Assembly (NCBI RefSeq): GCF_900142675.1
Contig: NZ_FRBS01000001.1
Coordinates: 124,001-188,000 of the forward strand
Origin: Shouchella rhizosphaerae
Lineage (GTDB): Bacteria > Bacillota > Bacilli > Bacillales > Bacillaceae_D
Direction: 5' to 3'
DNA length: 64,000 bases
How positions within the stretch are numbered: position 1 is the stretch's first letter; every line of letters starts with the position of its first letter. A program made the position numbers and the translations under genes. Below, piece after piece: positions 1 through 64,000 of this stretch. The notes under the pieces are model-generated. The model was not told where the DNA came from. It worked only from the letters and a program-made list of their open reading frames with translations, and ran no database searches.

Positions 1-314
1 AAGTAAATATATTAATAATGATTAAAGCAACTACGAATAAGTTCAGTTCTAATCATAATAAGTTTGTTTGCATTTAAAATTGCAAATATTTAATATTTAT
101 TTATGCTTTTAGTTATTCTAATTGCTATAACACTGTAGTAAATTTTAGGATAAATTAATGGAAGGGGTGGAATAAAGTGAACTATAGCAATGTGTTCCAA
201 ATTGAGCATACTTCGGCCATTTCCCGGTGACGGAGACTTTACTAGAAAACATCATGACTAGAATAAGAACATTTGACGCTAGAATGGGATTTTGCGGCAA
301 AATAGGAGGGCAGC
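1..314. other. AT-rich leader of the first cluster
   Basis: No gene could be supported in this stretch. It is very AT-rich up to about position 160, and the ribosome site of the first gene (AGGAGG at about 303-308) sits at its end. A promoter is expected here but no convincing -35/-10 pair was settled on. Confidence 0.4.
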
Positions 315-1304
315 ATGTATTCAAGCTACATCAAATCGATTGAATTTTTTGTTCCTTATAATAAAGTTCGAAACGATCCGGAAAGCAAACTAACTAAAAA
401 AATCGGTATCCATTCACGACATATTGCTGGAGAAGATGAACTTGCTTCAGATTTAGCTTGTGAAGCTGCCCGAAAACTGTTTGATTCAAATGTATGCAAA
501 CCTGAAGATATCGATTTTTTATTATTCTGTACACAGTCACCTGATCATTACTTGCCTACGACTGCTTGTTTAATTCAAGATCGAATGGGTTTGCCAACTT
601 CCTGCGGGGCTTTAGATATAAATCTTGGTTGTTCAGGTTTTGTGTATGGTTTATCGCTCGCAAAAGGATTGATTGAAACTGGAACAGCAAAAAACGTTCT
701 ATTGATTACTGCAGATACCTACAGTAAATTTATTCATCCAAAAGACTACTCGGTCACAGAATTATTTGGAGACGGTTCAGCTGCTACTTTAATAACTAGG
801 TGTGAGCGACCTCATTCTTCTGTAGGGCCTTTTGAATTCGGTACTGATGGAAGCGGCGGCAAGAATCTCATTGTTCCTGCTGGTGGAATGCGCGAACGAC
901 AAACAACTGACTCACTAATGGAACAGCAAGATGATAAAGGCAATATCCGTTCCAGAGTAAATTTGTATATGAATGGTTATAAAATATTTAAATTTGCGTC
1001 GAAAGAAGTAACGAGCTGTGTTAGAAAATTTCTTCAGCAGAACAACGAGACTATTACTGACTATGATTATTTTGTTTTTCATCAAGCTAATGAACATATG
1101 ATGAAGGCGCTACGGGAGAAATTAGAAATTCCCAAAGACAAGTTCTCCATTCAACTACGTGAGTACGGTAATACAGTCTCCTCTACTATCCCAATAGCCC
1201 TGTACCATGAATCAAGGGATAGGAAAATAAAACGAGGAGACAAGCTTATGTTAGTTGGTTTTGGGGTCGGATATTCATGGTCTGTTTGTTCTGTTATTTG
1301 GTAA
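315..1304 (+). CDS. 3-oxoacyl-ACP synthase III (KAS III/FabH-like)
   Basis: Condensing enzyme of the thiolase fold, 329 aa, the usual FabH length. The catalytic triad is visible: Cys106 in NLGCSGF, His256 in FHQANEH and Asn286 in EYGNTVSS. Such enzymes condense an acyl-CoA with malonyl-ACP. The ATG follows a strong AGGAGG. It heads a cluster with a methyltransferase, acetoacetate decarboxylase and a Baeyer-Villiger monooxygenase and not with fatty-acid genes, so I infer a role in a specialised product rather than housekeeping FabH. The gene is more AT-rich than most of the window, suggesting transfer. The substrate is unknown. Confidence 0.85.
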   Translation: MYSSYIKSIEFFVPYNKVRNDPESKLTKKIGIHSRHIAGEDELASDLACEAARKLFDSNVCKPEDIDFLLFCTQSPDHYLPTTACLIQDRMGLPTSCGALDINLGCSGFVYGLSLAKGLIETGTAKNVLLITADTYSKFIHPKDYSVTELFGDGSAATLITRCERPHSSVGPFEFGTDGSGGKNLIVPAGGMRERQTTDSLMEQQDDKGNIRSRVNLYMNGYKIFKFASKEVTSCVRKFLQQNNETITDYDYFVFHQANEHMMKALREKLEIPKDKFSIQLREYGNTVSSTIPIALYHESRDRKIKRGDKLMLVGFGVGYSWSVCSVIW

Positions 1305-1533
1305 ATCGTATCCGAATCTAAAAAAGAAAACTTCTGGATGGGTTCGAGGCGTTTGAAAACTTACAAACTAAACGATTTACAAACCTTTAATCTGTAAAAT
1401 GCCCGTCTGTTTTAACCGAATATTAGTATTTTTGAAATTGTTTTTGTTTAACTTTGTACTTTAAGGAGCTGGTAAACCGTTTATAGATAAACCGTGGATC
1501 TGTAGCAAAGTTCTTAAGAGGAGGAAAACGTAC

Positions 1534-2478
1534 ATGGAAACCAATTTTATTCGAAATTTACTTAATAATATTGAAACGAAAATTAATCAAGGTCAATACT
1601 CTGAGGCTTTTAGCACTCTTTATGATGAATTAAGAAACATACGTCACCATTCTTCCACAGAAGATTGGAAGCAATTTATCTCTCAATATCGTGAGCATCC
1701 AGTAAGTGCATTTTTCTGGCAAGAGCCACTATCTCGTCGAGCATTTGAAAAACCCCGAGGCTATGCAGGTGATCCGATAATGCTGGACTTGCAGTATGAC
1801 TATGAAAAATTGGAATCGTCACCCTACGAGAATGAACAAGCAGAAATTTCCGATCTTCTTTATTACGACATAAACCGTATAGGTCATGCAAATCATGCTA
1901 ATCGAGAAAGAAGGCGGATACTTTCCAAAATGATTAATCAAACATCAGAACGTGTTGCGAATCCTTCTATTCTCTCAGTCGCTTGTGGCCATTTAAGGGA
2001 AACATCGGATTGTACTGCGGTGAAAAACAAAAGCATTGGAAAATTTGTCGCCATTGATCAAGACCGGGAAGCTCTTTCGGTTGCTGCAGAGGCGATAAAG
2101 GGTTTTGGAGAAACGATCCACGCTTCCGTGGTTGACATCATTAGAAACAAAGTGCCTCTTCCTACATTTGATTTTATATACTCTCTTGGTGTATATGATT
2201 ATCTTTCAGACAAACTGGCTAAAAGATTAACAAAGAGATTGTTTCAGCTCCTTAATCCAGGCGGGCGATTGTTAATCATTAACTACCATCCCGACTCTCC
2301 TACTATTGCCTATATGGAAGCTGTCATGGATTGGTGGCTCATTTATCGCGATGAGGATCAAATGCAAGCATTAGTAGAAGAACTCCCAAAAGAAACCATT
2401 AAAGGTATTGATATATTTGTTGAAAGTAACCAGACAATTAATTTTATGGAAATTGAAAAGCGACAAGGAGATAAATAA
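1534..2478 (+). CDS. SAM-dependent methyltransferase, PhcB-like
   Basis: A 314 aa class I methyltransferase. The SAM-binding region is ILSVACGH (about residues 146-153), followed by an acidic strand VAIDQD and a later FDFIYSLGVYDYL segment. The N-terminal half carries KPRGYAGDP (about residue 72), a motif I associate from memory with the PhcB family, which makes 3-hydroxy fatty acid methyl ester signals in Ralstonia. Start ATG follows GAGGAGG. The stop is 2 nt before the decarboxylase gene, so the two are probably co-translated. Methyl acceptor unknown; a fatty or beta-keto acid carboxylate would fit the neighbours (inference). Confidence 0.7.
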   Translation: METNFIRNLLNNIETKINQGQYSEAFSTLYDELRNIRHHSSTEDWKQFISQYREHPVSAFFWQEPLSRRAFEKPRGYAGDPIMLDLQYDYEKLESSPYENEQAEISDLLYYDINRIGHANHANRERRRILSKMINQTSERVANPSILSVACGHLRETSDCTAVKNKSIGKFVAIDQDREALSVAAEAIKGFGETIHASVVDIIRNKVPLPTFDFIYSLGVYDYLSDKLAKRLTKRLFQLLNPGGRLLIINYHPDSPTIAYMEAVMDWWLIYRDEDQMQALVEELPKETIKGIDIFVESNQTINFMEIEKRQGDK

Positions 2479-2480
2479 TA

Positions 2481-3221
2481 ATGAAGAAAAATGAAATACG
2501 CAAGCAAATGACGACTCCGTTGGGGGCTCCTGCATATCCTTCTGGCCCTTTTTATTTTCGTAATCGCGAGTATCTGAACATTCTGTATCGTACCGATATG
2601 GAAGCGCTAAGACGTATCGTTCCCGAGCCGCTTGAAATTGATGAGCCTCTGGTCAAATTTGAAATCATGTATATGCCGGATGTTACTGGTTTGGGGGCCT
2701 ACACAGAATCCGGCCAAGTGATACCGGTATCCTTCAACGGCGAGAAGGGCGATTATCTACATGCTATGTATGTGGACAATCATCCTGCGATTGCGGGTGG
2801 ACGTGAGGCAAGTGCATACCCGAAAAAACTTGGCTCGCCAAGATTGTACATTGATTCGGACACATTAGTTGGTACTTTGGACTATGGGTCGTTACGCGTG
2901 GCCACGGCTACAATGGGTTATAAACATCAACCTCTCGACTTAGAGCTCGCTCGTCAAGAGCTTACAAAACCAACATACATGCTGAAAATTGTGCCGGACT
3001 TTGACGGTAGTCAGCAGGTATGCCGACTGTTGCGCACACAGACCAAGGATTTGACCATTCATGGCGCTTGGACTGCACCGGCCCGGTTGCAATTGTTTGC
3101 CCATGCACTGGCTCCTATGGCGGATCTTCCCGTGCTTGAGGTTATTTCCGCTTCACACATCGTGACTGATTTGACGTTATCTAAACCGGACGTTGTTTAT
3201 GACTACTTAAAAGAGCAGTGA
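2481..3221 (+). CDS. adc: acetoacetate decarboxylase
   Basis: A 246 aa protein, the length of clostridial Adc. The Schiff-base lysine is Lys115 with Lys116 next to it in SAYPKKLGSP, exactly the known catalytic pair; the downstream stretch DTLVGTLDYG and ATATMGYKH is also typical. The enzyme decarboxylates beta-keto acids to ketones and CO2. It is tightly coupled to the methyltransferase gene and followed by an oxidoreductase remnant and a Baeyer-Villiger monooxygenase that could take a ketone product onward. No CoA-transferase gene is adjacent, unlike solventogenic clostridia, so the substrate may come from the KAS III enzyme (inference). Confidence 0.93.
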   Translation: MKKNEIRKQMTTPLGAPAYPSGPFYFRNREYLNILYRTDMEALRRIVPEPLEIDEPLVKFEIMYMPDVTGLGAYTESGQVIPVSFNGEKGDYLHAMYVDNHPAIAGGREASAYPKKLGSPRLYIDSDTLVGTLDYGSLRVATATMGYKHQPLDLELARQELTKPTYMLKIVPDFDGSQQVCRLLRTQTKDLTIHGAWTAPARLQLFAHALAPMADLPVLEVISASHIVTDLTLSKPDVVYDYLKEQ

Positions 3222-3232
3222 GAAGGGCATAA

Positions 3233-3608
3233 ATGCAACGTGAGGATTCCACATTACTTAACTTGACATGTGATGTGGAACAACCATTGTTTAATAGGGG
3301 GCGCGATGCGATGAAACGTGGTGTGGTCAAAACCGACTTTTTCGGAAGATCGATCGAGGTGTTGTCCGATGATTCGTTGACAGATTATCAAGAATACTTT
3401 AAATCGACCCAGATGGCAGGAAACAACCATAAATTCTGACAGCATATCTTCCCCAGAATTGGTTGCGGAAGCCATCTGTCAGGCAGCAACGGACGGAACT
3501 AACCAGTTCAGGTATGTTGTTGGTAAAGATGCAAAAGCACTTTTGAAGCTTCGTAGAGAGTTGGGCGAAGAAGCGTTTCTTGAACATATGGCCCAAACAT
3601 TATCCTGA
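3233..3608 (+). pseudogene. short-chain dehydrogenase remnant, N-truncated and frameshifted
   Basis: Two pieces in different frames read as the C-terminal third of a classical short-chain dehydrogenase. The first (3233-3436) contains GVVKTDFFGRS, the usual post-active-site segment. The second, in frame with 3438 and ending at TGA 3606-3608, reads SSPELVAEAI then DGTNQFRYVVGKDAK, the usual family C-terminus. The shift lies near 3405-3437. The Rossmann glycine motif and Ser-Tyr-Lys active site are absent, so the enzyme cannot be functional. It lies between adc and the monooxygenase, in line with having once been a ketoreductase of this cluster. Confidence 0.75.
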
Positions 3609-3679
3609 AATTCATAGTAACCAACAATAACTTGTTGAGGGGATGAATTTTTGCAGCCTACTTTTAGGAGGAATGGGGA

Positions 3680-5338
3680 TTGAGTAGCCATACAATGTCA
3701 TCAACTAAACAAGCAAATCGAGGCACTAACTTTGATGCAATTGTTGCAGGTGCAGGTTTTTCGGGTTTGTATATGCTTCATCGTTTACGTGAAGCTGGTT
3801 TATCCGTTCGGGTTTTTGAAGCTGGTGACGATATCGGGGGCACGTGGTACTGGAATCGTTATCCCGGAGTACGTTGCGACATCGAAAGCATCTATTATAA
3901 CTATACGTTTTCCGAAGAATTGCTTCATGAGTGGACGTGGTCATCGAGGTATGCAGATCAGCCGGAAATCTTACGTTATATCAACTATGTGGCCGATAAG
4001 TTCGATCTGCGCTGTGATATCGAATTAGGGACAAAGATTATCGCAGCCCATTATGATAATCAAACCCATAGATGGAATATCCAAACTAGCAATGGCATGC
4101 AGGCGTCGGCAAAATACTTCATCACAGCGGTAGGCTGTTTATCTGTACCCAACATGCCGAAATTCAAGGGCATAGATACCTTTCAAGGCGAGATGTACCA
4201 CACTGGACGTTGGCCCCATGAGAAGGTAAGCTTTGCAGGTAAGCGGGTCGGCGTGATTGGGACAAGTTCGACCGGCAGCCAGTGTATCCCGATTATTGCT
4301 CAAGAGGCGAAGCATCTTACTATTTTTCAACGTACGCCACAGTATAGCGCCCCAGCAAAAAATCATCCTTACAATCGGGAGTTCATGCGGAAAACCGTTG
4401 AAAACTATGAAGAAATTAAGGAACGGATGCGTGACTCTATGCACGGTGTACCGTTCCACGCTCGTGATCAGTCTGCGCTGCAAGATTCACCAGAAGTACG
4501 CGAACTTGTATATGAGGCAGCGTGGGAGGATGGCAGGCTCTTATCGATGTTGTACAGCTATAACGATTTGCTCGTTGAAGCAAAAGCGAATGAAACGATC
4601 ACCGATTTCTTCCGTTGCAAGATACGTCAAATTGTACGGGATCCTGAAGTAGCAACGAAACTGATGCCGTCGTTCTATTACGCAACGAAACGACCGGTTA
4701 TAGACAACAATTACTTTGAAACCTTTAACCGTGACAATGTCTCTTTGGTTGATGTCAGGTCAGCCCCGATTGAAGAGATTACCTCAACGGGGACAGTGGA
4801 AGCAATGTATGATCTAGACATGATTGTATGTGCAACTGGATTTGATGCCATGACAGGGCCCTTATTTAAAATGGATATCCGCGGTAAGTCTGGAATTTCG
4901 TTGAAGGAAAAATGGGAAGAGGGAGCAAGGTTAAGGACATACCTTGGAATCGCAGTCGCTGATTTTCCTAATCTTTTTATGATTACAGGCCCTCAGAGTC
5001 CTTCTGTGATAGGCAATATGTTGGTTTCCATTGAGCAGCACGTTGAATGGATTTCCGACTGTATTGAATATCTTCGCAGTAACGAGATTGAAGCCTTGGA
5101 AGCAACGGTGGAAGCGGAAGAAGGGTGGAGCAAGCATTTCCAGGAAATTGCTAATTCTACGTTGGTTACTAAGACGAACTCCTGGTACATGGGGACGAAC
5201 ATTGTAGGTAAGCCAAGAGGGTTCTTAGCTTATCTGGGAGGGGTCGGCAATTACCGTCAAATCTGTGATCGAATTGCAGCCAAAGACTATGAGGGATTTT
5301 CAGTGATTTCTACTAATGAAGAAAAAATTTACAATTAA
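3680..5338 (+). CDS. FAD/NADPH Baeyer-Villiger monooxygenase
   Basis: A 552 aa class B flavoprotein. It has an N-terminal FAD motif GAGFSG (about residues 21-26), the Baeyer-Villiger fingerprint FxGxxxHxxxWP at residues 168-179 (FQGEMYHTGRWP) and a second Rossmann motif GTSSTG for NADPH. Length fits cyclohexanone or phenylacetone monooxygenases. They insert oxygen next to a ketone to give an ester or lactone. I chose the TTG at 3680 because AGGAGG lies 7 nt upstream; an ATG at 3695 is the alternative. Placed after acetoacetate decarboxylase, a methyl ketone is a reasonable guess for the substrate. Confidence 0.88.
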   Translation: MSSHTMSSTKQANRGTNFDAIVAGAGFSGLYMLHRLREAGLSVRVFEAGDDIGGTWYWNRYPGVRCDIESIYYNYTFSEELLHEWTWSSRYADQPEILRYINYVADKFDLRCDIELGTKIIAAHYDNQTHRWNIQTSNGMQASAKYFITAVGCLSVPNMPKFKGIDTFQGEMYHTGRWPHEKVSFAGKRVGVIGTSSTGSQCIPIIAQEAKHLTIFQRTPQYSAPAKNHPYNREFMRKTVENYEEIKERMRDSMHGVPFHARDQSALQDSPEVRELVYEAAWEDGRLLSMLYSYNDLLVEAKANETITDFFRCKIRQIVRDPEVATKLMPSFYYATKRPVIDNNYFETFNRDNVSLVDVRSAPIEEITSTGTVEAMYDLDMIVCATGFDAMTGPLFKMDIRGKSGISLKEKWEEGARLRTYLGIAVADFPNLFMITGPQSPSVIGNMLVSIEQHVEWISDCIEYLRSNEIEALEATVEAEEGWSKHFQEIANSTLVTKTNSWYMGTNIVGKPRGFLAYLGGVGNYRQICDRIAAKDYEGFSVISTNEEKIYN

Positions 5339-5348
5339 AGCTCCTCTT

Positions 5349-5374
5349 AAAGATCGTCAGAAGACGATCTTTTC
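5349..5374 (+). terminator. intrinsic terminator after the monooxygenase
   Basis: A 10-bp perfect stem (AAAGATCGTC with GACGATCTTT) closes a 4-nt loop, 10 nt after the monooxygenase stop, and ends in Ts. It marks the end of the cluster. Confidence 0.8.
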
Positions 5375-5653
5375 CAATTTTAAACACATTATTGTACCGA
5401 TCATTGCCTAAACAAAGACTAGAGGCGAATCAAGATGGCATGGACCATTGTAGTACCTATCATTTTTAAGGTTTATAAAGAATATCTTTGGACAAAATAC
5501 ACTTTATGTTTATACATTGCATGGAAAAAGAACAGAAGTGGCGTCCAGAATTTAGAAATAGCTTACATATATTGCTGTTCCGCCCGTCTTCCCAGGGCAA
5601 AATATACAAAAGGTCAAAATTTGCCCTTAATCACGTAAAATAATAGCGTTGAT

Positions 5654-5667
5654 TGTAAGCGCCATCT
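5654..5667 (+). promoter_or_regulatory. possible catabolite-responsive (cre) site upstream of the PTS gene
   Basis: TGTAAGCGCCATCT matches the CcpA box consensus TGWAANCGNTNWCA at all but two positions and lies 52 nt before the PTS start codon. The rest of the 5375-5718 gap holds no gene I can support. A site in this position would couple the sugar operon to carbon catabolite repression. Confidence 0.4.
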
Positions 5668-5718
5668 TGATATGCTTAGAAGCAGGAAGCTACTTAATTA
5701 GTTGAAAGGAAGAGACAG

Positions 5719-7125
5719 ATGGGGCCTGAAAAGGAATATAAAAAAATTGCCCAGGATGTAATTAAAGGGCTTGGTGGAAAAGAAAATATCATATCGATGG
5801 CACACTGTGCCACACGACTTAGACTGATTGTCAAGGATCGGGATATCATTGATGATGAATTTATTGAGAACGTGGACAAGGCTAAAGGGGTCTTTTTTAC
5901 TTCTGGGCAATATCAAATCATTTTTGGAACCGGTACCGTCAATCGAGTATATGAGGCCATGATCGGAGAGGACGTCTCTTCTACTTCCAAAGCGGAATTG
6001 AAAGAGAAGGCTTCTGAGCAAGATGATCATTTCTTTAAACGAATGATCCGGGTGTTCGGGGACGTATTCGTACCGATTATCCCAGCGTTGGTTGCTACGG
6101 GCTTATTCATGGGTGTCAGAGGCCTTATTACGCAGCCTGCCATCCTCGCGTGGTTTGGACTTACTCCAGACAGCATTTCCGACAATTTCTTAGTGTTCAC
6201 GCAAATTTTGACAGACACTGCTTTTGGTTTCTTGCCCGTGCTCGTATGTTGGTCAACTTTTCGGGTGTTTGGCGGTTCACCGCTGCTTGGGATTGTGCTC
6301 GGCTTGATGCTCGTCAGCCCTTCCCTGCCAACGTCCTGGGATGTCGCCCAGAATGTTCAGGAACCGCTAATGTTCCTTGGATTTATTAAAGTAGCCGGTT
6401 ATCAGGGCTCGGTGTTGCCTGCGTTTATTATCGGTATAGTTGGTGCGTTGCTAGAGAAAAGAATCCGCAAACTCGTTCCCGCTGCGTTGGATTTAATTTT
6501 GACGCCATTTTTAACATTGCTGATCGCTCTAATGCTAGGACTGTTTGTGCTCGGTCCTGTGTTCCATGAAGTAGAGATTTTAATCTTGACAGCAGTTACA
6601 TGGATTCTGCAGTTGCCGTTCGGAATTGGCGGCTTCATCTATGGTGGCATTAATCAATTTATCGTTGTGACGGGGCTTCATCATGCCTTAAACTTGATCG
6701 AAATTCAAATGTTAAGTGACACTGGCTGGAATATGGTCAATGCAATCAGCTCTGGTTCGATCGCTGCACAAGCGGGAGCCGCGTTGGCTGTTGGCTTGAA
6801 GGCGAAAAGCCTCAAGACGAAGTCGATTGCTTACCCTTCTTCCTTGTCTGCTTTGCTCGGCATTACGGAGCCAGCTATTTTCGGTGTGAATATCCGTTAT
6901 GGCAAGCCGTTCCTGATGGGCTTGATCGGTGGCGCCGTTGCTGGATTCTTTGCCCGGATCCTCGATGTTCAGGCAACAGGCATGTCGATTACAGTCATTC
7001 CAGGTATGTTGCTGTACTTAAACGCGCAAATCATTCCGTACATTGCAGTCTGCGTGATTGGATTTGGGATAGCGTTTGCCCTTACATGGATGTTTGGCTT
7101 TAAAGAGAAAACAAATCTGAAATAA
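5719..7125 (+). CDS. PTS transporter IIBC, glucose superfamily (sucrose-type)
   Basis: A 468 aa membrane protein. The IIB domain comes first with its phosphorylated Cys30 in MAHCATRLR, then a IIC domain of about ten hydrophobic segments from residue 105 on. There is no IIA domain, so phosphate must come from a IIA elsewhere, as is usual for SacP/ScrA types. It is followed 19 nt later by a GH3 glycosidase and then a GH32 fructosidase, pointing to uptake of a fructose-containing sugar such as sucrose as its 6-phosphate. A glucosyl-fructoside other than sucrose is possible given the GH3 partner. The start ATG follows AAAGGAAG. Confidence 0.85.
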   Translation: MGPEKEYKKIAQDVIKGLGGKENIISMAHCATRLRLIVKDRDIIDDEFIENVDKAKGVFFTSGQYQIIFGTGTVNRVYEAMIGEDVSSTSKAELKEKASEQDDHFFKRMIRVFGDVFVPIIPALVATGLFMGVRGLITQPAILAWFGLTPDSISDNFLVFTQILTDTAFGFLPVLVCWSTFRVFGGSPLLGIVLGLMLVSPSLPTSWDVAQNVQEPLMFLGFIKVAGYQGSVLPAFIIGIVGALLEKRIRKLVPAALDLILTPFLTLLIALMLGLFVLGPVFHEVEILILTAVTWILQLPFGIGGFIYGGINQFIVVTGLHHALNLIEIQMLSDTGWNMVNAISSGSIAAQAGAALAVGLKAKSLKTKSIAYPSSLSALLGITEPAIFGVNIRYGKPFLMGLIGGAVAGFFARILDVQATGMSITVIPGMLLYLNAQIIPYIAVCVIGFGIAFALTWMFGFKEKTNLK

Positions 7126-7144
7126 ACAAATTAGGGGGAGAACC

Positions 7145-9400
7145 ATGCAAAATAATCAGCTGCTTGAGAAATTGGGCAGTCTTACTGTTGAAGAGAAAAT
7201 CGGCCAGCTTGTACAGCTGACTGGTGATTTTTTTGAAGGAGATCTAGATACGGTTGTCACAGGACCGCTTAAAAAATTGGGGCTGCATCAAAATTATAAT
7301 GTATATAACACCGGTTCGATCCTCAACGTGACCGATCGCGAAAAAATTATTCAGCTGCAAACCGATTATCTGGAAAAATCCAATCATAAAATCCCACTGC
7401 TGTTCATGGCGGATATTATCTACGGCTATCGGACGATCTTTCCGATTCCCCTCGCCCAAACGTGTAGTTGGAACTTTGAGTCTATTGAGTACGCGGCGTC
7501 GATTGCTGCCCGGGAATGTTACGAGGAAGGTGTACACGTAACATTTTCCCCTATGGTCGATATCGTCAGAGATCCTCGCTGGGGCCGGGTAATGGAGTCA
7601 TCTGGTGAGGACACGCTGTTGGCTAAGAAGTATGCAGAAAGCATGGTACACGGCATCCAAGGCCGACAAGGGGAAAACAGCATTCCTGCCGACAAAATTG
7701 CTGCTTGTGTCAAACACTTTGCCGCCTATGGCGCACCTGTAGCCGGCCGGGAGTATAACGCCGTAGATATGTCGGAGCATATGCTTAGGGAATATTATTT
7801 GCCTGGCTATCAGGCTGCAATCGATGCAGGAGTCAAGCTTGTCATGACTGCCTTTAATACGCTGAACGGCATCCCCGCCACAGGCAACAAATGGCTGAAC
7901 CGGGATTTGCTCAGGCAGGAAATGAAGTTTGACGGAGTGCTGATCTCAGACTACGCAGCTGTGGAAGAACTGATCATGCATGGTTACGCGGAAGATGAAG
8001 CAGCAGCCGCCAAGCTCGCTTTGGTGGCCGGTGTTGATATCGATATGAAGACAGCGGTTTACGCCAATCAGTTGGAGAACGTAATAAACGGCAATGAGGA
8101 ATTGCAGCAGCTTCTGGATGACGCTGTGTACCGCGTCTTAAAGCTGAAGAACGACTTAGGACTGTTTGAGGACCCATTCCGCGGTTTAAAGGAAAGCCGT
8201 CCGCTGCTGGCAACGCGCATCTTGTCAGACGAACATAAGACGGCCGCCCGGTCTTTGGCAGAGCAATCCCTTGTTCTCTTAAAGAATGAGCAAGAACTGC
8301 TGCCGTTGTCGAAACAGGCAAAGATCGCTTTGATTGGTCCGTACGCAGAGGAAACCTCTACCCTCGGCATGTGGGCCATTAAGGGGGATGAAAGGGATAC
8401 GGTGAATTTGAAAACAGGGCTGCTCAAGCACGTGGATCCTGAGCAAATTTCCGTATGCAGGGGTTCACACCTCCTGCCTGATTATGCCAGAGATGCGCTT
8501 GGCAAGTATGTAGACAAACTGCCTGTTGAAACGGTTGATGAGGATGTGTTACTCCAGGAAGCGGTTCGCAAGGCTAGCGAAGCTGATGTTGTTGTTCTCG
8601 CGTTGGGAGAAAGCATCTACCAAAGCGGAGAAGGCGGTTCCCGCACGAATCCTACATTGCCAGAGCCGCAACTGAAGTTGCTTCACGAAGTCAGTCAATT
8701 GAACAAAAAACTTGTTGTGATCGTGTACAGCGGCCGTCCGTTAATTTTAACCGAAGTAGCGGCCCAAGCTGATGCCCTCATCCAGGCCTGGTACCCGGGA
8801 ACAATGGGAGGGGAAGCGCTGGCCAATATCCTATACGGAACAGCCAATCCGTCAGGGAAGCTGGCGATGACATTTCCTCGCAGCGTTGGCCAAATTCCGG
8901 TTTATTACAACGAGCTTAAAACAGGAAGGCCAAACTTGCCTGAAAATGGTTTTTACCGTTTTGCCTCACGGTACATTGATGAAGCGAATGAACCGCTATA
9001 TCCGTTCGGGTACGGAAAATCCTACACGACGTTTGACTACAGCCTCCTGTCCGTCAGCCGCAAGGAAATGAGCGCCGATAAGCCAGTCGACATCGAGGTA
9101 TCCGTTACCAACACCGGAAAGTATGATGGGAAGGAAACGGTCCAGCTGTACATCCGCGACCAATTCGCCAGTGTAGCTAGGCCAATAAAAATGTTGGCCG
9201 ATTTCAAGCAGATTTTTTTGCGGAGCGGCGAAACGGGGACTGTCCAGTTTTCAATTTCTGAAGACATGCTTAAATTTTACGGAACCAGTATGAAGTTCGA
9301 GAGCGAGCCGGGGGATTTTGAGGTTTATATCGGCACAAGCTCACAAGAAACGCCGCTGACGTTCAACTTCGCTTTACGGGCGGGGGAACATGATGAGTAA
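7145..9400 (+). CDS. glycoside hydrolase family 3, BglX-like
   Basis: A 751 aa three-domain GH3 enzyme: TIM barrel (about 1-350), alpha/beta sandwich (about 370-590) and a fibronectin III-like C-terminal domain (about 650-740). The nucleophile is most likely Asp269 in LISDYAAV. No signal peptide is seen, so it acts in the cytoplasm. Members hydrolyse beta-glucosides or beta-xylosides. It overlaps the start of the GH32 gene by 11 nt, so translation is coupled. The pairing of GH3 and GH32 behind one PTS permease is unusual for a plain sucrose operon. ATG follows AGGGGGAG. Confidence 0.88.
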   Translation: MQNNQLLEKLGSLTVEEKIGQLVQLTGDFFEGDLDTVVTGPLKKLGLHQNYNVYNTGSILNVTDREKIIQLQTDYLEKSNHKIPLLFMADIIYGYRTIFPIPLAQTCSWNFESIEYAASIAARECYEEGVHVTFSPMVDIVRDPRWGRVMESSGEDTLLAKKYAESMVHGIQGRQGENSIPADKIAACVKHFAAYGAPVAGREYNAVDMSEHMLREYYLPGYQAAIDAGVKLVMTAFNTLNGIPATGNKWLNRDLLRQEMKFDGVLISDYAAVEELIMHGYAEDEAAAAKLALVAGVDIDMKTAVYANQLENVINGNEELQQLLDDAVYRVLKLKNDLGLFEDPFRGLKESRPLLATRILSDEHKTAARSLAEQSLVLLKNEQELLPLSKQAKIALIGPYAEETSTLGMWAIKGDERDTVNLKTGLLKHVDPEQISVCRGSHLLPDYARDALGKYVDKLPVETVDEDVLLQEAVRKASEADVVVLALGESIYQSGEGGSRTNPTLPEPQLKLLHEVSQLNKKLVVIVYSGRPLILTEVAAQADALIQAWYPGTMGGEALANILYGTANPSGKLAMTFPRSVGQIPVYYNELKTGRPNLPENGFYRFASRYIDEANEPLYPFGYGKSYTTFDYSLLSVSRKEMSADKPVDIEVSVTNTGKYDGKETVQLYIRDQFASVARPIKMLADFKQIFLRSGETGTVQFSISEDMLKFYGTSMKFESEPGDFEVYIGTSSQETPLTFNFALRAGEHDE

Positions 9401-10772
9401 AAGTGACGCTTATAACTTGAAGTACCATATTACGCCGACACACGGCTTATTAAATGACCCGAACGGGCTTGCCTATTTCCAAGGTCAGTATCATGTTTTT
9501 TATCAGTGGAATCCCTATGGCACCGAACATAAAAACAAAAGCTGGGGTCATGTTGTTTCCGATGACCTAGTGAACTGGCATAGGAAAGAGACGGCATTGG
9601 TACCTTCGGAATGGTACGACAAGGACGGCATTTATTCCGGCGGAAGCATTGTTCATGAAGGAAAGCTTTATCTCTTCTATACAGGTAACGTCATCAACAA
9701 AGATGGGACACGGGCAAGTTATCAATGCGCGGCTGTTTCTGAAGACGGGCACCAGTTCCAGAAACTCGGTCCGTTATTCGAGCATCCTGCTGGTTATACG
9801 AGACATGTCCGCGATCCGAAAGTCTGGAAAGACGATTCAGGCAACTGGTGGTTGATCGTAGGGGCCCAGCGGGAAGATCTTACGGGAGATGCGCTTGTTT
9901 ATAAGTCCGAAGACTTGATCAGCTGGTCGTGCCAGGGATCGTTTCTCGAACAGGAGCATTCATTCGGATATATGTGGGAATGTCCTGATGTGCTCCAGTT
10001 TCCTGAACATGATGTCTTTGTCTTTTCCCCGCAAGGCTTGCCAGAGGAAGGCGATCAATATAAAAATCCGAATCAATCAGGTTATATTGTTGGGCGCATT
10101 TCAGAGTCCGGGAAATTTCTTGGTACGTTGTCTGACTTCAACGAGCTCGACCGGGGATTTGATTTTTATGCCCCGCAAACGTTCAAGGTCAACAATCGAA
10201 TCTTGATGTTCGGGTGGATGAGCGCAATGACGGAGGAAACAGAGCAAGCTGTCCCGACAATCGAGGAAGGATGGGTTCATGCATTGACTCTTCCGAGGGA
10301 AATCGTTTTCGCAGATGGCGTGCTATATCAGAGACCGTTACATGAGCTCCAGCTATTAAGGCAGCATGAAGTGCACGAAGGAATTAGCAACAGCGGTCAA
10401 TGGAGCTTGCCTTCCCTAGCAGCTGAGGTCGTTATTCGGTTTATGGAGCAACCTGACAGCTTCCGGCTCATCATCAGAAACACCGTACAGATCGACTATG
10501 ATCATGAGCAAAACAGTTTGACTGTCTGGAGAACGAACTGGTTGACGAACGAGAAGGAACACCGTAAAGCTGTGCTCGGTCATTCGCTTGCAGAATTGCA
10601 CATGTTTATTGAAAGCTCCAGCATAGAGCTATTTGTGAATGAAGGGGAGGAAGTATTCTCTTTGCGTTACTTTCTAGAGGATACGAACGAGCGCAGCGTG
10701 CGGTTTGAGTCAGACTGCAGCGAAGCTGTCTTAAGCATGTACCGCTTGCAAGAAAGTATAGACGAGGAGTGA
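9390..10772 (+). CDS. glycoside hydrolase family 32, sucrose-6-phosphate hydrolase/fructosidase
   Basis: A 460 aa GH32 enzyme without signal peptide. The three catalytic motifs are visible: the nucleophile Asp23 in LLNDPNG, the RDP motif in HVRDPKVW and the acid/base Glu in WECPDV. A five-bladed propeller (to about residue 320) is followed by a beta-sandwich domain. Cytoplasmic members behind a sucrose PTS cleave sucrose 6-phosphate into glucose 6-phosphate and fructose. Two ATG codons are adjacent at 9390 and 9393; the ribosome site GGGGGAA lies in the end of the GH3 gene. Confidence 0.88.
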   Translation: MMSKSDAYNLKYHITPTHGLLNDPNGLAYFQGQYHVFYQWNPYGTEHKNKSWGHVVSDDLVNWHRKETALVPSEWYDKDGIYSGGSIVHEGKLYLFYTGNVINKDGTRASYQCAAVSEDGHQFQKLGPLFEHPAGYTRHVRDPKVWKDDSGNWWLIVGAQREDLTGDALVYKSEDLISWSCQGSFLEQEHSFGYMWECPDVLQFPEHDVFVFSPQGLPEEGDQYKNPNQSGYIVGRISESGKFLGTLSDFNELDRGFDFYAPQTFKVNNRILMFGWMSAMTEETEQAVPTIEEGWVHALTLPREIVFADGVLYQRPLHELQLLRQHEVHEGISNSGQWSLPSLAAEVVIRFMEQPDSFRLIIRNTVQIDYDHEQNSLTVWRTNWLTNEKEHRKAVLGHSLAELHMFIESSSIELFVNEGEEVFSLRYFLEDTNERSVRFESDCSEAVLSMYRLQESIDEE

Positions 10773-10964
10773 CTTATCACTTTCCATCGCTCAAAAACGC
10801 CATGATAGGCTTGTCAGCGATTAGCCGGTAATTGTTCCCAATATATTTGAACCTGCTGGAAGTATAAAGATAAATGAGGCAGAAGCGAATGATTCTGACG
10901 TACCCATCATTACGGGCTTGCCTTGTACCCTGACTCTCCCTTTTGAATGTACAAGCAGGTAAGA

Positions 10965-11006
10965 GAAGGCAGTGATCCCACCGTGGACGGAGCTGCCTTC
11001 TTTTTT
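10965..11006 (+). terminator. intrinsic terminator of the sugar operon
   Basis: GAAGGCAG pairs with CTGCCTTC across a 20-nt loop and is followed by six Ts. The stretch between the GH32 stop and this hairpin (10773-10964) shows no gene. Confidence 0.75.
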
Positions 11007-11033
11007 GCGTTTATGCCTTTGACGGATTGACGC

Positions 11034-11062
11034 TTGTTTGCGTATTTTACTATCGGTATACT
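11034..11062 (+). promoter_or_regulatory. sigma-A promoter of the AraC gene
   Basis: TTGTTT, a 17-nt spacer and TATACT lie 77 nt before the regulator start codon, directly after the operon terminator, so the regulator is transcribed on its own. Confidence 0.55.
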
Positions 11063-11138
11063 ATAGGTAAAAGGGACTGGTTCTAGTTCCAAGGAACCAA
11101 GCAGGTTCATGTTCACGGTTTGGTGACGGGGTGGCAAA

Positions 11139-11966
11139 ATGAAAAAGATGTATGAACATATCGAAATCGATCGTAAAAAGCTGATTAACCTCTTTATTTT
11201 CCAGGCGAGGACGACAGAAAGAGTTATTCCGATGCATTTTCACAGCAACATGGAACTGATTTACTGCATTAACGGAAGCTTGCGGGTCTGGCACGAAGGA
11301 AAAGTTACCACTCTAATGGATAAGGATATGCTGTTCATAAACAGCAATGTCCCCCACTCCACTCAAAGTCTTACGGAGAACCGCGTGCTAGTGCTGTATT
11401 TTCCGGAATCTTTTTTTGCCAGCGAACAAGTTCTTATCCAATTGAACACCTCGGAAGAACAGCTGGATGAGCAGGTCCTGTCCAATCTAAGAACGCTGCT
11501 TATGGAAATATACAACCTTCATTATTCAACGGGCACGTATGACTATATTCTGGCACAAAGCCGGATCATTGAGTTGAAATACTGGCTGGCGCGCCATTTT
11601 AGCCAAACAGCCGAGCTTTCCCCTGCTACTAGCAGATCCGATCGACAAAAAATCCAAACGATTCTAGACTTTATTAAAGAGCATTATACCGAAAACATCA
11701 GTTTGGCCGAAACTGCCCGCATATGCGGTTATTCTGAGGCTTATTTGTCCAGAATGTTTCATGAATATACAGGGCAGACATTTACGGAGTACAAGCAGAT
11801 CCTTTGTCTAGAGAAAGCAATTGATTTGCTCGATACTACGAACAAGTCGCTTACAGAGATCTCCTATGAAACCGGCTTCCCTAACGTGAAATCGTTTAGA
11901 AAAGTATTTAAGGAAGTCATGGGGAAAACCCCTTATGAATATAAAAAATCAACTGACATGTACTAG
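11139..11966 (+). CDS. AraC family regulator with cupin sensor domain
   Basis: A 275 aa regulator. The N-terminal part (about 15-110) is a cupin with MHFHSNMELIY and PHSTQS segments; the C-terminal 100 residues carry two helix-turn-helix units, including SLAETARICGYSEAYLSRMF and SLTEISYETGFPNVKSF. This layout is typical of sugar-responsive activators. It lies just downstream of the PTS/GH3/GH32 operon on the same strand with its own promoter, so it most likely controls that operon (inference). Start ATG is preceded by a weak GGGGTGG ribosome site. Confidence 0.85.
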   Translation: MKKMYEHIEIDRKKLINLFIFQARTTERVIPMHFHSNMELIYCINGSLRVWHEGKVTTLMDKDMLFINSNVPHSTQSLTENRVLVLYFPESFFASEQVLIQLNTSEEQLDEQVLSNLRTLLMEIYNLHYSTGTYDYILAQSRIIELKYWLARHFSQTAELSPATSRSDRQKIQTILDFIKEHYTENISLAETARICGYSEAYLSRMFHEYTGQTFTEYKQILCLEKAIDLLDTTNKSLTEISYETGFPNVKSFRKVFKEVMGKTPYEYKKSTDMY

Positions 11967-12078
11967 TGCAGTGTTGAAGGTGTATCAGAAAAGGATCAAA
12001 CCTGTGGCTCTTCTAAATTTGATTGTTCTTCTTCAATAACGCATCTGTTAGTTACTAATTAGCCAACTTAGGAATTAG

Positions 12079-12585
12079 TTAAGAATACAGCTTTAATAGT
12101 TCTTGTCCTGGAAAACGATTTGTATTGTTCACCTCTATAAAGTATACTAACTGCCATTTTTGTGTTTCAAGCGCTTGTTTGCTAGCGGGATGTTCCCATC
12201 TAGGGTAAACTCTAATAGCCATTTTTCCTTTTGTAGTGGGTGTTTTAAGGATATTTTGTTTTACAAGAACTTCTTTCGGAAATACGAATTGGCCAAAATG
12301 ATTGTCAGTAGTAAAAGTATTGATAACCAATAAATCAGTAGCCTTTTCATATGAAAAGGCTTGATTTTTATTGGCTTGATCTTTTTCCCAAAAAACAACA
12401 AACTGTCCTATCTTGTTAGGTGTGATTTTTGCGACTCTAAATCTAACCGATTTTGAATGTAGTTGAAATATACCAGCTCCATAATCTGAGTTTTGCGCTT
12501 CTTCTTGAATAGCATTTATAATTAAGTGATTTGGCTCATAAAAAATTTTATTTACATATGTTAACGCCTGATAAAATTCATTCAC
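12079..12585 (-). CDS. mepB: MepB family protein
   Basis: A 168 aa soluble protein matching the MepB family known from the staphylococcal mepRAB operon: FVFPKEVLVKQNIL, GKMAIRVYPRW and ETQKWQLVYF are the conserved stretches. Biochemical function is unknown. Unlike in Staphylococcus there is no MATE pump mepA or MarR regulator mepR next to it; it stands alone, convergent with the AraC gene. The start is GTG with AAGGAG 9 nt upstream. Confidence 0.82.
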   Translation of the reverse strand: MNEFYQALTYVNKIFYEPNHLIINAIQEEAQNSDYGAGIFQLHSKSVRFRVAKITPNKIGQFVVFWEKDQANKNQAFSYEKATDLLVINTFTTDNHFGQFVFPKEVLVKQNILKTPTTKGKMAIRVYPRWEHPASKQALETQKWQLVYFIEVNNTNRFPGQELLKLYS

Positions 12586-12689
12586 TGCTTTGTACTCCTT
12601 ATTTTTTATACTACGTCATCCAATGCCTTCTAGAATCCGCTAATCATAAATTTTCTTGTTTTATTACGTTTTATATCTAAACATCTTGC

Positions 12690-12763
12690 TTCGTTAATGA
12701 AATAAAACCTAAATAACGAAACACTTTGCTCAGTTCAACCCTTTGGGAGAGAACGTTCGTTCT
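12690..12763. promoter_or_regulatory. inverted repeats between mepB and the ABC genes
   Basis: The 12586-12890 gap has no gene. It holds a perfect 7-bp inverted repeat TTCGTTA-N17-TAACGAA (12690-12720), suggestive of an operator for mepB, and a GAAC-N4-GTTC palindrome at 12752-12763 that shares the core of the Bacillus LexA box but lacks its outer C and G. Neither is assigned to a regulator. Confidence 0.3.
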
Positions 12764-12871
12764 TATTGTAACAGCATTTTGGAAACGTATCAAATTCACA
12801 GAGCCTAAAATTTAAAGAAGACCTGCGGGAACGTATATGGTTACATGCCGAGAAGTAGCTTTTTATTTTTC

Positions 12872-12914
12872 TTGCAACCAGCTTAATATTAGTGTACTAT
12901 TTAAATAGAACACT
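12872..12914 (+). promoter_or_regulatory. promoter and YtrA-type operator of the ABC cluster
   Basis: TTGCAA at 12872-12877, a 17-nt spacer and TACTAT at 12895-12900 form the promoter. A 24-bp near-perfect palindrome at 12891-12914 (arms AGTGTACTATTT and AAATAGAACACT, one mismatched pair) covers the -10. Its AGTGT/ACACT ends resemble what is known of the B. subtilis YtrA operator, and a YtrA-type GntR protein is encoded downstream, so it is the likely autoregulatory site. Confidence 0.7.
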
Positions 12915-12931
12915 AGAACATAGGGTGAGGA

Positions 12932-13864
12932 GTGGAGAAAATGGAGTACCCTTTAAAGGTAAAAGAACTTAATAAATCGCTTGGGAAAAAGCCGATTATA
13001 AAAAACATGTCATTCCAATTGGAACGGGGAGCGATTTATGGCTTTTTAGGGCCAAATGGATCAGGGAAGACAACTACAATTCGTATGATTGTTTCCTTAA
13101 TTGCCCCTGATTCAGGAGATGTGGAAATAGAAGGGAAATCAGTGCGCACGAACCGTGAAGAGGCGTTGGCGCATATTGGTGCCATTGTCGAAGATCCAGA
13201 TTTGTACGGCTACTTAACAGGACGACAAAATCTTGAGCACTTTGCGCGGATGAGCGCTACTCCTGTTTCAAAAGAACGGATCGATGAGGTGGTCACGCTT
13301 GTAGAGCTAGAAGGGGCGATGCAAAAAAAAGTCAAATCTTATTCACTCGGTATGAAACAACGGCTGGGCATTGCCGTCTCTTTGCTTCATAAGCCTTCCG
13401 TCCTTATTCTTGATGAGCCGACAAACGGCCTTGATCCGAAAGGAATCCGTGATTTGCGTCACTATTTGCAACGGCTCGCACGAGAAGACGGCGTCACGTT
13501 GCTTGTCTCAAGCCATCAACTAAACGAAATCGAAATGTTGTGTGATAAAGCCATTATCATTAAACATGGGGAAGTCATCGAACAAATTTCAATGAATACT
13601 GCTGTTAAAGAAAAAGCGGCAACTTTTAATATTCAAATTGAAGCAGAGCCTGTAGAGCAAGCAAAAAGTGTGCTTGCTGGCTTCGGAAAAGTAGGGGAAG
13701 TCGCAGGGAAATTGGAACTAGAAAAACAACCGTATGAGCAAATACCAAAGCTTGTTAATGCCCTCGTTGCAGCAGGAGTCAATGTCTATGGCATGTCTTA
13801 CCGCAATCGTTTAGAAGACGCTTATTTTTCAATAACAGAAGGGCAAAAGGAGGATGTCTCATGA
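12932..13864 (+). CDS. ABC transporter ATP-binding protein, BcrA type
   Basis: A 310 aa ATPase with Walker A GPNGSGKTT (residues 40-48), signature SLGMKQR and Walker B LILDEPTNGLDP, then a C-terminal extension of about 90 residues typical of the bacitracin/lantibiotic-resistance BcrA group. It overlaps the permease start by 4 nt (ATGA). With the permease it should form a drug or peptide exporter that protects the cell envelope. Transcription is likely repressed by the GntR protein at 14777 via the palindrome at 12891-12914. An ATG three codons downstream (12941) is an alternative start. Confidence 0.88.
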   Translation: MEKMEYPLKVKELNKSLGKKPIIKNMSFQLERGAIYGFLGPNGSGKTTTIRMIVSLIAPDSGDVEIEGKSVRTNREEALAHIGAIVEDPDLYGYLTGRQNLEHFARMSATPVSKERIDEVVTLVELEGAMQKKVKSYSLGMKQRLGIAVSLLHKPSVLILDEPTNGLDPKGIRDLRHYLQRLAREDGVTLLVSSHQLNEIEMLCDKAIIIKHGEVIEQISMNTAVKEKAATFNIQIEAEPVEQAKSVLAGFGKVGEVAGKLELEKQPYEQIPKLVNALVAAGVNVYGMSYRNRLEDAYFSITEGQKEDVS

Positions 13865-14619
13865 TCGGTCTTATTCATAATGAGTGGCTAAAGTCGTGGT
13901 ACGGGCGAAAAATGTGGCTATTTTCGATTGTAATGGCTGTCTTCATGGTAGGGGCACTTGGCATCGCTCTTCTTGTCCAAGCAAACACTGACATAACGAT
14001 TGCTGCCGAAGATTTTTCTGAAATAAGCGTCATGTTATTTCCAACTTTTATTATGCTTTATGGGGTTGTTCTCATTGCAGGCGCTATTGCAGGCGAACAT
14101 GCGCATGGAACGGTCAAACAATTGTTAATTCGCCCCACATCGCGGACGAAGGTTTTGATAAGCAAATGGGCAGGCAATTTTCTTTTGGCAGGGCTTGCCT
14201 TTGGGATTCTTGTTCTTATCACAACCGTAACAGGAATTCTTGTTTTCCAATCAGACGCAACTGTGTTGGAGATCGCAAAAGATACAGCTGCGACAGCCCT
14301 TTATCAGTTGCCGACGCTTGTCTTTTATATGGCGCTTGCAACATTGATTGCTGTCCTCACAAAAAGCACCGCTTTAACAATCATTATTACGTTTTTACCG
14401 ATGTTTTTCGGCTCAATTGTGCAATTTTTTATTGTAAGATACGAATGGTCGAAGTGGATTGTTCTATCTCATATTGATTTTTACAGCAACTATCATGAAT
14501 TGGGGACGATGCCGGAGCCGTTTGCAAGCATGTGGGCATCACTCGGCTTTTTAGCTGCCCATATTGCCTTGATTCTTCTTGTGGCACATGTTGTTTTTCA
14601 AAAGCGAGATGTGCTTTAA
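13861..14619 (+). CDS. ABC-2 type permease
   Basis: A 252 aa membrane protein with about six hydrophobic segments, starting with NEWLKSWYGRKMWLF, as in YhcI/BcrB-like permeases. The GEHAHGTVKQLLIRPTSR loop after the second segment is characteristic of ABC-2 permeases. It is translationally coupled to the ATPase before it. Substrate not determinable. Confidence 0.83.
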   Translation: MIGLIHNEWLKSWYGRKMWLFSIVMAVFMVGALGIALLVQANTDITIAAEDFSEISVMLFPTFIMLYGVVLIAGAIAGEHAHGTVKQLLIRPTSRTKVLISKWAGNFLLAGLAFGILVLITTVTGILVFQSDATVLEIAKDTAATALYQLPTLVFYMALATLIAVLTKSTALTIIITFLPMFFGSIVQFFIVRYEWSKWIVLSHIDFYSNYHELGTMPEPFASMWASLGFLAAHIALILLVAHVVFQKRDVL

Positions 14620-14642
14620 TAAAAAAGTCGGGCGTTTAAATT

Positions 14643-14715
14643 CAGACTGATAGAAAACGCTTGTCAGCCGAGGTGAGCAACGAAGCCAAGGATGCAAGCG
14701 TTTGGCTACAGTCTG
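14643..14715. repeat. imperfect inverted-repeat element, copy 1 (73 bp)
   Basis: The element starts CAGACTGATAGAAAACGCTT and ends with the near-reverse complement (CAAGCGTTT, GGCTA, CAGTCTG). Its left 25 nt match those at 20736 with one change, and its right end matches that copy too; the interior here is about 50 nt shorter. It lies in the ABC operon between the permease and the regulator, followed 1 nt later by a terminator hairpin. It encodes nothing and lacks any transposase. Confidence 0.75.
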
Positions 14716-14716
14716 G

Positions 14717-14742
14717 GCCAGGCGTAACTCGCCTGGCTTTAT
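14717..14742 (+). terminator. hairpin with T tail inside the ABC/GntR operon
   Basis: GCCAGGCG pairs perfectly with CGCCTGGC around a 5-nt loop and is followed by TTTATTT. It would cut read-through from the first ABC pair into the regulator and second ABC pair. Confidence 0.7.
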
Positions 14743-14776
14743 TTCATTTAGATAAGAGGGGGGAGTGATCCGCAGC

Positions 14777-15145
14777 ATGCAATTTGATCCGAATAAGGCT
14801 ATTTACACACAGATTGCCGAATATTATTATCAGCAAATATGCAGCGGCGAGTTGGCTCCTGGAGACAAGCTGCCCTCGGTCCGGGAAACGGCACAACGAT
14901 TGCAAGTAAACCCAAACACTGTTTCACGGGCGTATTTAGAAATGGACCGTGAACAAATTACGTTCTCAAAAAGGGGTCAAGGTACTTTTGTAACAACCGA
15001 TTTAACCGTGATTAAACAGCTGAAGGAAACATTGGCTGATGCGCAGATGCAAGCGTTAATTACATTCATGAGAAAGCTCGGTTTTTCCAATCAAGAAATT
15101 AGCGCCTCTTTAGAACGGTCATTAAAGGAGATGGGAAACCCATGA
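14777..15145 (+). CDS. GntR family repressor, YtrA subfamily
   Basis: A 122 aa regulator: an N-terminal winged helix with PSVRETAQRLQVNPNTVSRA and the short two-helix tail that defines the YtrA group, with no ligand-binding UTRA or FadR domain. Such proteins repress adjacent ABC exporter operons and respond to cell-wall-active peptides. I start at ATG 14777, 12 nt after AGAGGGGGGA; the in-frame GTG at 14765 sits almost on that site. It overlaps the next ATPase gene by 4 nt. Likely target is the palindrome at 12891-12914. Confidence 0.85.
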   Translation: MQFDPNKAIYTQIAEYYYQQICSGELAPGDKLPSVRETAQRLQVNPNTVSRAYLEMDREQITFSKRGQGTFVTTDLTVIKQLKETLADAQMQALITFMRKLGFSNQEISASLERSLKEMGNP

Positions 15146-15840
15146 GTGCACTAGTGGTCGAATCACTGGAAAAAAAATATGGCCGAAAGCGTGTTTTTGC
15201 AAATTTATCAGTAGAGATGACAAAAAATCGCTTTATCGTACTTCTAGGCGCAAATGGTGCAGGCAAAACGACATTTTTAAAAGTATGTGCAGGACTTGCG
15301 CCGGCTGGAAAGGGCCGTATCTCCCTCGATGGCGAGCATAAGCGAGCGGCGCGTGTTCAATTAGCCAGTTATGTCTCAGAAGAGGGTGGTTTCGAGCCCC
15401 ATAAACGGGTAAAAACGATTTTGCATGACCAAAAAGCGGTTTACGAGACGTTCCAGCATCGCCGTGCGTTAGAAATGTGCAAAACAGCCGGATTGGAAGA
15501 AGGGACTAAATGGGGGGCGCTTTCAAAAGGGCAGCAACACTTGCTCTCGTTAATCGTTGCCCTTGCTAAGCCGAAGCCTTTTATTTTTATTGACGAATTG
15601 CTCGCTAATCTTGATACAGCAAAAAAAGAGGCGATGATTGCTGTGTTAACAGATTTTCTAGTGGAAGAAGAACGGATGATTATCATGGCGACCCATGCGT
15701 ATGAAGATGTAGAAATGCTTGCTGATGGTGTCATTTTTTTACGCGAGGATGAAGCAGATGTTATTACTGATTTAGAGGAATGGCGCTTAGAGAAAGGACA
15801 GTCCCTCAAGGATTTGTTTGCAGAGGTGGGCAAAAAATGA
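15142..15840 (+). CDS. ABC transporter ATP-binding protein (second system)
   Basis: A 232 aa ATPase with Walker A GANGAGKTT (residues 36-44) and Walker B FIFIDELLANLD. The signature is LSKGQQHLL, a departure from LSGGQ, as in YtrB-like ATPases. It overlaps both neighbours by 4 nt and is therefore coupled to the repressor and to the membrane protein after it. Together they resemble the YtrABC arrangement. Confidence 0.82.
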   Translation: MSALVVESLEKKYGRKRVFANLSVEMTKNRFIVLLGANGAGKTTFLKVCAGLAPAGKGRISLDGEHKRAARVQLASYVSEEGGFEPHKRVKTILHDQKAVYETFQHRRALEMCKTAGLEEGTKWGALSKGQQHLLSLIVALAKPKPFIFIDELLANLDTAKKEAMIAVLTDFLVEEERMIIMATHAYEDVEMLADGVIFLREDEADVITDLEEWRLEKGQSLKDLFAEVGKK

Positions 15841-16583
15841 ACGTATTTTGGTTCTATCTGAAACGTAATTTTTTTATGTTGCTTCCTGTGAACACGATCA
15901 TTTTTTTGCTTTTGTTCACTGGTGTGATTCTTCTAAAAGCATTGCAAGTACGAATTGGCGAACCTTTTGGAATACAAGCGTTGACGGCGGCAGGCGCATT
16001 GTTTTTTGTTTTCGTGTTTGTATTATGTTTAGCCATCGCTGTGGAAGCCATTTGGAAAGAGTGGCGGAAACGCACCCAATATGATTGGTACGCCATGCCT
16101 GGCTCGATCCATGTGAAGTTGGCGAGCAAAATATTGGCTGTATTAGGGTGGCAATATATTCAAATGGTGCTTGCTTTTTCGCTGTTCTTGGTGATGACAC
16201 TTTGGACATCAGGCGTAGAAAGTGCGACTCGAATGATAAAAGGATTTGAGATGTTGCCAGTGTTTGGCTGGGAATATTTGTGGGCGCTGTTTATTAGCCC
16301 TATTAGCGGTATTTTAATTGTATTTTTATTGTTGTTTCTTTTATTAGGCATCCCTCGCAGCTGGAAAAAAGTAGGTGTTATTGCTGTCTATATTGTTCTT
16401 GTCTGGGTTTTTTATCCGTATATTTCCATTAAATTTGAAGCAAATACCACTGTGCCTTATGACAGCAATCCAATCGTGCTGTTTTCACAGACGAGTCCGT
16501 GGCAAATGCTTATCGATACGCTAGTAGTGGTTTTTGTTTACATGGGTGTATCTGTTTTTCTCACACGCAAATTGGAACTTTGA
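15837..16583 (+). CDS. ABC transporter membrane protein (second system)
   Basis: A 248 aa protein with about six hydrophobic segments, starting MNVFWFYLKRN. The start ATG overlaps the stop of the ATPase gene (ATGA); a longer open frame from 15780 overlaps the ATPase and is not needed. I recognise no subfamily beyond a permease partner of the preceding ATPase. Confidence 0.75.
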   Translation: MNVFWFYLKRNFFMLLPVNTIIFLLLFTGVILLKALQVRIGEPFGIQALTAAGALFFVFVFVLCLAIAVEAIWKEWRKRTQYDWYAMPGSIHVKLASKILAVLGWQYIQMVLAFSLFLVMTLWTSGVESATRMIKGFEMLPVFGWEYLWALFISPISGILIVFLLLFLLLGIPRSWKKVGVIAVYIVLVWVFYPYISIKFEANTTVPYDSNPIVLFSQTSPWQMLIDTLVVVFVYMGVSVFLTRKLEL

Positions 16584-16587
16584 ATAA

Positions 16588-16616
16588 TTGCGAGTTTGTA
16601 GCAAAGTCGCTATGAT
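16588..16616 (+). promoter_or_regulatory. sigma-A promoter of the M42 peptidase gene
   Basis: TTGCGA, 17-nt spacer, TATGAT, 36 nt before the start codon. The ribosome site GAAGGAA follows. Confidence 0.55.
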
Positions 16617-16652
16617 GAGAGGAAGGCTATATAGAAAGAAGGAACAGACAAA

Positions 16653-17702
16653 ATGTATGATAAAGAACTCCAGGGGATCATTTCCATTTTGAAAGACTTG
16701 GTCCACATTCCAAGCCCTTCAGGGTATACCGGCGAAGCGATCGCCTATATTAGGCGTTTTTTGGAGGATGTCGGGATCCAGACGCAATTGTTAAATAAAG
16801 GGGCGCTCCTTGCCACAATTGATGGGAAAAACAATGATAAGCAGCGAATGCTCACTGCCCATGTTGATACATTAGGGGCGATCGTGAAAGACATTAAAGA
16901 GAACGGGCGATTGGCGATTGACAAAATTGGCGGATACGCGTTTCACTCCATTGAAGGAGAATATTGCCTGATCCATAAATCAGACAAAAGCACGGTGTCA
17001 GGAACGATTGTCATGCATCAATCTTCGGTCCATGTTTACAAGGACGCAGACACTGCAAAACGGAATGAAGAAAATATTGAAGTGCGAATTGATGCCGCTG
17101 TCCATGATGAAAAAGACACGAAAGCATTAGGAATTGCCGTAGGAGATTTCATTAGTTTTGCTCCTCGTTTCGAGCAAACGCCATCCGGTTTTATTAAATC
17201 GCGCCATTTGGATGATAAAGCGAGTGTGGCCTTGCTTTTGCAGTTAATGAAACAACTTGCAGGCAGCAAGATCAAGCTTCCTTATACGACCCATTTCCTC
17301 ATTTCAAACAATGAAGAAATTGGTTTCGGCGGAAACGCTGGGATTCCCGAAAAGGTGATTGAATATGTTGCCGTCGATATGGGTGCCATTGGCGACGGCC
17401 AGCAAACCGATGAATTTACTGTTTCCATTTGTGCGAAAGACGGAAGCGGCCCGTACCATTATGGATTGCGGACACACCTTGTTTCGCTATGCCAACAAGA
17501 GTCGATTCCATACAAATTAGACATTTATCCTTACTATAGCTCAGATGCATCTGCTGCTATTAAGGCAGGCCATGATTTAGTCCATGGCTTAATTGGGCCA
17601 GGCATTGAAGGTTCCCATTCGATGGAACGGACCCATCAATCTTCACTGGAAGCCACCTATCGCCTTCTATGTGCATACACTTATTCGGAGATGAACCATT
17701 AA
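16653..17702 (+). CDS. M42 family metallopeptidase (glutamyl aminopeptidase/endoglucanase-like)
   Basis: A 349 aa cytoplasmic aminopeptidase of the tetrahedral type, similar to YtoP/FrvX. The two-metal site is visible: His in TAHVDTLGAI, Asp in RHLDDKASV, the Glu-Glu pair in NNEEIGFGG, Asp in AVDMGAIGD and His in EGSHSMERTH. It removes N-terminal residues from peptides. It is a single gene with its own promoter and terminator. The ATG follows GAAGGAACAG. Confidence 0.88.
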   Translation: MYDKELQGIISILKDLVHIPSPSGYTGEAIAYIRRFLEDVGIQTQLLNKGALLATIDGKNNDKQRMLTAHVDTLGAIVKDIKENGRLAIDKIGGYAFHSIEGEYCLIHKSDKSTVSGTIVMHQSSVHVYKDADTAKRNEENIEVRIDAAVHDEKDTKALGIAVGDFISFAPRFEQTPSGFIKSRHLDDKASVALLLQLMKQLAGSKIKLPYTTHFLISNNEEIGFGGNAGIPEKVIEYVAVDMGAIGDGQQTDEFTVSICAKDGSGPYHYGLRTHLVSLCQQESIPYKLDIYPYYSSDASAAIKAGHDLVHGLIGPGIEGSHSMERTHQSSLEATYRLLCAYTYSEMNH

Positions 17703-17727
17703 GAGGCGTATGGGGCTTGCACATAAA

Positions 17728-17753
17728 AAAAGCTGCCAAAGGGCAGCTTTTAA
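17728..17753. terminator. bidirectional terminator between the M42 gene and dps
   Basis: AAAAGCTGCC pairs with GGCAGCTTTT around a 4-nt loop, with A and T runs on the two sides, so it can stop both the peptidase gene and the opposing dps gene. Confidence 0.8.
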
Positions 17754-17797
17754 ACTATAGCAAAACGCTCGCATTATCTCGTTTGTATGCCGCTTTT

Positions 17798-18259
17798 TTA
17801 AGAGCGAATGTCCGACGTTTCTTTTGTATATGCACGAAGCATCCATGCGTGTTTTTCGATGTTTTCTTGCAAGCCAATGAGCATGTCTTGGGTTGCATCG
17901 TCGCCAAGAGAGCCGCATGTGTCAATGCCGCTTTTAAGCTCATCAGAAATTTTTTCGTAATCACGTACTAAGTCACGAACCATTTCATCAGGAGACAGCG
18001 TTTTATCGCCCTCTTTTATCGCGGATAGTTGCAGAAACTCATCCATTGTTGCCACCGGTTGACCTTTTAAGGCAAGCAGGCGTTCTGCCAATTCGTCCAC
18101 TGTTTCTCCAGCTTCATTGTATAACTCTTCAAATTTCTCGTGGAGTGTAAAAAAGTGCGGGCCCTTCACATACCAATGGTAGTTATGCAATTTCACATAT
18201 AAAACACTCCAAGTTGCTACTTGTTTGTTTAATAATTGTTGGATTTTTTCTTGTGCCAT
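17798..18259 (-). CDS. dps: Dps family ferritin-like DNA-protection protein
   Basis: A 153 aa Dps/MrgA-type four-helix protein. The ferroxidase segment LHNYHWYVKGPHFFTLHEKFEELY with later ETVDELAERL holds the expected His, Asp and Glu ligands. It forms a dodecamer that oxidises Fe(II) with peroxide and shields DNA. ATG follows AAGGAGG. A consensus sigma-B promoter lies directly upstream (18295-18319), matching the known sigma-B control of Dps in B. subtilis. Confidence 0.92.
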   Translation of the reverse strand: MAQEKIQQLLNKQVATWSVLYVKLHNYHWYVKGPHFFTLHEKFEELYNEAGETVDELAERLLALKGQPVATMDEFLQLSAIKEGDKTLSPDEMVRDLVRDYEKISDELKSGIDTCGSLGDDATQDMLIGLQENIEKHAWMLRAYTKETSDIRS

Positions 18260-18294
18260 GGATGATTCCTCCTTATGGTAAGCCTACCGTTACT

Positions 18295-18319
18295 ATACCC
18301 GATCGCGATTTTCTTAAAC
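18295..18319 (-). promoter_or_regulatory. sigma-B promoter of dps
   Basis: On the minus strand GTTTAA, a 13-nt spacer and GGGTAT form a perfect general-stress promoter. The -35 overlaps the stop codon of the upstream gene, so dps can be induced independently. Confidence 0.8.
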
Positions 18320-18868
18320 ATCGGATGACGAACTTTCCACAAGTTGAATCGATGTGCTGCCGCCATGTACATGGGTAAACATGCTGCCCGCTGCTTGGAG
18401 CAAAGGCAAGCGCTTGTCCTCATGTAAATGGTTCGGAAAGTAAAAAACATGCAGTCCATTTGTCGTCGTTTCCGATGCTTCTGTTCGCAAAGCAACCGTA
18501 TCTGGACTGGAAATCAAGCCTAATTGGTCGGAAACAGTAGCCCGTTTTGGATCAACCATTAACGGTGTTTTCAGGGAATCGGCGTCATGAAAAGTAATTG
18601 GCAATTTATACTCAAGCATAAAAAAACGAGTCAAGTCCACTGCTGAATGGACCGGTTTAAAAAAGTCCCCTTCTTGAAGCGAGGCAAACAAGGCCTCATG
18701 ATGGAGCGTCCCTTTTTGGGGCCAGTTTTCTCGTGCAACAAAAGCGTTAAGCGGAGCATCTTGCAAATCAAAGTGCAGCAATTCTTGAAAAAACTGGAGA
18801 CGTCCTTTTAACATTTGTGATGATGGGCCAATTTCGATATGATAGGAATAAAGCAAACCAATCGTCAT
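18314..18868 (-). CDS. hypothetical protein upstream of dps
   Basis: A 184 aa soluble protein that I do not recognise. It contains no membrane segment or signal peptide. It has several His residues (TLHHEA, FHDAD, HVFYFPNHLHEDKR, FTHVHGG), and the C-terminus is Ser-rich. The ATG has an ideal AGGAGG site. It is divergent from queG, has its own promoter, and ends 54 nt before dps, so read-through into dps is possible. Confidence 0.75.
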   Translation of the reverse strand: MTIGLLYSYHIEIGPSSQMLKGRLQFFQELLHFDLQDAPLNAFVARENWPQKGTLHHEALFASLQEGDFFKPVHSAVDLTRFFMLEYKLPITFHDADSLKTPLMVDPKRATVSDQLGLISSPDTVALRTEASETTTNGLHVFYFPNHLHEDKRLPLLQAAGSMFTHVHGGSTSIQLVESSSSDV

Positions 18869-18893
18869 AGCGACCTCCTAAAGTGATATATTC

Positions 18894-18922
18894 ATTATCG
18901 TCGTATCGGTTGCTTAAATCAA
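18894..18922 (-). promoter_or_regulatory. sigma-A promoter of the hypothetical gene at 18314-18868
   Basis: On the minus strand TTGATT, a 17-nt spacer and GATAAT lie 26 nt before the start codon. Confidence 0.5.
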
Positions 18923-18954
18923 TAAAAGCGTATTGCAAAAAAGGAGACAAGGGC

Positions 18955-20106
18955 ATGGATTACGCCCAACTGAAAGCTGATTTGCTCGCTTATAGCGCTG
19001 AAATCGGCGTTGATAAACTGCGAATTGCATCTGCTGAGCCATTTCTGTCATTAAAAGACCGTTTAATCGAGCACCAAGAGAAAGGATATGCTTCAGGCTT
19101 TGAACATCCGGTATTGGAAGAACGGGTCGATCCGCGGCTGAGCTTGCCAAGTGCACGTACGATTATCTCGATTGCCGTTGCCTATCCGACAAAAATGAAA
19201 AAAGCGCCTAAAAGCATTCCAGGGGCAAGGCGTGGCGTTTTTTCGCGCTCGTCATGGGGACAAGATTATCACACCGTCCTCAATGACCGTTTAAAAAAAC
19301 TGGAGGCATTTTTGCGCGAACGGGTTGGGGAAACGGAAATGGTGCGAATGGTTGACACAGGTGCTTTATCTGACCGAGCTGTGGCAGAACGTGCCGGCAT
19401 AGGCTGGTCAGCGAAAAATACGTTTACGATTACGCCTGAATTTGGAAGCTTCGTATTCCTTGGCAACTTATTAACATCCTTGCCGTTCCCGTTAGATGAA
19501 CCGCTTGAAGATTTATGTGGTTCATGCACAAAATGCATTGATGCGTGTCCAACTGGCGCTCTCGTTGGTCCCGGGGAACTGAATGCACAGGCTTGTTTGT
19601 CGTACCAAACGCAAACGAAAGGATTTATGCCTGATGAGTATCGGGAAAAAATCGGGAATTATTTATACGGGTGGGACACCTGCCAGCTAGTATGCCCATA
19701 TAATAAAGGAATCGACAGCCATCACCATCAAGAAATGGAACCAGATCCAGAGCTGTGCAAACCATTACTAGAGCCGTTGTTGTCGATAAGCAATCGTAAA
19801 TTTAAAGAGCAGTTTGGCCATATGGCAGGCTCATGGCGTGGCAAAAAGCCGATCCAACGCAATGCCATTATCGCTCTTGCTCATTACAAGGAAAAAAGCG
19901 CTTTGCCGAAACTGTGTGAATTGCTTGCTTCTGATCCTCGGCCTGTTATCCGTGGTACGGCAGCTTGGGCGATTGGCAAAATTGGCGGGTCGGAAAAAGA
20001 GGAAAAAGCGCTGCTAAAAGCGAAAGAGACAGAAACGGACCAGCTTGTGCAAATTGAAATCGAAAAAGGGCTCGATCTGTTGAAAAAACAGAATGGGTCC
20101 CAATAA
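18955..20106 (+). CDS. queG: epoxyqueuosine reductase QueG
   Basis: A 383 aa cobalamin/iron-sulfur enzyme that makes the last step of queuosine synthesis on tRNA. The first 4Fe-4S motif is C188-x2-C191-x2-C194-x3-C198 followed by P; the second set includes Cys214, Cys243 and Cys247 (CQLVCPYN). The catalytic Asp is probably D134 in VDTGALSDR. The C-terminus has HEAT-like repeats that bind the tRNA stem. I start at ATG 18955 behind AAGGAG; the frame is open further up, but the upstream part reaches into the promoter region. In B. subtilis the equivalent yhbA also neighbours yhbB and trmL. Confidence 0.93.
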   Translation: MDYAQLKADLLAYSAEIGVDKLRIASAEPFLSLKDRLIEHQEKGYASGFEHPVLEERVDPRLSLPSARTIISIAVAYPTKMKKAPKSIPGARRGVFSRSSWGQDYHTVLNDRLKKLEAFLRERVGETEMVRMVDTGALSDRAVAERAGIGWSAKNTFTITPEFGSFVFLGNLLTSLPFPLDEPLEDLCGSCTKCIDACPTGALVGPGELNAQACLSYQTQTKGFMPDEYREKIGNYLYGWDTCQLVCPYNKGIDSHHHQEMEPDPELCKPLLEPLLSISNRKFKEQFGHMAGSWRGKKPIQRNAIIALAHYKEKSALPKLCELLASDPRPVIRGTAAWAIGKIGGSEKEEKALLKAKETETDQLVQIEIEKGLDLLKKQNGSQ

Positions 20107-20146
20107 TAAAGACGGCTTTAATCTTTTCAGGGAAGAAGGGAATGGC

Positions 20147-20674
20147 ATGAGTTCGCTTAAGCAAATGTACGTCAAAGAAATGGAGAGTCCCCTTGGATTG
20201 TTGTCCATTGTCGCATCGGAGCGAGGAGTTTGCCAAATCCACTTTGGTGAAATAAACAAAGCACAAGTTACGGCAAAGCTGTCAAAAGCGGGAATCCGGC
20301 CTCAATGGATTCATTTAGACGAAAATGAAGATCTTGATATTTGTGGGCAGTTGCGCGAATACTTTAATGGTCTCCGTGTTGAGTTTGATGCCGACATCGA
20401 TTTAATCGGTACGCCGTTTCAACTAAAAGTGTGGAAAGAACTACAAAATATTGGCTATGGTAAAACAAAATCGTACAAAGATATTGCCCAGGCAATAGGA
20501 GCGCCAAAAGCCGTTCGCGCAGTGGGAGGCGCCAATAATCAAAACCCCCTTCCTATATTGATCCCATGCCATAGAGTAATCGGCAGCAATGGGGCAATGG
20601 TGGGGTACGGAGGCGGCTTGACGAAAAAGCAACTATTACTAGGCCTCGAAGGAGCATTAAAAATATCCTCATAA
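20147..20674 (+). CDS. ogt: methylated-DNA--[protein]-cysteine S-methyltransferase
   Basis: A 175 aa O6-alkylguanine repair protein. The acceptor is Cys141 in IPCHRVIG; the arginine-finger helix region is KAVRAVGGANNQNP. It transfers the alkyl group irreversibly to itself. I start at ATG 20147 with GAAGGG upstream; an in-frame ATG at 20093 overlaps queG by 14 nt and would add 18 residues. It may be co-transcribed with queG. Confidence 0.92.
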   Translation: MSSLKQMYVKEMESPLGLLSIVASERGVCQIHFGEINKAQVTAKLSKAGIRPQWIHLDENEDLDICGQLREYFNGLRVEFDADIDLIGTPFQLKVWKELQNIGYGKTKSYKDIAQAIGAPKAVRAVGGANNQNPLPILIPCHRVIGSNGAMVGYGGGLTKKQLLLGLEGALKISS

Positions 20675-20676
20675 AA

Positions 20677-20706
20677 CAAGGCAGTGTGCTTATGCACGCT
20701 GCCTTG
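20677..20706 (+). terminator. hairpin after ogt, left duplicate
   Basis: CAAGGCAGTGTGC pairs with GCACGCTGCCTTG around TTAT. It is the likely ogt terminator although the tail is not T-rich. Nearly the same sequence recurs at 20861-20888, where it ends the GNAT gene. A further perfect small hairpin (GGTTGTCGAC/GTCGATAACC, one wobble) sits at 20708-20730. Confidence 0.6.
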
Positions 20707-20735
20707 AGGTTGTCGACAAAGTCGATAACCGCCCT

Positions 20736-20859
20736 CAGACTGATAGAAAACGTTTGTCAGACGAGGAGTGCAGCCGAGGGAAGATGCGAATAGAACGGGG
20801 GTTCATGAGTAGATGAGTGAGGCAAACGACGAAGTATGCGAGCGTTTGTCTACAGTCTG
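20736..20859. repeat. imperfect inverted-repeat element, copy 2 (124 bp)
   Basis: It begins CAGACTGATAGAAAACGTTT and ends GAGCGTTTG, TCTA, CAGTCTG, matching both ends of the 14643 element. The centre carries an additional segment of about 50 nt. No open frame of note. It lies between convergent genes and is bracketed by two near-identical terminator hairpins. Confidence 0.75.
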
Positions 20860-20860
20860 G

Positions 20861-20888
20861 AGGCAGTGTGCTTATGCACACTGCCTTG
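20861..20888 (-). terminator. hairpin ending the GNAT gene, right duplicate
   Basis: AGGCAGTGTGC pairs perfectly with GCACACTGCCT; the TTAT loop contains the GNAT stop codon (20872-20874). Reading on the minus strand the hairpin follows directly on the last codons. Confidence 0.55.
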
Positions 20889-21333
20889 TTTGCCTTTCCT
20901 TGAGCATCTTTTTTAACAAATACAAGTCAGATTGAGCGTTGTACCCAAAAATGCTGTAGCCTAGTTTTTCGTAGTAAGCACAGTTGGCTTTCCGTGCTTG
21001 GCAACACATTGAGGAACAACCTTGGGCGTTCGCATGCTGTTCCATTTCTTTCAGAAGCAAAGTACCCAGCCCTTGACCTTGGTATGCCGGGTGGACACAG
21101 AGACGGATAAAATGGCAACGGCGATTTGCGAATTGAAATAAACACATTGCCGAAATTTGCCCATTTTTTAAGACAAGGAGTGCCTTGTGACTTGAAGCAA
21201 TCTTTTCTTTTAGAGAGGTCGGCGTTTCTGCAAGGGCTGGTGTATCGGTCAATTCGGTGTCATATTTGCTAAATGCAAGTTGCAATAAATGATGAAGGGC
21301 GTTGGCGTCTGCCTGTTGTGCGAACCGTATCAT
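20872..21333 (-). CDS. GNAT family N-acetyltransferase
   Basis: A 153 aa acetyltransferase. The acetyl-CoA motif is visible as LCVHPAYQGQGLGTLLLKEM (V/I-x-P-x-x-Q/R-x-x-G-x-G/A). Acceptor substrate unknown. The C-terminal Cys-rich part (CSSMCCQARKANCAYYEKLGY) is in line with the family. ATG is preceded by GGAGG at 9 nt. The last codons form part of the terminator hairpin shared with the ogt side. Confidence 0.85.
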   Translation of the reverse strand: MIRFAQQADANALHHLLQLAFSKYDTELTDTPALAETPTSLKEKIASSHKALLVLKNGQISAMCLFQFANRRCHFIRLCVHPAYQGQGLGTLLLKEMEQHANAQGCSSMCCQARKANCAYYEKLGYSIFGYNAQSDLYLLKKMLKERQTRQCA

Positions 21334-21440
21334 TTAGAAGGGCCTCCGTAATCGTTTTGTTTAATTATACATATTAATAAATAATTATTCAATCATTGTT
21401 TTTAAAAAACGCCATATGATTGGAAGAGAGGAGGATGGCG

Positions 21441-22331
21441 ATGAAAAAGAAACTCGTAAAAGCAATTCATGACCGTGTAGAGAAAATGAACCAAGCGTAT
21501 GTAAGAGGAGATGCGTCCATCTTTGACGATGATGAAAAAAAAGCAATTGAACAAGAGCGGAAAGAGATGGAAAAAAGGGGGGCAGAAGTCGTCCGTTCCC
21601 AAGCTTCAGGGGACATCATTTCGGTACGCACCCATGAACAAGTGACACAAGTCGATTACGCGATTTTGCTTGAACGGTTGATTGTTCAAGATGAAGGCAG
21701 CTATATGGAAGAAAGGGTATTTAAACGTAGGGCAACCTTTACAGAGGGAAGGCTACGTGCCGATGTCCGTCTGCTCCAAGGGCCAGTGCAAGACGCACAA
21801 AATGAAAGCGCGGGGGCGCGAGACGAGCAAAGTCAAAAGCACCGTGAGTACAACCGCCGTGATGCAGTCCGATACGCGGAAAGGTGGTGGAATGATTATA
21901 ACCCCGCATTTAAGCGCTTTGAAGACAATTGCACCAATTTTATATCGCAATGCCTGTATGCTGGAGGTGCTCCAATGACTGCTAAAGGCAACACACACCA
22001 CGGTTGGTGGTATGAAAACAGCCAATCGATGAGTTTAAGCTGGTCTGTTGCCCATTCATTTCGCTGGTATTTAAGCGGCGCCCAAAAGGGACTCCGTGGC
22101 GAGGAAAAACAACGAGCAAGCCAATTGTTGCCTGGCGATGTCATTTGCTATGACTTTGATGGGTCGGGGAGATGGGATCATACCGCAATTGTTGTAGCGA
22201 AAGATTTGCGCAATGAACCTCTCGTCAATGCGCAAACAGTCAATAGCCGCATGCGTTATTGGACTTACCAAAATTCACCTGCTTATACACCAGATATCCA
22301 ATATAAATTTTTTCGCATTGTCGTTGACTAG
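21441..22331 (+). CDS. yhbB: YhbB-like protein with putative amidase domain
   Basis: A 296 aa protein. The C-terminal 155 residues form the putative amidase (amidase_6) domain: YNRRDAVRYAERWWNDYNP, then FEDNCTNFISQCLYAGGAPM with the probable catalytic Cys, then WDHTAIVV with the His. The N-terminal half is charged and helical. Function is not established; a cell-wall or peptide amidase is often assumed, although no signal peptide is present. ATG 21441 has AGGAGG 6 nt upstream. Located between queG/ogt and trmL as yhbB is in B. subtilis. Confidence 0.85.
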   Translation: MKKKLVKAIHDRVEKMNQAYVRGDASIFDDDEKKAIEQERKEMEKRGAEVVRSQASGDIISVRTHEQVTQVDYAILLERLIVQDEGSYMEERVFKRRATFTEGRLRADVRLLQGPVQDAQNESAGARDEQSQKHREYNRRDAVRYAERWWNDYNPAFKRFEDNCTNFISQCLYAGGAPMTAKGNTHHGWWYENSQSMSLSWSVAHSFRWYLSGAQKGLRGEEKQRASQLLPGDVICYDFDGSGRWDHTAIVVAKDLRNEPLVNAQTVNSRMRYWTYQNSPAYTPDIQYKFFRIVVD

Positions 22332-22398
22332 AAGGCTTTAAACTGTGGCAACTTGTATTAGGGGACGGCAAAGAGAACTAGGAAAAGAATGTGATACA

Positions 22399-22407
22399 TG
22401 CTATAAT
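22399..22407 (+). promoter_or_regulatory. extended -10 promoter of trmL
   Basis: TGCTATAAT, a perfect extended -10, lies 33 nt before the trmL start; no clear -35 is present. Confidence 0.5.
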
Positions 22408-22440
22408 GGCGGTATTTGAGTAAAGACCGAGGTGCTTTTC

Positions 22441-22914
22441 ATGAGTTTACATATTGTCCTATACCAACCTGAAATTCCAGCAAATACAGGAAACATTGCC
22501 CGCACATGCGCAGGAACCAATGCGACGCTCCATTTAATACGCCCGCTTGGGTTTTCCACTGAAGACCGGATGTTGAAGCGGGCTGGCTGCGATTATTGGC
22601 CTAATGTTACGATTCACTATTATGATTCGATTGAAGAACTGTTTGAAACTTATCCAGAAGGGCTTTTCTATTATATTGAGACAGTTGGCTCTAAACCATA
22701 TACGGACTTTGATTTCCGTAACACAGAGGTTGACCATTTTTTTGTCTTTGGCAAGGAAACGACAGGCTTGCCTAACCATCTAACAGAGGCAAACACTGAA
22801 CGCTGCCTCCGTATCCCGCAAACCGATTTAATCCGCTCCCTTAATTTATCCAATACAGCTGCAATTGTTTTGTATGAAGCATTAAGGCAACAAGGATTTC
22901 CAAACGTCCAATAA
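22441..22914 (+). CDS. trmL: tRNA (cytidine/uridine-34-2'-O)-methyltransferase TrmL
   Basis: A 157 aa SPOUT methyltransferase, formerly CspR, that methylates the wobble nucleotide of leucine tRNAs. Conserved stretches: PEIPANTGNIARTC at the N-terminus, FGKETTGLP, and the knot segment RIPQTDLIRSLNLSNTAAI. I start at the ATG 22441 with GAGGTG upstream; a longer frame from 22432 lacks a site of its own. Confidence 0.93.
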   Translation: MSLHIVLYQPEIPANTGNIARTCAGTNATLHLIRPLGFSTEDRMLKRAGCDYWPNVTIHYYDSIEELFETYPEGLFYYIETVGSKPYTDFDFRNTEVDHFFVFGKETTGLPNHLTEANTERCLRIPQTDLIRSLNLSNTAAIVLYEALRQQGFPNVQ

Positions 22915-22949
22915 AACAAGCTCGCCTCGTTGCTGTGTGCGAGCTTGTT
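22915..22949. terminator. terminator between convergent trmL and the membrane gene
   Basis: AACAAGCTCGC pairs with GCGAGCTTGTT across a 13-nt loop. The tail is more T-rich on the minus strand. Confidence 0.65.
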
Positions 22950-22956
22950 CATGCTG

Positions 22957-23514
22957 TTATAAAGGAAGGCTGGCGACAAATGAATTATAAAGGCGGATAG
23001 CGAAATAAATGATGGTAACTAAAAACGCGGCCCAAAACAAAAGCTGAAAACAAACAAAACCAATTAAGCCTGGAATCGTCAAAGAGTCGGCAATTCGGTA
23101 AATGGCAAACAACAAATAACTAAAGGCAGCAGCAACAAATAGTAACAAAATGGCAAAGATCATTTTTACGGCAGCAAGGGATAGGATGCTTGCCCCAAGA
23201 AAAATCCAGGCGCCGCCTTGTACCTTTTGCCAAAGCGCGCCCTCTTCATCTTTTGAAAAAAACAGCAATGACAGTGAAAACACTGTATCGGCAATCAATT
23301 TTAAAGCCGAAAATAGCATAAAAAAGGCCAATAAAAACAGAATCGTGACCCCAAGGCGGATTTCGTTTTCACGGATCAACTCTGTCATGCTGGCAAGAAC
23401 GCCATTCTCTTCAAGCCAGCCAATGGCAAAGGATTGGCCAAATAGCGATAACGCTAAACTAAAAAGCAATATGCTGATTAATGGAAGATGTCCGGTTAAA
23501 TACCGATTTGTCAT
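22957..23514 (-). CDS. integral membrane protein, possibly YufK/DUF5366-like
   Basis: A 185 aa protein with four or five hydrophobic helices, beginning MTNRYLTGHLPLISILLF. I chose the ATG at 23514 because AAGGAGACG is right before it; the open frame continues further upstream but that part overlaps the oxygenase gene. The pattern resembles the B. subtilis YufK family as I remember it, but this is unverified. No function assigned. Confidence 0.7.
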   Translation of the reverse strand: MTNRYLTGHLPLISILLFSLALSLFGQSFAIGWLEENGVLASMTELIRENEIRLGVTILFLLAFFMLFSALKLIADTVFSLSLLFFSKDEEGALWQKVQGGAWIFLGASILSLAAVKMIFAILLLFVAAAFSYLLFAIYRIADSLTIPGLIGFVCFQLLFWAAFLVTIIYFAIRLYNSFVASLPL

Positions 23515-23551
23515 GGTCGTCTCCTTAACACAAAATGGTGATCGTGGTGTT

Positions 23552-23866
23552 TTAGTCGCCTTTGCAAAAATAGTGGGCGACTTCATAGGCAAAAAGCTCA
23601 TTAGCAGAAGCGGCAGGCTTTGCTTGCTTTGATTTGCCAGAATGAGCATTAGCGAAAGCAGGGCTGGAAAGCCAATTTTCATAATCTTGCTTTGACGCCC
23701 ATTTCGTAAAAACAATTTGCTTTCCTGTTTCTTCCATGTTTGTGAGGAACAAAAACTCTAAACAACCTGGCACCTCTGCCATGCGCTCTGCTGATTGACG
23801 AAACCGTTCAGTCAGCACCGCTTTTCTTTCTGGTGGTACATGCAATTCATTCATGACAACATACAT
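23552..23866 (-). CDS. antibiotic-biosynthesis monooxygenase (ABM) family, HmoA/IsdG-like
   Basis: A 104 aa ferredoxin-like fold protein. MYVVMNELHVPPERKAVLTE is followed by PGCLEFLFLTN and IVFTKWASKQDYENWLSSPAF, the pattern of heme-degrading HmoA/HmoB and other ABM proteins; His near AFANAHSGK may be the heme ligand. Its neighbour, a class A PBP gene, also lies beside hmoB in B. subtilis (hmoB-pbpF), which supports the heme monooxygenase reading. Weak ribosome site. Confidence 0.7.
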   Translation of the reverse strand: MYVVMNELHVPPERKAVLTERFRQSAERMAEVPGCLEFLFLTNMEETGKQIVFTKWASKQDYENWLSSPAFANAHSGKSKQAKPAASANELFAYEVAHYFCKGD

Positions 23867-23992
23867 AGTGAAAAAACCCTTTCTTTTAAGTGAAAACGTT
23901 TTAGAAAGTTTACTGGAATGCTTTTCAAGTGTGAGCAGATTCGCTATAATGAAATGGAATCAGCCGAGCCCCTGCGAGGAGGAGTAGGAAAA

Positions 23993-24082
23993 ATGAGAAC
24001 GTTTTTGATGATGAGCGTTTGTGTCGTCTTTTTAATTTCAATTTTTGCTGGAGGCTATGAGGACAACCCTCATAAACAATAG
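23993..24082 (+). CDS. 29-residue membrane peptide
   Basis: A small ORF, starting MRTFLMMSVCVVFLI and ending GGYEDNPHKQ, with one hydrophobic helix and a polar tail. It has a very strong ribosome site (GAGGAGGAG), a perfect TATAAT at 23945-23950 and is followed 6 nt later by a hairpin terminator, so it looks like a genuine single-gene unit. It is not recognised; the shape fits small regulatory or stress membrane peptides of bacilli. Confidence 0.6.
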   Translation: MRTFLMMSVCVVFLISIFAGGYEDNPHKQ

Positions 24083-24088
24083 CCCGTT

Positions 24089-24168
24089 ACAAAAAACCGG
24101 AAGACCCTGCCATACTAGACTAAATAGAGCGCTTGTCTTTAGTCGTGAGTCGGGAACCGGTTTTTTGT
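24089..24168. terminator. large bidirectional hairpin
   Basis: ACAAAAAACCGG and CCGGTTTTTTGT form a perfect 12-bp outer stem around a second small hairpin (GACTAAA/TTTAGTC at 24118-24144). It terminates the small peptide gene and can also act on the opposing PBP gene. The inner part resembles the left end of the 14643/20736 repeats. Confidence 0.65.
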
Positions 24169-24221
24169 ATGGTATCAACCCTCTCTACGTCCGTTTATCT
24201 TCGTTCCCATTGATGGCCAGG

Positions 24222-26066
24222 CTACTCGCGTACGGCCGTTTCCCAAATATTCATTGCTGGTCGTCTTGGCGACAAGTCTTCCACGGAACCTTCATCCCTT
24301 CCTACCCATACCGAAGCCGTGTATTTGTCGGTTAGTCCAGAAAAGGCAAGGTCGCGGTATTGACTGCTCGTTCCTGTCTTTCCGCCGATGTAGCCATTTT
24401 GCCCCAACGTAATTCCTTTGCCTGTCCCTGAGGCGATTACATCCGCCAACAACGTCCGCATTTTGTCATTTGTTTCCTTTGACCAGACAAGCACTTCTTT
24501 CACATCGTCCCATTGATAGAGCGTTTCCCCGTGTTCATCAACAACGCGAACGATGCCATGTGCTGGAGCAAATTTGCCGTCGTGTGCAAAAGTGGAATAG
24601 GCTTGGGCCATTTCATAAACGGAGACATCAACGGTGCCTAAGGCAAGAGCGAGGCCGCGCTCCTCGTCATTAAGTTTGCTAAAAGAAAAAGGCTCTAAGT
24701 AAGATAACGCTTTTTCGACGCCGACTTGCGCCAGCATGTATTCCGCCGGGACATTGTAGGAATGTTTGAATGCTTCTCGCATTGTGACAACGCCAGGCAT
24801 AGCATGATTGTAGTTATTCACACAGCCAACTGTTTGTTTGCTGCTGTTTTGAGCACAGTTAGGCGATGGATTGCCGTTAAAAGTTGCGGTTAGCGGAGCA
24901 CCTGTTTCTTCTAAATAAGGCACATAGTCGATCAATGGTTTAAAAGCGGACCCATGGTGGCGAAACGACTGTGTCGCGTACATGAGGTTGCCCCGTTCGT
25001 AGCCTCTTCCGTTACTAATCGCGACAATCGTACGTTTATCATTATCGATCACCATCGCAGCTCCTTGTGCGTTGTCAGGCAATTCTCGAACCACGCTGTC
25101 GACTAGCCGCTGTTGCCGGTCTGGATCAAGCGCTGTTTCAATCGTTACCCCTTGTTTCAGCAGTTCGTTAACGCGCGTTTCGACTTCCTCGCTTGGCGCT
25201 TCCTCCATATTCTCTAGTTGGCGGATAAGCATTTTAAATTCAGCTAAGATAAAATCGCTGTAATCAGGAAATTCGTTTTTAAGCTGGGAACGATGTAAGA
25301 CGATCGATTCTTCCAATGCTTCGTTATGCTCAGCAGACGTAATGAACCCTTCCTCTTCCATCTTTTGCAAGACCCATTCTTTTCGTTCATGGGTATGTGT
25401 GGCTTCGTCTTTAAAAGGATCATAATAAGTTGGATTATTCGGAATGGCTGTCAAAAACGCGATTTGCGCAAGGGACAACTGGTTCGTTGTTTCGCTGAAA
25501 TAAAGCTGAGCCGCTGCCTCAACGCCATAAGCGCCGTTGCCGAAGTAAATGGAATTTAAATAAAGCTCAAGAATTTCTTCCTTAGAATACTGTTGTTCCA
25601 GCTCATAGGCATAAAGCAGTTCACTCACTTTTCGCTCATATGTACGGGAATGGTCTAAAAAGATATTGCGTACCATTTGCTGGGTAATGGTGCTTGCCCC
25701 TTGGTCAATGCCGCCTTCGCTTGCATTCGCAAGAAAAGCTCTGGCAATGCCTGTGGCATCGAAGCCGTGGTGCTCAAAAAAACGCTTGTCTTCAGTGGCG
25801 ATAAAAGCATGAATGACTGTTTCTGGAATATCGCTATAAGGCAAGTAAACTCGGTTCGTTCCGTTATTTAGTTCCGCAAACGTTCGGCCATTGGCATCAA
25901 CAATTGTACTGTTAGAAGACAAGTAGAGGGCGTCGCGGTCAATGTGCTCATTGACTATTTGTCTTACTGATTGTACGTTTGTGATTTCTGCCGTTACGTT
26001 GGAAAATAAAAAAACGGTCGATAAGGCTAAAACCGCAATTAATATCCAGCCTGTCCCTGTTTTCAT
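24222..26066 (-). CDS. class A penicillin-binding protein (PbpF/PBP1-like)
   Basis: A 614 aa bifunctional peptidoglycan synthase. An N-terminal membrane anchor (about 7-27) is followed by a GT51 glycosyltransferase with catalytic Glu92 in ATEDKRFFEHHG and GASTITQQMVRN, then a transpeptidase with S373-x-x-K376, S436-Y-N438 and K563-T-G. The cytoplasmic tail is very short and no FnIII or PASTA domain follows. The size is smaller than PBP1 and close to B. subtilis PbpF, which is sporulation-linked; the hmo-like neighbour supports that identity. Confidence 0.88.
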   Translation of the reverse strand: MKTGTGWILIAVLALSTVFLFSNVTAEITNVQSVRQIVNEHIDRDALYLSSNSTIVDANGRTFAELNNGTNRVYLPYSDIPETVIHAFIATEDKRFFEHHGFDATGIARAFLANASEGGIDQGASTITQQMVRNIFLDHSRTYERKVSELLYAYELEQQYSKEEILELYLNSIYFGNGAYGVEAAAQLYFSETTNQLSLAQIAFLTAIPNNPTYYDPFKDEATHTHERKEWVLQKMEEEGFITSAEHNEALEESIVLHRSQLKNEFPDYSDFILAEFKMLIRQLENMEEAPSEEVETRVNELLKQGVTIETALDPDRQQRLVDSVVRELPDNAQGAAMVIDNDKRTIVAISNGRGYERGNLMYATQSFRHHGSAFKPLIDYVPYLEETGAPLTATFNGNPSPNCAQNSSKQTVGCVNNYNHAMPGVVTMREAFKHSYNVPAEYMLAQVGVEKALSYLEPFSFSKLNDEERGLALALGTVDVSVYEMAQAYSTFAHDGKFAPAHGIVRVVDEHGETLYQWDDVKEVLVWSKETNDKMRTLLADVIASGTGKGITLGQNGYIGGKTGTSSQYRDLAFSGLTDKYTASVWVGRDEGSVEDLSPRRPAMNIWETAVRE

Positions 26067-26215
26067 GACAAAACTCGCTTTCTATTAATATGGGTTTAGT
26101 ATACCACTGTTTTGTTGGGACGGACAGAGATTCAATTTTCAAAAAGTAGCATGTTCATGCGTCATTCGGCATAACGTTAAGTAATCTCGCTTACACGAGG
26201 ACGGAGGTATACGCA

Positions 26216-28111
26216 TTGGATATTCTAAAAAAAATTGAACAATACCGAGAAGAAGAAGAACGCTTAAAGTGGGAAGGGACGTTTGCCGATTATTTAGCGT
26301 TAATTAAGGAAAAGCCATGGGTCACTCAAACAGCCCACTCACGCGTGTACAATATGATAAAAGACGCTGGCGTAGAAGAAAAAAACGGAAAAAAAGTGTA
26401 TTCCTTCTTTAAAGATTCCATATATGGGCTGGAGGAAGCACTCGAAAAGCTGGTAGAGGAGTATTTTCATTCGGCCGCGAAACGACTCGATGTCCGCAAG
26501 CGGATTTTGTTGTTAATGGGGCCAGTTAGCGGCGGGAAATCGACGCTCGTAACGATGTTGAAGCGCGGTCTTGAGAACTATTCACGCACCGACAGAGGCG
26601 CCGTTTATGCCATCAAGGGCTGCCCGATGAATGAGGACCCTCTCCATTTGATTCCGCTGCATTTGCGCAAAGACTTTGAAGAGGAGTATGGCATAAAAAT
26701 TGAAGGCAATTTGTCGCCTTTAAATATGATGCGGCTAGAGGAGGAATACGGAGGGCGAATTGAAGATGTCTTAGTGGAAAGGGTGTTTTTCTCAGAAGAC
26801 AAACGCACCGGGATTGGCACCTTTTCGCCATCAGATCCAAAGTCCCAAGACATTGCCGATTTGACAGGAAGCATCGACTTCTCAACCATTGCTGAATTTG
26901 GGTCTGAATCCGATCCGCGTGCATACCGCTTTGATGGGGAGTTAAACAAGGCAAACCGCGGTATGATGGAATTTCAAGAAATGCTGAAATGCGATGAAAA
27001 ATTTCTATGGCATTTGCTGTCGTTGACACAAGAAGGCAATTTTAAAGCAGGGCGGTTTGCATTAATTTCAGCTGATGAACTCATACTAGCTCATACAAAC
27101 GAATCAGAGTACAAATCGTTTATCTCCAACAAAAAAAATGAAGCACTCCATTCAAGAATCATCGTCATGAAAATCCCCTACAACTTAAAAGTTTCGGAGG
27201 AAGAACGGATTTACAAAAAAATGATCGCTGAAAGCGACTTAGCTCATGTCCATATTGCCCCCCATGCTTTGAAGGTAGCAGCTATCTTTACGATTTTAAC
27301 TCGTTTAAAAGAGCCGCACAAGGCGGGAATTGACCTAGTGAAAAAAATGAAGCTCTATGACGGGGAAGCGGTTGAAGGATACAACAGCCAGGATGTGAAA
27401 GAATTGCAGGCCGAGTTTCCTGACGAGGGCATGAGCGGGATCGACCCCCGTTATGTGATCAACCGCATTTCGTCAGCGATTATCCGTAAGCAATTAACAT
27501 CGATTTCAGCGTTGGATGTGCTTCGTTCGATTAAGGAAGGGCTTGACGCCCATGCTTCGATTTCTAAGGAGGACAAAGAACGGTATATCGACTACATTAC
27601 AGTTGCCCGCAAAGAGTACGATATGATTGCCAAAGAGGAAGTGCAAAAAGCATTCGTCTACTCTTACGATGAATCAGCGAAGACGCTAATGGACAATTAC
27701 CTTGACAATGTGGAAGCTTATTGCAACAAAAACAAACTCCGCGACCCTCTTACAGGAGAAGAAATGTCGCCAGACGAAAAGCTGATGCGTTCAATCGAGG
27801 AACAAATCGGCATATCCGAAAACGCCAAAAAAGCATTTCGTGAGGAGATTTTAATTCGCATATCTGCCTATGCCCGAAAAGGGAAGAAATTTGACTACAA
27901 CTCCCATGAACGGTTGCGTGAAGCGATTCAGAAAAAGCTATTCGCCGATTTGAAAGATATTGTAAAAATCACGACTTCTGTGAAAACGCCAGATGAATCA
28001 CAGTTGAAAAAAATGAATGATGTCATCGCAAGACTCATTGATGAACATGGCTATAACTCAGTTTCAGCTAACGAATTGCTCCGCTATGTTGGCTCACTTT
28101 TGAACCGGTAG
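26216..28111 (+). CDS. prkA: serine protein kinase PrkA
   Basis: A 631 aa AAA-type protein of the PrkA/YeaG family: Walker A GPVSGGKST (residues 102-110), an AAA core with LISADELILAHTNESEY and a C-terminal kinase-like region. Described as a serine kinase and, in bacilli, as an ATP-dependent protease; it is tied to sporulation and stress. The start is TTG with GGAGGT 7 nt upstream. It partners functionally with YhbH, encoded 1.8 kb downstream, and SpoVR, encoded 30 kb away in this window. Confidence 0.95.
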   Translation: MDILKKIEQYREEEERLKWEGTFADYLALIKEKPWVTQTAHSRVYNMIKDAGVEEKNGKKVYSFFKDSIYGLEEALEKLVEEYFHSAAKRLDVRKRILLLMGPVSGGKSTLVTMLKRGLENYSRTDRGAVYAIKGCPMNEDPLHLIPLHLRKDFEEEYGIKIEGNLSPLNMMRLEEEYGGRIEDVLVERVFFSEDKRTGIGTFSPSDPKSQDIADLTGSIDFSTIAEFGSESDPRAYRFDGELNKANRGMMEFQEMLKCDEKFLWHLLSLTQEGNFKAGRFALISADELILAHTNESEYKSFISNKKNEALHSRIIVMKIPYNLKVSEEERIYKKMIAESDLAHVHIAPHALKVAAIFTILTRLKEPHKAGIDLVKKMKLYDGEAVEGYNSQDVKELQAEFPDEGMSGIDPRYVINRISSAIIRKQLTSISALDVLRSIKEGLDAHASISKEDKERYIDYITVARKEYDMIAKEEVQKAFVYSYDESAKTLMDNYLDNVEAYCNKNKLRDPLTGEEMSPDEKLMRSIEEQIGISENAKKAFREEILIRISAYARKGKKFDYNSHERLREAIQKKLFADLKDIVKITTSVKTPDESQLKKMNDVIARLIDEHGYNSVSANELLRYVGSLLNR

Positions 28112-28112
28112 G

Positions 28113-28160
28113 CAAGAAATCCTCCGCATCGCCTCGTGGAGGATTTCTTGTTCTTTTTTT
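28113..28160 (+). terminator. terminator of prkA
   Basis: A 13-bp stem (CAAGAAATCCTCC with GGAGGATTTCTTG) is followed by TTCTTTTTTT. Confidence 0.88.
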
Positions 28161-28204
28161 GAATTAATGATACGTTAATAAAAAGGCGAGCAGGATGCTC
28201 ATGA

Positions 28205-28774
28205 ATGGAAGACGGAAAGCGAGGAACAGCAGTGGCAGAAGCGGAAAAGAAATCAGAGTTTTGGGGCTGGGTAAAGGCGATTGCAATTGCGCTTATTCTT
28301 GCGTTTGTAGTCCGGACATTTGTGATGACCAGCTTTGAAGTTCGCGGCGTCTCAATGGTGCCGACTGCTCATGACGGTGAGCGTTTTATTGTAAATAAAT
28401 TAAGCTACCAATTTGGCGAGCCTGAGCGGTTTGATCTCATTGTGTTCCATGCGACGGAAGAGGATAGCTACATCAAACGGGTGATTGGCTTACCAGGCGA
28501 TACCATTCGATTTGAGGACGACATCCTTTACATTAATGGCGAGCAAATCGAAGAGCCTTACTTGGAAGAAGCAAAAGCTGCTTATTCAGGGCCTGCGTAT
28601 ACGGAAGATTACTCATTTGAAGAAACCGTCCCAGAGAACCATGTGTTTGTAATGGGTGACAACCGCCCTGCTAGCTTAGACAGCCGTGTTATTGGCCCAG
28701 TTAATGAAGATGAAATCATCGGCAAAGTCGGATTGCGTTTTTGGCCAGTATCTGAATTTGGCTATATGGATTGA
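28205..28774 (+). CDS. type I signal peptidase (SipS/T-like)
   Basis: A 189 aa membrane protease that removes signal peptides outside the membrane. One N-terminal anchor (about 21-40), catalytic Ser50 in GVSMVPT and Lys91 in YIKRVIGLPGD; box E is MGDNRPASLDSR. Serine and not the asparagine-rich ER-type arrangement shows it is the prokaryotic type. ATG 28205 is in use here; a GTG at 28232 with GAGGA upstream is an alternative start. Confidence 0.92.
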   Translation: MEDGKRGTAVAEAEKKSEFWGWVKAIAIALILAFVVRTFVMTSFEVRGVSMVPTAHDGERFIVNKLSYQFGEPERFDLIVFHATEEDSYIKRVIGLPGDTIRFEDDILYINGEQIEEPYLEEAKAAYSGPAYTEDYSFEETVPENHVFVMGDNRPASLDSRVIGPVNEDEIIGKVGLRFWPVSEFGYMD

Positions 28775-28803
28775 AAAACGAGTGCTTTTAGCACTCGTTT
28801 TTG
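28775..28803 (+). terminator. terminator of the signal peptidase gene
   Basis: AAAACGAGTGC pairs with GCACTCGTTTT around a 5-nt loop; it can act on both the signal peptidase gene and the opposing ATPase gene. Confidence 0.85.
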
Positions 28804-28806
28804 CAT

Positions 28807-29550
28807 TTAATCAGAAAAGAGTTGGTGAATAAAATAGGAGTTCCGTTCCATAATCATGCGCCAATCTTTAAAAAGCTGCGTCTCTTCTGCAGCAATTTCC
28901 TCAATGCCGCCTTCACTTAGTTGAAACACTTGTGCTCCTGGATACAATATCAATATCGGCGAATGGGTCGCGAAAATAAATTGCGAGTTTTTGGCGATTC
29001 GTTCCTTGATGGCAAGGAGAATTTGAAGCTGGGAGTTTACAGACAGCCCAGTTTCTGGCTCGTCCATCAAATAAAAGCCATTGCCGAAAAAGCGATGGTT
29101 CATTAACGTGGTCATTGCCTCACCACGAGAAAATGTGTGTAAATTGCGGCCAAATAGTTCTTGTGATAACACTCCTTCCCCTTCTGCAAATTGATCCATA
29201 TCTGTAGCCAAATTATAAAACGTCTCTGCCCGGTAAAAGTAAGCATCGCGTGGGCGATAGGCCCCCCTAGTTAAGCGGCAATATTGGTAGAGACTGGAAT
29301 GGCTTGCTTCTGTTTCGAAACGGTGGTTTTTTGAGCCGCCTTCAAGGTTTAATTCCATTAACGCTGCTAGTGTTTCAATCAACGTTGACTTGCCTGTTCC
29401 GTTTTCGCCGACAAAAATGGTGACAGGTTTTTTAAAAGAAAGACTATCAAAGCCTTGCAGGAATGGAAGGGTATGAGGAAAACCAAGATGTCGCCCATTA
29501 GCAGGCTTGTCGTAGTGCAACTGTGTAATGTACATATGTCTAGGTATCAT
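28807..29550 (-). CDS. AAA family ATPase, SMC/ABC-like (AAA_21)
   Basis: A 247 aa soluble ATPase with Walker A GENGTGKST near residue 47, a short signature-like FSRGEAMTT, Walker B FYLMDEPETGLS and switch His in FATHSPIL. No membrane partner is adjacent. Such stand-alone proteins are widespread and uncharacterised; some function with nucleases in defence, but no nuclease gene is adjacent here. ATG follows AGGGAGAG. Confidence 0.82.
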   Translation of the reverse strand: MIPRHMYITQLHYDKPANGRHLGFPHTLPFLQGFDSLSFKKPVTIFVGENGTGKSTLIETLAALMELNLEGGSKNHRFETEASHSSLYQYCRLTRGAYRPRDAYFYRAETFYNLATDMDQFAEGEGVLSQELFGRNLHTFSRGEAMTTLMNHRFFGNGFYLMDEPETGLSVNSQLQILLAIKERIAKNSQFIFATHSPILILYPGAQVFQLSEGGIEEIAAEETQLFKDWRMIMERNSYFIHQLFSD

Positions 29551-29884
29551 AGGCTCTCCCTGCTTTTTACATTAGTGTAGCAAAAAATGTACGAAAGGGG
29601 GGAGCCTGCTTTTATATTGATAGGTTTTAGCGGTGCAAGAACGAGGCCTTTGCAAAATGCATACATACGAAATGCTTATTATCAGTTAGCCTTTTCATCG
29701 TTACCATGGCGCGGTTTGGCTTGTCCAATAAAAATTTCTTGGCAACTCTTGCTCTTGTCTTACATAGGATAAGAAAAGTAGCCATGCAACAATATTTTGC
29801 ACCAGTTTATGATATGCACAATCAACTAGAAACGTTCCACTTTCAATCGATAAACGTAAACAAACCTTACTGAGGAGGGAAGGT
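29551..29884. other. intergenic region between the ATPase and yhbH
   Basis: No gene can be supported. A 61-codon frame at 29587 has no ribosome site and no recognisable composition. The yhbH promoter should lie near 29770-29860, but I found no clear consensus pair. Confidence 0.4.
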
Positions 29885-31057
29885 ATGGAAAAAGACAACG
29901 GCCGGCAGTTCACAATCTCCCAGGAAAACTGGTCCCTCCATCGAAAAGGGTTCCAAGACCAACGTCGACACCAAGAAAAAGTACGGGACGCCATCAAAAA
30001 AAACTTGCCTGACTTAGTTAGTGAAGAAAACATTGTGATGTCCAATGGAAAAGACGTGATCAAAATTCCGATCCGCTCGTTAGATGAATACAAAATTCGT
30101 TACAACTATGACAAAAACCAACATGTTGGCCAAGGGAAGGGCGACAGCAAAATCGGCGATATCGTTGCTCGTGATCCAAATGGTGACAAACAGGCAGGCG
30201 CTGGCAAAGGGTCAGGCGCAGGCGATCAAGCAGGCGAAGATTATAATGAAGCTGAAGTTTCGATCGTGGAGTTAGAAGAAATGCTTTTTTCTGAGCTTGC
30301 ATTGCCAAATTTACAAAAAAAAGAAGAACAAGAGCTCGTAGTGGAAGATATTGCATTTAATGATATTCGCAAAAAAGGGTTAATGGGAAATGTCGACAAA
30401 CGCCGTACGATTTTAGCCGCCATTAAGCGCAACGCTTTAAATGGCAAAGCGAACATTATGCCGATTTACAATGACGATTTACGGTTTAAAACTTGGACGG
30501 AAACGATCCGGCCAGAATCAAAAGCAGTTGTTATTGCGATGATGGATACAAGTGGTTCAATGGGACGGTTTGAAAAATATATGGCACGCAGCTTTTTCTT
30601 TTGGATGACTCGTTTCCTACGTACAAAATACGAAACAGTTGAAATCGAATTTATCGCTCACCATACAGAAGCGAAAGTAGTAAGCGAAGAGGATTTCTTT
30701 TCAAAGGGAGAAAGCGGGGGGACGATTTGTTCATCCGCTTATAGGAAAGCGCTAGAGTTGATTGACGAGAAATACAACCCACGTGCGTATAATATTTACC
30801 CATTCCATTTTTCAGACGGTGATAACCTAACGTCTGATAACGCACGTTGCTTAAAACTAGTTAACCAGCTGATGGATCGTTCCAACTTGTTTGGCTACGG
30901 GGAAGTCAATCAATATTCGCGCCATTCGACATTAATGAGTGCGTACAAAAACATCACAGATCCCCGTTTTATGCACTATATTTTAAAAGAAAAAGGCGAT
31001 GTTTACCACGCCCTAAAATTTTTCTTTCAAAAATCGGCAGAGGAAGCCCCCGTTTAG
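29885..31057 (+). CDS. yhbH: sporulation protein YhbH (DUF444)
   Basis: A 390 aa protein of the YhbH/YeaH family. A charged N-terminal region with a Gly/Lys/Gln-rich linker (about 86-115) leads to a von Willebrand A-like domain with the MIDAS-type motif DTSGSMG near residue 220. Needed for normal sporulation in B. subtilis; the family travels with PrkA and SpoVR. ATG follows GAGGAGGGAAGG. Confidence 0.93.
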
Positions 31058-31066
31058 GGGGTTTTT
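31046..31066 (+). terminator. terminator of yhbH
   Basis: GCCCCC and GGGGGT form a compact stem that includes the stop codon, followed by TTTT. Confidence 0.8.
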
Positions 31067-31197
31067 CCTTTTGCAACGAAAGTGGCCACTATTTTATTCG
31101 TTTTATATCTCTTGTTCTAATGAACGCATCGCTAGCGACTTGTTAAAGCATGATCGTGATGAATTCGTTGCTAGAACATTTGTTTTTGACGACAACG

Positions 31198-31374
31198 TTA
31201 AATGAGATTTGTAGTCCAGATAAACACAAAGATGATGCTAGTAATTGCCAGTGATGAGAGGAACCACCGCTTTATACTAGGGTTGTTTTTCAAAAGTGTG
31301 TCGATTACGCCACTTAACAAAAAAACGACTACAAACGTAACAACAAAAATTGCAACCAACATGATGATAGGCAT
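31198..31374 (-). CDS. 58-residue small membrane protein
   Basis: A two-helix membrane protein, starting MPIIMLVAIFVV and ending IFVFIWTTNLI, with a polar middle (DTLLKNNPSIKRW). An AAAAGGAG ribosome site lies 9-10 nt before the ATG. The other-strand frame 31202-31447 is its shadow. Not recognised; it stands alone between yhbH and the TetR gene. Confidence 0.62.
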   Translation of the reverse strand: MPIIMLVAIFVVTFVVVFLLSGVIDTLLKNNPSIKRWFLSSLAITSIIFVFIWTTNLI

Positions 31375-31519
31375 GAAGCATTACTCCTTTTTTAAAAGTA
31401 TAGCAGAAAAAAGTACATCCATAAACGTTGCTTCCATTAAACCGTGAATGTTCTCCCTTTCTTAAAAGGCCTGTTAAACATCTATTTTCGATTGCTGTCT
31501 AAATCGATTGAACAACTGG

Positions 31520-32410
31520 TTACATAAAAGGTTCAAGCGCTTTTTTATAGTGATGCAATGTTTCCTTCCATTCTGAAGCATGTGCTGTAAAGGAGAGAAG
31601 GATGCTCTCAATTACAAATGTTCGTGGTTCCTGCTGTTTTAGTTCATGCTCAATAAATTCCAGCCCCTCGAGCAAGCCTTTTTCTATTTGTGTATCGTGG
31701 TTTGCGGAAAGAATCGCTGTCTTAAGGGTATTGTGCGCTGTTTCAAAATGCCGTTGATCCTTCATGGGTGTTGTAGCTTTTTGGTCAAGCCAATCCCGCA
31801 ACAAACTTTCAGTAAACAATGGCGCTTTGTGTGTTTGCTGCATGCTGGAGAAAAACTCTTCTGCCCTTTCAGCGGCATAGCGGACAACGTTTTCGTAAAA
31901 TTGGTCTTCTTCTTTTTTGGAAATCGTTTTTACACGCATAAATTGATGGATAATGCCGTTAAAAATAAGGGCTCCATCCAAGCTGTATGGTTTTATTTCT
32001 TCGCCAAACATGCGAACAAACTGGTTTTGAATCCATTCGATTTCATGAAAGAAATATTGCTGGAACAGTTTTTTTAATGAAGGGTCGTCTGATAAAAAAA
32101 TTTGTTCAAATAAAGGAAAAAGGTTGTATTTTTTGTTTGTCTTGCTAAACAGCATCGTTTGTTTTGTAAATTGTTCCATCCCTGTAATAGCGGGATCATC
32201 TTCAATTTCTTTCCTCTTGGCGATAACTTTATTGTGTATCAATTTAATGATTCCGTATAGGAGGTCATTTTTCGACTGAAAATAGTTATAAAACGTTCCT
32301 TTTGAAATCCCGCTTTTGTCAATAATCATTTGGATAGAAGTCCCTTGAATGCCGGATTTTAAAAATAGGTTAAGCGCTGTTTCAATGACATGTTCTTTCC
32401 GTTTCAGCAA
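31520..32410 (-). CDS. TetR family regulator
   Basis: About 296 aa. The N-terminal helix-turn-helix reads GTSIQMIIDKSGISKGTFYNYF, classical TetR. The C-terminal ligand domain is longer than usual. The start is uncertain: I prefer TTG 32410 because GGGGTG lies 6 nt upstream and the protein then starts LLKRKEH as family members do; GTG 32419 or ATG 32470 are alternatives. Divergent from the MFS efflux gene, so it probably represses that pump. Confidence 0.8.
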   Translation of the reverse strand: MLKRKEHVIETALNLFLKSGIQGTSIQMIIDKSGISKGTFYNYFQSKNDLLYGIIKLIHNKVIAKRKEIEDDPAITGMEQFTKQTMLFSKTNKKYNLFPLFEQIFLSDDPSLKKLFQQYFFHEIEWIQNQFVRMFGEEIKPYSLDGALIFNGIIHQFMRVKTISKKEEDQFYENVVRYAAERAEEFFSSMQQTHKAPLFTESLLRDWLDQKATTPMKDQRHFETAHNTLKTAILSANHDTQIEKGLLEGLEFIEHELKQQEPRTFVIESILLSFTAHASEWKETLHHYKKALEPFM

Positions 32411-32596
32411 TTGCGTCACCCCGTATTGAATGATCTGAACCAGTCGTCCAAATTTAATGCTACCGTACATTTGTAAAAAAAACAAATCGCAAATTTTCCG
32501 CTTGAAAAGAGGAATGGAAAGGAGTATGATAAATCTCGTTATTACTATAGAATTGGTGTATATATATTGGACCGACAGTTTAGAGGGGGTTATTGA

Positions 32597-34078
32597 ATGA
32601 CAGAAAATACACCAACGAAACCGCCATATAAAATGATTGCGATACTGCTTGCAGGTGCATTTATTGCGTTACTAAACAATACGTTGCTTAATGTGGCTTT
32701 GCCGTCTATCATGGCAGACTTTGATATTTCTCCTGCGACTGTTCAATGGTTAACGACTGGCTATATGCTTGTAAATGGAATTCTCATACCCATTACAGCG
32801 TTTTTAATCCAAAAATTTTCCGTGCGCGGGCTTTTTTTAACGGCGATGACATTGTTTACTTTAGGAACCGCATTAGCTGGCTTCTCCCACAGTTTTCCTG
32901 TACTGATGGCAGGGCGTGTCATTCAAGCTTCAGGATCGGCGATTATGATGCCGTTGTTAATGAATGTGATGTTAACATCGTTTCCCGTTGAAAAGCGCGG
33001 ATCGGCAATGGGCATTTTTGGCCTCGTCATGGTATTTGCCCCGGCAATTGGCCCGACGTTGTCAGGCTGGATTGTGGAGCATTATGAATGGCGTGTATTG
33101 TTTTATATGATGCTGCCGTTCGCGATTGTTACCCTTTTACTCGCTGTTTTTCGCCTATATGACAATAAACAATCGGTGCATACACATTTGGATGTGATGT
33201 CTGTTATTTTATCAAGCATCGGTTTTGGCGGGATATTGTATGGGTTTAGTGCTGCTGGCGACAAAGGATGGGCTAGCTTAGAAGTGTACGGCACAATCGT
33301 CATCGGCGTGATTGGCCTTGTGTTGTTTATTACGCGGCAATTTCAATTAGAAAAGCCCATGCTGGACTTTCGGATTTATAAATACCCGATGTTTGCTTTA
33401 TCTTCGGCGATTTCGCTTACAGTGACGATGGGCATGTTTGGGGGAATGTTGCTTATGCCGCTTTATATTCAAACGGTCCGTGGCATTTCGCCTTTCCATG
33501 CAGGCTTGCTCATGTTGCCAGGCGCTTTAATCATGGGGGCGATGTCCCCTATCACCGGACGTTTGTTTGACAAATTTGGCGGGCGCATTTTAGCAATCAC
33601 TGGCTTGTTGATCACGATTGTTACTTCCTACTTTTTCACGACATTGGCTCTTGATACTTCCTATACGGAGTTAATTATGTTGTATTCATTTAGGATGTTT
33701 GGCATGTCTATGTTGATGATGCCTGTCATGACAAATGGTTTAAACCAGCTTCCCGCACGAATGAATCCACACGGAACGGCGATGAATAATACGCTAAACC
33801 AAGTGGCAGGGGCGGTTGGTTCCGCGTTGCTTGTGACGATTATGTCTACACAGACAAGAATCCATGCAGAGGAGCTAGCTGGGACAATTGATCCTGCGCT
33901 TCTCGGCCAACAGGCCATGGTCGAAGGGATCAACGACGCATTCATGGTTACCGTATACGTTTCAATCATTGCGTTAGTACTAGCCTTTTTCATGAAACGG
34001 GCAAAACCTGCTGAAGACAGCAATGAAGAGTTGCCAGGAAGGGCAAAAGACTTGACGGAAGCTCCGAATCATTCTTAA
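32597..34078 (+). CDS. MFS drug efflux transporter, DHA2 family (EmrB/LmrB-like)
   Basis: A 493 aa permease with about 14 hydrophobic segments. Typical motifs: TGYMLVNGILIPITAFL, the motif C-like AIGPTLSGWI and FGGRILAITG. Members export drugs or other hydrophobic compounds by proton antiport. The ATG follows AGAGGGGG. Divergent TetR regulator; the 110-nt gap should contain the shared operator, with an AT-rich run followed by GGACCGACAG as a candidate. Confidence 0.87.
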   Translation: MTENTPTKPPYKMIAILLAGAFIALLNNTLLNVALPSIMADFDISPATVQWLTTGYMLVNGILIPITAFLIQKFSVRGLFLTAMTLFTLGTALAGFSHSFPVLMAGRVIQASGSAIMMPLLMNVMLTSFPVEKRGSAMGIFGLVMVFAPAIGPTLSGWIVEHYEWRVLFYMMLPFAIVTLLLAVFRLYDNKQSVHTHLDVMSVILSSIGFGGILYGFSAAGDKGWASLEVYGTIVIGVIGLVLFITRQFQLEKPMLDFRIYKYPMFALSSAISLTVTMGMFGGMLLMPLYIQTVRGISPFHAGLLMLPGALIMGAMSPITGRLFDKFGGRILAITGLLITIVTSYFFTTLALDTSYTELIMLYSFRMFGMSMLMMPVMTNGLNQLPARMNPHGTAMNNTLNQVAGAVGSALLVTIMSTQTRIHAEELAGTIDPALLGQQAMVEGINDAFMVTVYVSIIALVLAFFMKRAKPAEDSNEELPGRAKDLTEAPNHS

Positions 34079-34093
34079 CGAAAACCAAATAAG

Positions 34094-34126
34094 CTCGCCT
34101 CGTGTGTAAAACGAGGCGAGGTTTTT
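34094..34126 (+). terminator. terminator of the MFS gene
   Basis: CTCGCCTCG and CGAGGCGAG form a perfect 9-bp stem with a GTTTTT tail. Confidence 0.85.
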
Positions 34127-34447
34127 GCTTTAGCGAAGGGATTTCATCATATTTGCCAGCTGGGAAAAGAGAGCCTGCGATGTTAACAGTCCAGCAAGAT
34201 GAGTATGATTGGCTAGCGGCATTTATTTTATACTTCAGACAAAACCGTTCAGTAACATCGAACAAGGTGCTATACTTGATTGACGGAATGAAGTGCGCGC
34301 CATCTGTCTTGCTGTCTATATCATGATGTAGTGTATTTTTCCAAGTGTCAGGCGCAAAGCGTGATCATTTGTGGATTAGGCGTTTGAGCATAAATGAGCG
34401 TTTGACTGAATAGAAGTAATGTTGGTAAAAAAGGGGGCTGGCTACAG
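34127..34447. other. intergenic stretch before the second drug ABC pair
   Basis: No gene can be supported with confidence. A 48-codon frame at 34180-34326 (starting MLTVQQDEYDWLAAFIL) has protein-like composition but a poor ribosome site. Two direct repeats of GCGTTTGA at about 34378 and 34395 may be a regulator site for the ABC genes. Confidence 0.3.
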
Positions 34448-35431
34448 TTGGTACAAATGACAGAAGAAAAGGCGATCGAGGCGAAAGGCCTCGTGAAAGT
34501 ATTTGGCAAGCATCGGGCTGTTGATGGCGTCGATTTGTCTGTCGTAAAAGGAACGGTCTATGGGTTTCTTGGACCAAACGGGGCAGGAAAGACGACAACA
34601 ATCCGCATGCTTGCGACTCTTTTAAAACCAGATGGCGGTGAGGCGAAGATTTTTGGCCATGACCTCGCCAAAGAAACAGATGCAGTCAGAAGCCGGATTA
34701 GTTTAACAGGACAATACGCTTCCATTGATGAAGATTTAACTGGCATCGAAAATTTGACGATGATTGCCCGACTTATGGGCTATAAGCGGAAACAAGCAAA
34801 ACAGCGAGGGGAAGAATTGCTCCATGCATTTGGATTAGAGGAAGCCGCAAAAAGGCAAGTGAAAAATTACTCGGGCGGGATGCGTCGCCGCATAGACATT
34901 GCCGCCAGCATTGTTGTTACCCCTGAACTGCTGTTTCTTGATGAACCAACCACAGGGCTTGACCCTCGGAGCCGCAACCAAGTGTGGGATATTGTCCGTA
35001 CATTAGTCGATGCTGGGACGACCGTGCTCCTTACGACGCAATATTTGGAGGAAGCTGACCAGCTGGCGGACCGGATTGCCGTTATCAACCATGGCAAGAT
35101 TATTGCTGAAGGCACAAGCAGTGAGTTGAAAGCATCGGTTGGCACGAATACACTCCACTTGACGCTGCAACATGCAAGTGATCGGGAAAGGGCGATCCAA
35201 TTGCTGGCGGAAGATCAGAACACCATGGTGCATGCTGGAAAAGACCCGACGTCGCTTACCGCGCAAACGGGTAATCCAGATGTGGCGGCAGCTGCTGTAG
35301 GAAAGTTAGCGAGCGCAAACATAGCTGTCCGTACTTTTTCCCTTGGGCAGCCGAGTCTAGATGAAGTCTTTTTGACGCTAACTGGTGAAATGGTGCAAAC
35401 CCCAGAGGAAGAAAGGGAGGGAAGCGAATGA
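34448..35431 (+). CDS. ABC transporter ATP-binding protein, DrrA type
   Basis: A 327 aa ATPase of the daunorubicin-resistance group: Walker [10 protein letters not shown], signature YSGGMRRR, Walker [13 protein letters not shown], plus the C-terminal domain ending [13 protein letters not shown]. It energises the DrrB-like permease whose start it overlaps by 4 nt. I use TTG 34448, about 10 nt after GGGGG; ATG 34457 is the alternative. Confidence 0.88.
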
Positions 35432-36267
35432 ACAAGGCAACGGAAGGAAATAAACAAGAACAAAGCATGCAATTAGCGGATGCAATTGCCAAAAGCAGGC
35501 GCCCGCCTCGCCCGAGCCCACTCGCTGCGTCAATGGCATTCGCGACTAGGGCACTACTGCGGATTAAGCACATTCCTGAACAAATGTTTGATGTGACAGT
35601 TTTTCCAGTTATTTTCCTGTTAATGTTCACTTATTTATTTGGCGGTGCGATTTCTGGCTCCACAAATGAATATTTGCAATTCCTCCTGCCAGGGATTCTT
35701 GTCATGACCGTCGCGCAAATTACGATGTATACCGGACTTGATTTAAACAACGATATTCGAAAAGGCATCTTCGACCGTTTCCGAACGTTGCCACTCTGGC
35801 TGCCTTCGGCCCTGATCGGCTCGTTGCTAGTAGATACAGTCCGCTATACAATGGCATCGGCGATCATGATTATACTTGGCCTTATTCTTGGGTTCCGTCC
35901 AGAAGGGGGAGCGCTTGGCGTCATTGCCGCAGTTGCGTTAATCTTGCTTTTCTGCTTCAGTTTATCGTGGATTTGGACGACGCTTGGCCTTATTATGCGT
36001 TCTGATAAGTCGCTCATGATGGTCAGTATGATGGTGCTGTTTCCGCTCACTTTTGTCAGCAATGTCTTCGTCGATCCAGGAACACTGCCATCGTGGCTCC
36101 AAGTTTTTGTCGACATCAATCCAATCTCCTTATTAGTCGATGCCGTTCGTGGCTTCATGCATGGAACGGCTACTGGTGAACAGGTAGGCTGGGTAGTAGC
36201 TGTATCGTTTTTGATTGCAGCTGTTTTTGCTCCGCTCACGATGTATTTGTACCGGAATAAGAAATGA
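35428..36267 (+). CDS. ABC-2 permease, DrrB type
   Basis: A 279 aa membrane protein with six hydrophobic segments. [16 protein letters not shown] and [18 protein letters not shown] are the DrrB-like conserved stretches, and [16 protein letters not shown] is the C-terminal one. An extra Pro-rich cytoplasmic N-terminus of about 35 residues ([12 protein letters not shown]) precedes the first segment. Exporter of drugs or an endogenous hydrophobic compound. Confidence 0.85.
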
Positions 36268-36535
36268 AACAAGACGACCAGAGTCAGGTATTTGCTGGTC
36301 TTTTGCTGTTTTCAGTGCCTGTTGGCTGTTTCATCAATTGTTTTGGCGCTATGTTTTTGATGACTCTTTACGTCTAGGCGGCAATTTTAGCGGGCTACTA
36401 TTTGTTTTGGCGCAATTTACGGTGATTGACATGGTTCCAACGCCCTATATCACTTCTGCGATAGTAGGTGTATGGTATCCTTTTGCTTTTAATAAAATAG
36501 GAGTCAAAAAGCGGATAAACAGCGGTACAGGCTGA
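36264..36535 (+). pseudogene. possible frameshifted small membrane gene
   Basis: A frame starting at ATG 36264, overlapping the permease stop, reads [20 protein letters not shown] and ends after 37 codons at 36377. Another frame continues with hydrophobic, protein-like sequence (LLFVLAQFTVIDMVPTPYI, then FAFNKIGVKKR) to a stop at 36535. Together they would make a roughly 90-residue membrane protein broken by a shift near 36370. The intact alternative is that neither part is coding. Confidence 0.3.
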
Positions 36536-36598
36536 AAGGAGTTCCAGTGGAAACTGCCAAATCCGATTTTTTAGAAGATCTAGGAGGAGTTCAGAAAA

Positions 36599-37072
36599 AT
36601 GGTTGATGCTAAGACCGTATTGTTAGACCAATTATTAGCAAATGCAAATGACCCCAGCTGGTATATTCCTTTCCAAGAAGCTGTTAAAGGGATCTCGGAA
36701 ATAGAGGCGTTTTGGAAACCTGACAAATCGAGCCATAGCATTGCCGAGATTGTCCAACACTTAATCTACTGGAATCAAATATGGCAGACACGCTATGAAA
36801 AAGCGGACGCACGTACAGTACCGAGCGTCAAAAAGAATGTGGATAGCTTTCTTGTCCCGAAAAATAAAACCTTCCAAACTTTGCAAACGGAGCTGCTGGA
36901 CATTTTGTTGCGTTGGCAGGACTTAATTACAGAAAAGCAATTGTCAGAGAAGGTAAAAGGCTATCCGGTAGAGGCCGAATGGTGGGGGTTAATTGCAAAT
37001 GCAACAACGCATAATGCCTACCATATCGGGCAAATCGCGTTTTTACGGAAAATGGATAAGCCCGTGATTTAA
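36599..37072 (+). CDS. DinB family protein
   Basis: A 157 aa four-helix DinB/YfiT-like protein. The metal-binding histidines are in IVQHLIYWN and in TTHNAYHIGQI. Family members include thiol-dependent transferases (bacillithiol transferase type) but the exact reaction is unknown. The ATG has AGGAGGAG upstream. Confidence 0.85.
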   Translation: MVDAKTVLLDQLLANANDPSWYIPFQEAVKGISEIEAFWKPDKSSHSIAEIVQHLIYWNQIWQTRYEKADARTVPSVKKNVDSFLVPKNKTFQTLQTELLDILLRWQDLITEKQLSEKVKGYPVEAEWWGLIANATTHNAYHIGQIAFLRKMDKPVI

Positions 37073-37162
37073 AGCTTTAGAAGTTGCAAAACAGAGGCAG
37101 ATTTGACATGTAACGATTAAAAGAAAGGACCGTTTACCGATTATTTCTATGTTCAACTATAA

Positions 37163-37197
37163 TGAGGCGCCTTCTTGTAGAGGGCGCCTCAATTTTT
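37163..37197. terminator. terminator between dinB-like gene and beta-helix gene
   Basis: TGAGGCGCC pairs with GGCGCCTCA, followed by ATTTTT. The genes converge here. Confidence 0.8.
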
Positions 37198-37217
37198 AGC
37201 TATTATCAGCTAAAGGA

Positions 37218-39002
37218 TTATTTTTTCCCGAGTTGTTCTTCCAATTCCTCTACCAGACCGACAATTTCCACTGTCCGCTCTTCACGTTCTGCGTCTTTTT
37301 GTGCTTTTTCTAGTGCTGCTCGCATTTCAGCTTGTGAGAGCTGTGCTTCCATTTCTTCTGTCACGCTTAATGCTTCAGCGTATTGGCGCAATGCGTCAGC
37401 TTCTTGGCCGATAATGTCGGTGTCGCATTCGCCCCCAATGGCAATATTGTGTTCATGACCGGTAAATGTACAATTTTCGATGAAGCCGCCAGCATGGAGC
37501 AAGCGGATGGCACAGGTCCCGCCGTTTTCGATCACGCATTCTCGAATCGTTGGCGCGCTATGTTGGATATCAATTTGTGCTTCATAATGGCCGCTAAACT
37601 GGCAATGTTCCAGGAGCCCGCTCGCTTCCATGTCAAAGCGGATGCCGCTCTCATAACTGTCATAAAGCTTGCTTTCTTTCATGGTAATGGTGGAATGGCT
37701 GCTTACATAAATTTGCGGGTAAAGGTCATTATGATGGTAAAAAGTTGAATTTACAACATTCGCATGGCTATGGTCATGAATATATAAGCCGCTTTGCGCT
37801 CCATCAAAGACTTGTATGTCTTCTAGGTCGGCTTCGCTTTTGTCAGCAATGACGAGTTGATTCAGTTCATTTTCATAAAAGCGGCAGTGACCCACGTCTG
37901 CACTTGCTTGTTCCGTTAGCCAAAACCCATAATGTTTGCCATAGAAGATAGCGCTATGTTTTAGGCTTATCCGTGCTTGTTCGCTTACTGCTAATTGAGG
38001 CATCATGTGGCCGAACAAGTCACTTGATTCCACATGGGCATAAGCGTTTTTCGTCAGGACTACCCCTGATTTTTGCCCAAATTTAATCGTGCTTCTATAC
38101 ACGTAAAGGGCGCCATCGCCAACGCGAATATGGTCGTCTTCGTGCGACGTGAGAATCGTTGCTTCAAGTTGGGCGGTACCGTTATCGTTAATGTCGACTC
38201 CGATTTGTCCAGCTTCAAACAAACTGTTTTGGATAATCGTTTCCCCGCCTAAAACGACTACTTGCTTTGGTACATTATTCGTCAACGTACATGAATTCAA
38301 TGTCAGTTTTGATTCGCCAAGGACAAGTGTCCCTCCAGAAGAGCCTTCATAGATCAGGCAATCTTTTAAAGCCACTTCACTATTGCCCATCGATTTAAGT
38401 TGCATATTTTCAGAATGATGGCCGTAGATTTGGCAATTTTCCACAAAGCTGCGGCTGTTCTGGTCAAAATAAATCGCCGCGCTCTTTCCTTGGTAAATAT
38501 GCGAGTGTTTCATCACAAACCGGCCGTTCCCGCTTACACATACTTGACTGCCCCGTTGGCTGTATAAGGCGCAGTACTCGGCACGGGCTCGCCCAACTAC
38601 AAATAGGCCGATGCCACTGTGGCGAATCGTGGCGTCGGTTAAATCAAGATGGCCATCTTCAAGAACATGGATCCCCCATTTTTTTAGGCGGGTAAACTGA
38701 CAATGAGTCAATTGCGCAAATCCGTTTTTAACGGTTAGCCCTTTTTCGCATTCCGCAAAAGAGATGTTTTTTATCGACACCGACGCTTTATTGATGATCT
38801 CCATTGGCGCTTGAATAATGACTGTTTCTGGTTCACCAAGGCCGACTAAATGAACAGACTTGGCAATTGTCACAGACTCCTGGTATGTTCCTGGATCTAT
38901 TTTGATCGTATCCCCATCGTTCGCATCAAGCAACGCTTCTTCAATCGTTTTGTATTTGGAAAGGAGTTTTCTTGTTACGTGGATTGTTTTCACCGTTTTC
39001 AC
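37218..39002 (-). CDS. right-handed parallel beta-helix repeat protein
   Basis: A 594 aa protein. The start TIEEALLDANDGDTIKIDPGTYQE is the classic pectin-lyase-fold cap. About 20 coils follow, each with a hydrophobic turn and a C-x-I/F pattern (for example SVENCQIY, LTLNSCTLT, VNSTFYHHND). The last 70 residues (from about 520) are a charged coiled coil rich in Glu and Ala. No signal peptide or catalytic motif is evident, so it appears to be cytoplasmic. It is unrecognised beyond the fold and lacks an operon partner. Confidence 0.82.
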   Translation of the reverse strand: MKTVKTIHVTRKLLSKYKTIEEALLDANDGDTIKIDPGTYQESVTIAKSVHLVGLGEPETVIIQAPMEIINKASVSIKNISFAECEKGLTVKNGFAQLTHCQFTRLKKWGIHVLEDGHLDLTDATIRHSGIGLFVVGRARAEYCALYSQRGSQVCVSGNGRFVMKHSHIYQGKSAAIYFDQNSRSFVENCQIYGHHSENMQLKSMGNSEVALKDCLIYEGSSGGTLVLGESKLTLNSCTLTNNVPKQVVVLGGETIIQNSLFEAGQIGVDINDNGTAQLEATILTSHEDDHIRVGDGALYVYRSTIKFGQKSGVVLTKNAYAHVESSDLFGHMMPQLAVSEQARISLKHSAIFYGKHYGFWLTEQASADVGHCRFYENELNQLVIADKSEADLEDIQVFDGAQSGLYIHDHSHANVVNSTFYHHNDLYPQIYVSSHSTITMKESKLYDSYESGIRFDMEASGLLEHCQFSGHYEAQIDIQHSAPTIRECVIENGGTCAIRLLHAGGFIENCTFTGHEHNIAIGGECDTDIIGQEADALRQYAEALSVTEEMEAQLSQAEMRAALEKAQKDAEREERTVEIVGLVEELEEQLGKK

Positions 39003-39176
39003 CTCAATCTATGCTAGAGTATACCGCTTTTTTTGAAGGCTGTCCAAGTAGAGTTGTTTTTGCATGAAAAAGAGCTATTTTGTACACCTTAATCACAGAT
39101 TAGCATGATCAAAACGCGTTTGTATGCAGTTTTTTAGCAAAAATTTCAGGTGGTTTAACGGATGAAAAGTGCTGAT

Positions 39177-39203
39177 GTTTAAATACCCTCACTTTTGAGG
39201 TAT
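39177..39203 (+). promoter_or_regulatory. sigma-B-like promoter of the short-chain dehydrogenase gene
   Basis: GTTTAA, a 15-nt spacer and AGGTAT resemble the general-stress consensus GTTTAA-N12-14-GGGTAT. It lies about 40 nt before the start codon. The B. subtilis homologue (general stress protein 39) is also sigma-B-controlled. Confidence 0.6.
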
Positions 39204-39242
39204 ACCAATACTAATGATGAAGAAGAGGAGGAAAGAGAGAAA

Positions 39243-40112
39243 ATGGACTTACACAATTATTTAGCAAACGGCATTCCGCCGCAAAAACAAGACAAGCAAC
39301 CAGGGGATGAAGCGGTGATGGAACCGCGCCCGATCTATGAAGACGACGATTACAAAGGTACAGGAAAACTTCGCGGCAAAGTAGCGCTTATTACTGGTGG
39401 CGATTCGGGTATCGGCCGCGCCGTGGCAGTTGGGTATGCCAAAGAAGGCGCCCATATTGCGATCGTCTATTTAGATGAGCATGAAGACGCAGAACAAACA
39501 AAGCAGCGCGTCGAGCAAGAAGGTGTTCAGTGCATTACAATTTCTGGCGACATAAGTGATGAAACGTTTTGTAAGGAGAGCGTTGAACGTACAGTCACAG
39601 AACTTGGCGGCCTAGATATTTTAGTCAACAACGCTGCAGAGCAACATCCAGTCAACGATTTACGGGAACTAACAGCCGAACAGCTTCACCGTACATTCGC
39701 GACCAATTTCTATTCGTATGTGTATTATACGAAAGCAGCGCTTGATTATTTGAAGCCTGGCAGCGCTATTATCAATACGTCTTCCATTAATGCCTATCGG
39801 GGCAACGTGACGTTGATTGATTATACGAGTACCAAAGGCGCCATTACAGCCTTTACCCGTTCAATGGCGCAGGCGCTTGCTTCAAAGCATATCCGCGTAA
39901 ACAGCGTAGCCCCTGGCCCGATCTGGACGCCGTTGATTCCTGCTTCTTTTGACGAGCAGAAAGTGTCTGAGTTTGGCACAACGACGCCAATGGGACGAGC
40001 AGGGCAGCCGAGTGAACTTGTCGGTGCCTATGTACTCCTCGCTTCTAACGACTCTTCCTACATGACCGGACAGGCGATCCATATTAATGGCGGGGATTAT
40101 ATTAGTTCATGA
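39243..40112 (+). CDS. short-chain dehydrogenase, general stress protein 39 type
   Basis: A 289 aa SDR. A Pro/acid-rich N-terminal extension (PPQKQDKQPGDEAVMEPRP) precedes the Rossmann motif GGDSGIGRA; NNAAEQ and active-site SSINAY...DYTSTKGA provide Ser, Tyr and Lys. YdaD/YhdF type. Start ATG 39243 with GAGGAGGAAAG upstream; the longer frame from 39195 is acidic and overlaps the promoter. Substrate unknown. Confidence 0.88.
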   Translation: MDLHNYLANGIPPQKQDKQPGDEAVMEPRPIYEDDDYKGTGKLRGKVALITGGDSGIGRAVAVGYAKEGAHIAIVYLDEHEDAEQTKQRVEQEGVQCITISGDISDETFCKESVERTVTELGGLDILVNNAAEQHPVNDLRELTAEQLHRTFATNFYSYVYYTKAALDYLKPGSAIINTSSINAYRGNVTLIDYTSTKGAITAFTRSMAQALASKHIRVNSVAPGPIWTPLIPASFDEQKVSEFGTTTPMGRAGQPSELVGAYVLLASNDSSYMTGQAIHINGGDYISS

Positions 40113-40150
40113 CTGAGAAAAGCAGGCTAGTGCAGCCTGCTTTTCTCAGT
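40112..40150. terminator. bidirectional terminator between SDR and symporter
   Basis: A perfect 17-bp stem (arms starting ACTGAGAAAAGCAGG) around a 5-nt loop, containing A-run and T-run on opposite sides, between convergent genes. Confidence 0.88.
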
Positions 40151-40154
40151 GATG

Positions 40155-41576
40155 TTAAATGGACGTTTCTTTACGGACGACAGTTGTCGTATTCTTGTTT
40201 CGGGTCGCTGCACTTACTAGGAGCAGGCCAATTGTCGAGGCAACTAAGCCAAACGCAACGTATGGGATGGTTGTACCGAGCAAATGGGCTAAGCCTGCGC
40301 CTGCGATTCCAAAAAGCATACCGGCAATCGCGCCTTTGAAAGTAAGGAATTGTCTGTCTTTTAAAGCGAAGCCGATAAACAGTGGAGCAAACAGACCTGC
40401 GGCTGAATAAGCATAAGAAGCGACAATCCAGTCAAGTGCCCGTGGATATAACGTCGCAAGAGCAAATGCAAAGAAGATGACAAATACTGAAAAAATACGC
40501 GATGTCCGGAGTAGCTGTCCGTCGCTGACTTTCGGATTAAGATACGACTGGTATATATCACGGGTGATATTAACGACGACCGATTGGACTGCGCTGGTGA
40601 CCGTTGACAACAAGGTTGCACAAATGAAAGTAGAATAGGCGACCATTAAAATCGATGGCATATTCGATAAAAACATGCCAGCAGCACTTTCAGGGTTATC
40701 CAAGTTCGGGTTCATCGTGTAGGCGGACATGCCGACTAACGCTGCGTAAAGCTTCGTCAAAATGAGGAGAGCGGCAGTAGAAAGCAATGAAATGACGACT
40801 GTCTTCATACTGTCAGCAGCATAAATGCGTTGGAAGTACATTTGATTGGTCATTGTGCCTGGTGTGAGCGATAATGACCAAAAGAGCACTGTTAGAAGCC
40901 CAACGGACCAAAAGCCTTCAATGCCAATATTCTCTTGAGGGACTGCCTGTACGATCGCTGACCAACCGCCGGCTGATGTGATCGCATAAACAGAAGCAAC
41001 GACCGCCATCACGAGCATGAGAATCCCAAAAATCAAGTCTGTCCAGGCAACAGATACCATTCCTCCTGGGATAATGAATAAAAGGCAAATGACTGTGAAG
41101 ATAAGCATTAACAGCCAAGGTTCAACGCCAGTCAATTCTGAAAACAATCGGCCGAAAGCAACTAATTGTGTACACAGCCAACCAAAGGGGACAACCATTG
41201 TCATAAATGTGATTGTCGTGATCAAGAACGGGTGAGTGCCATATATTTTTTTGAAAATATCAGGGAGACTAATAAAATCGTTTTTGCGCAACCATTTCGC
41301 AAGAAACAGTAAGGCAAGAACTCCCGCTCCTGTGAACAAGCCATAAGTAATCACGCTCCAACCGAAAGCATAGCCGATCCCGACTTGAGCAACAAGCATG
41401 CCGCCGCCAGAAGCCGTCGCGAACTGTGTTAAAATGACGACATAGACCGGCAAAGCCCGCCCGCCAACAGCCCAGCCTTCGTTGTTCCGAGTACGTTTGC
41501 TAATATAAAAGGAAAAGATGATGGCCCCTATGAGCACAATCATGTTTGCCACAATTACCCAAATCGATACATCCAC
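40155..41576 (-). CDS. sodium:solute symporter family (SSS) transporter
   Basis: A 473 aa membrane protein with about 13 hydrophobic segments. RALPVYVVILTQFATASGGGMLVAQ and GWLCTQLVAFGRLF are characteristic of SSS permeases; the sodium site region is SLLSTAALLIL. The start is GTG with AGGAGG 7 nt upstream. It lies in line with the GntR and lyase genes, which suggests import of the lyase substrate. Substrate unknown. Confidence 0.85.
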   Translation of the reverse strand: MDVSIWVIVANMIVLIGAIIFSFYISKRTRNNEGWAVGGRALPVYVVILTQFATASGGGMLVAQVGIGYAFGWSVITYGLFTGAGVLALLFLAKWLRKNDFISLPDIFKKIYGTHPFLITTITFMTMVVPFGWLCTQLVAFGRLFSELTGVEPWLLMLIFTVICLLFIIPGGMVSVAWTDLIFGILMLVMAVVASVYAITSAGGWSAIVQAVPQENIGIEGFWSVGLLTVLFWSLSLTPGTMTNQMYFQRIYAADSMKTVVISLLSTAALLILTKLYAALVGMSAYTMNPNLDNPESAAGMFLSNMPSILMVAYSTFICATLLSTVTSAVQSVVVNITRDIYQSYLNPKVSDGQLLRTSRIFSVFVIFFAFALATLYPRALDWIVASYAYSAAGLFAPLFIGFALKDRQFLTFKGAIAGMLFGIAGAGLAHLLGTTIPYVAFGLVASTIGLLLVSAATRNKNTTTVVRKETSI

Positions 41577-41610
41577 ACAAACCCCTCCTCAGATAATTGA
41601 ATATTCTGTA

Positions 41611-41656
41611 AAAAATAACGCCATCTAAAGCTCTATTGCAACAAAGCTTTAGATGG
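41611..41656 (-). terminator. terminator between the GntR and symporter genes
   Basis: On the minus strand CCATCTAAAGCT/AGCTTTAGATGG form a 12-bp stem followed by CGTTATTTTTTA. It may reduce read-through into the symporter gene. Confidence 0.7.
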
Positions 41657-41662
41657 GCGACT

Positions 41663-42367
41663 CTATTCATGGTGAAACATGAGTTTACAGCGGTCGCCTC
41701 TGAAAATGCTTTTCGTGAGAATTAAGCGCTTTTTATTCCATGTTGAGCCGATTTTTGTAATTTTTAATGCAGGCTGTCCGTTGCCTTCAACTTGTAGGCG
41801 TTCGGTTTCCAACTGGGTTAGGATGACCGGTTCTACCGTGGTGTCATATGCTTGGATTTGCAAGTTGTACTGAGTAATCAATAGTTCATAAAGCGTGCCT
41901 TCAAGGTTTTTCTGCAACAAACCAGGAACCGCTGCACTCGGTAAATAAGATGTTTCCACAGCGACAACTTCATCCTCAAAATAGCGTAGACGGATAAGTT
42001 CATAGACAAGTTCGCCAGGAAATAGTTCCAATGCCGACTGGACTGTCGCCGAACAAGCTAGTTCCTGAGCTGACAAAACGGTATGTTTTTTACCGAATTT
42101 TTCAGGATAATAAAAACTAAACACAGGCGTTTGGATTTTTTTCTCATTCACAAATGTCCCTTTTCCTTGTTTTCGGGTCAAACGCCCTTCATCAACGAGT
42201 TTTAACAATGCTTGGCGAACGGTTGAGCGGCTTAACCGGTACTGACTCGCCAATGTAAGTTCGTCTGGAATTTTCGCATTTTCTTGCCATTCGCCGCTGT
42301 CTATTTTTTCAACAAAAAGATCTTTTAATTGCAAATAAAGGGGAATGCTGCTTTCTTCATCAATCAC
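41663..42367 (-). CDS. GntR regulator, HutC subfamily with UTRA domain
   Basis: A 234 aa regulator: winged helix with LASQYRLSRSTVRQALLKLVDEG and a UTRA ligand domain. I start at GTG 42367 (GAGGCGAG upstream), which aligns its first residues MIDEESSIPLYLQL with those of NagR; GTG 42382 is the alternative. It is placed 24 nt after the lyase-like gene. It probably senses a substrate or intermediate and binds the palindrome at 43912-43937. Confidence 0.83.
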   Translation of the reverse strand: MIDEESSIPLYLQLKDLFVEKIDSGEWQENAKIPDELTLASQYRLSRSTVRQALLKLVDEGRLTRKQGKGTFVNEKKIQTPVFSFYYPEKFGKKHTVLSAQELACSATVQSALELFPGELVYELIRLRYFEDEVVAVETSYLPSAAVPGLLQKNLEGTLYELLITQYNLQIQAYDTTVEPVILTQLETERLQVEGNGQPALKITKIGSTWNKKRLILTKSIFRGDRCKLMFHHE

Positions 42368-42391
42368 GTCGGCTCGCCTCACTCATTCATA

Positions 42392-43897
42392 CTACTGCGC
42401 CCCCCTTTCGAGTTCCGCAGCGTAGCGTTTGTATAGTTGATCAGCAGATTGCAGAGCCTGTTTCAAATCACTGATTTTTTGGTGATCTGATGCTAGTGTC
42501 TGTTCGAGCTGCTGTAATTGCCGTGCAACCTCAACAGGGGCTGAGCCGCCGCGTACGGTCCGAAGGGAAATATTTCGCTCCGGATCAAGGGCCTGCTCAA
42601 CAAATTCTTTGGTGACAGAAACCGTTTTTGCTGTTACCTGTTTAATAGCACGTTCAACTGTACTTGCTTCTATTTTATCAGATCCCAGCCCTTGATTCAG
42701 TGTCTCGTTGACAATCTCAGCAACGATATGATGGGCGGTGCGGAACGAAAAGTGGTAGTGTCTTACTAGCGCATTTGCTAGCTCAGTCACAGTACTAAAG
42801 TTTTGTCGAGTAGTAGCGGCCATATTGTCTTTATGAACGGTAAGCGTTTGTAAGGTTTTGATCATAAGCCGAATGGCTGCTTTCGTTTCATTGATTGCTT
42901 CCCATGTGTATTTCATGCTTTCCATGCTTGTATCCCGCGAATGCGAATAAAGGGTATTCTTTAATACTGAGAGGGAGGATACAAGTGCGCCTTGAATATG
43001 TCCAGCCTTCGCTTTAATATGCTCGAGCGTAACGGGATTCTTTTTTTGCGGCATAATGCTGCTAATAACTGCTACTGAATGACCGACTTCAAGATAACCA
43101 AATTCATACGAACACCAAGTGTAAAGGTCTTGTGCGAAGCGGCTTAATGAGTTACTAAATATGCTTAATGCTGAAAGTGCTTCTAATGCATAATCTCTAG
43201 AGGCGATGCCGTCAAGCGAATTTTCAAGCAAATCGGCGAACCCTAATAACTCCATCGTGAACTTTCGGTTAATCGAAAACGTAGTTGAGGCAAGGGCACA
43301 AGAACCAAGCGGGCTTTTGTTGATGTGGGCATAACAGTTATACAGGCGTGTGAAATCCCGCTCGAATCCGTGCAACAGTGCGGAAAGGTAATGGGCAAAC
43401 GTAATTGGTTCAGCTGGCTGTAAATGTGTGTAACCAGTCATTAATGTCGCCGTATGGTCAGTAGCTAAATCAATTAATGTCTGCCTTAGTGTACAGACTA
43501 GTTCGTAAATTTCGATCATTTCTTCGCGTATTCGCATGCGGCTCACAGTCGCCAAAATATCATTGCGGCTTCTTCCTGTGTGCATTTGTCCACCTATCTC
43601 TGGTCCTGTTTGCTCGATAATATAAGCTTCCACATTAAAATATAAATCTTCAAGAGCAGGATTGATCGACAATGCCTCTTTTCCTGTCACCTGCAAGTGG
43701 GTCAGGACGGAATGGATTTTACGGGCTGCTTCGTCTGAGATAATACCCTCCGATTTTAGCATAAATAAGTGGACACTGTTAATTTTTAGCAAGTATGAAT
43801 AGTGATATTTTAAATCGGAGCTAATGCTTGGCTTAAACAATAAGTCAATCATTTCCTGTGAGGGAGTTTCCTTTAAACGACCAACCAAGGAGATCAC
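42392..43897 (-). CDS. argininosuccinate lyase-like enzyme (fumarase/ASL superfamily)
   Basis: A 501 aa enzyme with the superfamily landmarks: MHTGRSRND, GYTHLQPAEPITFAHYL and SSIMPQKKNP (catalytic serine loop). Family members cleave a C-N bond with release of fumarate. It is longer than ordinary ArgH, has no argG beside it, and reads NDI where ArgH usually has NDQ, so it is likely a paralogue acting on another N-substituted aspartate. Start GTG 43897, with a weak AAAGG site. The cluster with a GntR sensor and a sodium symporter points to catabolism. Confidence 0.78.
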   Translation of the reverse strand: MISLVGRLKETPSQEMIDLLFKPSISSDLKYHYSYLLKINSVHLFMLKSEGIISDEAARKIHSVLTHLQVTGKEALSINPALEDLYFNVEAYIIEQTGPEIGGQMHTGRSRNDILATVSRMRIREEMIEIYELVCTLRQTLIDLATDHTATLMTGYTHLQPAEPITFAHYLSALLHGFERDFTRLYNCYAHINKSPLGSCALASTTFSINRKFTMELLGFADLLENSLDGIASRDYALEALSALSIFSNSLSRFAQDLYTWCSYEFGYLEVGHSVAVISSIMPQKKNPVTLEHIKAKAGHIQGALVSSLSVLKNTLYSHSRDTSMESMKYTWEAINETKAAIRLMIKTLQTLTVHKDNMAATTRQNFSTVTELANALVRHYHFSFRTAHHIVAEIVNETLNQGLGSDKIEASTVERAIKQVTAKTVSVTKEFVEQALDPERNISLRTVRGGSAPVEVARQLQQLEQTLASDHQKISDLKQALQSADQLYKRYAAELERGAQ

Positions 43898-43911
43898 CAG
43901 CCTTTCAGATA

Positions 43912-43937
43912 TGTACGTATGTTGTAATGTTCGTACA
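43912..43937 (-). promoter_or_regulatory. palindromic operator upstream of the lyase operon
   Basis: TGTACG and CGTACA are the ends of a 26-bp interrupted palindrome with partial symmetry inside. It starts 14 nt before the lyase start codon, so a bound protein would block transcription or initiation. Likely target of the HutC-type regulator in the same operon. Confidence 0.6.
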
Positions 43938-44047
43938 AATTGTAGTTGATTCTAAATTAGCAGCAACAAATCGTACTGTCAATACTTTTCTGAAAAAACA
44001 ACGAGATTTTTTATCATGACAGATATGCGTGGTTTGGGCATAAAGAG

Positions 44048-44076
44048 GAGGCGCCTGCTAATGAGTCAGGCGCCTC
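44048..44076 (-). terminator. hairpin after nagR
   Basis: GAGGCGCCTG and CAGGCGCCTC form a perfect 10-bp stem 20 nt beyond the nagR stop; the T tail is short. Confidence 0.65.
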
Positions 44077-44095
44077 AAGTCTGGTTTGGACAACA

Positions 44096-44818
44096 TCAAC
44101 GTACCATTTTCGTTACAAAGTGGTAGCGATCACCACGGTAATGGGAATAAACAGCTTCTAATACACGATTGTCTTCAAGTCTTGTTTGCCGGCGAATCGC
44201 CAAAAGTGGGGAGCCGACGGGCACCGTAAGCCAACGGGCATCTTCTTCGTCAGCGAGGACGGCTGCGATGGTCTGTTCTGCATCAGAAATTGAATAGCCG
44301 CATGTCCGTTCAAAGTAGGAGTAAAGCGAATGGTTCAATGTGTCAGCGGTTAAATGTGGGGCGAGCTCGCAAGCAATATAAGTCCGTTCCAAGGCAATAG
44401 GCAACTTGTCTGCTAGGCGCACACGTTTAATGGCATAAATAGGGGTGCCTTCCTCAACCGCAAGCACTTTGGCAATCGGTTCATCCGCTTTAGCGGTTTT
44501 AAAAGAGAGCAACTTTGAACCAGGCTCCATGTTGCGGCTTTTCATATCTTCTGTAAAACTGGTCATTTTAGAGAGTGGTTGTTCAATTTTAGGCCACGAT
44601 ACGAATGTGCCTCGCCCTTTTTCACGGTATAGTTTTTTTTGCTGGACAAGATTGTTAATGCCTTGGCGAACGGTCATGCGGCTAATGCCGTACATGTCGG
44701 CAAATTCTCGCTCAGATGGCAACGCTTCGCCTGGTTTTAAAATCCCATCGGCAATTTGCTTTTTAATAAGCTCCTCAATTTGAAAATAAATCGGAATAGG
44801 AGACTGTTTGTCAATCAT
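44096..44818 (-). CDS. nagR: GntR/HutC repressor NagR (YvoA-like)
   Basis: A 240 aa regulator of the NagR group. The N-terminal winged helix has FADMYGISRMTVRQGINNLVQ; the UTRA domain binds glucosamine or N-acetylglucosamine 6-phosphate. Start ATG 44818 follows CGGAGGAC; the longer frame up to 44959 crosses the nagA start. It is divergent from nagAB, the standard arrangement for autoregulated control of amino-sugar use. Confidence 0.9.
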   Translation of the reverse strand: MIDKQSPIPIYFQIEELIKKQIADGILKPGEALPSEREFADMYGISRMTVRQGINNLVQQKKLYREKGRGTFVSWPKIEQPLSKMTSFTEDMKSRNMEPGSKLLSFKTAKADEPIAKVLAVEEGTPIYAIKRVRLADKLPIALERTYIACELAPHLTADTLNHSLYSYFERTCGYSISDAEQTIAAVLADEEDARWLTVPVGSPLLAIRRQTRLEDNRVLEAVYSHYRGDRYHFVTKMVR

Positions 44819-44848
44819 GCCTTTGTCCTCCGAACATATGATAAAATC

Positions 44849-44876
44849 AGTATACCATAATTTTTTTTCATTGTAA
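44849..44876 (-). promoter_or_regulatory. promoter of nagR
   Basis: On the minus strand TTACAA, a 16-nt spacer and TATACT. A perfect TATACCA/TGGTATA inverted repeat (44851-44857 and 44878-44884) brackets it. Confidence 0.55.
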
Positions 44877-44877
44877 T

Positions 44878-44911
44878 TGGTATAGACAACTAAACGACTA
44901 GAGCGTATACT
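44878..44911 (+). promoter_or_regulatory. nagA promoter with NagR (dre-type) operator
   Basis: TAGACA (44883-44888), 17-nt spacer, TATACT (44906-44911). TGGTATAGACAA at 44878-44889 differs from the NagR/DasR consensus TGGTCTAGACCA at two positions and covers the -35, as expected for repression. Confidence 0.7.
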
Positions 44912-44952
44912 AAAAGAAACAAAGGGAATGATGAAACGAGGAAGGTGATCGC

Positions 44953-46140
44953 ATGGCAAGTATCGTTGTAACAGGGGGACAGTTGATCACAGGGGAACCA
45001 GGGTGTCGTAAATACGAGAAAGGGTTTCTTGCGGTCAATAATGGCAAAATTATCGCGGTTGGTGTTGGCAACGGCGACGATTATAAGAACGAAGATACAG
45101 TACAGATAACGATTCCAGCTGATGCCGTCGTTGTCCCAGGCTTTGTTGACGTGCACATACATGGCGGCTATGGTGCCGATGTAATGGACCGTACAAAGGA
45201 TGCGTTGCAAACAATGGCAGCAAATTTGCCAGCCGAAGGGACGACCGCTTTTCTTGCGACAACCATTACCCAAAAACATGAGGACATTGAAGCTGCGATT
45301 GAAAATGTAGTCGCTTATAGACGGGCGGATAAAGAAGCAGAGATTGTCGGCCTACATATTGAAGGGCCTTTTATTAATGAAACGAAAAAAGGCGCACAGC
45401 CTCTCGAGTACATTGTAGAACCATCCGTACCAATCATGAAAAAATGGATCGATTTAGCAAAAGGCATGATTAAACAAGTAACCTACGCACCGGAAAAACG
45501 AAATGGAAGCGAGTTGGCAGCCTATTTGCGTTCAGAAGGTGCGAATCCGTCAATTGGCCATTCAGATGCTGTCTATACTGAAATGGAGCAAGCTGTCGCA
45601 GCAGGTGCAAACCAAGTTACGCATATGTACAATGGCATGCGTCCTTTGCATCATCGTGAACCAGGTGTAGCTGGTGGGGCGCTCCTCCTTGATGAACTCG
45701 ACATTGAATTGATTGTAGACGGCATTCACATCCATCCAGAAATGGTGAAGCTGGCCTGGAAAGCAAAGGGCACAGACCAATGTCTACTTATTACTGACTC
45801 GATGAGGGCAAAAGGGTTGCCTGACGGTGCTTATGATTTAGGGGGACAGGACGTTTCTGTTAACGGTGGAAGAGCGACGCTTTCTGATGGCACGCTCGCC
45901 GGTTCTGTTTTGCAAATGAACAAGGCGGTAGCAAATATGGTTGCTTATAGTGGCTGCTCATTGGAACAAGCGGTGCAAATGGCTTCCTACAACCCAGCGA
46001 AAAAAATTGGCATTGACGCGAAAAAAGGGTCATTGGTGCCTGGGAAAGATGGCGATTTTACTGTGCTCACGAAAGAGGGCGACGTGTTGTACACCTACTG
46101 TTTAGGGAAAAAAGCATATGGCAAGGAGGATGACGTATGA
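44953..46140 (+). CDS. nagA: N-acetylglucosamine-6-phosphate deacetylase
   Basis: A 395 aa amidohydrolase that converts N-acetylglucosamine 6-phosphate to glucosamine 6-phosphate plus acetate. Metal and catalytic residues are in VDVHIHGGYGADVMD, LHIEGPFIN, IGHSDA and LLITDSMRAKG. ATG follows GAGGAAGGTG. It overlaps nagB by 4 nt. Controlled by NagR, encoded divergently. Confidence 0.95.
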   Translation: MASIVVTGGQLITGEPGCRKYEKGFLAVNNGKIIAVGVGNGDDYKNEDTVQITIPADAVVVPGFVDVHIHGGYGADVMDRTKDALQTMAANLPAEGTTAFLATTITQKHEDIEAAIENVVAYRRADKEAEIVGLHIEGPFINETKKGAQPLEYIVEPSVPIMKKWIDLAKGMIKQVTYAPEKRNGSELAAYLRSEGANPSIGHSDAVYTEMEQAVAAGANQVTHMYNGMRPLHHREPGVAGGALLLDELDIELIVDGIHIHPEMVKLAWKAKGTDQCLLITDSMRAKGLPDGAYDLGGQDVSVNGGRATLSDGTLAGSVLQMNKAVANMVAYSGCSLEQAVQMASYNPAKKIGIDAKKGSLVPGKDGDFTVLTKEGDVLYTYCLGKKAYGKEDDV

Positions 46141-46880
46141 ATATTATTCACGTAAAAAATTATGAAGAAATGAGCCAAAAAGCAGCAGCACTCTTGTTTG
46201 AGCGAATTCAGCAGTCTCCGAAAATAACGCTCGGACTTGCGACAGGGGGCACACCGGAAAATACGTATACCGCTTTGATTGCAAAAGCAAAGGAAAACGG
46301 CCAATCATTTTCACATGTGCAAACGTTCAATTTAGATGAATATGTCGGCTTGCCTGCTGAGGACAAAAATAGTTACCGCCACTATATGGAGCAACGGTTG
46401 TTTGATCATATCGATATTCCAAAAGAAAAAACGCATTTGCCAAATGGAATGGCTCCGTCCCTCGAAGAAGAATGCCGTGCTTATGAAAACATGATTGCCG
46501 ACGCGGGCGGAATTGACATTCAACTTCTCGGTATTGGCAGCAATGGCCATATCGGTTTTAATGAGCCAGGGACGCCATTTTCGAGCAAAACCCATGTTGT
46601 CGAGCTGGCCGAAGAAACACGCAAAGCCAATGCTAGGTATTTCCCAACTTTAGAAGATGTGCCGAAACAAGCGATTACAATGGGGATTCAAACGATTATG
46701 GAAGCGAAAGAAATTTTGTTGCTTATTTCCGGGAAAGCAAAAGCAGAAGCGTTCGCCAAATTATGCTCAGATGAAGTAACTGAGGCGTTCCCGGCTTCTA
46801 TATTAAACAAGCATCCAAATGTCACAGTCATTGCCGACGAAGAAGCGGCAAGCGTTTATACGCAAAAAGCACACTTGTAG
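46137..46880 (+). CDS. nagB: glucosamine-6-phosphate deaminase
   Basis: A 247 aa enzyme that isomerises and deaminates glucosamine 6-phosphate to fructose 6-phosphate. Conserved: LATGGTPENTY, FNLDEYVGL and GIGSNGHIGFNEPG. Length matches the short Gram-positive NagB type, which lacks the allosteric C-terminus of E. coli NagB. Confidence 0.95.
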   Translation: MNIIHVKNYEEMSQKAAALLFERIQQSPKITLGLATGGTPENTYTALIAKAKENGQSFSHVQTFNLDEYVGLPAEDKNSYRHYMEQRLFDHIDIPKEKTHLPNGMAPSLEEECRAYENMIADAGGIDIQLLGIGSNGHIGFNEPGTPFSSKTHVVELAEETRKANARYFPTLEDVPKQAITMGIQTIMEAKEILLLISGKAKAEAFAKLCSDEVTEAFPASILNKHPNVTVIADEEAASVYTQKAHL

Positions 46881-46897
46881 AATAACTTTGGTTAAGA

Positions 46898-46935
46898 AAA
46901 GAGAACCGGCGCAACATTGATACGGTTCTCTTTTT
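46898..46935 (+). terminator. terminator of nagAB
   Basis: AGAGAACCG and CGGTTCTCT flank a 14-nt loop; A-run before and TTTTT after. Confidence 0.8.
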
Positions 46936-47045
46936 GTATGATTTAGTAAGAAAATCGGCTGATCCTGCCGCTAATAGTTCCTCTTTTTCGGCATTTTTAG
47001 TACACTACCATTATCAGCAAAAAAATGAAACAGGTGGTGGTGGAG

Positions 47046-47789
47046 ATGGAAAGCAATGATGTGCTAAAGCTTATGACCAGTCATCGGTCGATTCGCGCTT
47101 TTACAAATAAGCGCGTCACAAAGGAGCAAATTGAAACGATTGTCAGCTCGGCGCAGTGGGCGTCGACGTCCCATCATGTGCAAGCGTACTCCGTTATAGC
47201 TGTGGAGGATGCTGCTCGTAAAGAAACACTCGCCGATTTAACAGGCGGCCAACGTTGGGTAAAGGAGTGTAGTGTGTTTTTTGTTATTTGCGCAGATTTT
47301 TCACGGCATGCAAGTGCCAGCAAACAGCATCACGTTTCATTTGACGTCGGTGGGGCGGAGCAACTTCTCGTTGGCGCTGTGGATGCCGCTTTATTTGCCC
47401 AAAATGTTATGCTTGCCGCTGAATCGCTTGGCCTTGGCGGTGTCATGATTGGCGGAATCCGCAATCAACCAAAGGAAGTAAGCGACTTGCTTCATTTGCC
47501 TACATATGTATTCCCAGTAATGGGGATGGCGATAGGCGAGCCTGACAGTGAACCTGGGCAAAAGCCGCGCCTGCCTTTAAAAGCTGTGCTCCACCAAGAA
47601 ACATATCAAAGCGATCAGGAAGATGCCCTTTCTGCCTATGATGAAACAATGAGCGCTTATTATGCTAAGCGCACGAATGGCAAACGAACCAATGGCTGGA
47701 CTGCATCGATGGCGGCTTACACAAAAGAACGGAAGCGGCCTCATTTGGATGCTTTCTTGAAAGAAAAGGGCTTTTTGCAACAGGAATAA
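47046..47789 (+). CDS. nitroreductase family NAD(P)H:flavin oxidoreductase, NfrA-like
   Basis: A 247 aa FMN enzyme. HRSIRAFTNKRV at the N-terminus and ASTSHHVQAYSVI, then GVMIGGIRNQPKEV form the flavin pocket pattern of NfrA-type enzymes; the C-terminal MAAYTKERKRPHLDAFLKEKGF is also typical. NAD(P)H-dependent reduction of quinones, nitro compounds or disulfides is expected. Start ATG 47046 with AGGTGG upstream. It begins a run of closely spaced genes with an aminotransferase, an FAH protein and a GDPD. Confidence 0.87.
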   Translation: MESNDVLKLMTSHRSIRAFTNKRVTKEQIETIVSSAQWASTSHHVQAYSVIAVEDAARKETLADLTGGQRWVKECSVFFVICADFSRHASASKQHHVSFDVGGAEQLLVGAVDAALFAQNVMLAAESLGLGGVMIGGIRNQPKEVSDLLHLPTYVFPVMGMAIGEPDSEPGQKPRLPLKAVLHQETYQSDQEDALSAYDETMSAYYAKRTNGKRTNGWTASMAAYTKERKRPHLDAFLKEKGFLQQE

Positions 47790-47813
47790 CAGACAGTGAG
47801 TGGGGGGATGGCG

Positions 47814-48980
47814 ATGGACATACAGCAAGCAAAAATGATGGAACAGCTGCCAAGTCAATTTTTTGCGAAATTAGTAAACAAAGCACAACGATTGGCTCAA
47901 GAACATAATGATCTCATAAATTTAGGCCAAGGCAACCACGATCAGCCGACTCCTGCCTTTATTGTTGAGGCGCTGCGTGAGGCAAGCAGCGAGCCGCAGT
48001 TTCATCGATACGGCCCTTTTCGTGGGTATCCGTTTTTAAAGGAAGCAATCGCTGCTTATTACAAACAGCAGTATGGCGTGGAGTTGGACCCTGAAACCGA
48101 GGTCGCCATTGTGCCAGGAACAAAAACGGCCATTGTTGAGTTATGCCAATGTTTATTAAATAAGGGGGACATGGCGCTCGTACCTGATCCAGGCTATCCA
48201 GACTATTTGTCAGGCATCGCGATAACGGGAGCAATAGCGAAACCAATGCCGTTGTTAAGGAACAACCGATTTCTGCCAGATTATCATGAGCTAGGCTCTG
48301 ATGTGTTGGATAAAGCAAAAATGATGTTTCTAAATTATCCTAACAACCCAACTGGCGCGACAGCCGACGCGCGCTTTTTTGCCGATACGGTCGCTGTTGC
48401 CCGTTCGCACTGTATTCCGGTCATTCATGACTTTGCTTACGGTGCAATCGGGTTTAATGGCACGCCATGCAGCTTTTTGCAGCAAGAGGGGGCAAAGGAT
48501 GTAGGCGTAGAGCTTTTTACTATGTCGAAATTGTACAATATGGCAGGCTGGCGTGTCGGTTTCGTGCTTGGCAATAAGGAAATCGTTGCGATGCTAGAAG
48601 AGTTGCAAGATCATTACCATTGTAGTCTCTTCGGCGGCCTTCAAGCAGCTTCTGCTTGCGCGTTGCAATCCGATCAATCCAGTGTACACGAGCTGGTTGG
48701 TCTGTACAAAGAACGGAGCGAAGCCCTTTGGGAGGCAGCCCAGGAAATTGGCTGGCAAGTTGAACAACCATCAGGTTCGTTTTTTGCCTGGCTCCCTGTA
48801 CCAAAAGGCTATACGTCCGAGGAATTTAGTGAACTGCTTCTTGACAAAGCCCATCTCGTCGTCGCTCCAGGAAACGGGTTTGGCCAGTATGGAGAAGGAT
48901 ATGTGCGTATCGGGCTCCTCGCTGACAAAACGACATTGCGTGAGGCGATCGCACGAGTGGGCAACTTAAATCTGTTTTAA
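47814..48980 (+). CDS. PLP-dependent aminotransferase, class I (MtnE-like)
   Basis: A 388 aa fold-type I aminotransferase. LINLGQGNHDQPTP, NYPNNPTGA and the Schiff-base lysine in TMSKLYNMAGWRVGF are visible. It is similar to the pyridoxal aminotransferase MtnE (YkrV) of the methionine salvage pathway, but no other salvage genes are present here, so another amino acid is possible. Start ATG 47814 with GGGGGG 6 nt upstream; GTG 47796 is an alternative. Confidence 0.85.
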   Translation: MDIQQAKMMEQLPSQFFAKLVNKAQRLAQEHNDLINLGQGNHDQPTPAFIVEALREASSEPQFHRYGPFRGYPFLKEAIAAYYKQQYGVELDPETEVAIVPGTKTAIVELCQCLLNKGDMALVPDPGYPDYLSGIAITGAIAKPMPLLRNNRFLPDYHELGSDVLDKAKMMFLNYPNNPTGATADARFFADTVAVARSHCIPVIHDFAYGAIGFNGTPCSFLQQEGAKDVGVELFTMSKLYNMAGWRVGFVLGNKEIVAMLEELQDHYHCSLFGGLQAASACALQSDQSSVHELVGLYKERSEALWEAAQEIGWQVEQPSGSFFAWLPVPKGYTSEEFSELLLDKAHLVVAPGNGFGQYGEGYVRIGLLADKTTLREAIARVGNLNLF

Positions 48981-49029
48981 TAAGACAATGAAACCGTGTC
49001 GTCCGTGTAATGACACAGAGGGGGATGGA

Positions 49030-49665
49030 ATGGAGGAAATTGCGAGCATTTATTGCATTGGCCGTAACTATGCCAACCATGCAAAAGAATTAGGAAACGA
49101 AGTGCCGACAGAACCGTTGTTATTTGGCAAACCTAAAAGCGCAGCTGTGTTGGCTGACGGAAGGACGCTTCTTTATCCAAGTGACAAAGGGGCCATCCAT
49201 TATGAAGCCGAGATTGTATTGAAAATTGCCAAAGACATGGAGGATGGAGATACACTTGATGATGTCGTCACGGAGATGGCCATAGGTGTTGATTTAACGT
49301 TGCGAGATTTGCAAAGCAAGCTAAAGCAAAAAGGGCATCCTTGGCTCCGCGCCAAAGGGTTTCGCAACTCTGCCATCCTAACGCCATTTTTCCCGTTTCC
49401 AGGTGAACAAGAAAGCAAAAGCCTCAACTTTTCTCTCGAACGAAATGGCGAGGTCGTCCAGCTAGGCAATACGGAGAATATGTTGTTTTCGTTTAATGAA
49501 ATTGTCCAAGAATGCCATCTTGCTTTTGGTTTAAAAAAGGGCGATTTGCTTTTTACAGGCACGCCAGAAGGTGTCGGGGCAATCGCTGATGGTGATCAAT
49601 TTAACCTTGCATGTCAAGGAGAAACAAAGGGGACTTTTTTTGTAAGAATGGAAAGTAAAGAATAA
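49030..49665 (+). CDS. fumarylacetoacetate hydrolase family protein
   Basis: A 211 aa FAH-fold protein: IYCIGRNYANHAKELG, FGKPKSAA, HYEAEIVLKIA with the metal-binding Glu pair, and LLFTGTPEGVG. Members hydrolyse acylpyruvates or decarboxylate oxaloacetate. Start ATG 49030 with GAGGGGG; it follows the aminotransferase by 49 nt. It could process a 2-oxo acid from that enzyme (inference). Confidence 0.87.
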   Translation: MEEIASIYCIGRNYANHAKELGNEVPTEPLLFGKPKSAAVLADGRTLLYPSDKGAIHYEAEIVLKIAKDMEDGDTLDDVVTEMAIGVDLTLRDLQSKLKQKGHPWLRAKGFRNSAILTPFFPFPGEQESKSLNFSLERNGEVVQLGNTENMLFSFNEIVQECHLAFGLKKGDLLFTGTPEGVGAIADGDQFNLACQGETKGTFFVRMESKE

Positions 49666-49726
49666 ACACCTCCCTTTGTTTTTAAAACAAACCTTTGAAG
49701 AACGTAAACGGAAAGGAGGTGCATGG

Positions 49727-50458
49727 ATGAAAACGTTGATTTATGCCCACCGTGGTGCGTCTGGATCTTATCCGGAAAACACGCTGAAGGCTTTTGAGCA
49801 AGCGGCAAAAGCAGGGGCAGACGGCATCGAATTCGATGTTCAATTAACGAAAGATGATGTGCCGGTTGTGATTCACGACCGCACGGTCAACCGAACAACC
49901 AATGGGCAAGGCCCTGTTTGCCAATATATGGCCAATGAGTTGAAACAATTGAATGCAGCTGCCAAGCAAACGTACCAAAAACAAGAAAGCATCCCTTTCC
50001 TGTCTGAACTGCTCGACTGGGCAGCGAGTTATCCGTCGCTCCATTTAAACCTAGAAATAAAAGGATATGGCCAGCCGCATGAGCGCGTCATTGATGCGAT
50101 TTTGCCGCTCATTCACGATAACCGGTTTAAAGAGCGTCTTGTTGTTTCTTCATTTGACCATATGTTGCTAGCAAAGTTGCAAGCCCATTTACCTTTCATT
50201 GAAACGGCCGCACTTGTAAAAGGGCCTTTATTTAAAGCAACCAGCTATCTGAAGCAGTTAGGGGCAAAAGGCTACCATTTAGACAGTATGTACGTATCAA
50301 AAGAATTGATCGAAGAAATGAAACAGGCAAATATTGCGGTTCGGGCTTTTACTGTCAATGACACCACAACTTTGAAAAAGTTATTTTCTTGGGGCTGTCC
50401 AGCCGTCTTTACAGATTTTCCGACACGAGCGCTCCATCTTCGTGAAGAGTTTATGTAA
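49727..50458 (+). CDS. glycerophosphodiester phosphodiesterase
   Basis: A 243 aa cytoplasmic GDPD of the UgpQ type. The active-site stretch is AHRGASGSYPENT and EFDVQLTKDDVPVVIHD, with HRG and Glu/Asp metal ligands. It releases glycerol 3-phosphate from glycerophosphodiesters. ATG has an ideal AAAGGAGG. The likely product could feed the divergent GlpD encoded at 54.4 kb. Confidence 0.9.
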   Translation: MKTLIYAHRGASGSYPENTLKAFEQAAKAGADGIEFDVQLTKDDVPVVIHDRTVNRTTNGQGPVCQYMANELKQLNAAAKQTYQKQESIPFLSELLDWAASYPSLHLNLEIKGYGQPHERVIDAILPLIHDNRFKERLVVSSFDHMLLAKLQAHLPFIETAALVKGPLFKATSYLKQLGAKGYHLDSMYVSKELIEEMKQANIAVRAFTVNDTTTLKKLFSWGCPAVFTDFPTRALHLREEFM

Positions 50459-50562
50459 GAGGGCAACAAACAAACGGGCAGTTGCTTAAAACTGATTCGT
50501 GCTTCTTTACGAAAAGAATGCTTTTTCAATTACCCTATTGCTCATTCAATAGCTATGCATTT

Positions 50563-50814
50563 TTATCTATTTTTTTTAATATGCCCCGTTTCCGGCTTGT
50601 GAATGGCTCCTGGTGATAGTTTATCGCTTTTTACCAACTGGAAATGGGGATCACACCATGTGAACGCTCCGACTACTAAATCCCCCAACCCGTTAGCCGG
50701 CAACCAATTTGTATGCAAATGTGTGGCCAGACCTTTGCCAAAGCCTTGGCTCCATTCGTTCCAGTTAAGTGTAATTACAGCAATAATTAAAGTTAAGACT
50801 GATGATTCGATAGT
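50563..50814 (-). pseudogene. orphan coding remnant without start codon
   Basis: An 83-codon open frame on the minus strand reads like protein: a hydrophobic start (SVLTLIIAVITL), then NWNEWSQGFGKGLATHLHT, VVGAFTWCDPHFQLV and a polar end. No ATG or GTG lies in it and no ribosome site is near, so it is most likely a decayed gene or a chance frame. It is not recognised. The remainder of the 50459-50893 gap shows no other feature. Confidence 0.3.
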
Positions 50815-50893
50815 CTATTTTTAATAGGGATATTGTTTATGTAGCACCTCTATATATTCCGTTTATTGGTTATACTTACAATTTATAATTATT

Positions 50894-51433
50894 TTATGCC
50901 AAAAGATAGCGAATCAATCCCAATATGGCGAAACAAAATAGAACGGTGCCAGATCCAATGCCAGTGATTGCACTGCTGGCAACTCCCCATCTTTTGGACA
51001 GCCGTGGTGATATAACGGCAATAATTATCATAAGCACCGCTAAAATATACAAACCAGAATCGTCAAAGACGTTTACTAGCCAGAAAAAATGAACACCTAC
51101 TAGAAAAGCAATCCACGGAGCAACGTAATCCTTTTTTTTCTTTCGAGTCAATAAGAAAGCTCCAAGACCTCCGATGATTAATTGGGCATAGAAAACAATG
51201 ATATAAGTAGTTAAAGCATTCATTTCTGACAAAGCAGTAGCTTCCTCCCAGTTCGTCACACTCAAGTACACGCCAATCAAGCATACTAGCAACGCAATTC
51301 CAGAAGCAATTCCCATATACTTACGCCAGTTTTTTCTGGGATTCTCCTGTGCCCACCCGAACCAAATAAAACTAAACATGCCGAAAATTGCTGTGTACAT
51401 CACATAATCTCTTATATACTCCAGCTCCATCAT
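50894..51433 (-). CDS. hypothetical membrane protein
   Basis: A 179 aa protein with six hydrophobic segments and a basic loop LTRKKKKDY. It has no recognised domain. The ribosome site GGGGAGAGG is good and codon use looks regular, so it is probably expressed. It sits isolated in a gene-poor stretch. Confidence 0.7.
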   Translation of the reverse strand: MMELEYIRDYVMYTAIFGMFSFIWFGWAQENPRKNWRKYMGIASGIALLVCLIGVYLSVTNWEEATALSEMNALTTYIIVFYAQLIIGGLGAFLLTRKKKKDYVAPWIAFLVGVHFFWLVNVFDDSGLYILAVLMIIIAVISPRLSKRWGVASSAITGIGSGTVLFCFAILGLIRYLLA

Positions 51434-51639
51434 CCATCCTCTCCCCGTTCAAAAATTTTCCTGATTGATGAGTATGACTTCTCTTCATCTACCCTGCTTG
51501 TTAGCTAAAGAAGGAACATTGTCTATTTTGTGATTTAGGCAAACTAAGTGTAACATAGTGTTTCGTATGTTGTATTAGATCTCCTGTACTAATCTAGTCA
51601 ATCCTTACTTCATTTCTCTGATTTTGGATACTGTTAAAC

Positions 51640-51888
51640 TTAAAACCACGTTAGATAAATCTTCCAACATTGGGTTTACAATCACATTAATCGTTGTATC
51701 CATCTTTGTAAGCCTTCTGTGGCAATGAAGGGGCATTTGTCCAATTTAATAATGGCGAAGCACTGAAAGAGGAATTAAAAAAGTATAACGAGAGAAATAC
51801 CAAAAATGACTTAGCATTCATCATTTCAATTGGTCGTTGGAAACGAAATGCTAAACCTTTCAAAAAGGTGAATTTGTTGCTATCGTGA
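51640..51888 (+). pseudogene. possible degraded membrane-protein fragment
   Basis: Two adjacent frames look coding. The first reads KLKTTLDKSSNIGFTITLIV, a polar stretch followed by one hydrophobic helix, to a stop at about 51729. The second (51712-51888) reads GAFVQFNNGEALKEELKKYN and more before TGA. They could be one gene broken by a frameshift. No ribosome site or start was found, and no family is recognised. The rest of 51434-52043 shows nothing else. Confidence 0.3.
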
Positions 51889-52043
51889 TCTTGGAAAAAC
51901 CAATTTATTCATTTACCGAAGCACTCGCTATTACCGTGTAATTGCCTTGTTTACTTGAACGGGGAAAAACACTATTCAAACAGCTGAAAAAGAGGTAAAC
52001 TACGGAATGATTGACATGTTCAAATGAGAAAGGTGTGAACAGC

Positions 52044-53582
52044 ATGAAAGAAATTGATGTGTCTAGGTTTGAAAAAAAAATCATTCTTCGCCATATCGAA
52101 GAAAAGGATTTTAACGATATTATAAATTTGTCAAAACTATGCTTTCCAAATATGGAGCCGTGGCGCCGTGAAGAATTAAAGAGCCATATTTCCATATTTC
52201 CAGAGGGCCAATTTTGCGTCGAATACGATGGGCAAATCATTGGCTCATGTTCTAGTTTGATTATCAATTTTGATGAATACGACGACCAGCACACTTGGGA
52301 TGAAATTACCGACCAAGGCTATATTACCAACCATGATCCTGATGGCTACAATTTATACGGCATTGAAGTCATGGTGCACCCTGATTTTCGCCGCATGAAA
52401 ATTGGCCGCCGTTTATATGAAGCGCGGAAAGATTTGTGCCGGGAAAAAAATTTAAAAAGCATTATTATTGGTGGGCGCATCCCAAACTACTACAAGTATG
52501 CGGACAAAATTTCCCCACGGGAATATGTAGACCAAGTAACCATGCATAATATTTATGACCCGGTTTTGACGTTCCAAGTGATTAATGGCTTTTCCCTTAA
52601 ACGAGTTAATGCCAATTACTTGACTGACGACAAAGCGAGTATGAAGTATGCGACATTGATGGAATGGAATAACATTGACTACCAGCCATCTACGCCGAAA
52701 AGGCGTTTCAAAACGTCTTTCCCTGTGCGGATTACGACGATCCAATACGAGATGAAAAAAATTGCTTCATTTGATGATTTTGCTGTCCAATGTGAGTACT
52801 ATGCAGATGTAGCAGCTAGTTACCAATCCGATTTCGCTGTTTTTCCTGAAATTTTTACGCTTCAGCTATTATCTTTTCTTCCCGAGAAAAGTCCAAGCCA
52901 GGCGATTCGTCGTTTAACGGAATTTACAGAGGAATATATTGCGCTGTTTACGACGCTTGCTGTTCGCTACAACGTTAATATAATAGGTGGGTCCCATTAT
53001 GTAGAAGAAGAAGGGAAGATTTATAATATCAGCTATTTATTCCGCCGTGATGGAACGATTGAAAAACAATATAAACTCCATATTACCCCAAACGAACGAC
53101 TTTTTTGGGGGATTAGCGGCGGCGATGAAGTAAAAGTATTTGACACAGACTGCGGCAAAATTGCCATTCAAATTTGTTATGACATTGAGTTTCCAGAATT
53201 GGCCCGTATTGCAACCGACAAAGGGGCGAACATCATCTTTTCGCCATTTTGTACAGATGACCGCCAAGGCTATTTGCGTGTCCGCTACTGTTCCCAGGCA
53301 CGAGCGATTGAAAACCAAATTTACACCGTCATTTCTGGCACAGTCGGCAATCTTTCTGATGTGGCCAATATGGATATTCAGTATGCCCAGTCTGGCATTT
53401 TCACGCCGTCTGATTTCACGTTCCCACGGGACGGCATCGTAGGGGAGTGCAGCCCTAATATTGAAACAGTCGTAGTAGGAGACGTGGATTTGGAAATTTT
53501 GCGGCGCCACCGCCGTTCTGGCAGCGTCAATCAATTACGTGACCGCCGTGATGACATTTATCATGTTGTTTATAAACAATAA
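52044..53582 (+). CDS. GNAT acetyltransferase-nitrilase fusion (YhcX-like)
   Basis: A 512 aa two-domain enzyme. Residues about 10-200 are a GNAT domain with VMVHPDFRRMKIGRRLYEA; residues about 225-505 a carbon-nitrogen hydrolase with Glu in FPEIF, Lys in YKLHITP and Cys in QICYDIEFP. This is the layout and length of B. subtilis YhcX, whose role is still open. Start ATG 52044 with AAAGGTG; the longer frame from 52011 is not needed. Confidence 0.9.
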   Translation: MKEIDVSRFEKKIILRHIEEKDFNDIINLSKLCFPNMEPWRREELKSHISIFPEGQFCVEYDGQIIGSCSSLIINFDEYDDQHTWDEITDQGYITNHDPDGYNLYGIEVMVHPDFRRMKIGRRLYEARKDLCREKNLKSIIIGGRIPNYYKYADKISPREYVDQVTMHNIYDPVLTFQVINGFSLKRVNANYLTDDKASMKYATLMEWNNIDYQPSTPKRRFKTSFPVRITTIQYEMKKIASFDDFAVQCEYYADVAASYQSDFAVFPEIFTLQLLSFLPEKSPSQAIRRLTEFTEEYIALFTTLAVRYNVNIIGGSHYVEEEGKIYNISYLFRRDGTIEKQYKLHITPNERLFWGISGGDEVKVFDTDCGKIAIQICYDIEFPELARIATDKGANIIFSPFCTDDRQGYLRVRYCSQARAIENQIYTVISGTVGNLSDVANMDIQYAQSGIFTPSDFTFPRDGIVGECSPNIETVVVGDVDLEILRRHRRSGSVNQLRDRRDDIYHVVYKQ

Positions 53583-53640
53583 GTGAAAGCAGACTGAGCA
53601 GACAGATCGAATGTGTCTTAAATAGAAAGGAAGAATCACC

Positions 53641-54339
53641 ATGCGCTTGCCGCCATTAACGAAAATGCAGTTCGTTCATCGCCCCAATCGTTTTGTTGTC
53701 GAGTTAAAGCGGACTGATACAGAGGAGAACGTCCTGGCCCATTTGCCTGATCCAGGACGTTTGCGTGAATTGTTAGTAGAAGGCGCCATCATTTGGGCGG
53801 AGCCTGCTGTTGACCCGTTGCGAAAAACGGCGTGGACAGCTGTTCTATGTGAGACGCCTGGCGGTGACCTTGTTTCATTAAAAACGACTTTTGCCAACCA
53901 ACTAGTAGAAGAAGCGCTAGCCTCCCAATCGCTTGAAGCATTTAGTGGCTGGCAGTTAGAAAAACGAGAAGCAACAATAGGCCAATCGCGCTTTGATTTT
54001 TTGCTCTCGAAAAACGGACGCACGCTGGTGCTTGAAGTAAAGAGTGTAACGCTTGCTCGGGGCAGCAAAGGGTTTTTTCCAGATGCGGTCACAAAAAGGG
54101 GCGCAAAACATGTCCGGGAATTGACTGCTTTGAATTTGTTGCCCGAGTATGAGAGTGCGGTTCTGTTTGTCTCTCAACATAGCAACATTAGCACAGTGGA
54201 AATGGAAAGCAGCATAGACGCTGATTTTGCCAAAGCGATTAAGGAGGCAAACGATAAAGGTGTGTTCATTAGCGCTGTAAGCACTGAACTATCCAAACAG
54301 AACATTTGTTTAAAAAATCGGATTCCGGTTGTCGTCTGA
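53641..54339 (+). CDS. sfsA: sugar fermentation stimulation protein SfsA
   Basis: A 232 aa SfsA protein: an OB-fold N-terminus with LPDPGRLRELL and a nuclease-like C-terminal half with SRFDFLL and LEVKSVTL. It binds DNA in E. coli, but its true activity is unclear. ATG follows AGGAAG. It is located 58 nt after the fusion enzyme and may be in the same transcript. Confidence 0.9.
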   Translation: MRLPPLTKMQFVHRPNRFVVELKRTDTEENVLAHLPDPGRLRELLVEGAIIWAEPAVDPLRKTAWTAVLCETPGGDLVSLKTTFANQLVEEALASQSLEAFSGWQLEKREATIGQSRFDFLLSKNGRTLVLEVKSVTLARGSKGFFPDAVTKRGAKHVRELTALNLLPEYESAVLFVSQHSNISTVEMESSIDADFAKAIKEANDKGVFISAVSTELSKQNICLKNRIPVVV

Positions 54340-54361
54340 CTTCTCTGTTATTGTGAAAAAA

Positions 54362-54370
54362 TGCTATGAT
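54362..54370 (+). promoter_or_regulatory. extended -10 promoter of the glpD-like gene
   Basis: TGCTATGAT is a good extended -10, 34 nt before the start codon. No clear -35 was found. Confidence 0.4.
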
Positions 54371-54404
54371 AAGGAAAGTGAGCAAACAGATTGGGGAGTT
54401 GTAG

Positions 54405-56012
54405 ATGGTTCATTCTTTTTCAAGTGAATTGCGGGGTGAGTATATACAGCAGCTGGAAGGGGATGTCTTCGATCTACTAGTAATCGGTGGCGGGGTTGCA
54501 GGAGCGGGCATCGCCCTTGATGCAGTAGTCAGGGGAATGAAGACTGTTTTAATTGAACGAGCCGATTTTGCTTCAGGTTCTTCAGGTGCCTGGTCAACCC
54601 TTTTTCATAATGAGAGTAGGCAGGCCCACCAGCTTGACATGAAATGGCACGGAGAATATGTCAAAGAGCGCTTGATTTTGCATGAAAATGCTCCGCATTT
54701 AATGAAACAGCTTCCTTTGCTGCTTCCTGCTTTTAAAGTCGGCATGTTTGGCAGGCATTCTTTTGGTTCAAAGGTAGTTGAACGTATATCAGACTTAGCA
54801 AGAAAGGAAAAGCGCAAACATTTATCAAAAAAAGAACTGAATCGCCTTGCGCCTTTGCTTTCTGACAAATCGATCAAAGGCGCTGTTCTCTACCAAGAAT
54901 TTTGGCGGGACGATGCACGGCTCGTATTTGACTTATTAAAAGAAGCAACTAGAAGGGGAGCAATGGCACTCAATTATATGAAAGCAGAGACATTTCTCTA
55001 TGAAAATGGGAAAGCTGTCGGTGTGGTTGCGATCGATCAGTTGACTGGCGAAGCTTATAAAGTGTTCGCTAAAAAGATTATTAATGCGACAGGGATTGAG
55101 GCAGATACTCTACGGGAGCAAGACCGGTCTATGTCGGCCAAGACGATTGGCTATATGACTGATGTTTATATGGTCATTCCAAAAGAGCTGCTTGCGATTG
55201 ACCAAGTTGTTTATTTGGAATTGGACGACAAAAAGCTGATTAGTCTGGCGCCAAGGGGCAAGAAAGTCGTATTGTCTTTGACGGACAGCGATGAAAAGGA
55301 CAAAAACGAACGAGAGGTCATGTTGGCGAAAATCAATCAGACGTTTCAGGAAGTACAGATTACACCTGATGATATTGAAGCCTCATGGCATGTTAAACGG
55401 CCAATTGTGATTGAAACAAATAAAAAAAAGCATGAAGCGATCAGGAAAAATGACTGGTTTGAATCCGCTTCTGGCCTTGTAACAGTCGTATGTGGACACA
55501 CCACTGGTTATCGTTTATTGGCCCAGCAAATTCTTGACCGTATCGCCAAAAAAGCAGGCCCTTTTTCTCCGTGCGAAACGGATACAGTCACCCTTTCTGG
55601 CGGCTATGCAGGCAGCGTTGACCAATTTGACAATTATAAAGAAAAGCGCCTCGCTGAAGGGGTGCAGTATGGAATCAGCCAAGAAAAGGCACAAGAATTA
55701 GTCGATATGTATGGTTCGAATGTAGGGGCCATTTATGCACGCTTTTGGTCTTATAAAAAACAAGCACGTCTATTTGGGTTGCCGCCGGTTATTTTTGCAC
55801 AGCTGCTGTTTTCGATTGAAGAAGAAATGGCGGTTACGCCCGCAGACTTTTTAGTCAGGCGCACGGCGATGTTCTACTTTAATAAAACAGAAGCGTTACA
55901 TGTCCAGGAAGCGGTTTTTCGCTACATGCGTGATCGCTTTAATTGGAGCGAAGAGCAGGAAGCGCAATACCGAGTGGAATTGGATGCCTTGATCAAGCCT
56001 GCAAGCAGGTAA
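54405..56012 (+). CDS. glycerol-3-phosphate dehydrogenase/oxidase-like flavoprotein (divergent GlpD)
   Basis: A 535 aa protein of GlpD length and overall plan: FAD motif VIGGGVAGAGIALD, then GMKTVLIERADFASGSS, and the C-terminal ATPADFLVRRTAMFYF. It is followed by pgcA, as glpD is in B. subtilis. However, the normal HGGLRYL is HNESRQA here, ATGPW is ATGIE, and GGKLTxYR is CGHTTGYR. The key His and Arg of the first motif and the Arg of xRP are kept. Possibly a GlpD variant with altered substrate or acceptor. Cytoplasmic membrane-associated oxidation of glycerol 3-phosphate is the default. Confidence 0.8.
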   Translation: MVHSFSSELRGEYIQQLEGDVFDLLVIGGGVAGAGIALDAVVRGMKTVLIERADFASGSSGAWSTLFHNESRQAHQLDMKWHGEYVKERLILHENAPHLMKQLPLLLPAFKVGMFGRHSFGSKVVERISDLARKEKRKHLSKKELNRLAPLLSDKSIKGAVLYQEFWRDDARLVFDLLKEATRRGAMALNYMKAETFLYENGKAVGVVAIDQLTGEAYKVFAKKIINATGIEADTLREQDRSMSAKTIGYMTDVYMVIPKELLAIDQVVYLELDDKKLISLAPRGKKVVLSLTDSDEKDKNEREVMLAKINQTFQEVQITPDDIEASWHVKRPIVIETNKKKHEAIRKNDWFESASGLVTVVCGHTTGYRLLAQQILDRIAKKAGPFSPCETDTVTLSGGYAGSVDQFDNYKEKRLAEGVQYGISQEKAQELVDMYGSNVGAIYARFWSYKKQARLFGLPPVIFAQLLFSIEEEMAVTPADFLVRRTAMFYFNKTEALHVQEAVFRYMRDRFNWSEEQEAQYRVELDALIKPASR

Positions 56013-56088
56013 GCCGTTTTTTGCTGGCAAACCAGTGGAATGCTGTGTAAAATGATAGCGTAGAGCAGTTTTTATGGGAGGGACTCTT

Positions 56089-57828
56089 TTGAATATTGTG
56101 GAGAAAGTGGAACGCTGGAACCAATTTGCACAATTAGAACCAGATGTGCGTCAACAATTGGACGCCATTTTGGATAATGATAAGGCGCTTGAAGATTGTT
56201 TTTACCGGGAACTTGCCTTTGGGACAGGAGGCATGCGAGGGGAAATTGGGCCAGGACCAAACCGGATGAATACATATACTGTTCGAAAAGCAGCCGAAGG
56301 ACTGGCCCGCTTTATTGAAAAACGAGGCGAGACGGCGAAAAGCAAAGGAGTGGCGATCGCTTTTGATTCCCGCCATAAGTCGGCAAAGTTTGCCCATGAA
56401 GCAGCAATCACGTTAGGCGCTCATGGCATTAAAGCGTACGTTTTCGAAAGTTTGCGGCCAACGCCAGAATTGTCGTTTGCCGTCCGTTATCTCGGGGCTG
56501 AAGCGGGCATTGTCATTACCGCTTCTCATAACCCGCCTGAATATAATGGATTTAAAGTATACGGCTCAGATGGCTGCCAATTCCCGCCTGCCCCTGCAGA
56601 AGAGCTTGTTGCTTGTGTGCAATCAATCGAAGATGAATTGGCTATTGAAGTTGGCGATGAAGAGGAATTGAAAGCAGCACAGTTATACGAGCTCATCTCC
56701 ACTGAAATTGACGATGCTTATAACGAACAATTGAAGACGATTTTGCTTCAGCCTGAAATGGACAAGCAGTATGGCGATGAGTTGGCCATTGTGTTTACAC
56801 CGCTCCATGGCACAGCGAATGTTGCGGTTAGGCGCGCCTTAAAAGAAAGCGGGTTTACAAACGTTACAGTGGTGGCTGAACAAGAGCAACCTGATCCTGA
56901 TTTTTCAACTGTTTCTTCACCCAACCCAGAGGAACATGCAGCTTTTACATTGGCGATGGACTATGGGGAGCGCCAAGAGGCAGATCTTTTGCTTGCTACA
57001 GACCCGGATGCAGACCGAGTAGGGCTTGCAGTGAAAGATGACGAGGGAAACTACGTTGTCTTGACTGGAAACCAAACTGGCGCGCTCTTGCTTGACTATC
57101 TTCTCGAAACACGCCAGCAAAAGGGGACGCTTCCGCAAAATGGCATAGTGCTCAAGACGATTGTCACGTCTGAACTAGGCCGAGCAGTTGCTGATGCTTA
57201 CGGGCTGACAACCATCGATACATTAACAGGCTTCAAGTTTATCGGCGAAAAGATGGGCGAATATGAACGTTCTGGTGAACATACATTTTTGTTCGGCTAT
57301 GAAGAAAGCTATGGCTATTTAATAGGTGATTTCGTCCGCGATAAAGATGCTATACAAGCTTGCCTGTTTGCTGCTGAGTTGGCACTCCATTATAAGCGTA
57401 AAGGCATGACGGTTTATGAAGCAATGCAGCAAGTTTATCGCAAGTACGGCTATTACCGTGAAGGGTTGCAATCATTAACGTTAAAAGGAAAAGAAGGGGC
57501 AGAAAAAATTGCTTCTATTCTTGCCTCTCTCCGTCAAGAAGCGCCTACACATATGGCTAGCAAGCTCATTACAACAGTCGAAGATTTTGAATCGAGACAA
57601 GCGCTTGCCACAGCAACCGGAGAACGGACAGCGATTGAGTTGCCAGCATCGAATGTACTGAAGTACACACTTGAGGACGGTTCGTGGTTCTGTGTGCGTC
57701 CTTCTGGAACAGAACCTAAAGTGAAGTTTTATTTTGGTGTTGTCGGCTCTAGCAATGAAGAGAGCGAACAAAAACTGACTCAGTTGCAACAAGCGGTCAT
57801 GTCTTATATGGAAGCTTTTATTTCTTAA
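56089..57828 (+). CDS. pgcA: alpha-phosphoglucomutase/phosphomannomutase
   Basis: A 579 aa alpha-D-phosphohexomutase that interconverts glucose 1- and 6-phosphate. Active serine in [13 protein letters not shown], metal loop TDPDADRVG, sugar loop [12 protein letters not shown] and phosphate loop [14 protein letters not shown] chose TTG 56089 because GGGAGGG lies 6 nt before it; ATG 56074 would place that site inside the gene. PgcA is needed for UDP-glucose, wall teichoic acid and glucolipid synthesis. Confidence 0.93.
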
Positions 57829-57833
57829 CATTG

Positions 57834-57871
57834 CCCTTGCGTACAGGCTTGCTGTACGCCAAGGGTTTTTT
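57834..57871 (+). terminator. terminator of pgcA
   Basis: CCCTTG-CGTACAGC pairs with GCTGTACG-CAAGGG (one bulged base) and ends in TTTTTT. Confidence 0.85.
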
Positions 57872-57877
57872 CTTCGT

Positions 57878-57906
57878 TCATGTTCCCCCGCTGCTGTTCA
57901 TAGAAT
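57878..57906 (+). promoter_or_regulatory. sigma-E-like promoter of spoVR
   Basis: TCATGTT, a 14-nt spacer and CATAGAAT are close to the mother-cell sigma-E consensus (about TCATATT and CATACAAT), 26 nt before the spoVR start. B. subtilis spoVR is transcribed by sigma-E. Confidence 0.6.
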
Positions 57907-57932
57907 AGGAAGACAACGAAGGAGGGAGCGCG

Positions 57933-59324
57933 TTGTCTGACAATCGGAAAGAACTGCAGTATGCGATTGAAGAAATTACTGAAATTGCTAAAGGATTTGG
58001 CCTTGATTTTTATGAAATGCGCTATGAAATTTGCCCAGCGGATATCATTTACACATTTGGTGCTTATGGGATGCCAACACGGTATAACCATTGGTCGTTT
58101 GGCAAGCAATACCACAAAATGAAACTTCAGTATGATTTAGGGTTAAGCAAAATTTATGAGCTCGTGATTAATTCTGATCCATGCTATGCCTTTTTGTTAG
58201 ACAGCAATAGTTTGATCCAAAACAAGCTTATTGTGGCCCATGTGTTGGCCCATTGTGACTTTTTTAAAAACAACATTCGCTTTTCCAATACACGGCGCGA
58301 TATGGTAGAGAGCATGAGCGCAACCGCCGAACGGGTTGCCCACTATGAACATATTCATGGCAAAGAGCAAGTTGAAAATTTTCTTGATGCTGTTTTGGCG
58401 ATTCAAGAGCATATTGATCCTGGGCTTGTCAAGCCAGTGGAGAGCAGCGAATTGACATTTGAAAAGCCACGAGCTTCTGAATACGAGGATTTGTGGAATT
58501 TAGAAGAGCAACCGAAAAAGGAAGCGGCTCCAAAAAAGAAACGTTTTCCTGAAAGCCCTGAAAAAGATGTGCTTCGTTTTATCGAACACCATAGCAGGGA
58601 ATTGGAACCTTGGCAACGTGATATTTTGACAATGATGCGCGAAGAGATGCTTTATTTTTGGCCACAATTGGAAACGAAAATCATGAATGAAGGCTGGGCC
58701 TCTTTTTGGCATGCACGGATCATTAGAGAAATGGATTTAACGAGCGAAGAGGCCGTTGAATTTGCGAAGTTGAACGCTGCTGTTGTCCAGCCATCGAAAA
58801 CGTCCATTAATCCTTATTACTTAGGGTTGAAAATTTTTGAGGATATTGAACAACGCTACAACGAGCCAACAGAGGAAATGCAGCGCAAACAAGGGATTAA
58901 GCCAGGGAGCGGGCGAGAGAAAATCTTTGAAGTCCGTGAAATTGAATCGGATACGTCCTTTATCCGCAACTATTTAACAAAAGAGCTCGTCCACCGGGAA
59001 GACATGTACTTATTCCAAAAACAAGGTTCCGACTATAAGGTTGTCGACAAAGCTTGGGAAGGTGTACGTGACCACATTACTAAATCGCGGGTCAATGGCG
59101 GCTTTCCGTACCTGGTAGTAACGGATGGCGATTACTTAAAAAATGGGGAGCTGTATATTACCCATCGTTTTGAAGGAATTGAACTTGATGTTGGCCATTT
59201 AGAGAGAGTCCTTCCTTATCTTTATCAACTATGGGGCCGCACCGTTCATTTGGAAACAGAAATTAATGAAAAACAGATTGTTTTTATTTACGACGGCGGC
59301 AAAATGCACCGCAAGTATTTATAG
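57933..59324 (+). CDS. spoVR: stage V sporulation protein R
   Basis: A 463 aa SpoVR protein, close to the 468 aa of B. subtilis. Conserved are [12 protein letters not shown] near the start, [12 protein letters not shown], and [13 protein letters not shown]. It is needed for proper spore cortex formation. Start TTG with GGAGGG 6 nt upstream. A Lys/Pro-rich linker (about 190-205) divides the N-terminal part from the core. Its family is functionally tied to PrkA and YhbH, both in this window. Confidence 0.95.
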
Positions 59325-59347
59325 GGGCAGCAGATAGCCCTTTTTTT
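59323..59347 (+). terminator. terminator of spoVR
   Basis: AGGGGC and GCCCTT form a short stem around an 8-nt loop, with seven Ts following; it overlaps the stop codon. Confidence 0.6.
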
Positions 59348-59417
59348 GTGCAACGTGAGCGAATGTCTTTACGTTACATAGGCATACAAAAAAATTTCAA
59401 AATGATCGATATATTAA

Positions 59418-59446
59418 TTGACGGTCGTTTCGTTTCAGAGTAAGAT
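59418..59446 (+). promoter_or_regulatory. promoter of the ABC exporter pair
   Basis: TTGACG, a 17-nt spacer and TAAGAT form a good sigma-A promoter, 62 nt before the first exporter start codon. Confidence 0.6.
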
Positions 59447-59508
59447 AGATTTTACGACTCTACGGTATTTCGTAATTCTAAGCATTGACTTTAAGAGGTG
59501 GTGTAACG

Positions 59509-61257
59509 GTGGAGACTTTTAGGCGTCTGGCAACGTTTTATCTTCCAGATAAAAGGTTTTTTGTGTTTTCTTTGATCGCATTGTTTTTTGTGACAGCAAT
59601 TACGGTTGTTTATCCGGTTGTTTTGCAAATCGCCATTGATGTTGGTATTAGCGGCGGAGAATACGGCATTATCCCTTACTTGGCGATCGGTTTAATTTTA
59701 ATCATGGCAGTAAAAGGAATTGCCACGTACATCAACCAATATTTTGGTGATTTATTTGGCGTACGGGCTGTTTATCGTCTTCGGAAAGCGCTTTATAAAA
59801 AACTGCAATTCCTTCCATTTACTTATTACGACAATGCTAAAACCGGCGATTTGATGTCAAGGCTAACAGCGGACGTGGAAGCATTCCGCTTTTTTCTTTC
59901 GTTTGGCTGCGCTCAGCTTGTCAACTTTGTCCTGCTTGTCGGCTTTTCGCTGATCGTTATGTTTTACTATTCGGTGCCTTTAACAATTGTGACAATGGTG
60001 ACATTGCCGTTTTTAAGTGTCGTTGTTTACAAGTTTGATAAACGGGTACATCCGGGATTTCGGCGTGTCCGTAAATCACTAGCTTCGCTCAACACAAAAG
60101 TGCAAGAGAATGTAAGCGGCATGCATACGGTCAAAGCCCTTGCCCAGGAAGACACAGAAAAAAACCGTTTCCATAAACAAAATGACGATTATCGTGCAAA
60201 AAACGTAGAAGTCGCTAATGTATGGGGAACGTATTTTCCGTTAATGGAATTCATCGGCAACACGTCTGCTGTGCTTCTTCTTGGTTTTGGCGGTTATTTA
60301 GCGGTACAAGGCCAATTGACGGCCGGCGAATTAACGGCTTTCTTTAGCCTTGTATGGTTCATAATTGGTCCCATTATGAACCTTGGATTTATTATCAACA
60401 CGTTTTCACAGTCAAAAGCGTCAGGTGAACGTTTGCTTGAAATATTGGATGAAGAGGAGCGGAAAAACGGAGTAGAGCAAACAAGCTCATATACGAAGCT
60501 TGAGGGCGATGTGGTTTTTAAAAACGTCGAGTTACGCTATAACAACAAAGCCAAAAATGCGCTCACCGATATCTCTTTCCATGCACCTAAAGGGTCGACA
60601 ATCGGGCTTGTCGGTGCAACAGGCTCAGGAAAATCAAGCATTATCCAGCTTATCATGCGCTTTTATGAAAAAACAGCGGGTGACATTTTCATTGATGGCA
60701 AACCGGTAGAAGAATATGATGTGAAGGAACTGAGGAGCAATATCGGCCTCGTGCTTCAACAAACGTTTTTGTTCTCTTCTTCTATCCGTGACAACCTTGC
60801 CTATGGAAACCCTGATGTTCCGATGGAAGAAATCGTAGCGGCGGCTAAGCGTGCCGATGCACATGACTTTATCAGCTCGCTTCCAGACGGATACGACACG
60901 ATTCTCGGCGAACGGGGCCTCGGTCTTTCTGGAGGGCAAAAGCAGCGAATTGCCATTGCCAGGGCGATGATTTTAAACCCGAGCATTCTTATTCTAGACG
61001 ATGCGACAAGCGCTGTTGATATGCAAACAGAAATGAAAATCCAGCAAGCGCTAAAAGAAATAATGGAGGGGCGAACAACGTTTGTCATTGCCCATCGGAT
61101 ATCATCTGTAAAGCATTGTGACAAGATTCTCGTTCTTGAAGACGGGAGCATTGTTCAAGACGGAGACCACGAAAGCCTTCTACAGGAAGAAGGGCTATAC
61201 AGACGGATTTACGATATCCAAAACCAAGATCAACAATATGTGCTGCAACAAGCGTAA
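59509..61257 (+). CDS. ABC exporter half-transporter, YknU-like (degenerate site subunit)
   Basis: A 582 aa fused transporter: six membrane helices (about 10-310), then a nucleotide-binding domain with Walker A GATGSGKSS and signature LSGGQKQR. Walker B reads ILILDDATSAVD, so the catalytic Glu is Asp. This is the asymmetric subunit of a heterodimer with the next gene. Start GTG 59509 with AGGTGG 7 nt upstream; TTG 59485 is possible. Drug or lipid exporter; in size close to B. subtilis YknU. Confidence 0.85.
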   Translation: METFRRLATFYLPDKRFFVFSLIALFFVTAITVVYPVVLQIAIDVGISGGEYGIIPYLAIGLILIMAVKGIATYINQYFGDLFGVRAVYRLRKALYKKLQFLPFTYYDNAKTGDLMSRLTADVEAFRFFLSFGCAQLVNFVLLVGFSLIVMFYYSVPLTIVTMVTLPFLSVVVYKFDKRVHPGFRRVRKSLASLNTKVQENVSGMHTVKALAQEDTEKNRFHKQNDDYRAKNVEVANVWGTYFPLMEFIGNTSAVLLLGFGGYLAVQGQLTAGELTAFFSLVWFIIGPIMNLGFIINTFSQSKASGERLLEILDEEERKNGVEQTSSYTKLEGDVVFKNVELRYNNKAKNALTDISFHAPKGSTIGLVGATGSGKSSIIQLIMRFYEKTAGDIFIDGKPVEEYDVKELRSNIGLVLQQTFLFSSSIRDNLAYGNPDVPMEEIVAAAKRADAHDFISSLPDGYDTILGERGLGLSGGQKQRIAIARAMILNPSILILDDATSAVDMQTEMKIQQALKEIMEGRTTFVIAHRISSVKHCDKILVLEDGSIVQDGDHESLLQEEGLYRRIYDIQNQDQQYVLQQA

Positions 61258-61271
61258 GGATGTGACCAGGC

Positions 61272-63086
61272 ATGGAACAGGCAAGAAGGAAAACTCGTTT
61301 TCACTATTCAACTGAGGAAATTATTGAAAAGCCCTTTAACTGGAAACAAATGACGCGTCTATTTTCGTTTTTGGCGCCTTACGCAAAAAGCCTGTTGCCA
61401 AAAACGATTTTTGTTATGCTCCTGGCGACGGCAGTGCGGCTGATTATCCCAATATTTATCGGTGTATTCGCTGTCGACAGGCTGGAAAAAGGGTTAGCGA
61501 CCACCGCCGATATGGTGCTTTATGCAGGCATTGTTTTAGGCTTGTATCTATTCGCCTATGTGGCCAATTTATTCCGCATCCGCTGGACGAACCAGCTTGG
61601 CCAGCACGTTATTTTTGACATTCGCAAAAAGCTGTTTGACCATATCCAGCATTTGTCCCATCGATTTTATGACCAGCGTTCAGCTGGCTCGATTCTTGTA
61701 AGAGTAATCAATGATGTGAATTCTCTCCAAGATTTGTTTACAAACGGCGTTATTAATTTATTGATGGATGCGGTCATGCTTGTTGGGATTGTGGTGATTT
61801 TATTCTCGCTCAGCCCAGAACTTGCGGTTGTCATTCTCATCGTTTTGCCGATTATGTTTTTTATTTCAACGAAACTGCGCCGGCAAATTCGCCGTGCTTG
61901 GCAAACCGTGCGTTTGCGCCAATCTAGGCTGAATTCCCATTTGAATGAGAGCATTCAAGGTATTCGCGTGACACAAGCCTATGCCCAAGAACATGAAAAC
62001 ATGGATTTCTTTGACGAAGTGAACAGCCAAAACTACGAGAGCTGGCGCCAGGCTACACGGATGAACGCATTGTTCCGACCATTTGTTGAAATGGCAAGTG
62101 CACTTGGAGGAGCGATATTAATTTGGTATGGCGCGTTTTTAATCCAAAGTGATGCGAGTACATTAGAATTAGGCGTGTTTGTATCTTTTGCTTTTTACAT
62201 CGGCATGTTTTGGGAACCAATTTCCCGTTTAGGGCAAGTGTACAACCAGCTTCTTGTCGGCATGGCTTCGAGCGAGCGGATTTTTGAATTTCTCGATGAA
62301 AAGCCGAATGTGGAAGATAAGCCAGATGCACAGCCGCTTACAGACATAAAAGGAGAAATCGTCTTTAAAGAAGTGGAGTTTTCTTACGACGGCAAACGTC
62401 GGGCATTAAACGGCGTTGATCTTACCTTTCATGCTGGCACGACAGTGGCTCTTGTCGGCCATACTGGTTCTGGCAAGTCAACGATTGTCAACTTGATGAG
62501 CCGTTTTTATGATCCAACTTCCGGGGAGATTCACTTAGATGGCGTTGATTTAAAAGACATTCGCCTTGCCGATCTGCGCAAACATGTCAGTTATGTCCTC
62601 CAAGACACGTTTATTTTCGCAGGCACAATCATGGATAACATTCGTTTTGGCAATCCTTCAGCCACAGACGAAGAAATCATAGCAGCAGCTCAAGCAATCG
62701 GAGCCCATTCCTTTATCGAAAAGTTGGAACAAGGCTACCAAACTGAAGTCGAAGAACAAGGGAATGTGCTATCTGTAGGGGAACGGCAACTTCTTTCCTT
62801 TGCCCGGGCGTTAATTGCCGATCCGCGTATTTTAATTTTGGATGAGGCTACCGCCAGCATCGATACAGAAACCGAAGTGAAAATCCAAAACGGGCTTAAA
62901 AAGCTGTTGGCAGGTAGAACGGCGATCATGATTGCCCATCGCCTTTCAACGATTCGCGATGCCGACAACATCATTGTCCTTGAACATGGCAATGTGATTG
63001 AACAAGGTACCCATGACCAACTGATGGAAAAGAAAGGGACCTATTTTGGCCTCGTCAAGTCGCAATATGCTGCAATCAAGGATTAA
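61272..63086 (+). CDS. ABC exporter half-transporter, YknV-like (catalytic subunit)
   Basis: A 604 aa half-transporter, the same length as I recall for YknV. Six membrane helices (about 35-335), Walker A GHTGSGKST and Walker B ILILDEATASID with the catalytic Glu intact, but the signature is LSVGERQ and not LSGGQ. It pairs with the preceding subunit: the intact site combines this Walker B with the other LSGGQ. ATG follows AAGGATGTG. Confidence 0.87.
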   Translation: MEQARRKTRFHYSTEEIIEKPFNWKQMTRLFSFLAPYAKSLLPKTIFVMLLATAVRLIIPIFIGVFAVDRLEKGLATTADMVLYAGIVLGLYLFAYVANLFRIRWTNQLGQHVIFDIRKKLFDHIQHLSHRFYDQRSAGSILVRVINDVNSLQDLFTNGVINLLMDAVMLVGIVVILFSLSPELAVVILIVLPIMFFISTKLRRQIRRAWQTVRLRQSRLNSHLNESIQGIRVTQAYAQEHENMDFFDEVNSQNYESWRQATRMNALFRPFVEMASALGGAILIWYGAFLIQSDASTLELGVFVSFAFYIGMFWEPISRLGQVYNQLLVGMASSERIFEFLDEKPNVEDKPDAQPLTDIKGEIVFKEVEFSYDGKRRALNGVDLTFHAGTTVALVGHTGSGKSTIVNLMSRFYDPTSGEIHLDGVDLKDIRLADLRKHVSYVLQDTFIFAGTIMDNIRFGNPSATDEEIIAAAQAIGAHSFIEKLEQGYQTEVEEQGNVLSVGERQLLSFARALIADPRILILDEATASIDTETEVKIQNGLKKLLAGRTAIMIAHRLSTIRDADNIIVLEHGNVIEQGTHDQLMEKKGTYFGLVKSQYAAIKD

Positions 63087-63091
63087 AAAAG

Positions 63092-63126
63092 AAGCTTTCC
63101 TTCTTTGCCGGAGGAAAGCTTTTTTT
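63092..63126 (+). terminator. terminator of the ABC exporter operon
   Basis: AAGCTTTCC pairs with GGAAAGCTT around a 12-nt loop, with a run of Ts after. Confidence 0.82.
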
Positions 63127-63141
63127 CAACGGATAAATTGA

Positions 63142-63171
63142 TTGACTTTTTCGTCAAAAGAGGAGTAGAAT
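63142..63171 (+). promoter_or_regulatory. promoter of the aminotransferase gene
   Basis: TTGACT, an 18-nt spacer and TAGAAT lie 81 nt before the start codon. Confidence 0.6.
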
Positions 63172-63252
63172 AGAAGTCATTCAATTAATCAGATTTTTTG
63201 GTGAGTGGACGAAAAAAAGAGAAAAAGATTAAGAGATACCGGGGTGTTAGAG

Positions 63253-64000
63253 ATGAAATATGCATTTGCACAAAGGGTTCGCCATTTGAAGTCATCAGCT
63301 GTACGAGACATATTAAAAGTGGTGAACCGGGGGGACGTCATTTCCTTTGCAGGAGGCTTGCCAGATGATGGCTTATTTCCGCTAAAGGCGATTGAAGAAG
63401 CATTTAGCCGCGTGTTTGCAAGTGGAAATAAGGCATTGCAATACGGAGAAACAGAGGGGTATCTGCCTTTGCGCGAAGTCATTCTCGAACGGATGGAGAA
63501 AAAAGGCATAACAGGCTTAACCGCTGATGAGATGTTATTAACGACTGGTTCGCAGCAGGCAATCGATTTATTTTCCCGCGTGATGATCGGACCAGGGGAC
63601 GTCATTTTTACGGAAGAGCCAACTTATTTAGCTGCATTGCAAGTTTTTCAGTCGTACGAAGCGACAATTATTCCTGTTAAATGTGATGCAGACGGAATGA
63701 TGATGGACGATTTAGTTCGAAAAATAAAAGAATATAAGCCTAAAGTCATTTATGTGGTTCCAACATTTTCAAACCCGACAGGCCGTGTTTGGACGCTTGA
63801 GCGGCGCAAAGAACTAGTGGGCTTAGCGCGTAAGCACCATGTTCTTATTTTTGAAGACGATCCATACGGCGACATCCAATTTACTCCAGGAGGCTATACG
63901 CCAATTGCGGCTCTTGATGATGGCTCCCATGTGTTGTATACGAGTACGTTTTCCAAAACGGCCGTTCCTGCTTTGCGGACGGGTTGGATAACGGGCCCAT
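63253..64000 (+). CDS. PLP-dependent aminotransferase, LysN/MocR-like fold (partial)
   Basis: The frame is open to the window edge (249 codons). It begins MKYAFAQRVRHLKSSAVRDI and contains ISFAGGLPDDGLFP, VVPTFSNPTGR and the Schiff-base lysine in STFSKTAVPALRTGW. This is the 2-aminoadipate/multi-substrate class of fold-type I aminotransferases, which lacks the HTH domain found in MocR regulators. The C-terminal third is outside the window. Substrate unknown. Confidence 0.87.
   Translation, partial: MKYAFAQRVRHLKSSAVRDILKVVNRGDVISFAGGLPDDGLFPLKAIEEAFSRVFASGNKALQYGETEGYLPLREVILERMEKKGITGLTADEMLLTTGSQQAIDLFSRVMIGPGDVIFTEEPTYLAALQVFQSYEATIIPVKCDADGMMMDDLVRKIKEYKPKVIYVVPTFSNPTGRVWTLERRKELVGLARKHHVLIFEDDPYGDIQFTPGGYTPIAALDDGSHVLYTSTFSKTAVPALRTGWITGP

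Follow-up and report, generated by a model that had tools for sequence, protein, structure and literature searches.

Several described systems come close to the locus analysed here. In Agrobacterium, iminodisuccinate (IDS) is processed by a route of IDS epimerase and lyase, and opine-type secondary amines, by which we mean here aspartates whose nitrogen bears another carbon group, have relatives that are acted upon by opine dehydrogenases, such as those of the N-(1-D-carboxyethyl)-L-norvaline dehydrogenase type (1bg6). EDDS lyase of Chelativorans sp. BNC1 (6g3d, 6rx8) adds amines to fumarate and is in synthetic use, according to PMC12363623. We describe a locus of Shouchella rhizosphaerae (GCF_900142675.1, NZ_FRBS01000001.1, positions 124,001–188,000; this stretch of 64,000 nt is the window) that, judging from its sequence, probably specifies a Na+-coupled importer and a non-redox lyase that would release fumarate from an N-substituted aspartate, under a GntR/UTRA regulator. 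Among the matches listed from the open-licence literature on EDDS lyase, iminodisuccinate, opines, succinamopine and fructose-asparagine, there was no report of such a lyase system.

Organization of the locus

As can be seen from the list of open reading frames, the three genes of the original prediction are all present and all on the minus strand: that of an ArgH-like lyase, the proposed N-substituted-aspartate lyase (42392–43897, 501 aa as listed), that of a HutC-type GntR regulator with a UTRA ligand domain, the proposed substrate-sensing repressor (41663–42382, 239 aa), and that of a sodium:solute symporter of the SSS family (40155–41576, 473 aa). The lyase also lies, as predicted, outside an arginine context, with nagR/nagA/nagB-like genes and an SDR gene as neighbours, while the argG–argH pair of the genome sits elsewhere (L124). 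Translation of the lyase may begin at a TTG at 43888 rather than at the listed start, because GGTGATC at 43892–43898 (minus strand) resembles a ribosome-binding site. A scan found that gntR and the symporter gene are separated by a terminator-like hairpin (41621–41656, minus strand; stem of 16 pairs), which makes co-transcription of the symporter gene uncertain; both arms of the hairpin are identical in the sister genome G029, where the three proteins are 97–99% identical to those of the window.

The symporter has an SSF domain (101.5 bits, cut-off 22.8), which places it in the SSS family. The regulator has the GntR helix-turn-helix (59.6 bits) and the UTRA domain (91.7 bits) of HutC/NagR-type repressors, and falls in the UTRA (HutC) subfamily, its matches to NCBIfam models all scoring under the respective cut-offs. 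It is 27% identical to the neighbouring NagR-like protein, and 44–48.5% identical to its counterparts next to the lyases at L022, L021 and L027; its nearest relatives among the loci read thus adjoin relatives of the window lyase.

Gene neighbourhoods of the lyase family

We counted genes within 7 kb of the lyase in 24 of the 25 distinct loci of the family (L110 included, L017 left out) and in 71 ArgH loci. The predicted link to a transporter is borne out: a search whose queries came from the neighbourhoods of the family itself found a membrane or binding part of a transporter in 22 of the 24 family loci versus none of the 71 ArgH loci, and argG in 0 and 36, respectively. Most of the linked transporters belong to uptake families (SSS, TRAP-TAXI, amino-acid and oligopeptide ABC, tripartite tricarboxylate), though the DcuC-type carriers of L024, L025 and L108 can also export, and the lyase family is present in other phyla alongside other transporters. 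Nine of the 20 listed plasmid records entered the analysis. For L016, L049 and L041, whose high GC makes ORF lists unreliable, we relied on tblastn, which gave no match to the query proteins at L041. L017, on a Rhizobium plasmid, has a lyase annotated as two ORFs and an ABC importer.

Other neighbours bear on the substrate. An opine dehydrogenase gene was found in 5 of the 24 lyase-family loci (all at 85–159 bits, Pfam Octopine_DH cut-off 30), and the best solved relative of the one at L021 is 1bg6 (221 bits). The same family of dehydrogenases adjoins all four of the symporter relatives read outside the genus (148–161 bits). Relatives of both the lyase and the symporter, thus, point to opine-type compounds. 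The window locus lacks the dehydrogenase, its symporter being accompanied by a lyase instead: there is no opine-cleaving dehydrogenase or oxidase among the three genes, and searches run without a positive control found no Octopine_DH relative at the locus or in the genome. Some neighbours would handle fumarate: L039 has a DcuA/B carrier, an asparaginase and an aspartase, and a fumarase and a malic enzyme are encoded near L022. At L038 a GntR helix-turn-helix is fused to the lyase.

It is also conceivable, though unlikely, that the substrate is an Amadori compound, that is, an N-sugar aspartate (e.g. fructosyl-aspartate, from fructosyl-asparagine via asparaginase) that would be split to fumarate and an amino sugar. 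At L027, where the second of the lyase copies is the tree row closest to the window lyase beyond the genus, the neighbours are an SIS deglycase, for which 3eua is the best solved relative (410 bits), a type II asparaginase (493 bits against a cut-off of 314) and a protein resembling fructoselysine epimerase (112 bits, cut-off 305). L109 combines an asparaginase (as annotated) with an SIS protein, an IDS-epimerase-like protein and a fructoselysine-6-kinase-like PfkB protein (153 bits, cut-off 247). However, no SIS, PfkB, MmgE or asparaginase match was found within 7 kb at the window, L026, L021–L025 or L029, and the symporter relatives adjoin opine dehydrogenases. Furthermore, as in the fructose-asparagine pathway, a deglycase alone could release aspartate, so that a lyase step would need a reason. 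Fructosamine-type genes occur at other branches of the family (L027, L109, L018), and the substrate may therefore differ between branches. The IDS-epimerase-like gene beside the lyase of L109, of the MmgE/PrpD type (205.8 bits to 2hp0), is reminiscent of the Agrobacterium route, but its product is a homologue that may not be the same enzyme, and the gene is absent at the window.

The lyase compared with EDDS lyase and ArgH

The window lyase belongs to the aspartase/fumarase superfamily, as it has a Lyase_1 domain (165.6 bits, cut-off 27) and the SSxMPxKxN loop (SSIMPQKKN at 279–287), together with an ASL_C2 domain (49.4 bits). Its AlphaFold model (pLDDT 90.8) gave a list of 50 structural matches, to EDDS lyase, ArgH and delta crystallin. 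The architecture is EDDS-lyase-like, as predicted: EDDS lyase, of the same superfamily and fold, takes ranks 1–4 by E-value (best 2.1e-32, TM 0.87–0.88), provides the top PDB sequence matches (235 bits), and has the R–N pair and the SSIMPQKKN loop in common with the window lyase. The two differ in that they are only 30% identical and superpose at 7.2–7.3 Å rmsd across the whole chain, whereas ArgH structures fit the model mostly at 2–4 Å. Three of the six active-site residues of EDDS lyase named in PMC12363623 (R112, N113, Q159, N288, D290 and Y320) are identical in the window lyase (R111, N112 and N287); Gln159, Asp290 and Tyr320 correspond to His158, Val289 and His319.

These relationships bear on whether the enzyme performs some other reaction of the superfamily, with a leaving group that is not an amine or a product that is not fumarate. 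XcbC, which resembles ArgH, functions in coenzyme M synthesis, and the superfamily is chemically diverse; the NCBIfam XcbC model matches the window lyase at 268.9 bits, well under its cut-off of 575. Since the nearest solved structures, EDDS lyase and ArgH, are both fumarate-releasing C–N lyases, and asparaginase, aspartase, fumarase and C4-dicarboxylate carrier genes adjoin some relatives, we consider such chemistry quite improbable.

By phylogeny, active-site residues and gene context, the lyase is not ArgH. Branching within ArgH had been set beforehand as one half of the outcome that would tell against the prediction; in the tree (unrooted, with ten rows of unusual composition) 26 ArgH rows lie on one side of a branch with support 100/99 and the window lyase lies outside, and a quick tree gave the same split with 38 ArgH rows (support 99). 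The alignment left out the duplicate loci L001, L008, L009 and L012–L015, and also L017. EDDS lyase, on a long branch together with L110, is placed only tentatively, and the group that holds the window lyase without it is supported only at 79/45.

Residues were compared in 66 ArgH rows and 24 family rows, L110 being outside the latter set. Eleven residues of the catalytic motifs (R109, S110, R111, N112, T157, H158, S279, S280, K285, N287 and E292) are kept in all 24 and all 66 rows, in keeping with the prediction that the core motifs are intact. It had also been noted that NDI stands for NDQ, and indeed the window lyase reads TGRSRNDI where ArgH has NDQ (or NDE): position 114 is Gln in 58 and Glu in 8 of the 66 ArgH rows, and Ile, Leu, Met or Phe in the 24 family rows. 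In the same way, the lyase has SSIMPQKKNPV versus KKNPD in ArgH, and Val289, His319 and Met325 at three positions where Asp, Tyr and Gln (window numbering) are invariant in ArgH (66/66) and absent from the family (0/24); His at 319 is found in 18 of the 24 family rows and in all 11 GntR-linked rows. RSRNDQ and KKNPD are also present in all eight ArgH loci that belong to the context set of 71 but lie outside the 66 rows (L054, L060, L065, L069, L073, L075, L094 and L096). The Tyr and Gln of ArgH contact the arginine side of the substrate, and the residues changed in the window lyase are probably on the amine side.

The catalytic residues, in common with ArgH as are the Pfam domains, would suit a divergent paralogue with argininosuccinate, perhaps taken up from outside, still as its substrate, and the window lyase passes the cut-off of the NCBIfam argH equivalog (420.2 versus 279.5 bits). 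The same model, however, accepts all six lyases of the clade that were scanned, namely that of the window and five from opine, sugar or carrier contexts, and its score, thus, does not discriminate. With the lyase outside the ArgH group, the ArgH-invariant Asp, Tyr and Gln absent, and a family that goes with transporters and not with argG, we regard continued argininosuccinate cleavage as very improbable. Operation in the making direction, in which an amine is added to fumarate to build an N-substituted aspartate (a metal chelator, for instance), as PMC12363623 describes for amine addition by EDDS lyase, is the least probable alternative, given that the regulator has a ligand-binding UTRA domain and that most linked transporters, the DcuC-type ones apart, are of uptake families.

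The upstream region and the proposed pathway

Upstream of the lyase gene lies a proposed operator, TTTGTACGAACATTACAACATACGTACATAT (43909–43939, minus strand), and beyond it a candidate promoter found by eye (43952–43982, minus strand; TTGACA, a 17-bp spacer and TGC-TAATTT, of the extended −10 type), which is not listed by the scan. The 26-bp palindrome TGTACG-N14-CGTACA had been put forward as the operator; it is present (43912–43937), but as operator evidence it does not rise above chance. When the 198-bp upstream region was shuffled 1000 times, 608 of the shuffles had one or more 6-bp inverted repeats with a spacer of 0–20. The region itself holds seven, a count that only 6 of 1000 shuffles reached; five of the seven are from one hairpin (44048–44076), one is an A-run/T-run and one is the palindrome. 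In the genome the palindrome pattern with up to two mismatches occurs 86 times, versus 149 for the reversed control, and its other exact copy is inside an IspE-like ORF (named by eye). We therefore rejected the palindrome statistics by themselves, which are unremarkable against shuffles and the reversed control. Of the four substitutions that distinguish G029 over about 225 bp, two lie in the 31-bp element, one in each palindrome arm.

A TACGTACATA-type core and a TGTAC-N8/N16-GTACA layout recur in three more distant relatives. Three 8-mers (counted with their reverse complements) occur in all four upstream regions of the window, L021, L022 and L027 and in none of 1000 shuffles, the four regions (regulators at least 44% identical) having been picked after viewing from eight loci, G029 not counted, and the count having no rule beyond that choice. 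The layout is likewise found in 4/4 regions and in at most 1/4 in any shuffle, by a rule written after viewing. The longest word shared with the window is 14 bases for L021 (ACATACGTACATAT, 43909–43922, inside the proposed operator; reached in 2 of 1000 shuffles), 11 for L022 (14 of 1000) and 11 for L027 (52 of 1000). The upstream region of G029 is without all three 8-mers and without the TGTAC-N8/N16-GTACA site, and neither was found at L023, L024, L025 and L029 or before the SIS gene of L027. No regulon emerged, as the 15-base core has one exact genome copy (the known one) and 11 with two mismatches, the reversed control also giving 12. With these reservations, the comparison supports an operator at 43909–43939. 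The proposed site differs from GTnTAnAC, the usual site of HutC/NagR-type repressors.

The three genes would then form a small inducible scavenging operon. The symporter would drive Na+-dependent uptake of an anionic aspartate substituted on its nitrogen, an opine-type secondary amine, from which the lyase would eliminate the amine by beta-elimination, giving fumarate for the TCA cycle and a free amine or amino acid, and so doing without redox what opine dehydrogenases do to related compounds. The GntR/UTRA protein would sit on sites of the TGTAC..GTACA type a short way downstream from the promoter, until the substrate or one of its derivatives releases it. Of the dedicated N-substituted-aspartate pathway originally predicted, the identity of the lyase as other than ArgH, its likeness to EDDS lyase and its link to a transporter stood, while fumarate release is what we infer, as we do the substrate class, the direction of the reaction, Na+ coupling, repression and the ligand.

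More tentatively, it is possible that the window lyase represents a widespread argH-annotated family that cleaves opine-type N-(carboxyalkyl) aspartates without redox, yielding fumarate plus an amino acid, and so offers bacteria another way than opine dehydrogenases. The family would be served by many unrelated importers and often have its own GntR regulator; the fused enzyme of L038 may then be a sensor, as aminotransferases are in MocR regulators. If so, genes named argininosuccinate lyase across several phyla would be catabolic C–N lyases, and reconstructions of arginine pathways may err on these paralogues where they rely on the argH model. There would also be unrecognised natural N-substituted aspartates that serve as nutrients, and the family would offer new enzymes for making N-substituted L-aspartates.

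The lyase and argininosuccinate lyase

Judged by its sequence, the window lyase (501 aa; 42392–43897, minus strand, with a possible alternative start at 43888) is not an argininosuccinate lyase (ArgH). The NCBIfam argH model accepts it, at 420.2 bits against a cut-off of 279.5, and this equivalog, TIGR00838, accepted all six clade lyases scanned (339–435 bits, same cut-off); annotation by TIGR00838 will therefore call them argH. The standard argH model mislabels the enzyme of this operon. In an unrooted tree of 52 rows, a branch supported at 100/99 sets the 26 ArgH rows apart from all others, the window row included. Position 114 (numbered as in the window lyase) is Gln in 58 and Glu in 8 of the 66 ArgH rows, and Asp 289, Tyr 319 and Gln 325 are each found in 66 of 66, whereas none of the 24 rows of the window lyase and its relatives (23 loci, with neither locus L110 nor EDDS lyase among them) has the ArgH residues at these four positions. 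In ArgH, the Tyr and Gln presumably contact the arginine side of argininosuccinate; in the window lyase, His319, Arg321 and Val289 would be expected to border the amine side. Eleven catalytic-motif residues are the same in all 24 family rows and all 66 ArgH rows. A separate argG–argH pair is present in the window's genome (locus L124).

The best solved relatives by sequence are near-equal, EDDS lyase (the C–N lyase of Chelativorans sp. BNC1) at 235 bits and Thermus ArgH at 234 bits. In a structure search with an AlphaFold model of the window lyase (pLDDT 90.8), EDDS lyase structures took ranks 1–4 by E-value, followed by ArgH. By rmsd, however, the order flips, with EDDS lyase at 7.2–7.3 Å and ArgH and delta crystallin mostly at 2–4 Å. 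Of six active-site residues named for EDDS lyase (PMC12363623), the window protein shares three and has other residues at the remaining three. In the tree, EDDS lyase itself is a loosely placed branch. The window lyase probably works like EDDS lyase and is a candidate member of its group. Release of fumarate is likewise predicted, on homology and context.

Gene layout, regulator and putative operator

The ORF of the GntR/UTRA regulator (239 aa; 41663–42382, minus strand) lies 9 bp beyond the end of the lyase, and that of the sodium:solute symporter (473 aa; 40155–41576, minus strand) 86 bp beyond the regulator. In the 86-bp gap is a hairpin (16-pair stem, T-rich tail) whose arms are identical in the sister genome G029; co-transcription of the symporter with the lyase and gntR may therefore be only partial. 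The lyase is preceded upstream by nagR-, nagA- and nagB-like genes (the regulator by profile match, the other two by eye); downstream, an SDR-like gene (named by eye) faces the opposite way, toward the genes of the lyase operon. A GC-rich hairpin that separates the NagR-like gene from the lyase (44048–44076; GAGGCGCC..GGCGCCTC), unchanged in G029, may be the end of the upstream transcription unit. The SDR-like gene is separated from the symporter by an interval that holds a 21-bp inverted repeat, 95% complementary (40108–40154), perhaps a two-way terminator. At 37218–39002 (minus strand) is encoded a 594-aa protein whose repeated units resemble, by eye, a right-handed beta-helix.

The lyase-adjacent regulators of loci L027, L021 and L022 share 48.5, 47.7 and 44.2% identity, respectively, with the window regulator; those of L023, L024, L025 and L029 share 32–36%, and the adjacent NagR-like protein 27%. 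The original prediction offered a 26-bp TGTACG/CGTACA palindrome (43912–43937) as a testable operator; as evidence alone, the palindrome is not significant. The operons carry upstream TTTGTACGAACATTACAACATACGTACATAT in the window, TTGTACGTACATACGTACAA in three copies at L027, ATATGTACAGACATACGTACATAT at L021 and ATATGTACGTACATATAAACATTAGTACACA at L022. The window and L021 upstream regions share a run of 14 identical bases, a length reached in 2 of 1,000 shuffles; three overlapping 8-mers are common to all four regions (0 of 1,000 shuffles), which were chosen for this statistic after viewing. The motif is absent upstream of L023, L024, L025 and L029, the loci with the more distant regulators. 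In G029 the element has two substitutions and none of the three shared 8-mer words. Either G029 once had such a site and it has since decayed or moved, or the case from the window element is less strong than the three relatives would imply. The putative operator (43909–43939) lies immediately downstream of a candidate promoter picked by eye (43952–43982), which fits repression.

A single ORF of 580 aa from a Lachnospiraceae metagenome-assembled genome (L038; 9740–11482, plus strand) joins a GntR helix-turn-helix straight onto the lyase and lacks a UTRA domain, suggesting that the lyase substrate would be the regulatory signal. The fusion adjoins a DctP gene and, by eye, DctM/DctQ-like ORFs.

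Family context and the opine link

We compared 24 non-ArgH family loci (of 25 distinct ones fetched, L017 being omitted) with 71 ArgH loci, using 21 proteins as tblastn queries and counting matches within 7 kb. Because 20 of these proteins were taken from neighbourhoods of the family itself, the other being argG, the design favours part of the contrast. Of the family loci, 22 of 24 had at least one membrane or binding component of a transporter, versus 0 of 71 ArgH loci; GntR was present in 10 versus 0, and opine dehydrogenase in 5 versus 0; argG was found in no family locus versus 36 of 71 ArgH loci (22 of the 44 with both flanks above 7 kb, some others being short). Asparaginase discriminated weakly (5/24 versus 5/71) and ABC ATPases did not (6/24 versus 13/71). 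Two family loci had none of the listed transporters: L039, where a DcuA/DcuB carrier is truncated at the contig end, and L041, which gave no recognised match to the query proteins.

The branches differ in gene content. The Ammoniphilus cluster (L027, 4879–16382) has two lyase copies, GntR, TAXI-TRAP and opine dehydrogenase, together with a fructoselysine-epimerase-like protein, type II asparaginase and a SIS deglycase that closely resembles 3eua (410 bits). That of an Agrobacterium plasmid (L109, 1313–11393) has asparaginase, GntR, an amino-acid ABC importer, an iminodisuccinate-epimerase-like protein, the lyase, and a SIS protein and fructoselysine-kinase-like PfkB sugar kinase that both score far under the NCBIfam fructoselysine cut-offs. 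At both L024 and L025 an isochorismatase-family hydrolase occurs with a DcuC-type carrier; the row at L039 is Dcu carrier, asparaginase, lyase and aspartase. An aspartate/asparagine moiety and C4-dicarboxylates are a common factor of several branches, and the amine half probably differs among them.

Five loci (L021, L022, L023, L027 and L029) combine GntR, lyase, a TAXI binding protein, a DctM-type TRAP permease and an Octopine_DH-family dehydrogenase, the last confirmed by Pfam in all five (85–159 bits; cut-off 30). The closest solved relative of the L021 dehydrogenase is N-(1-D-carboxyethyl)-L-norvaline dehydrogenase (221 bits). As a separate observation, a two-part fumarase and malic enzyme (L022, 12487–15423) lie a few kb from the lyase operon of that locus, on the same strand, with an opposite-strand ORF intervening.

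Besides its own genome, which both samples include, the window symporter has relatives in 3 of 299 genomes sampled from the order (E up to 1e-90) and 1 of 398 sampled from the phylum (E up to 1e-80). All four (49–53% identity) adjoin an Octopine_DH gene (148–161 bits, ~5–56 bp apart), and three also have an FCD-type GntR gene nearby. No Octopine_DH gene is near the G029 copy (97%), and searches of the window's genome, run without a positive control, found no Octopine_DH relative. The simplest reading of these neighbourhoods is that lyase and importer would serve one compound class, namely secondary amines that link two acids, and that the lyase would replace the dehydrogenase at the window. 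The original prediction, of a lyase for an imported N-substituted aspartate, started from a sound observation and was right in outline, for reasons partly different from those found here; in its sharpened form it predicts an opine-linked, non-redox aspartate-amine lyase operon.
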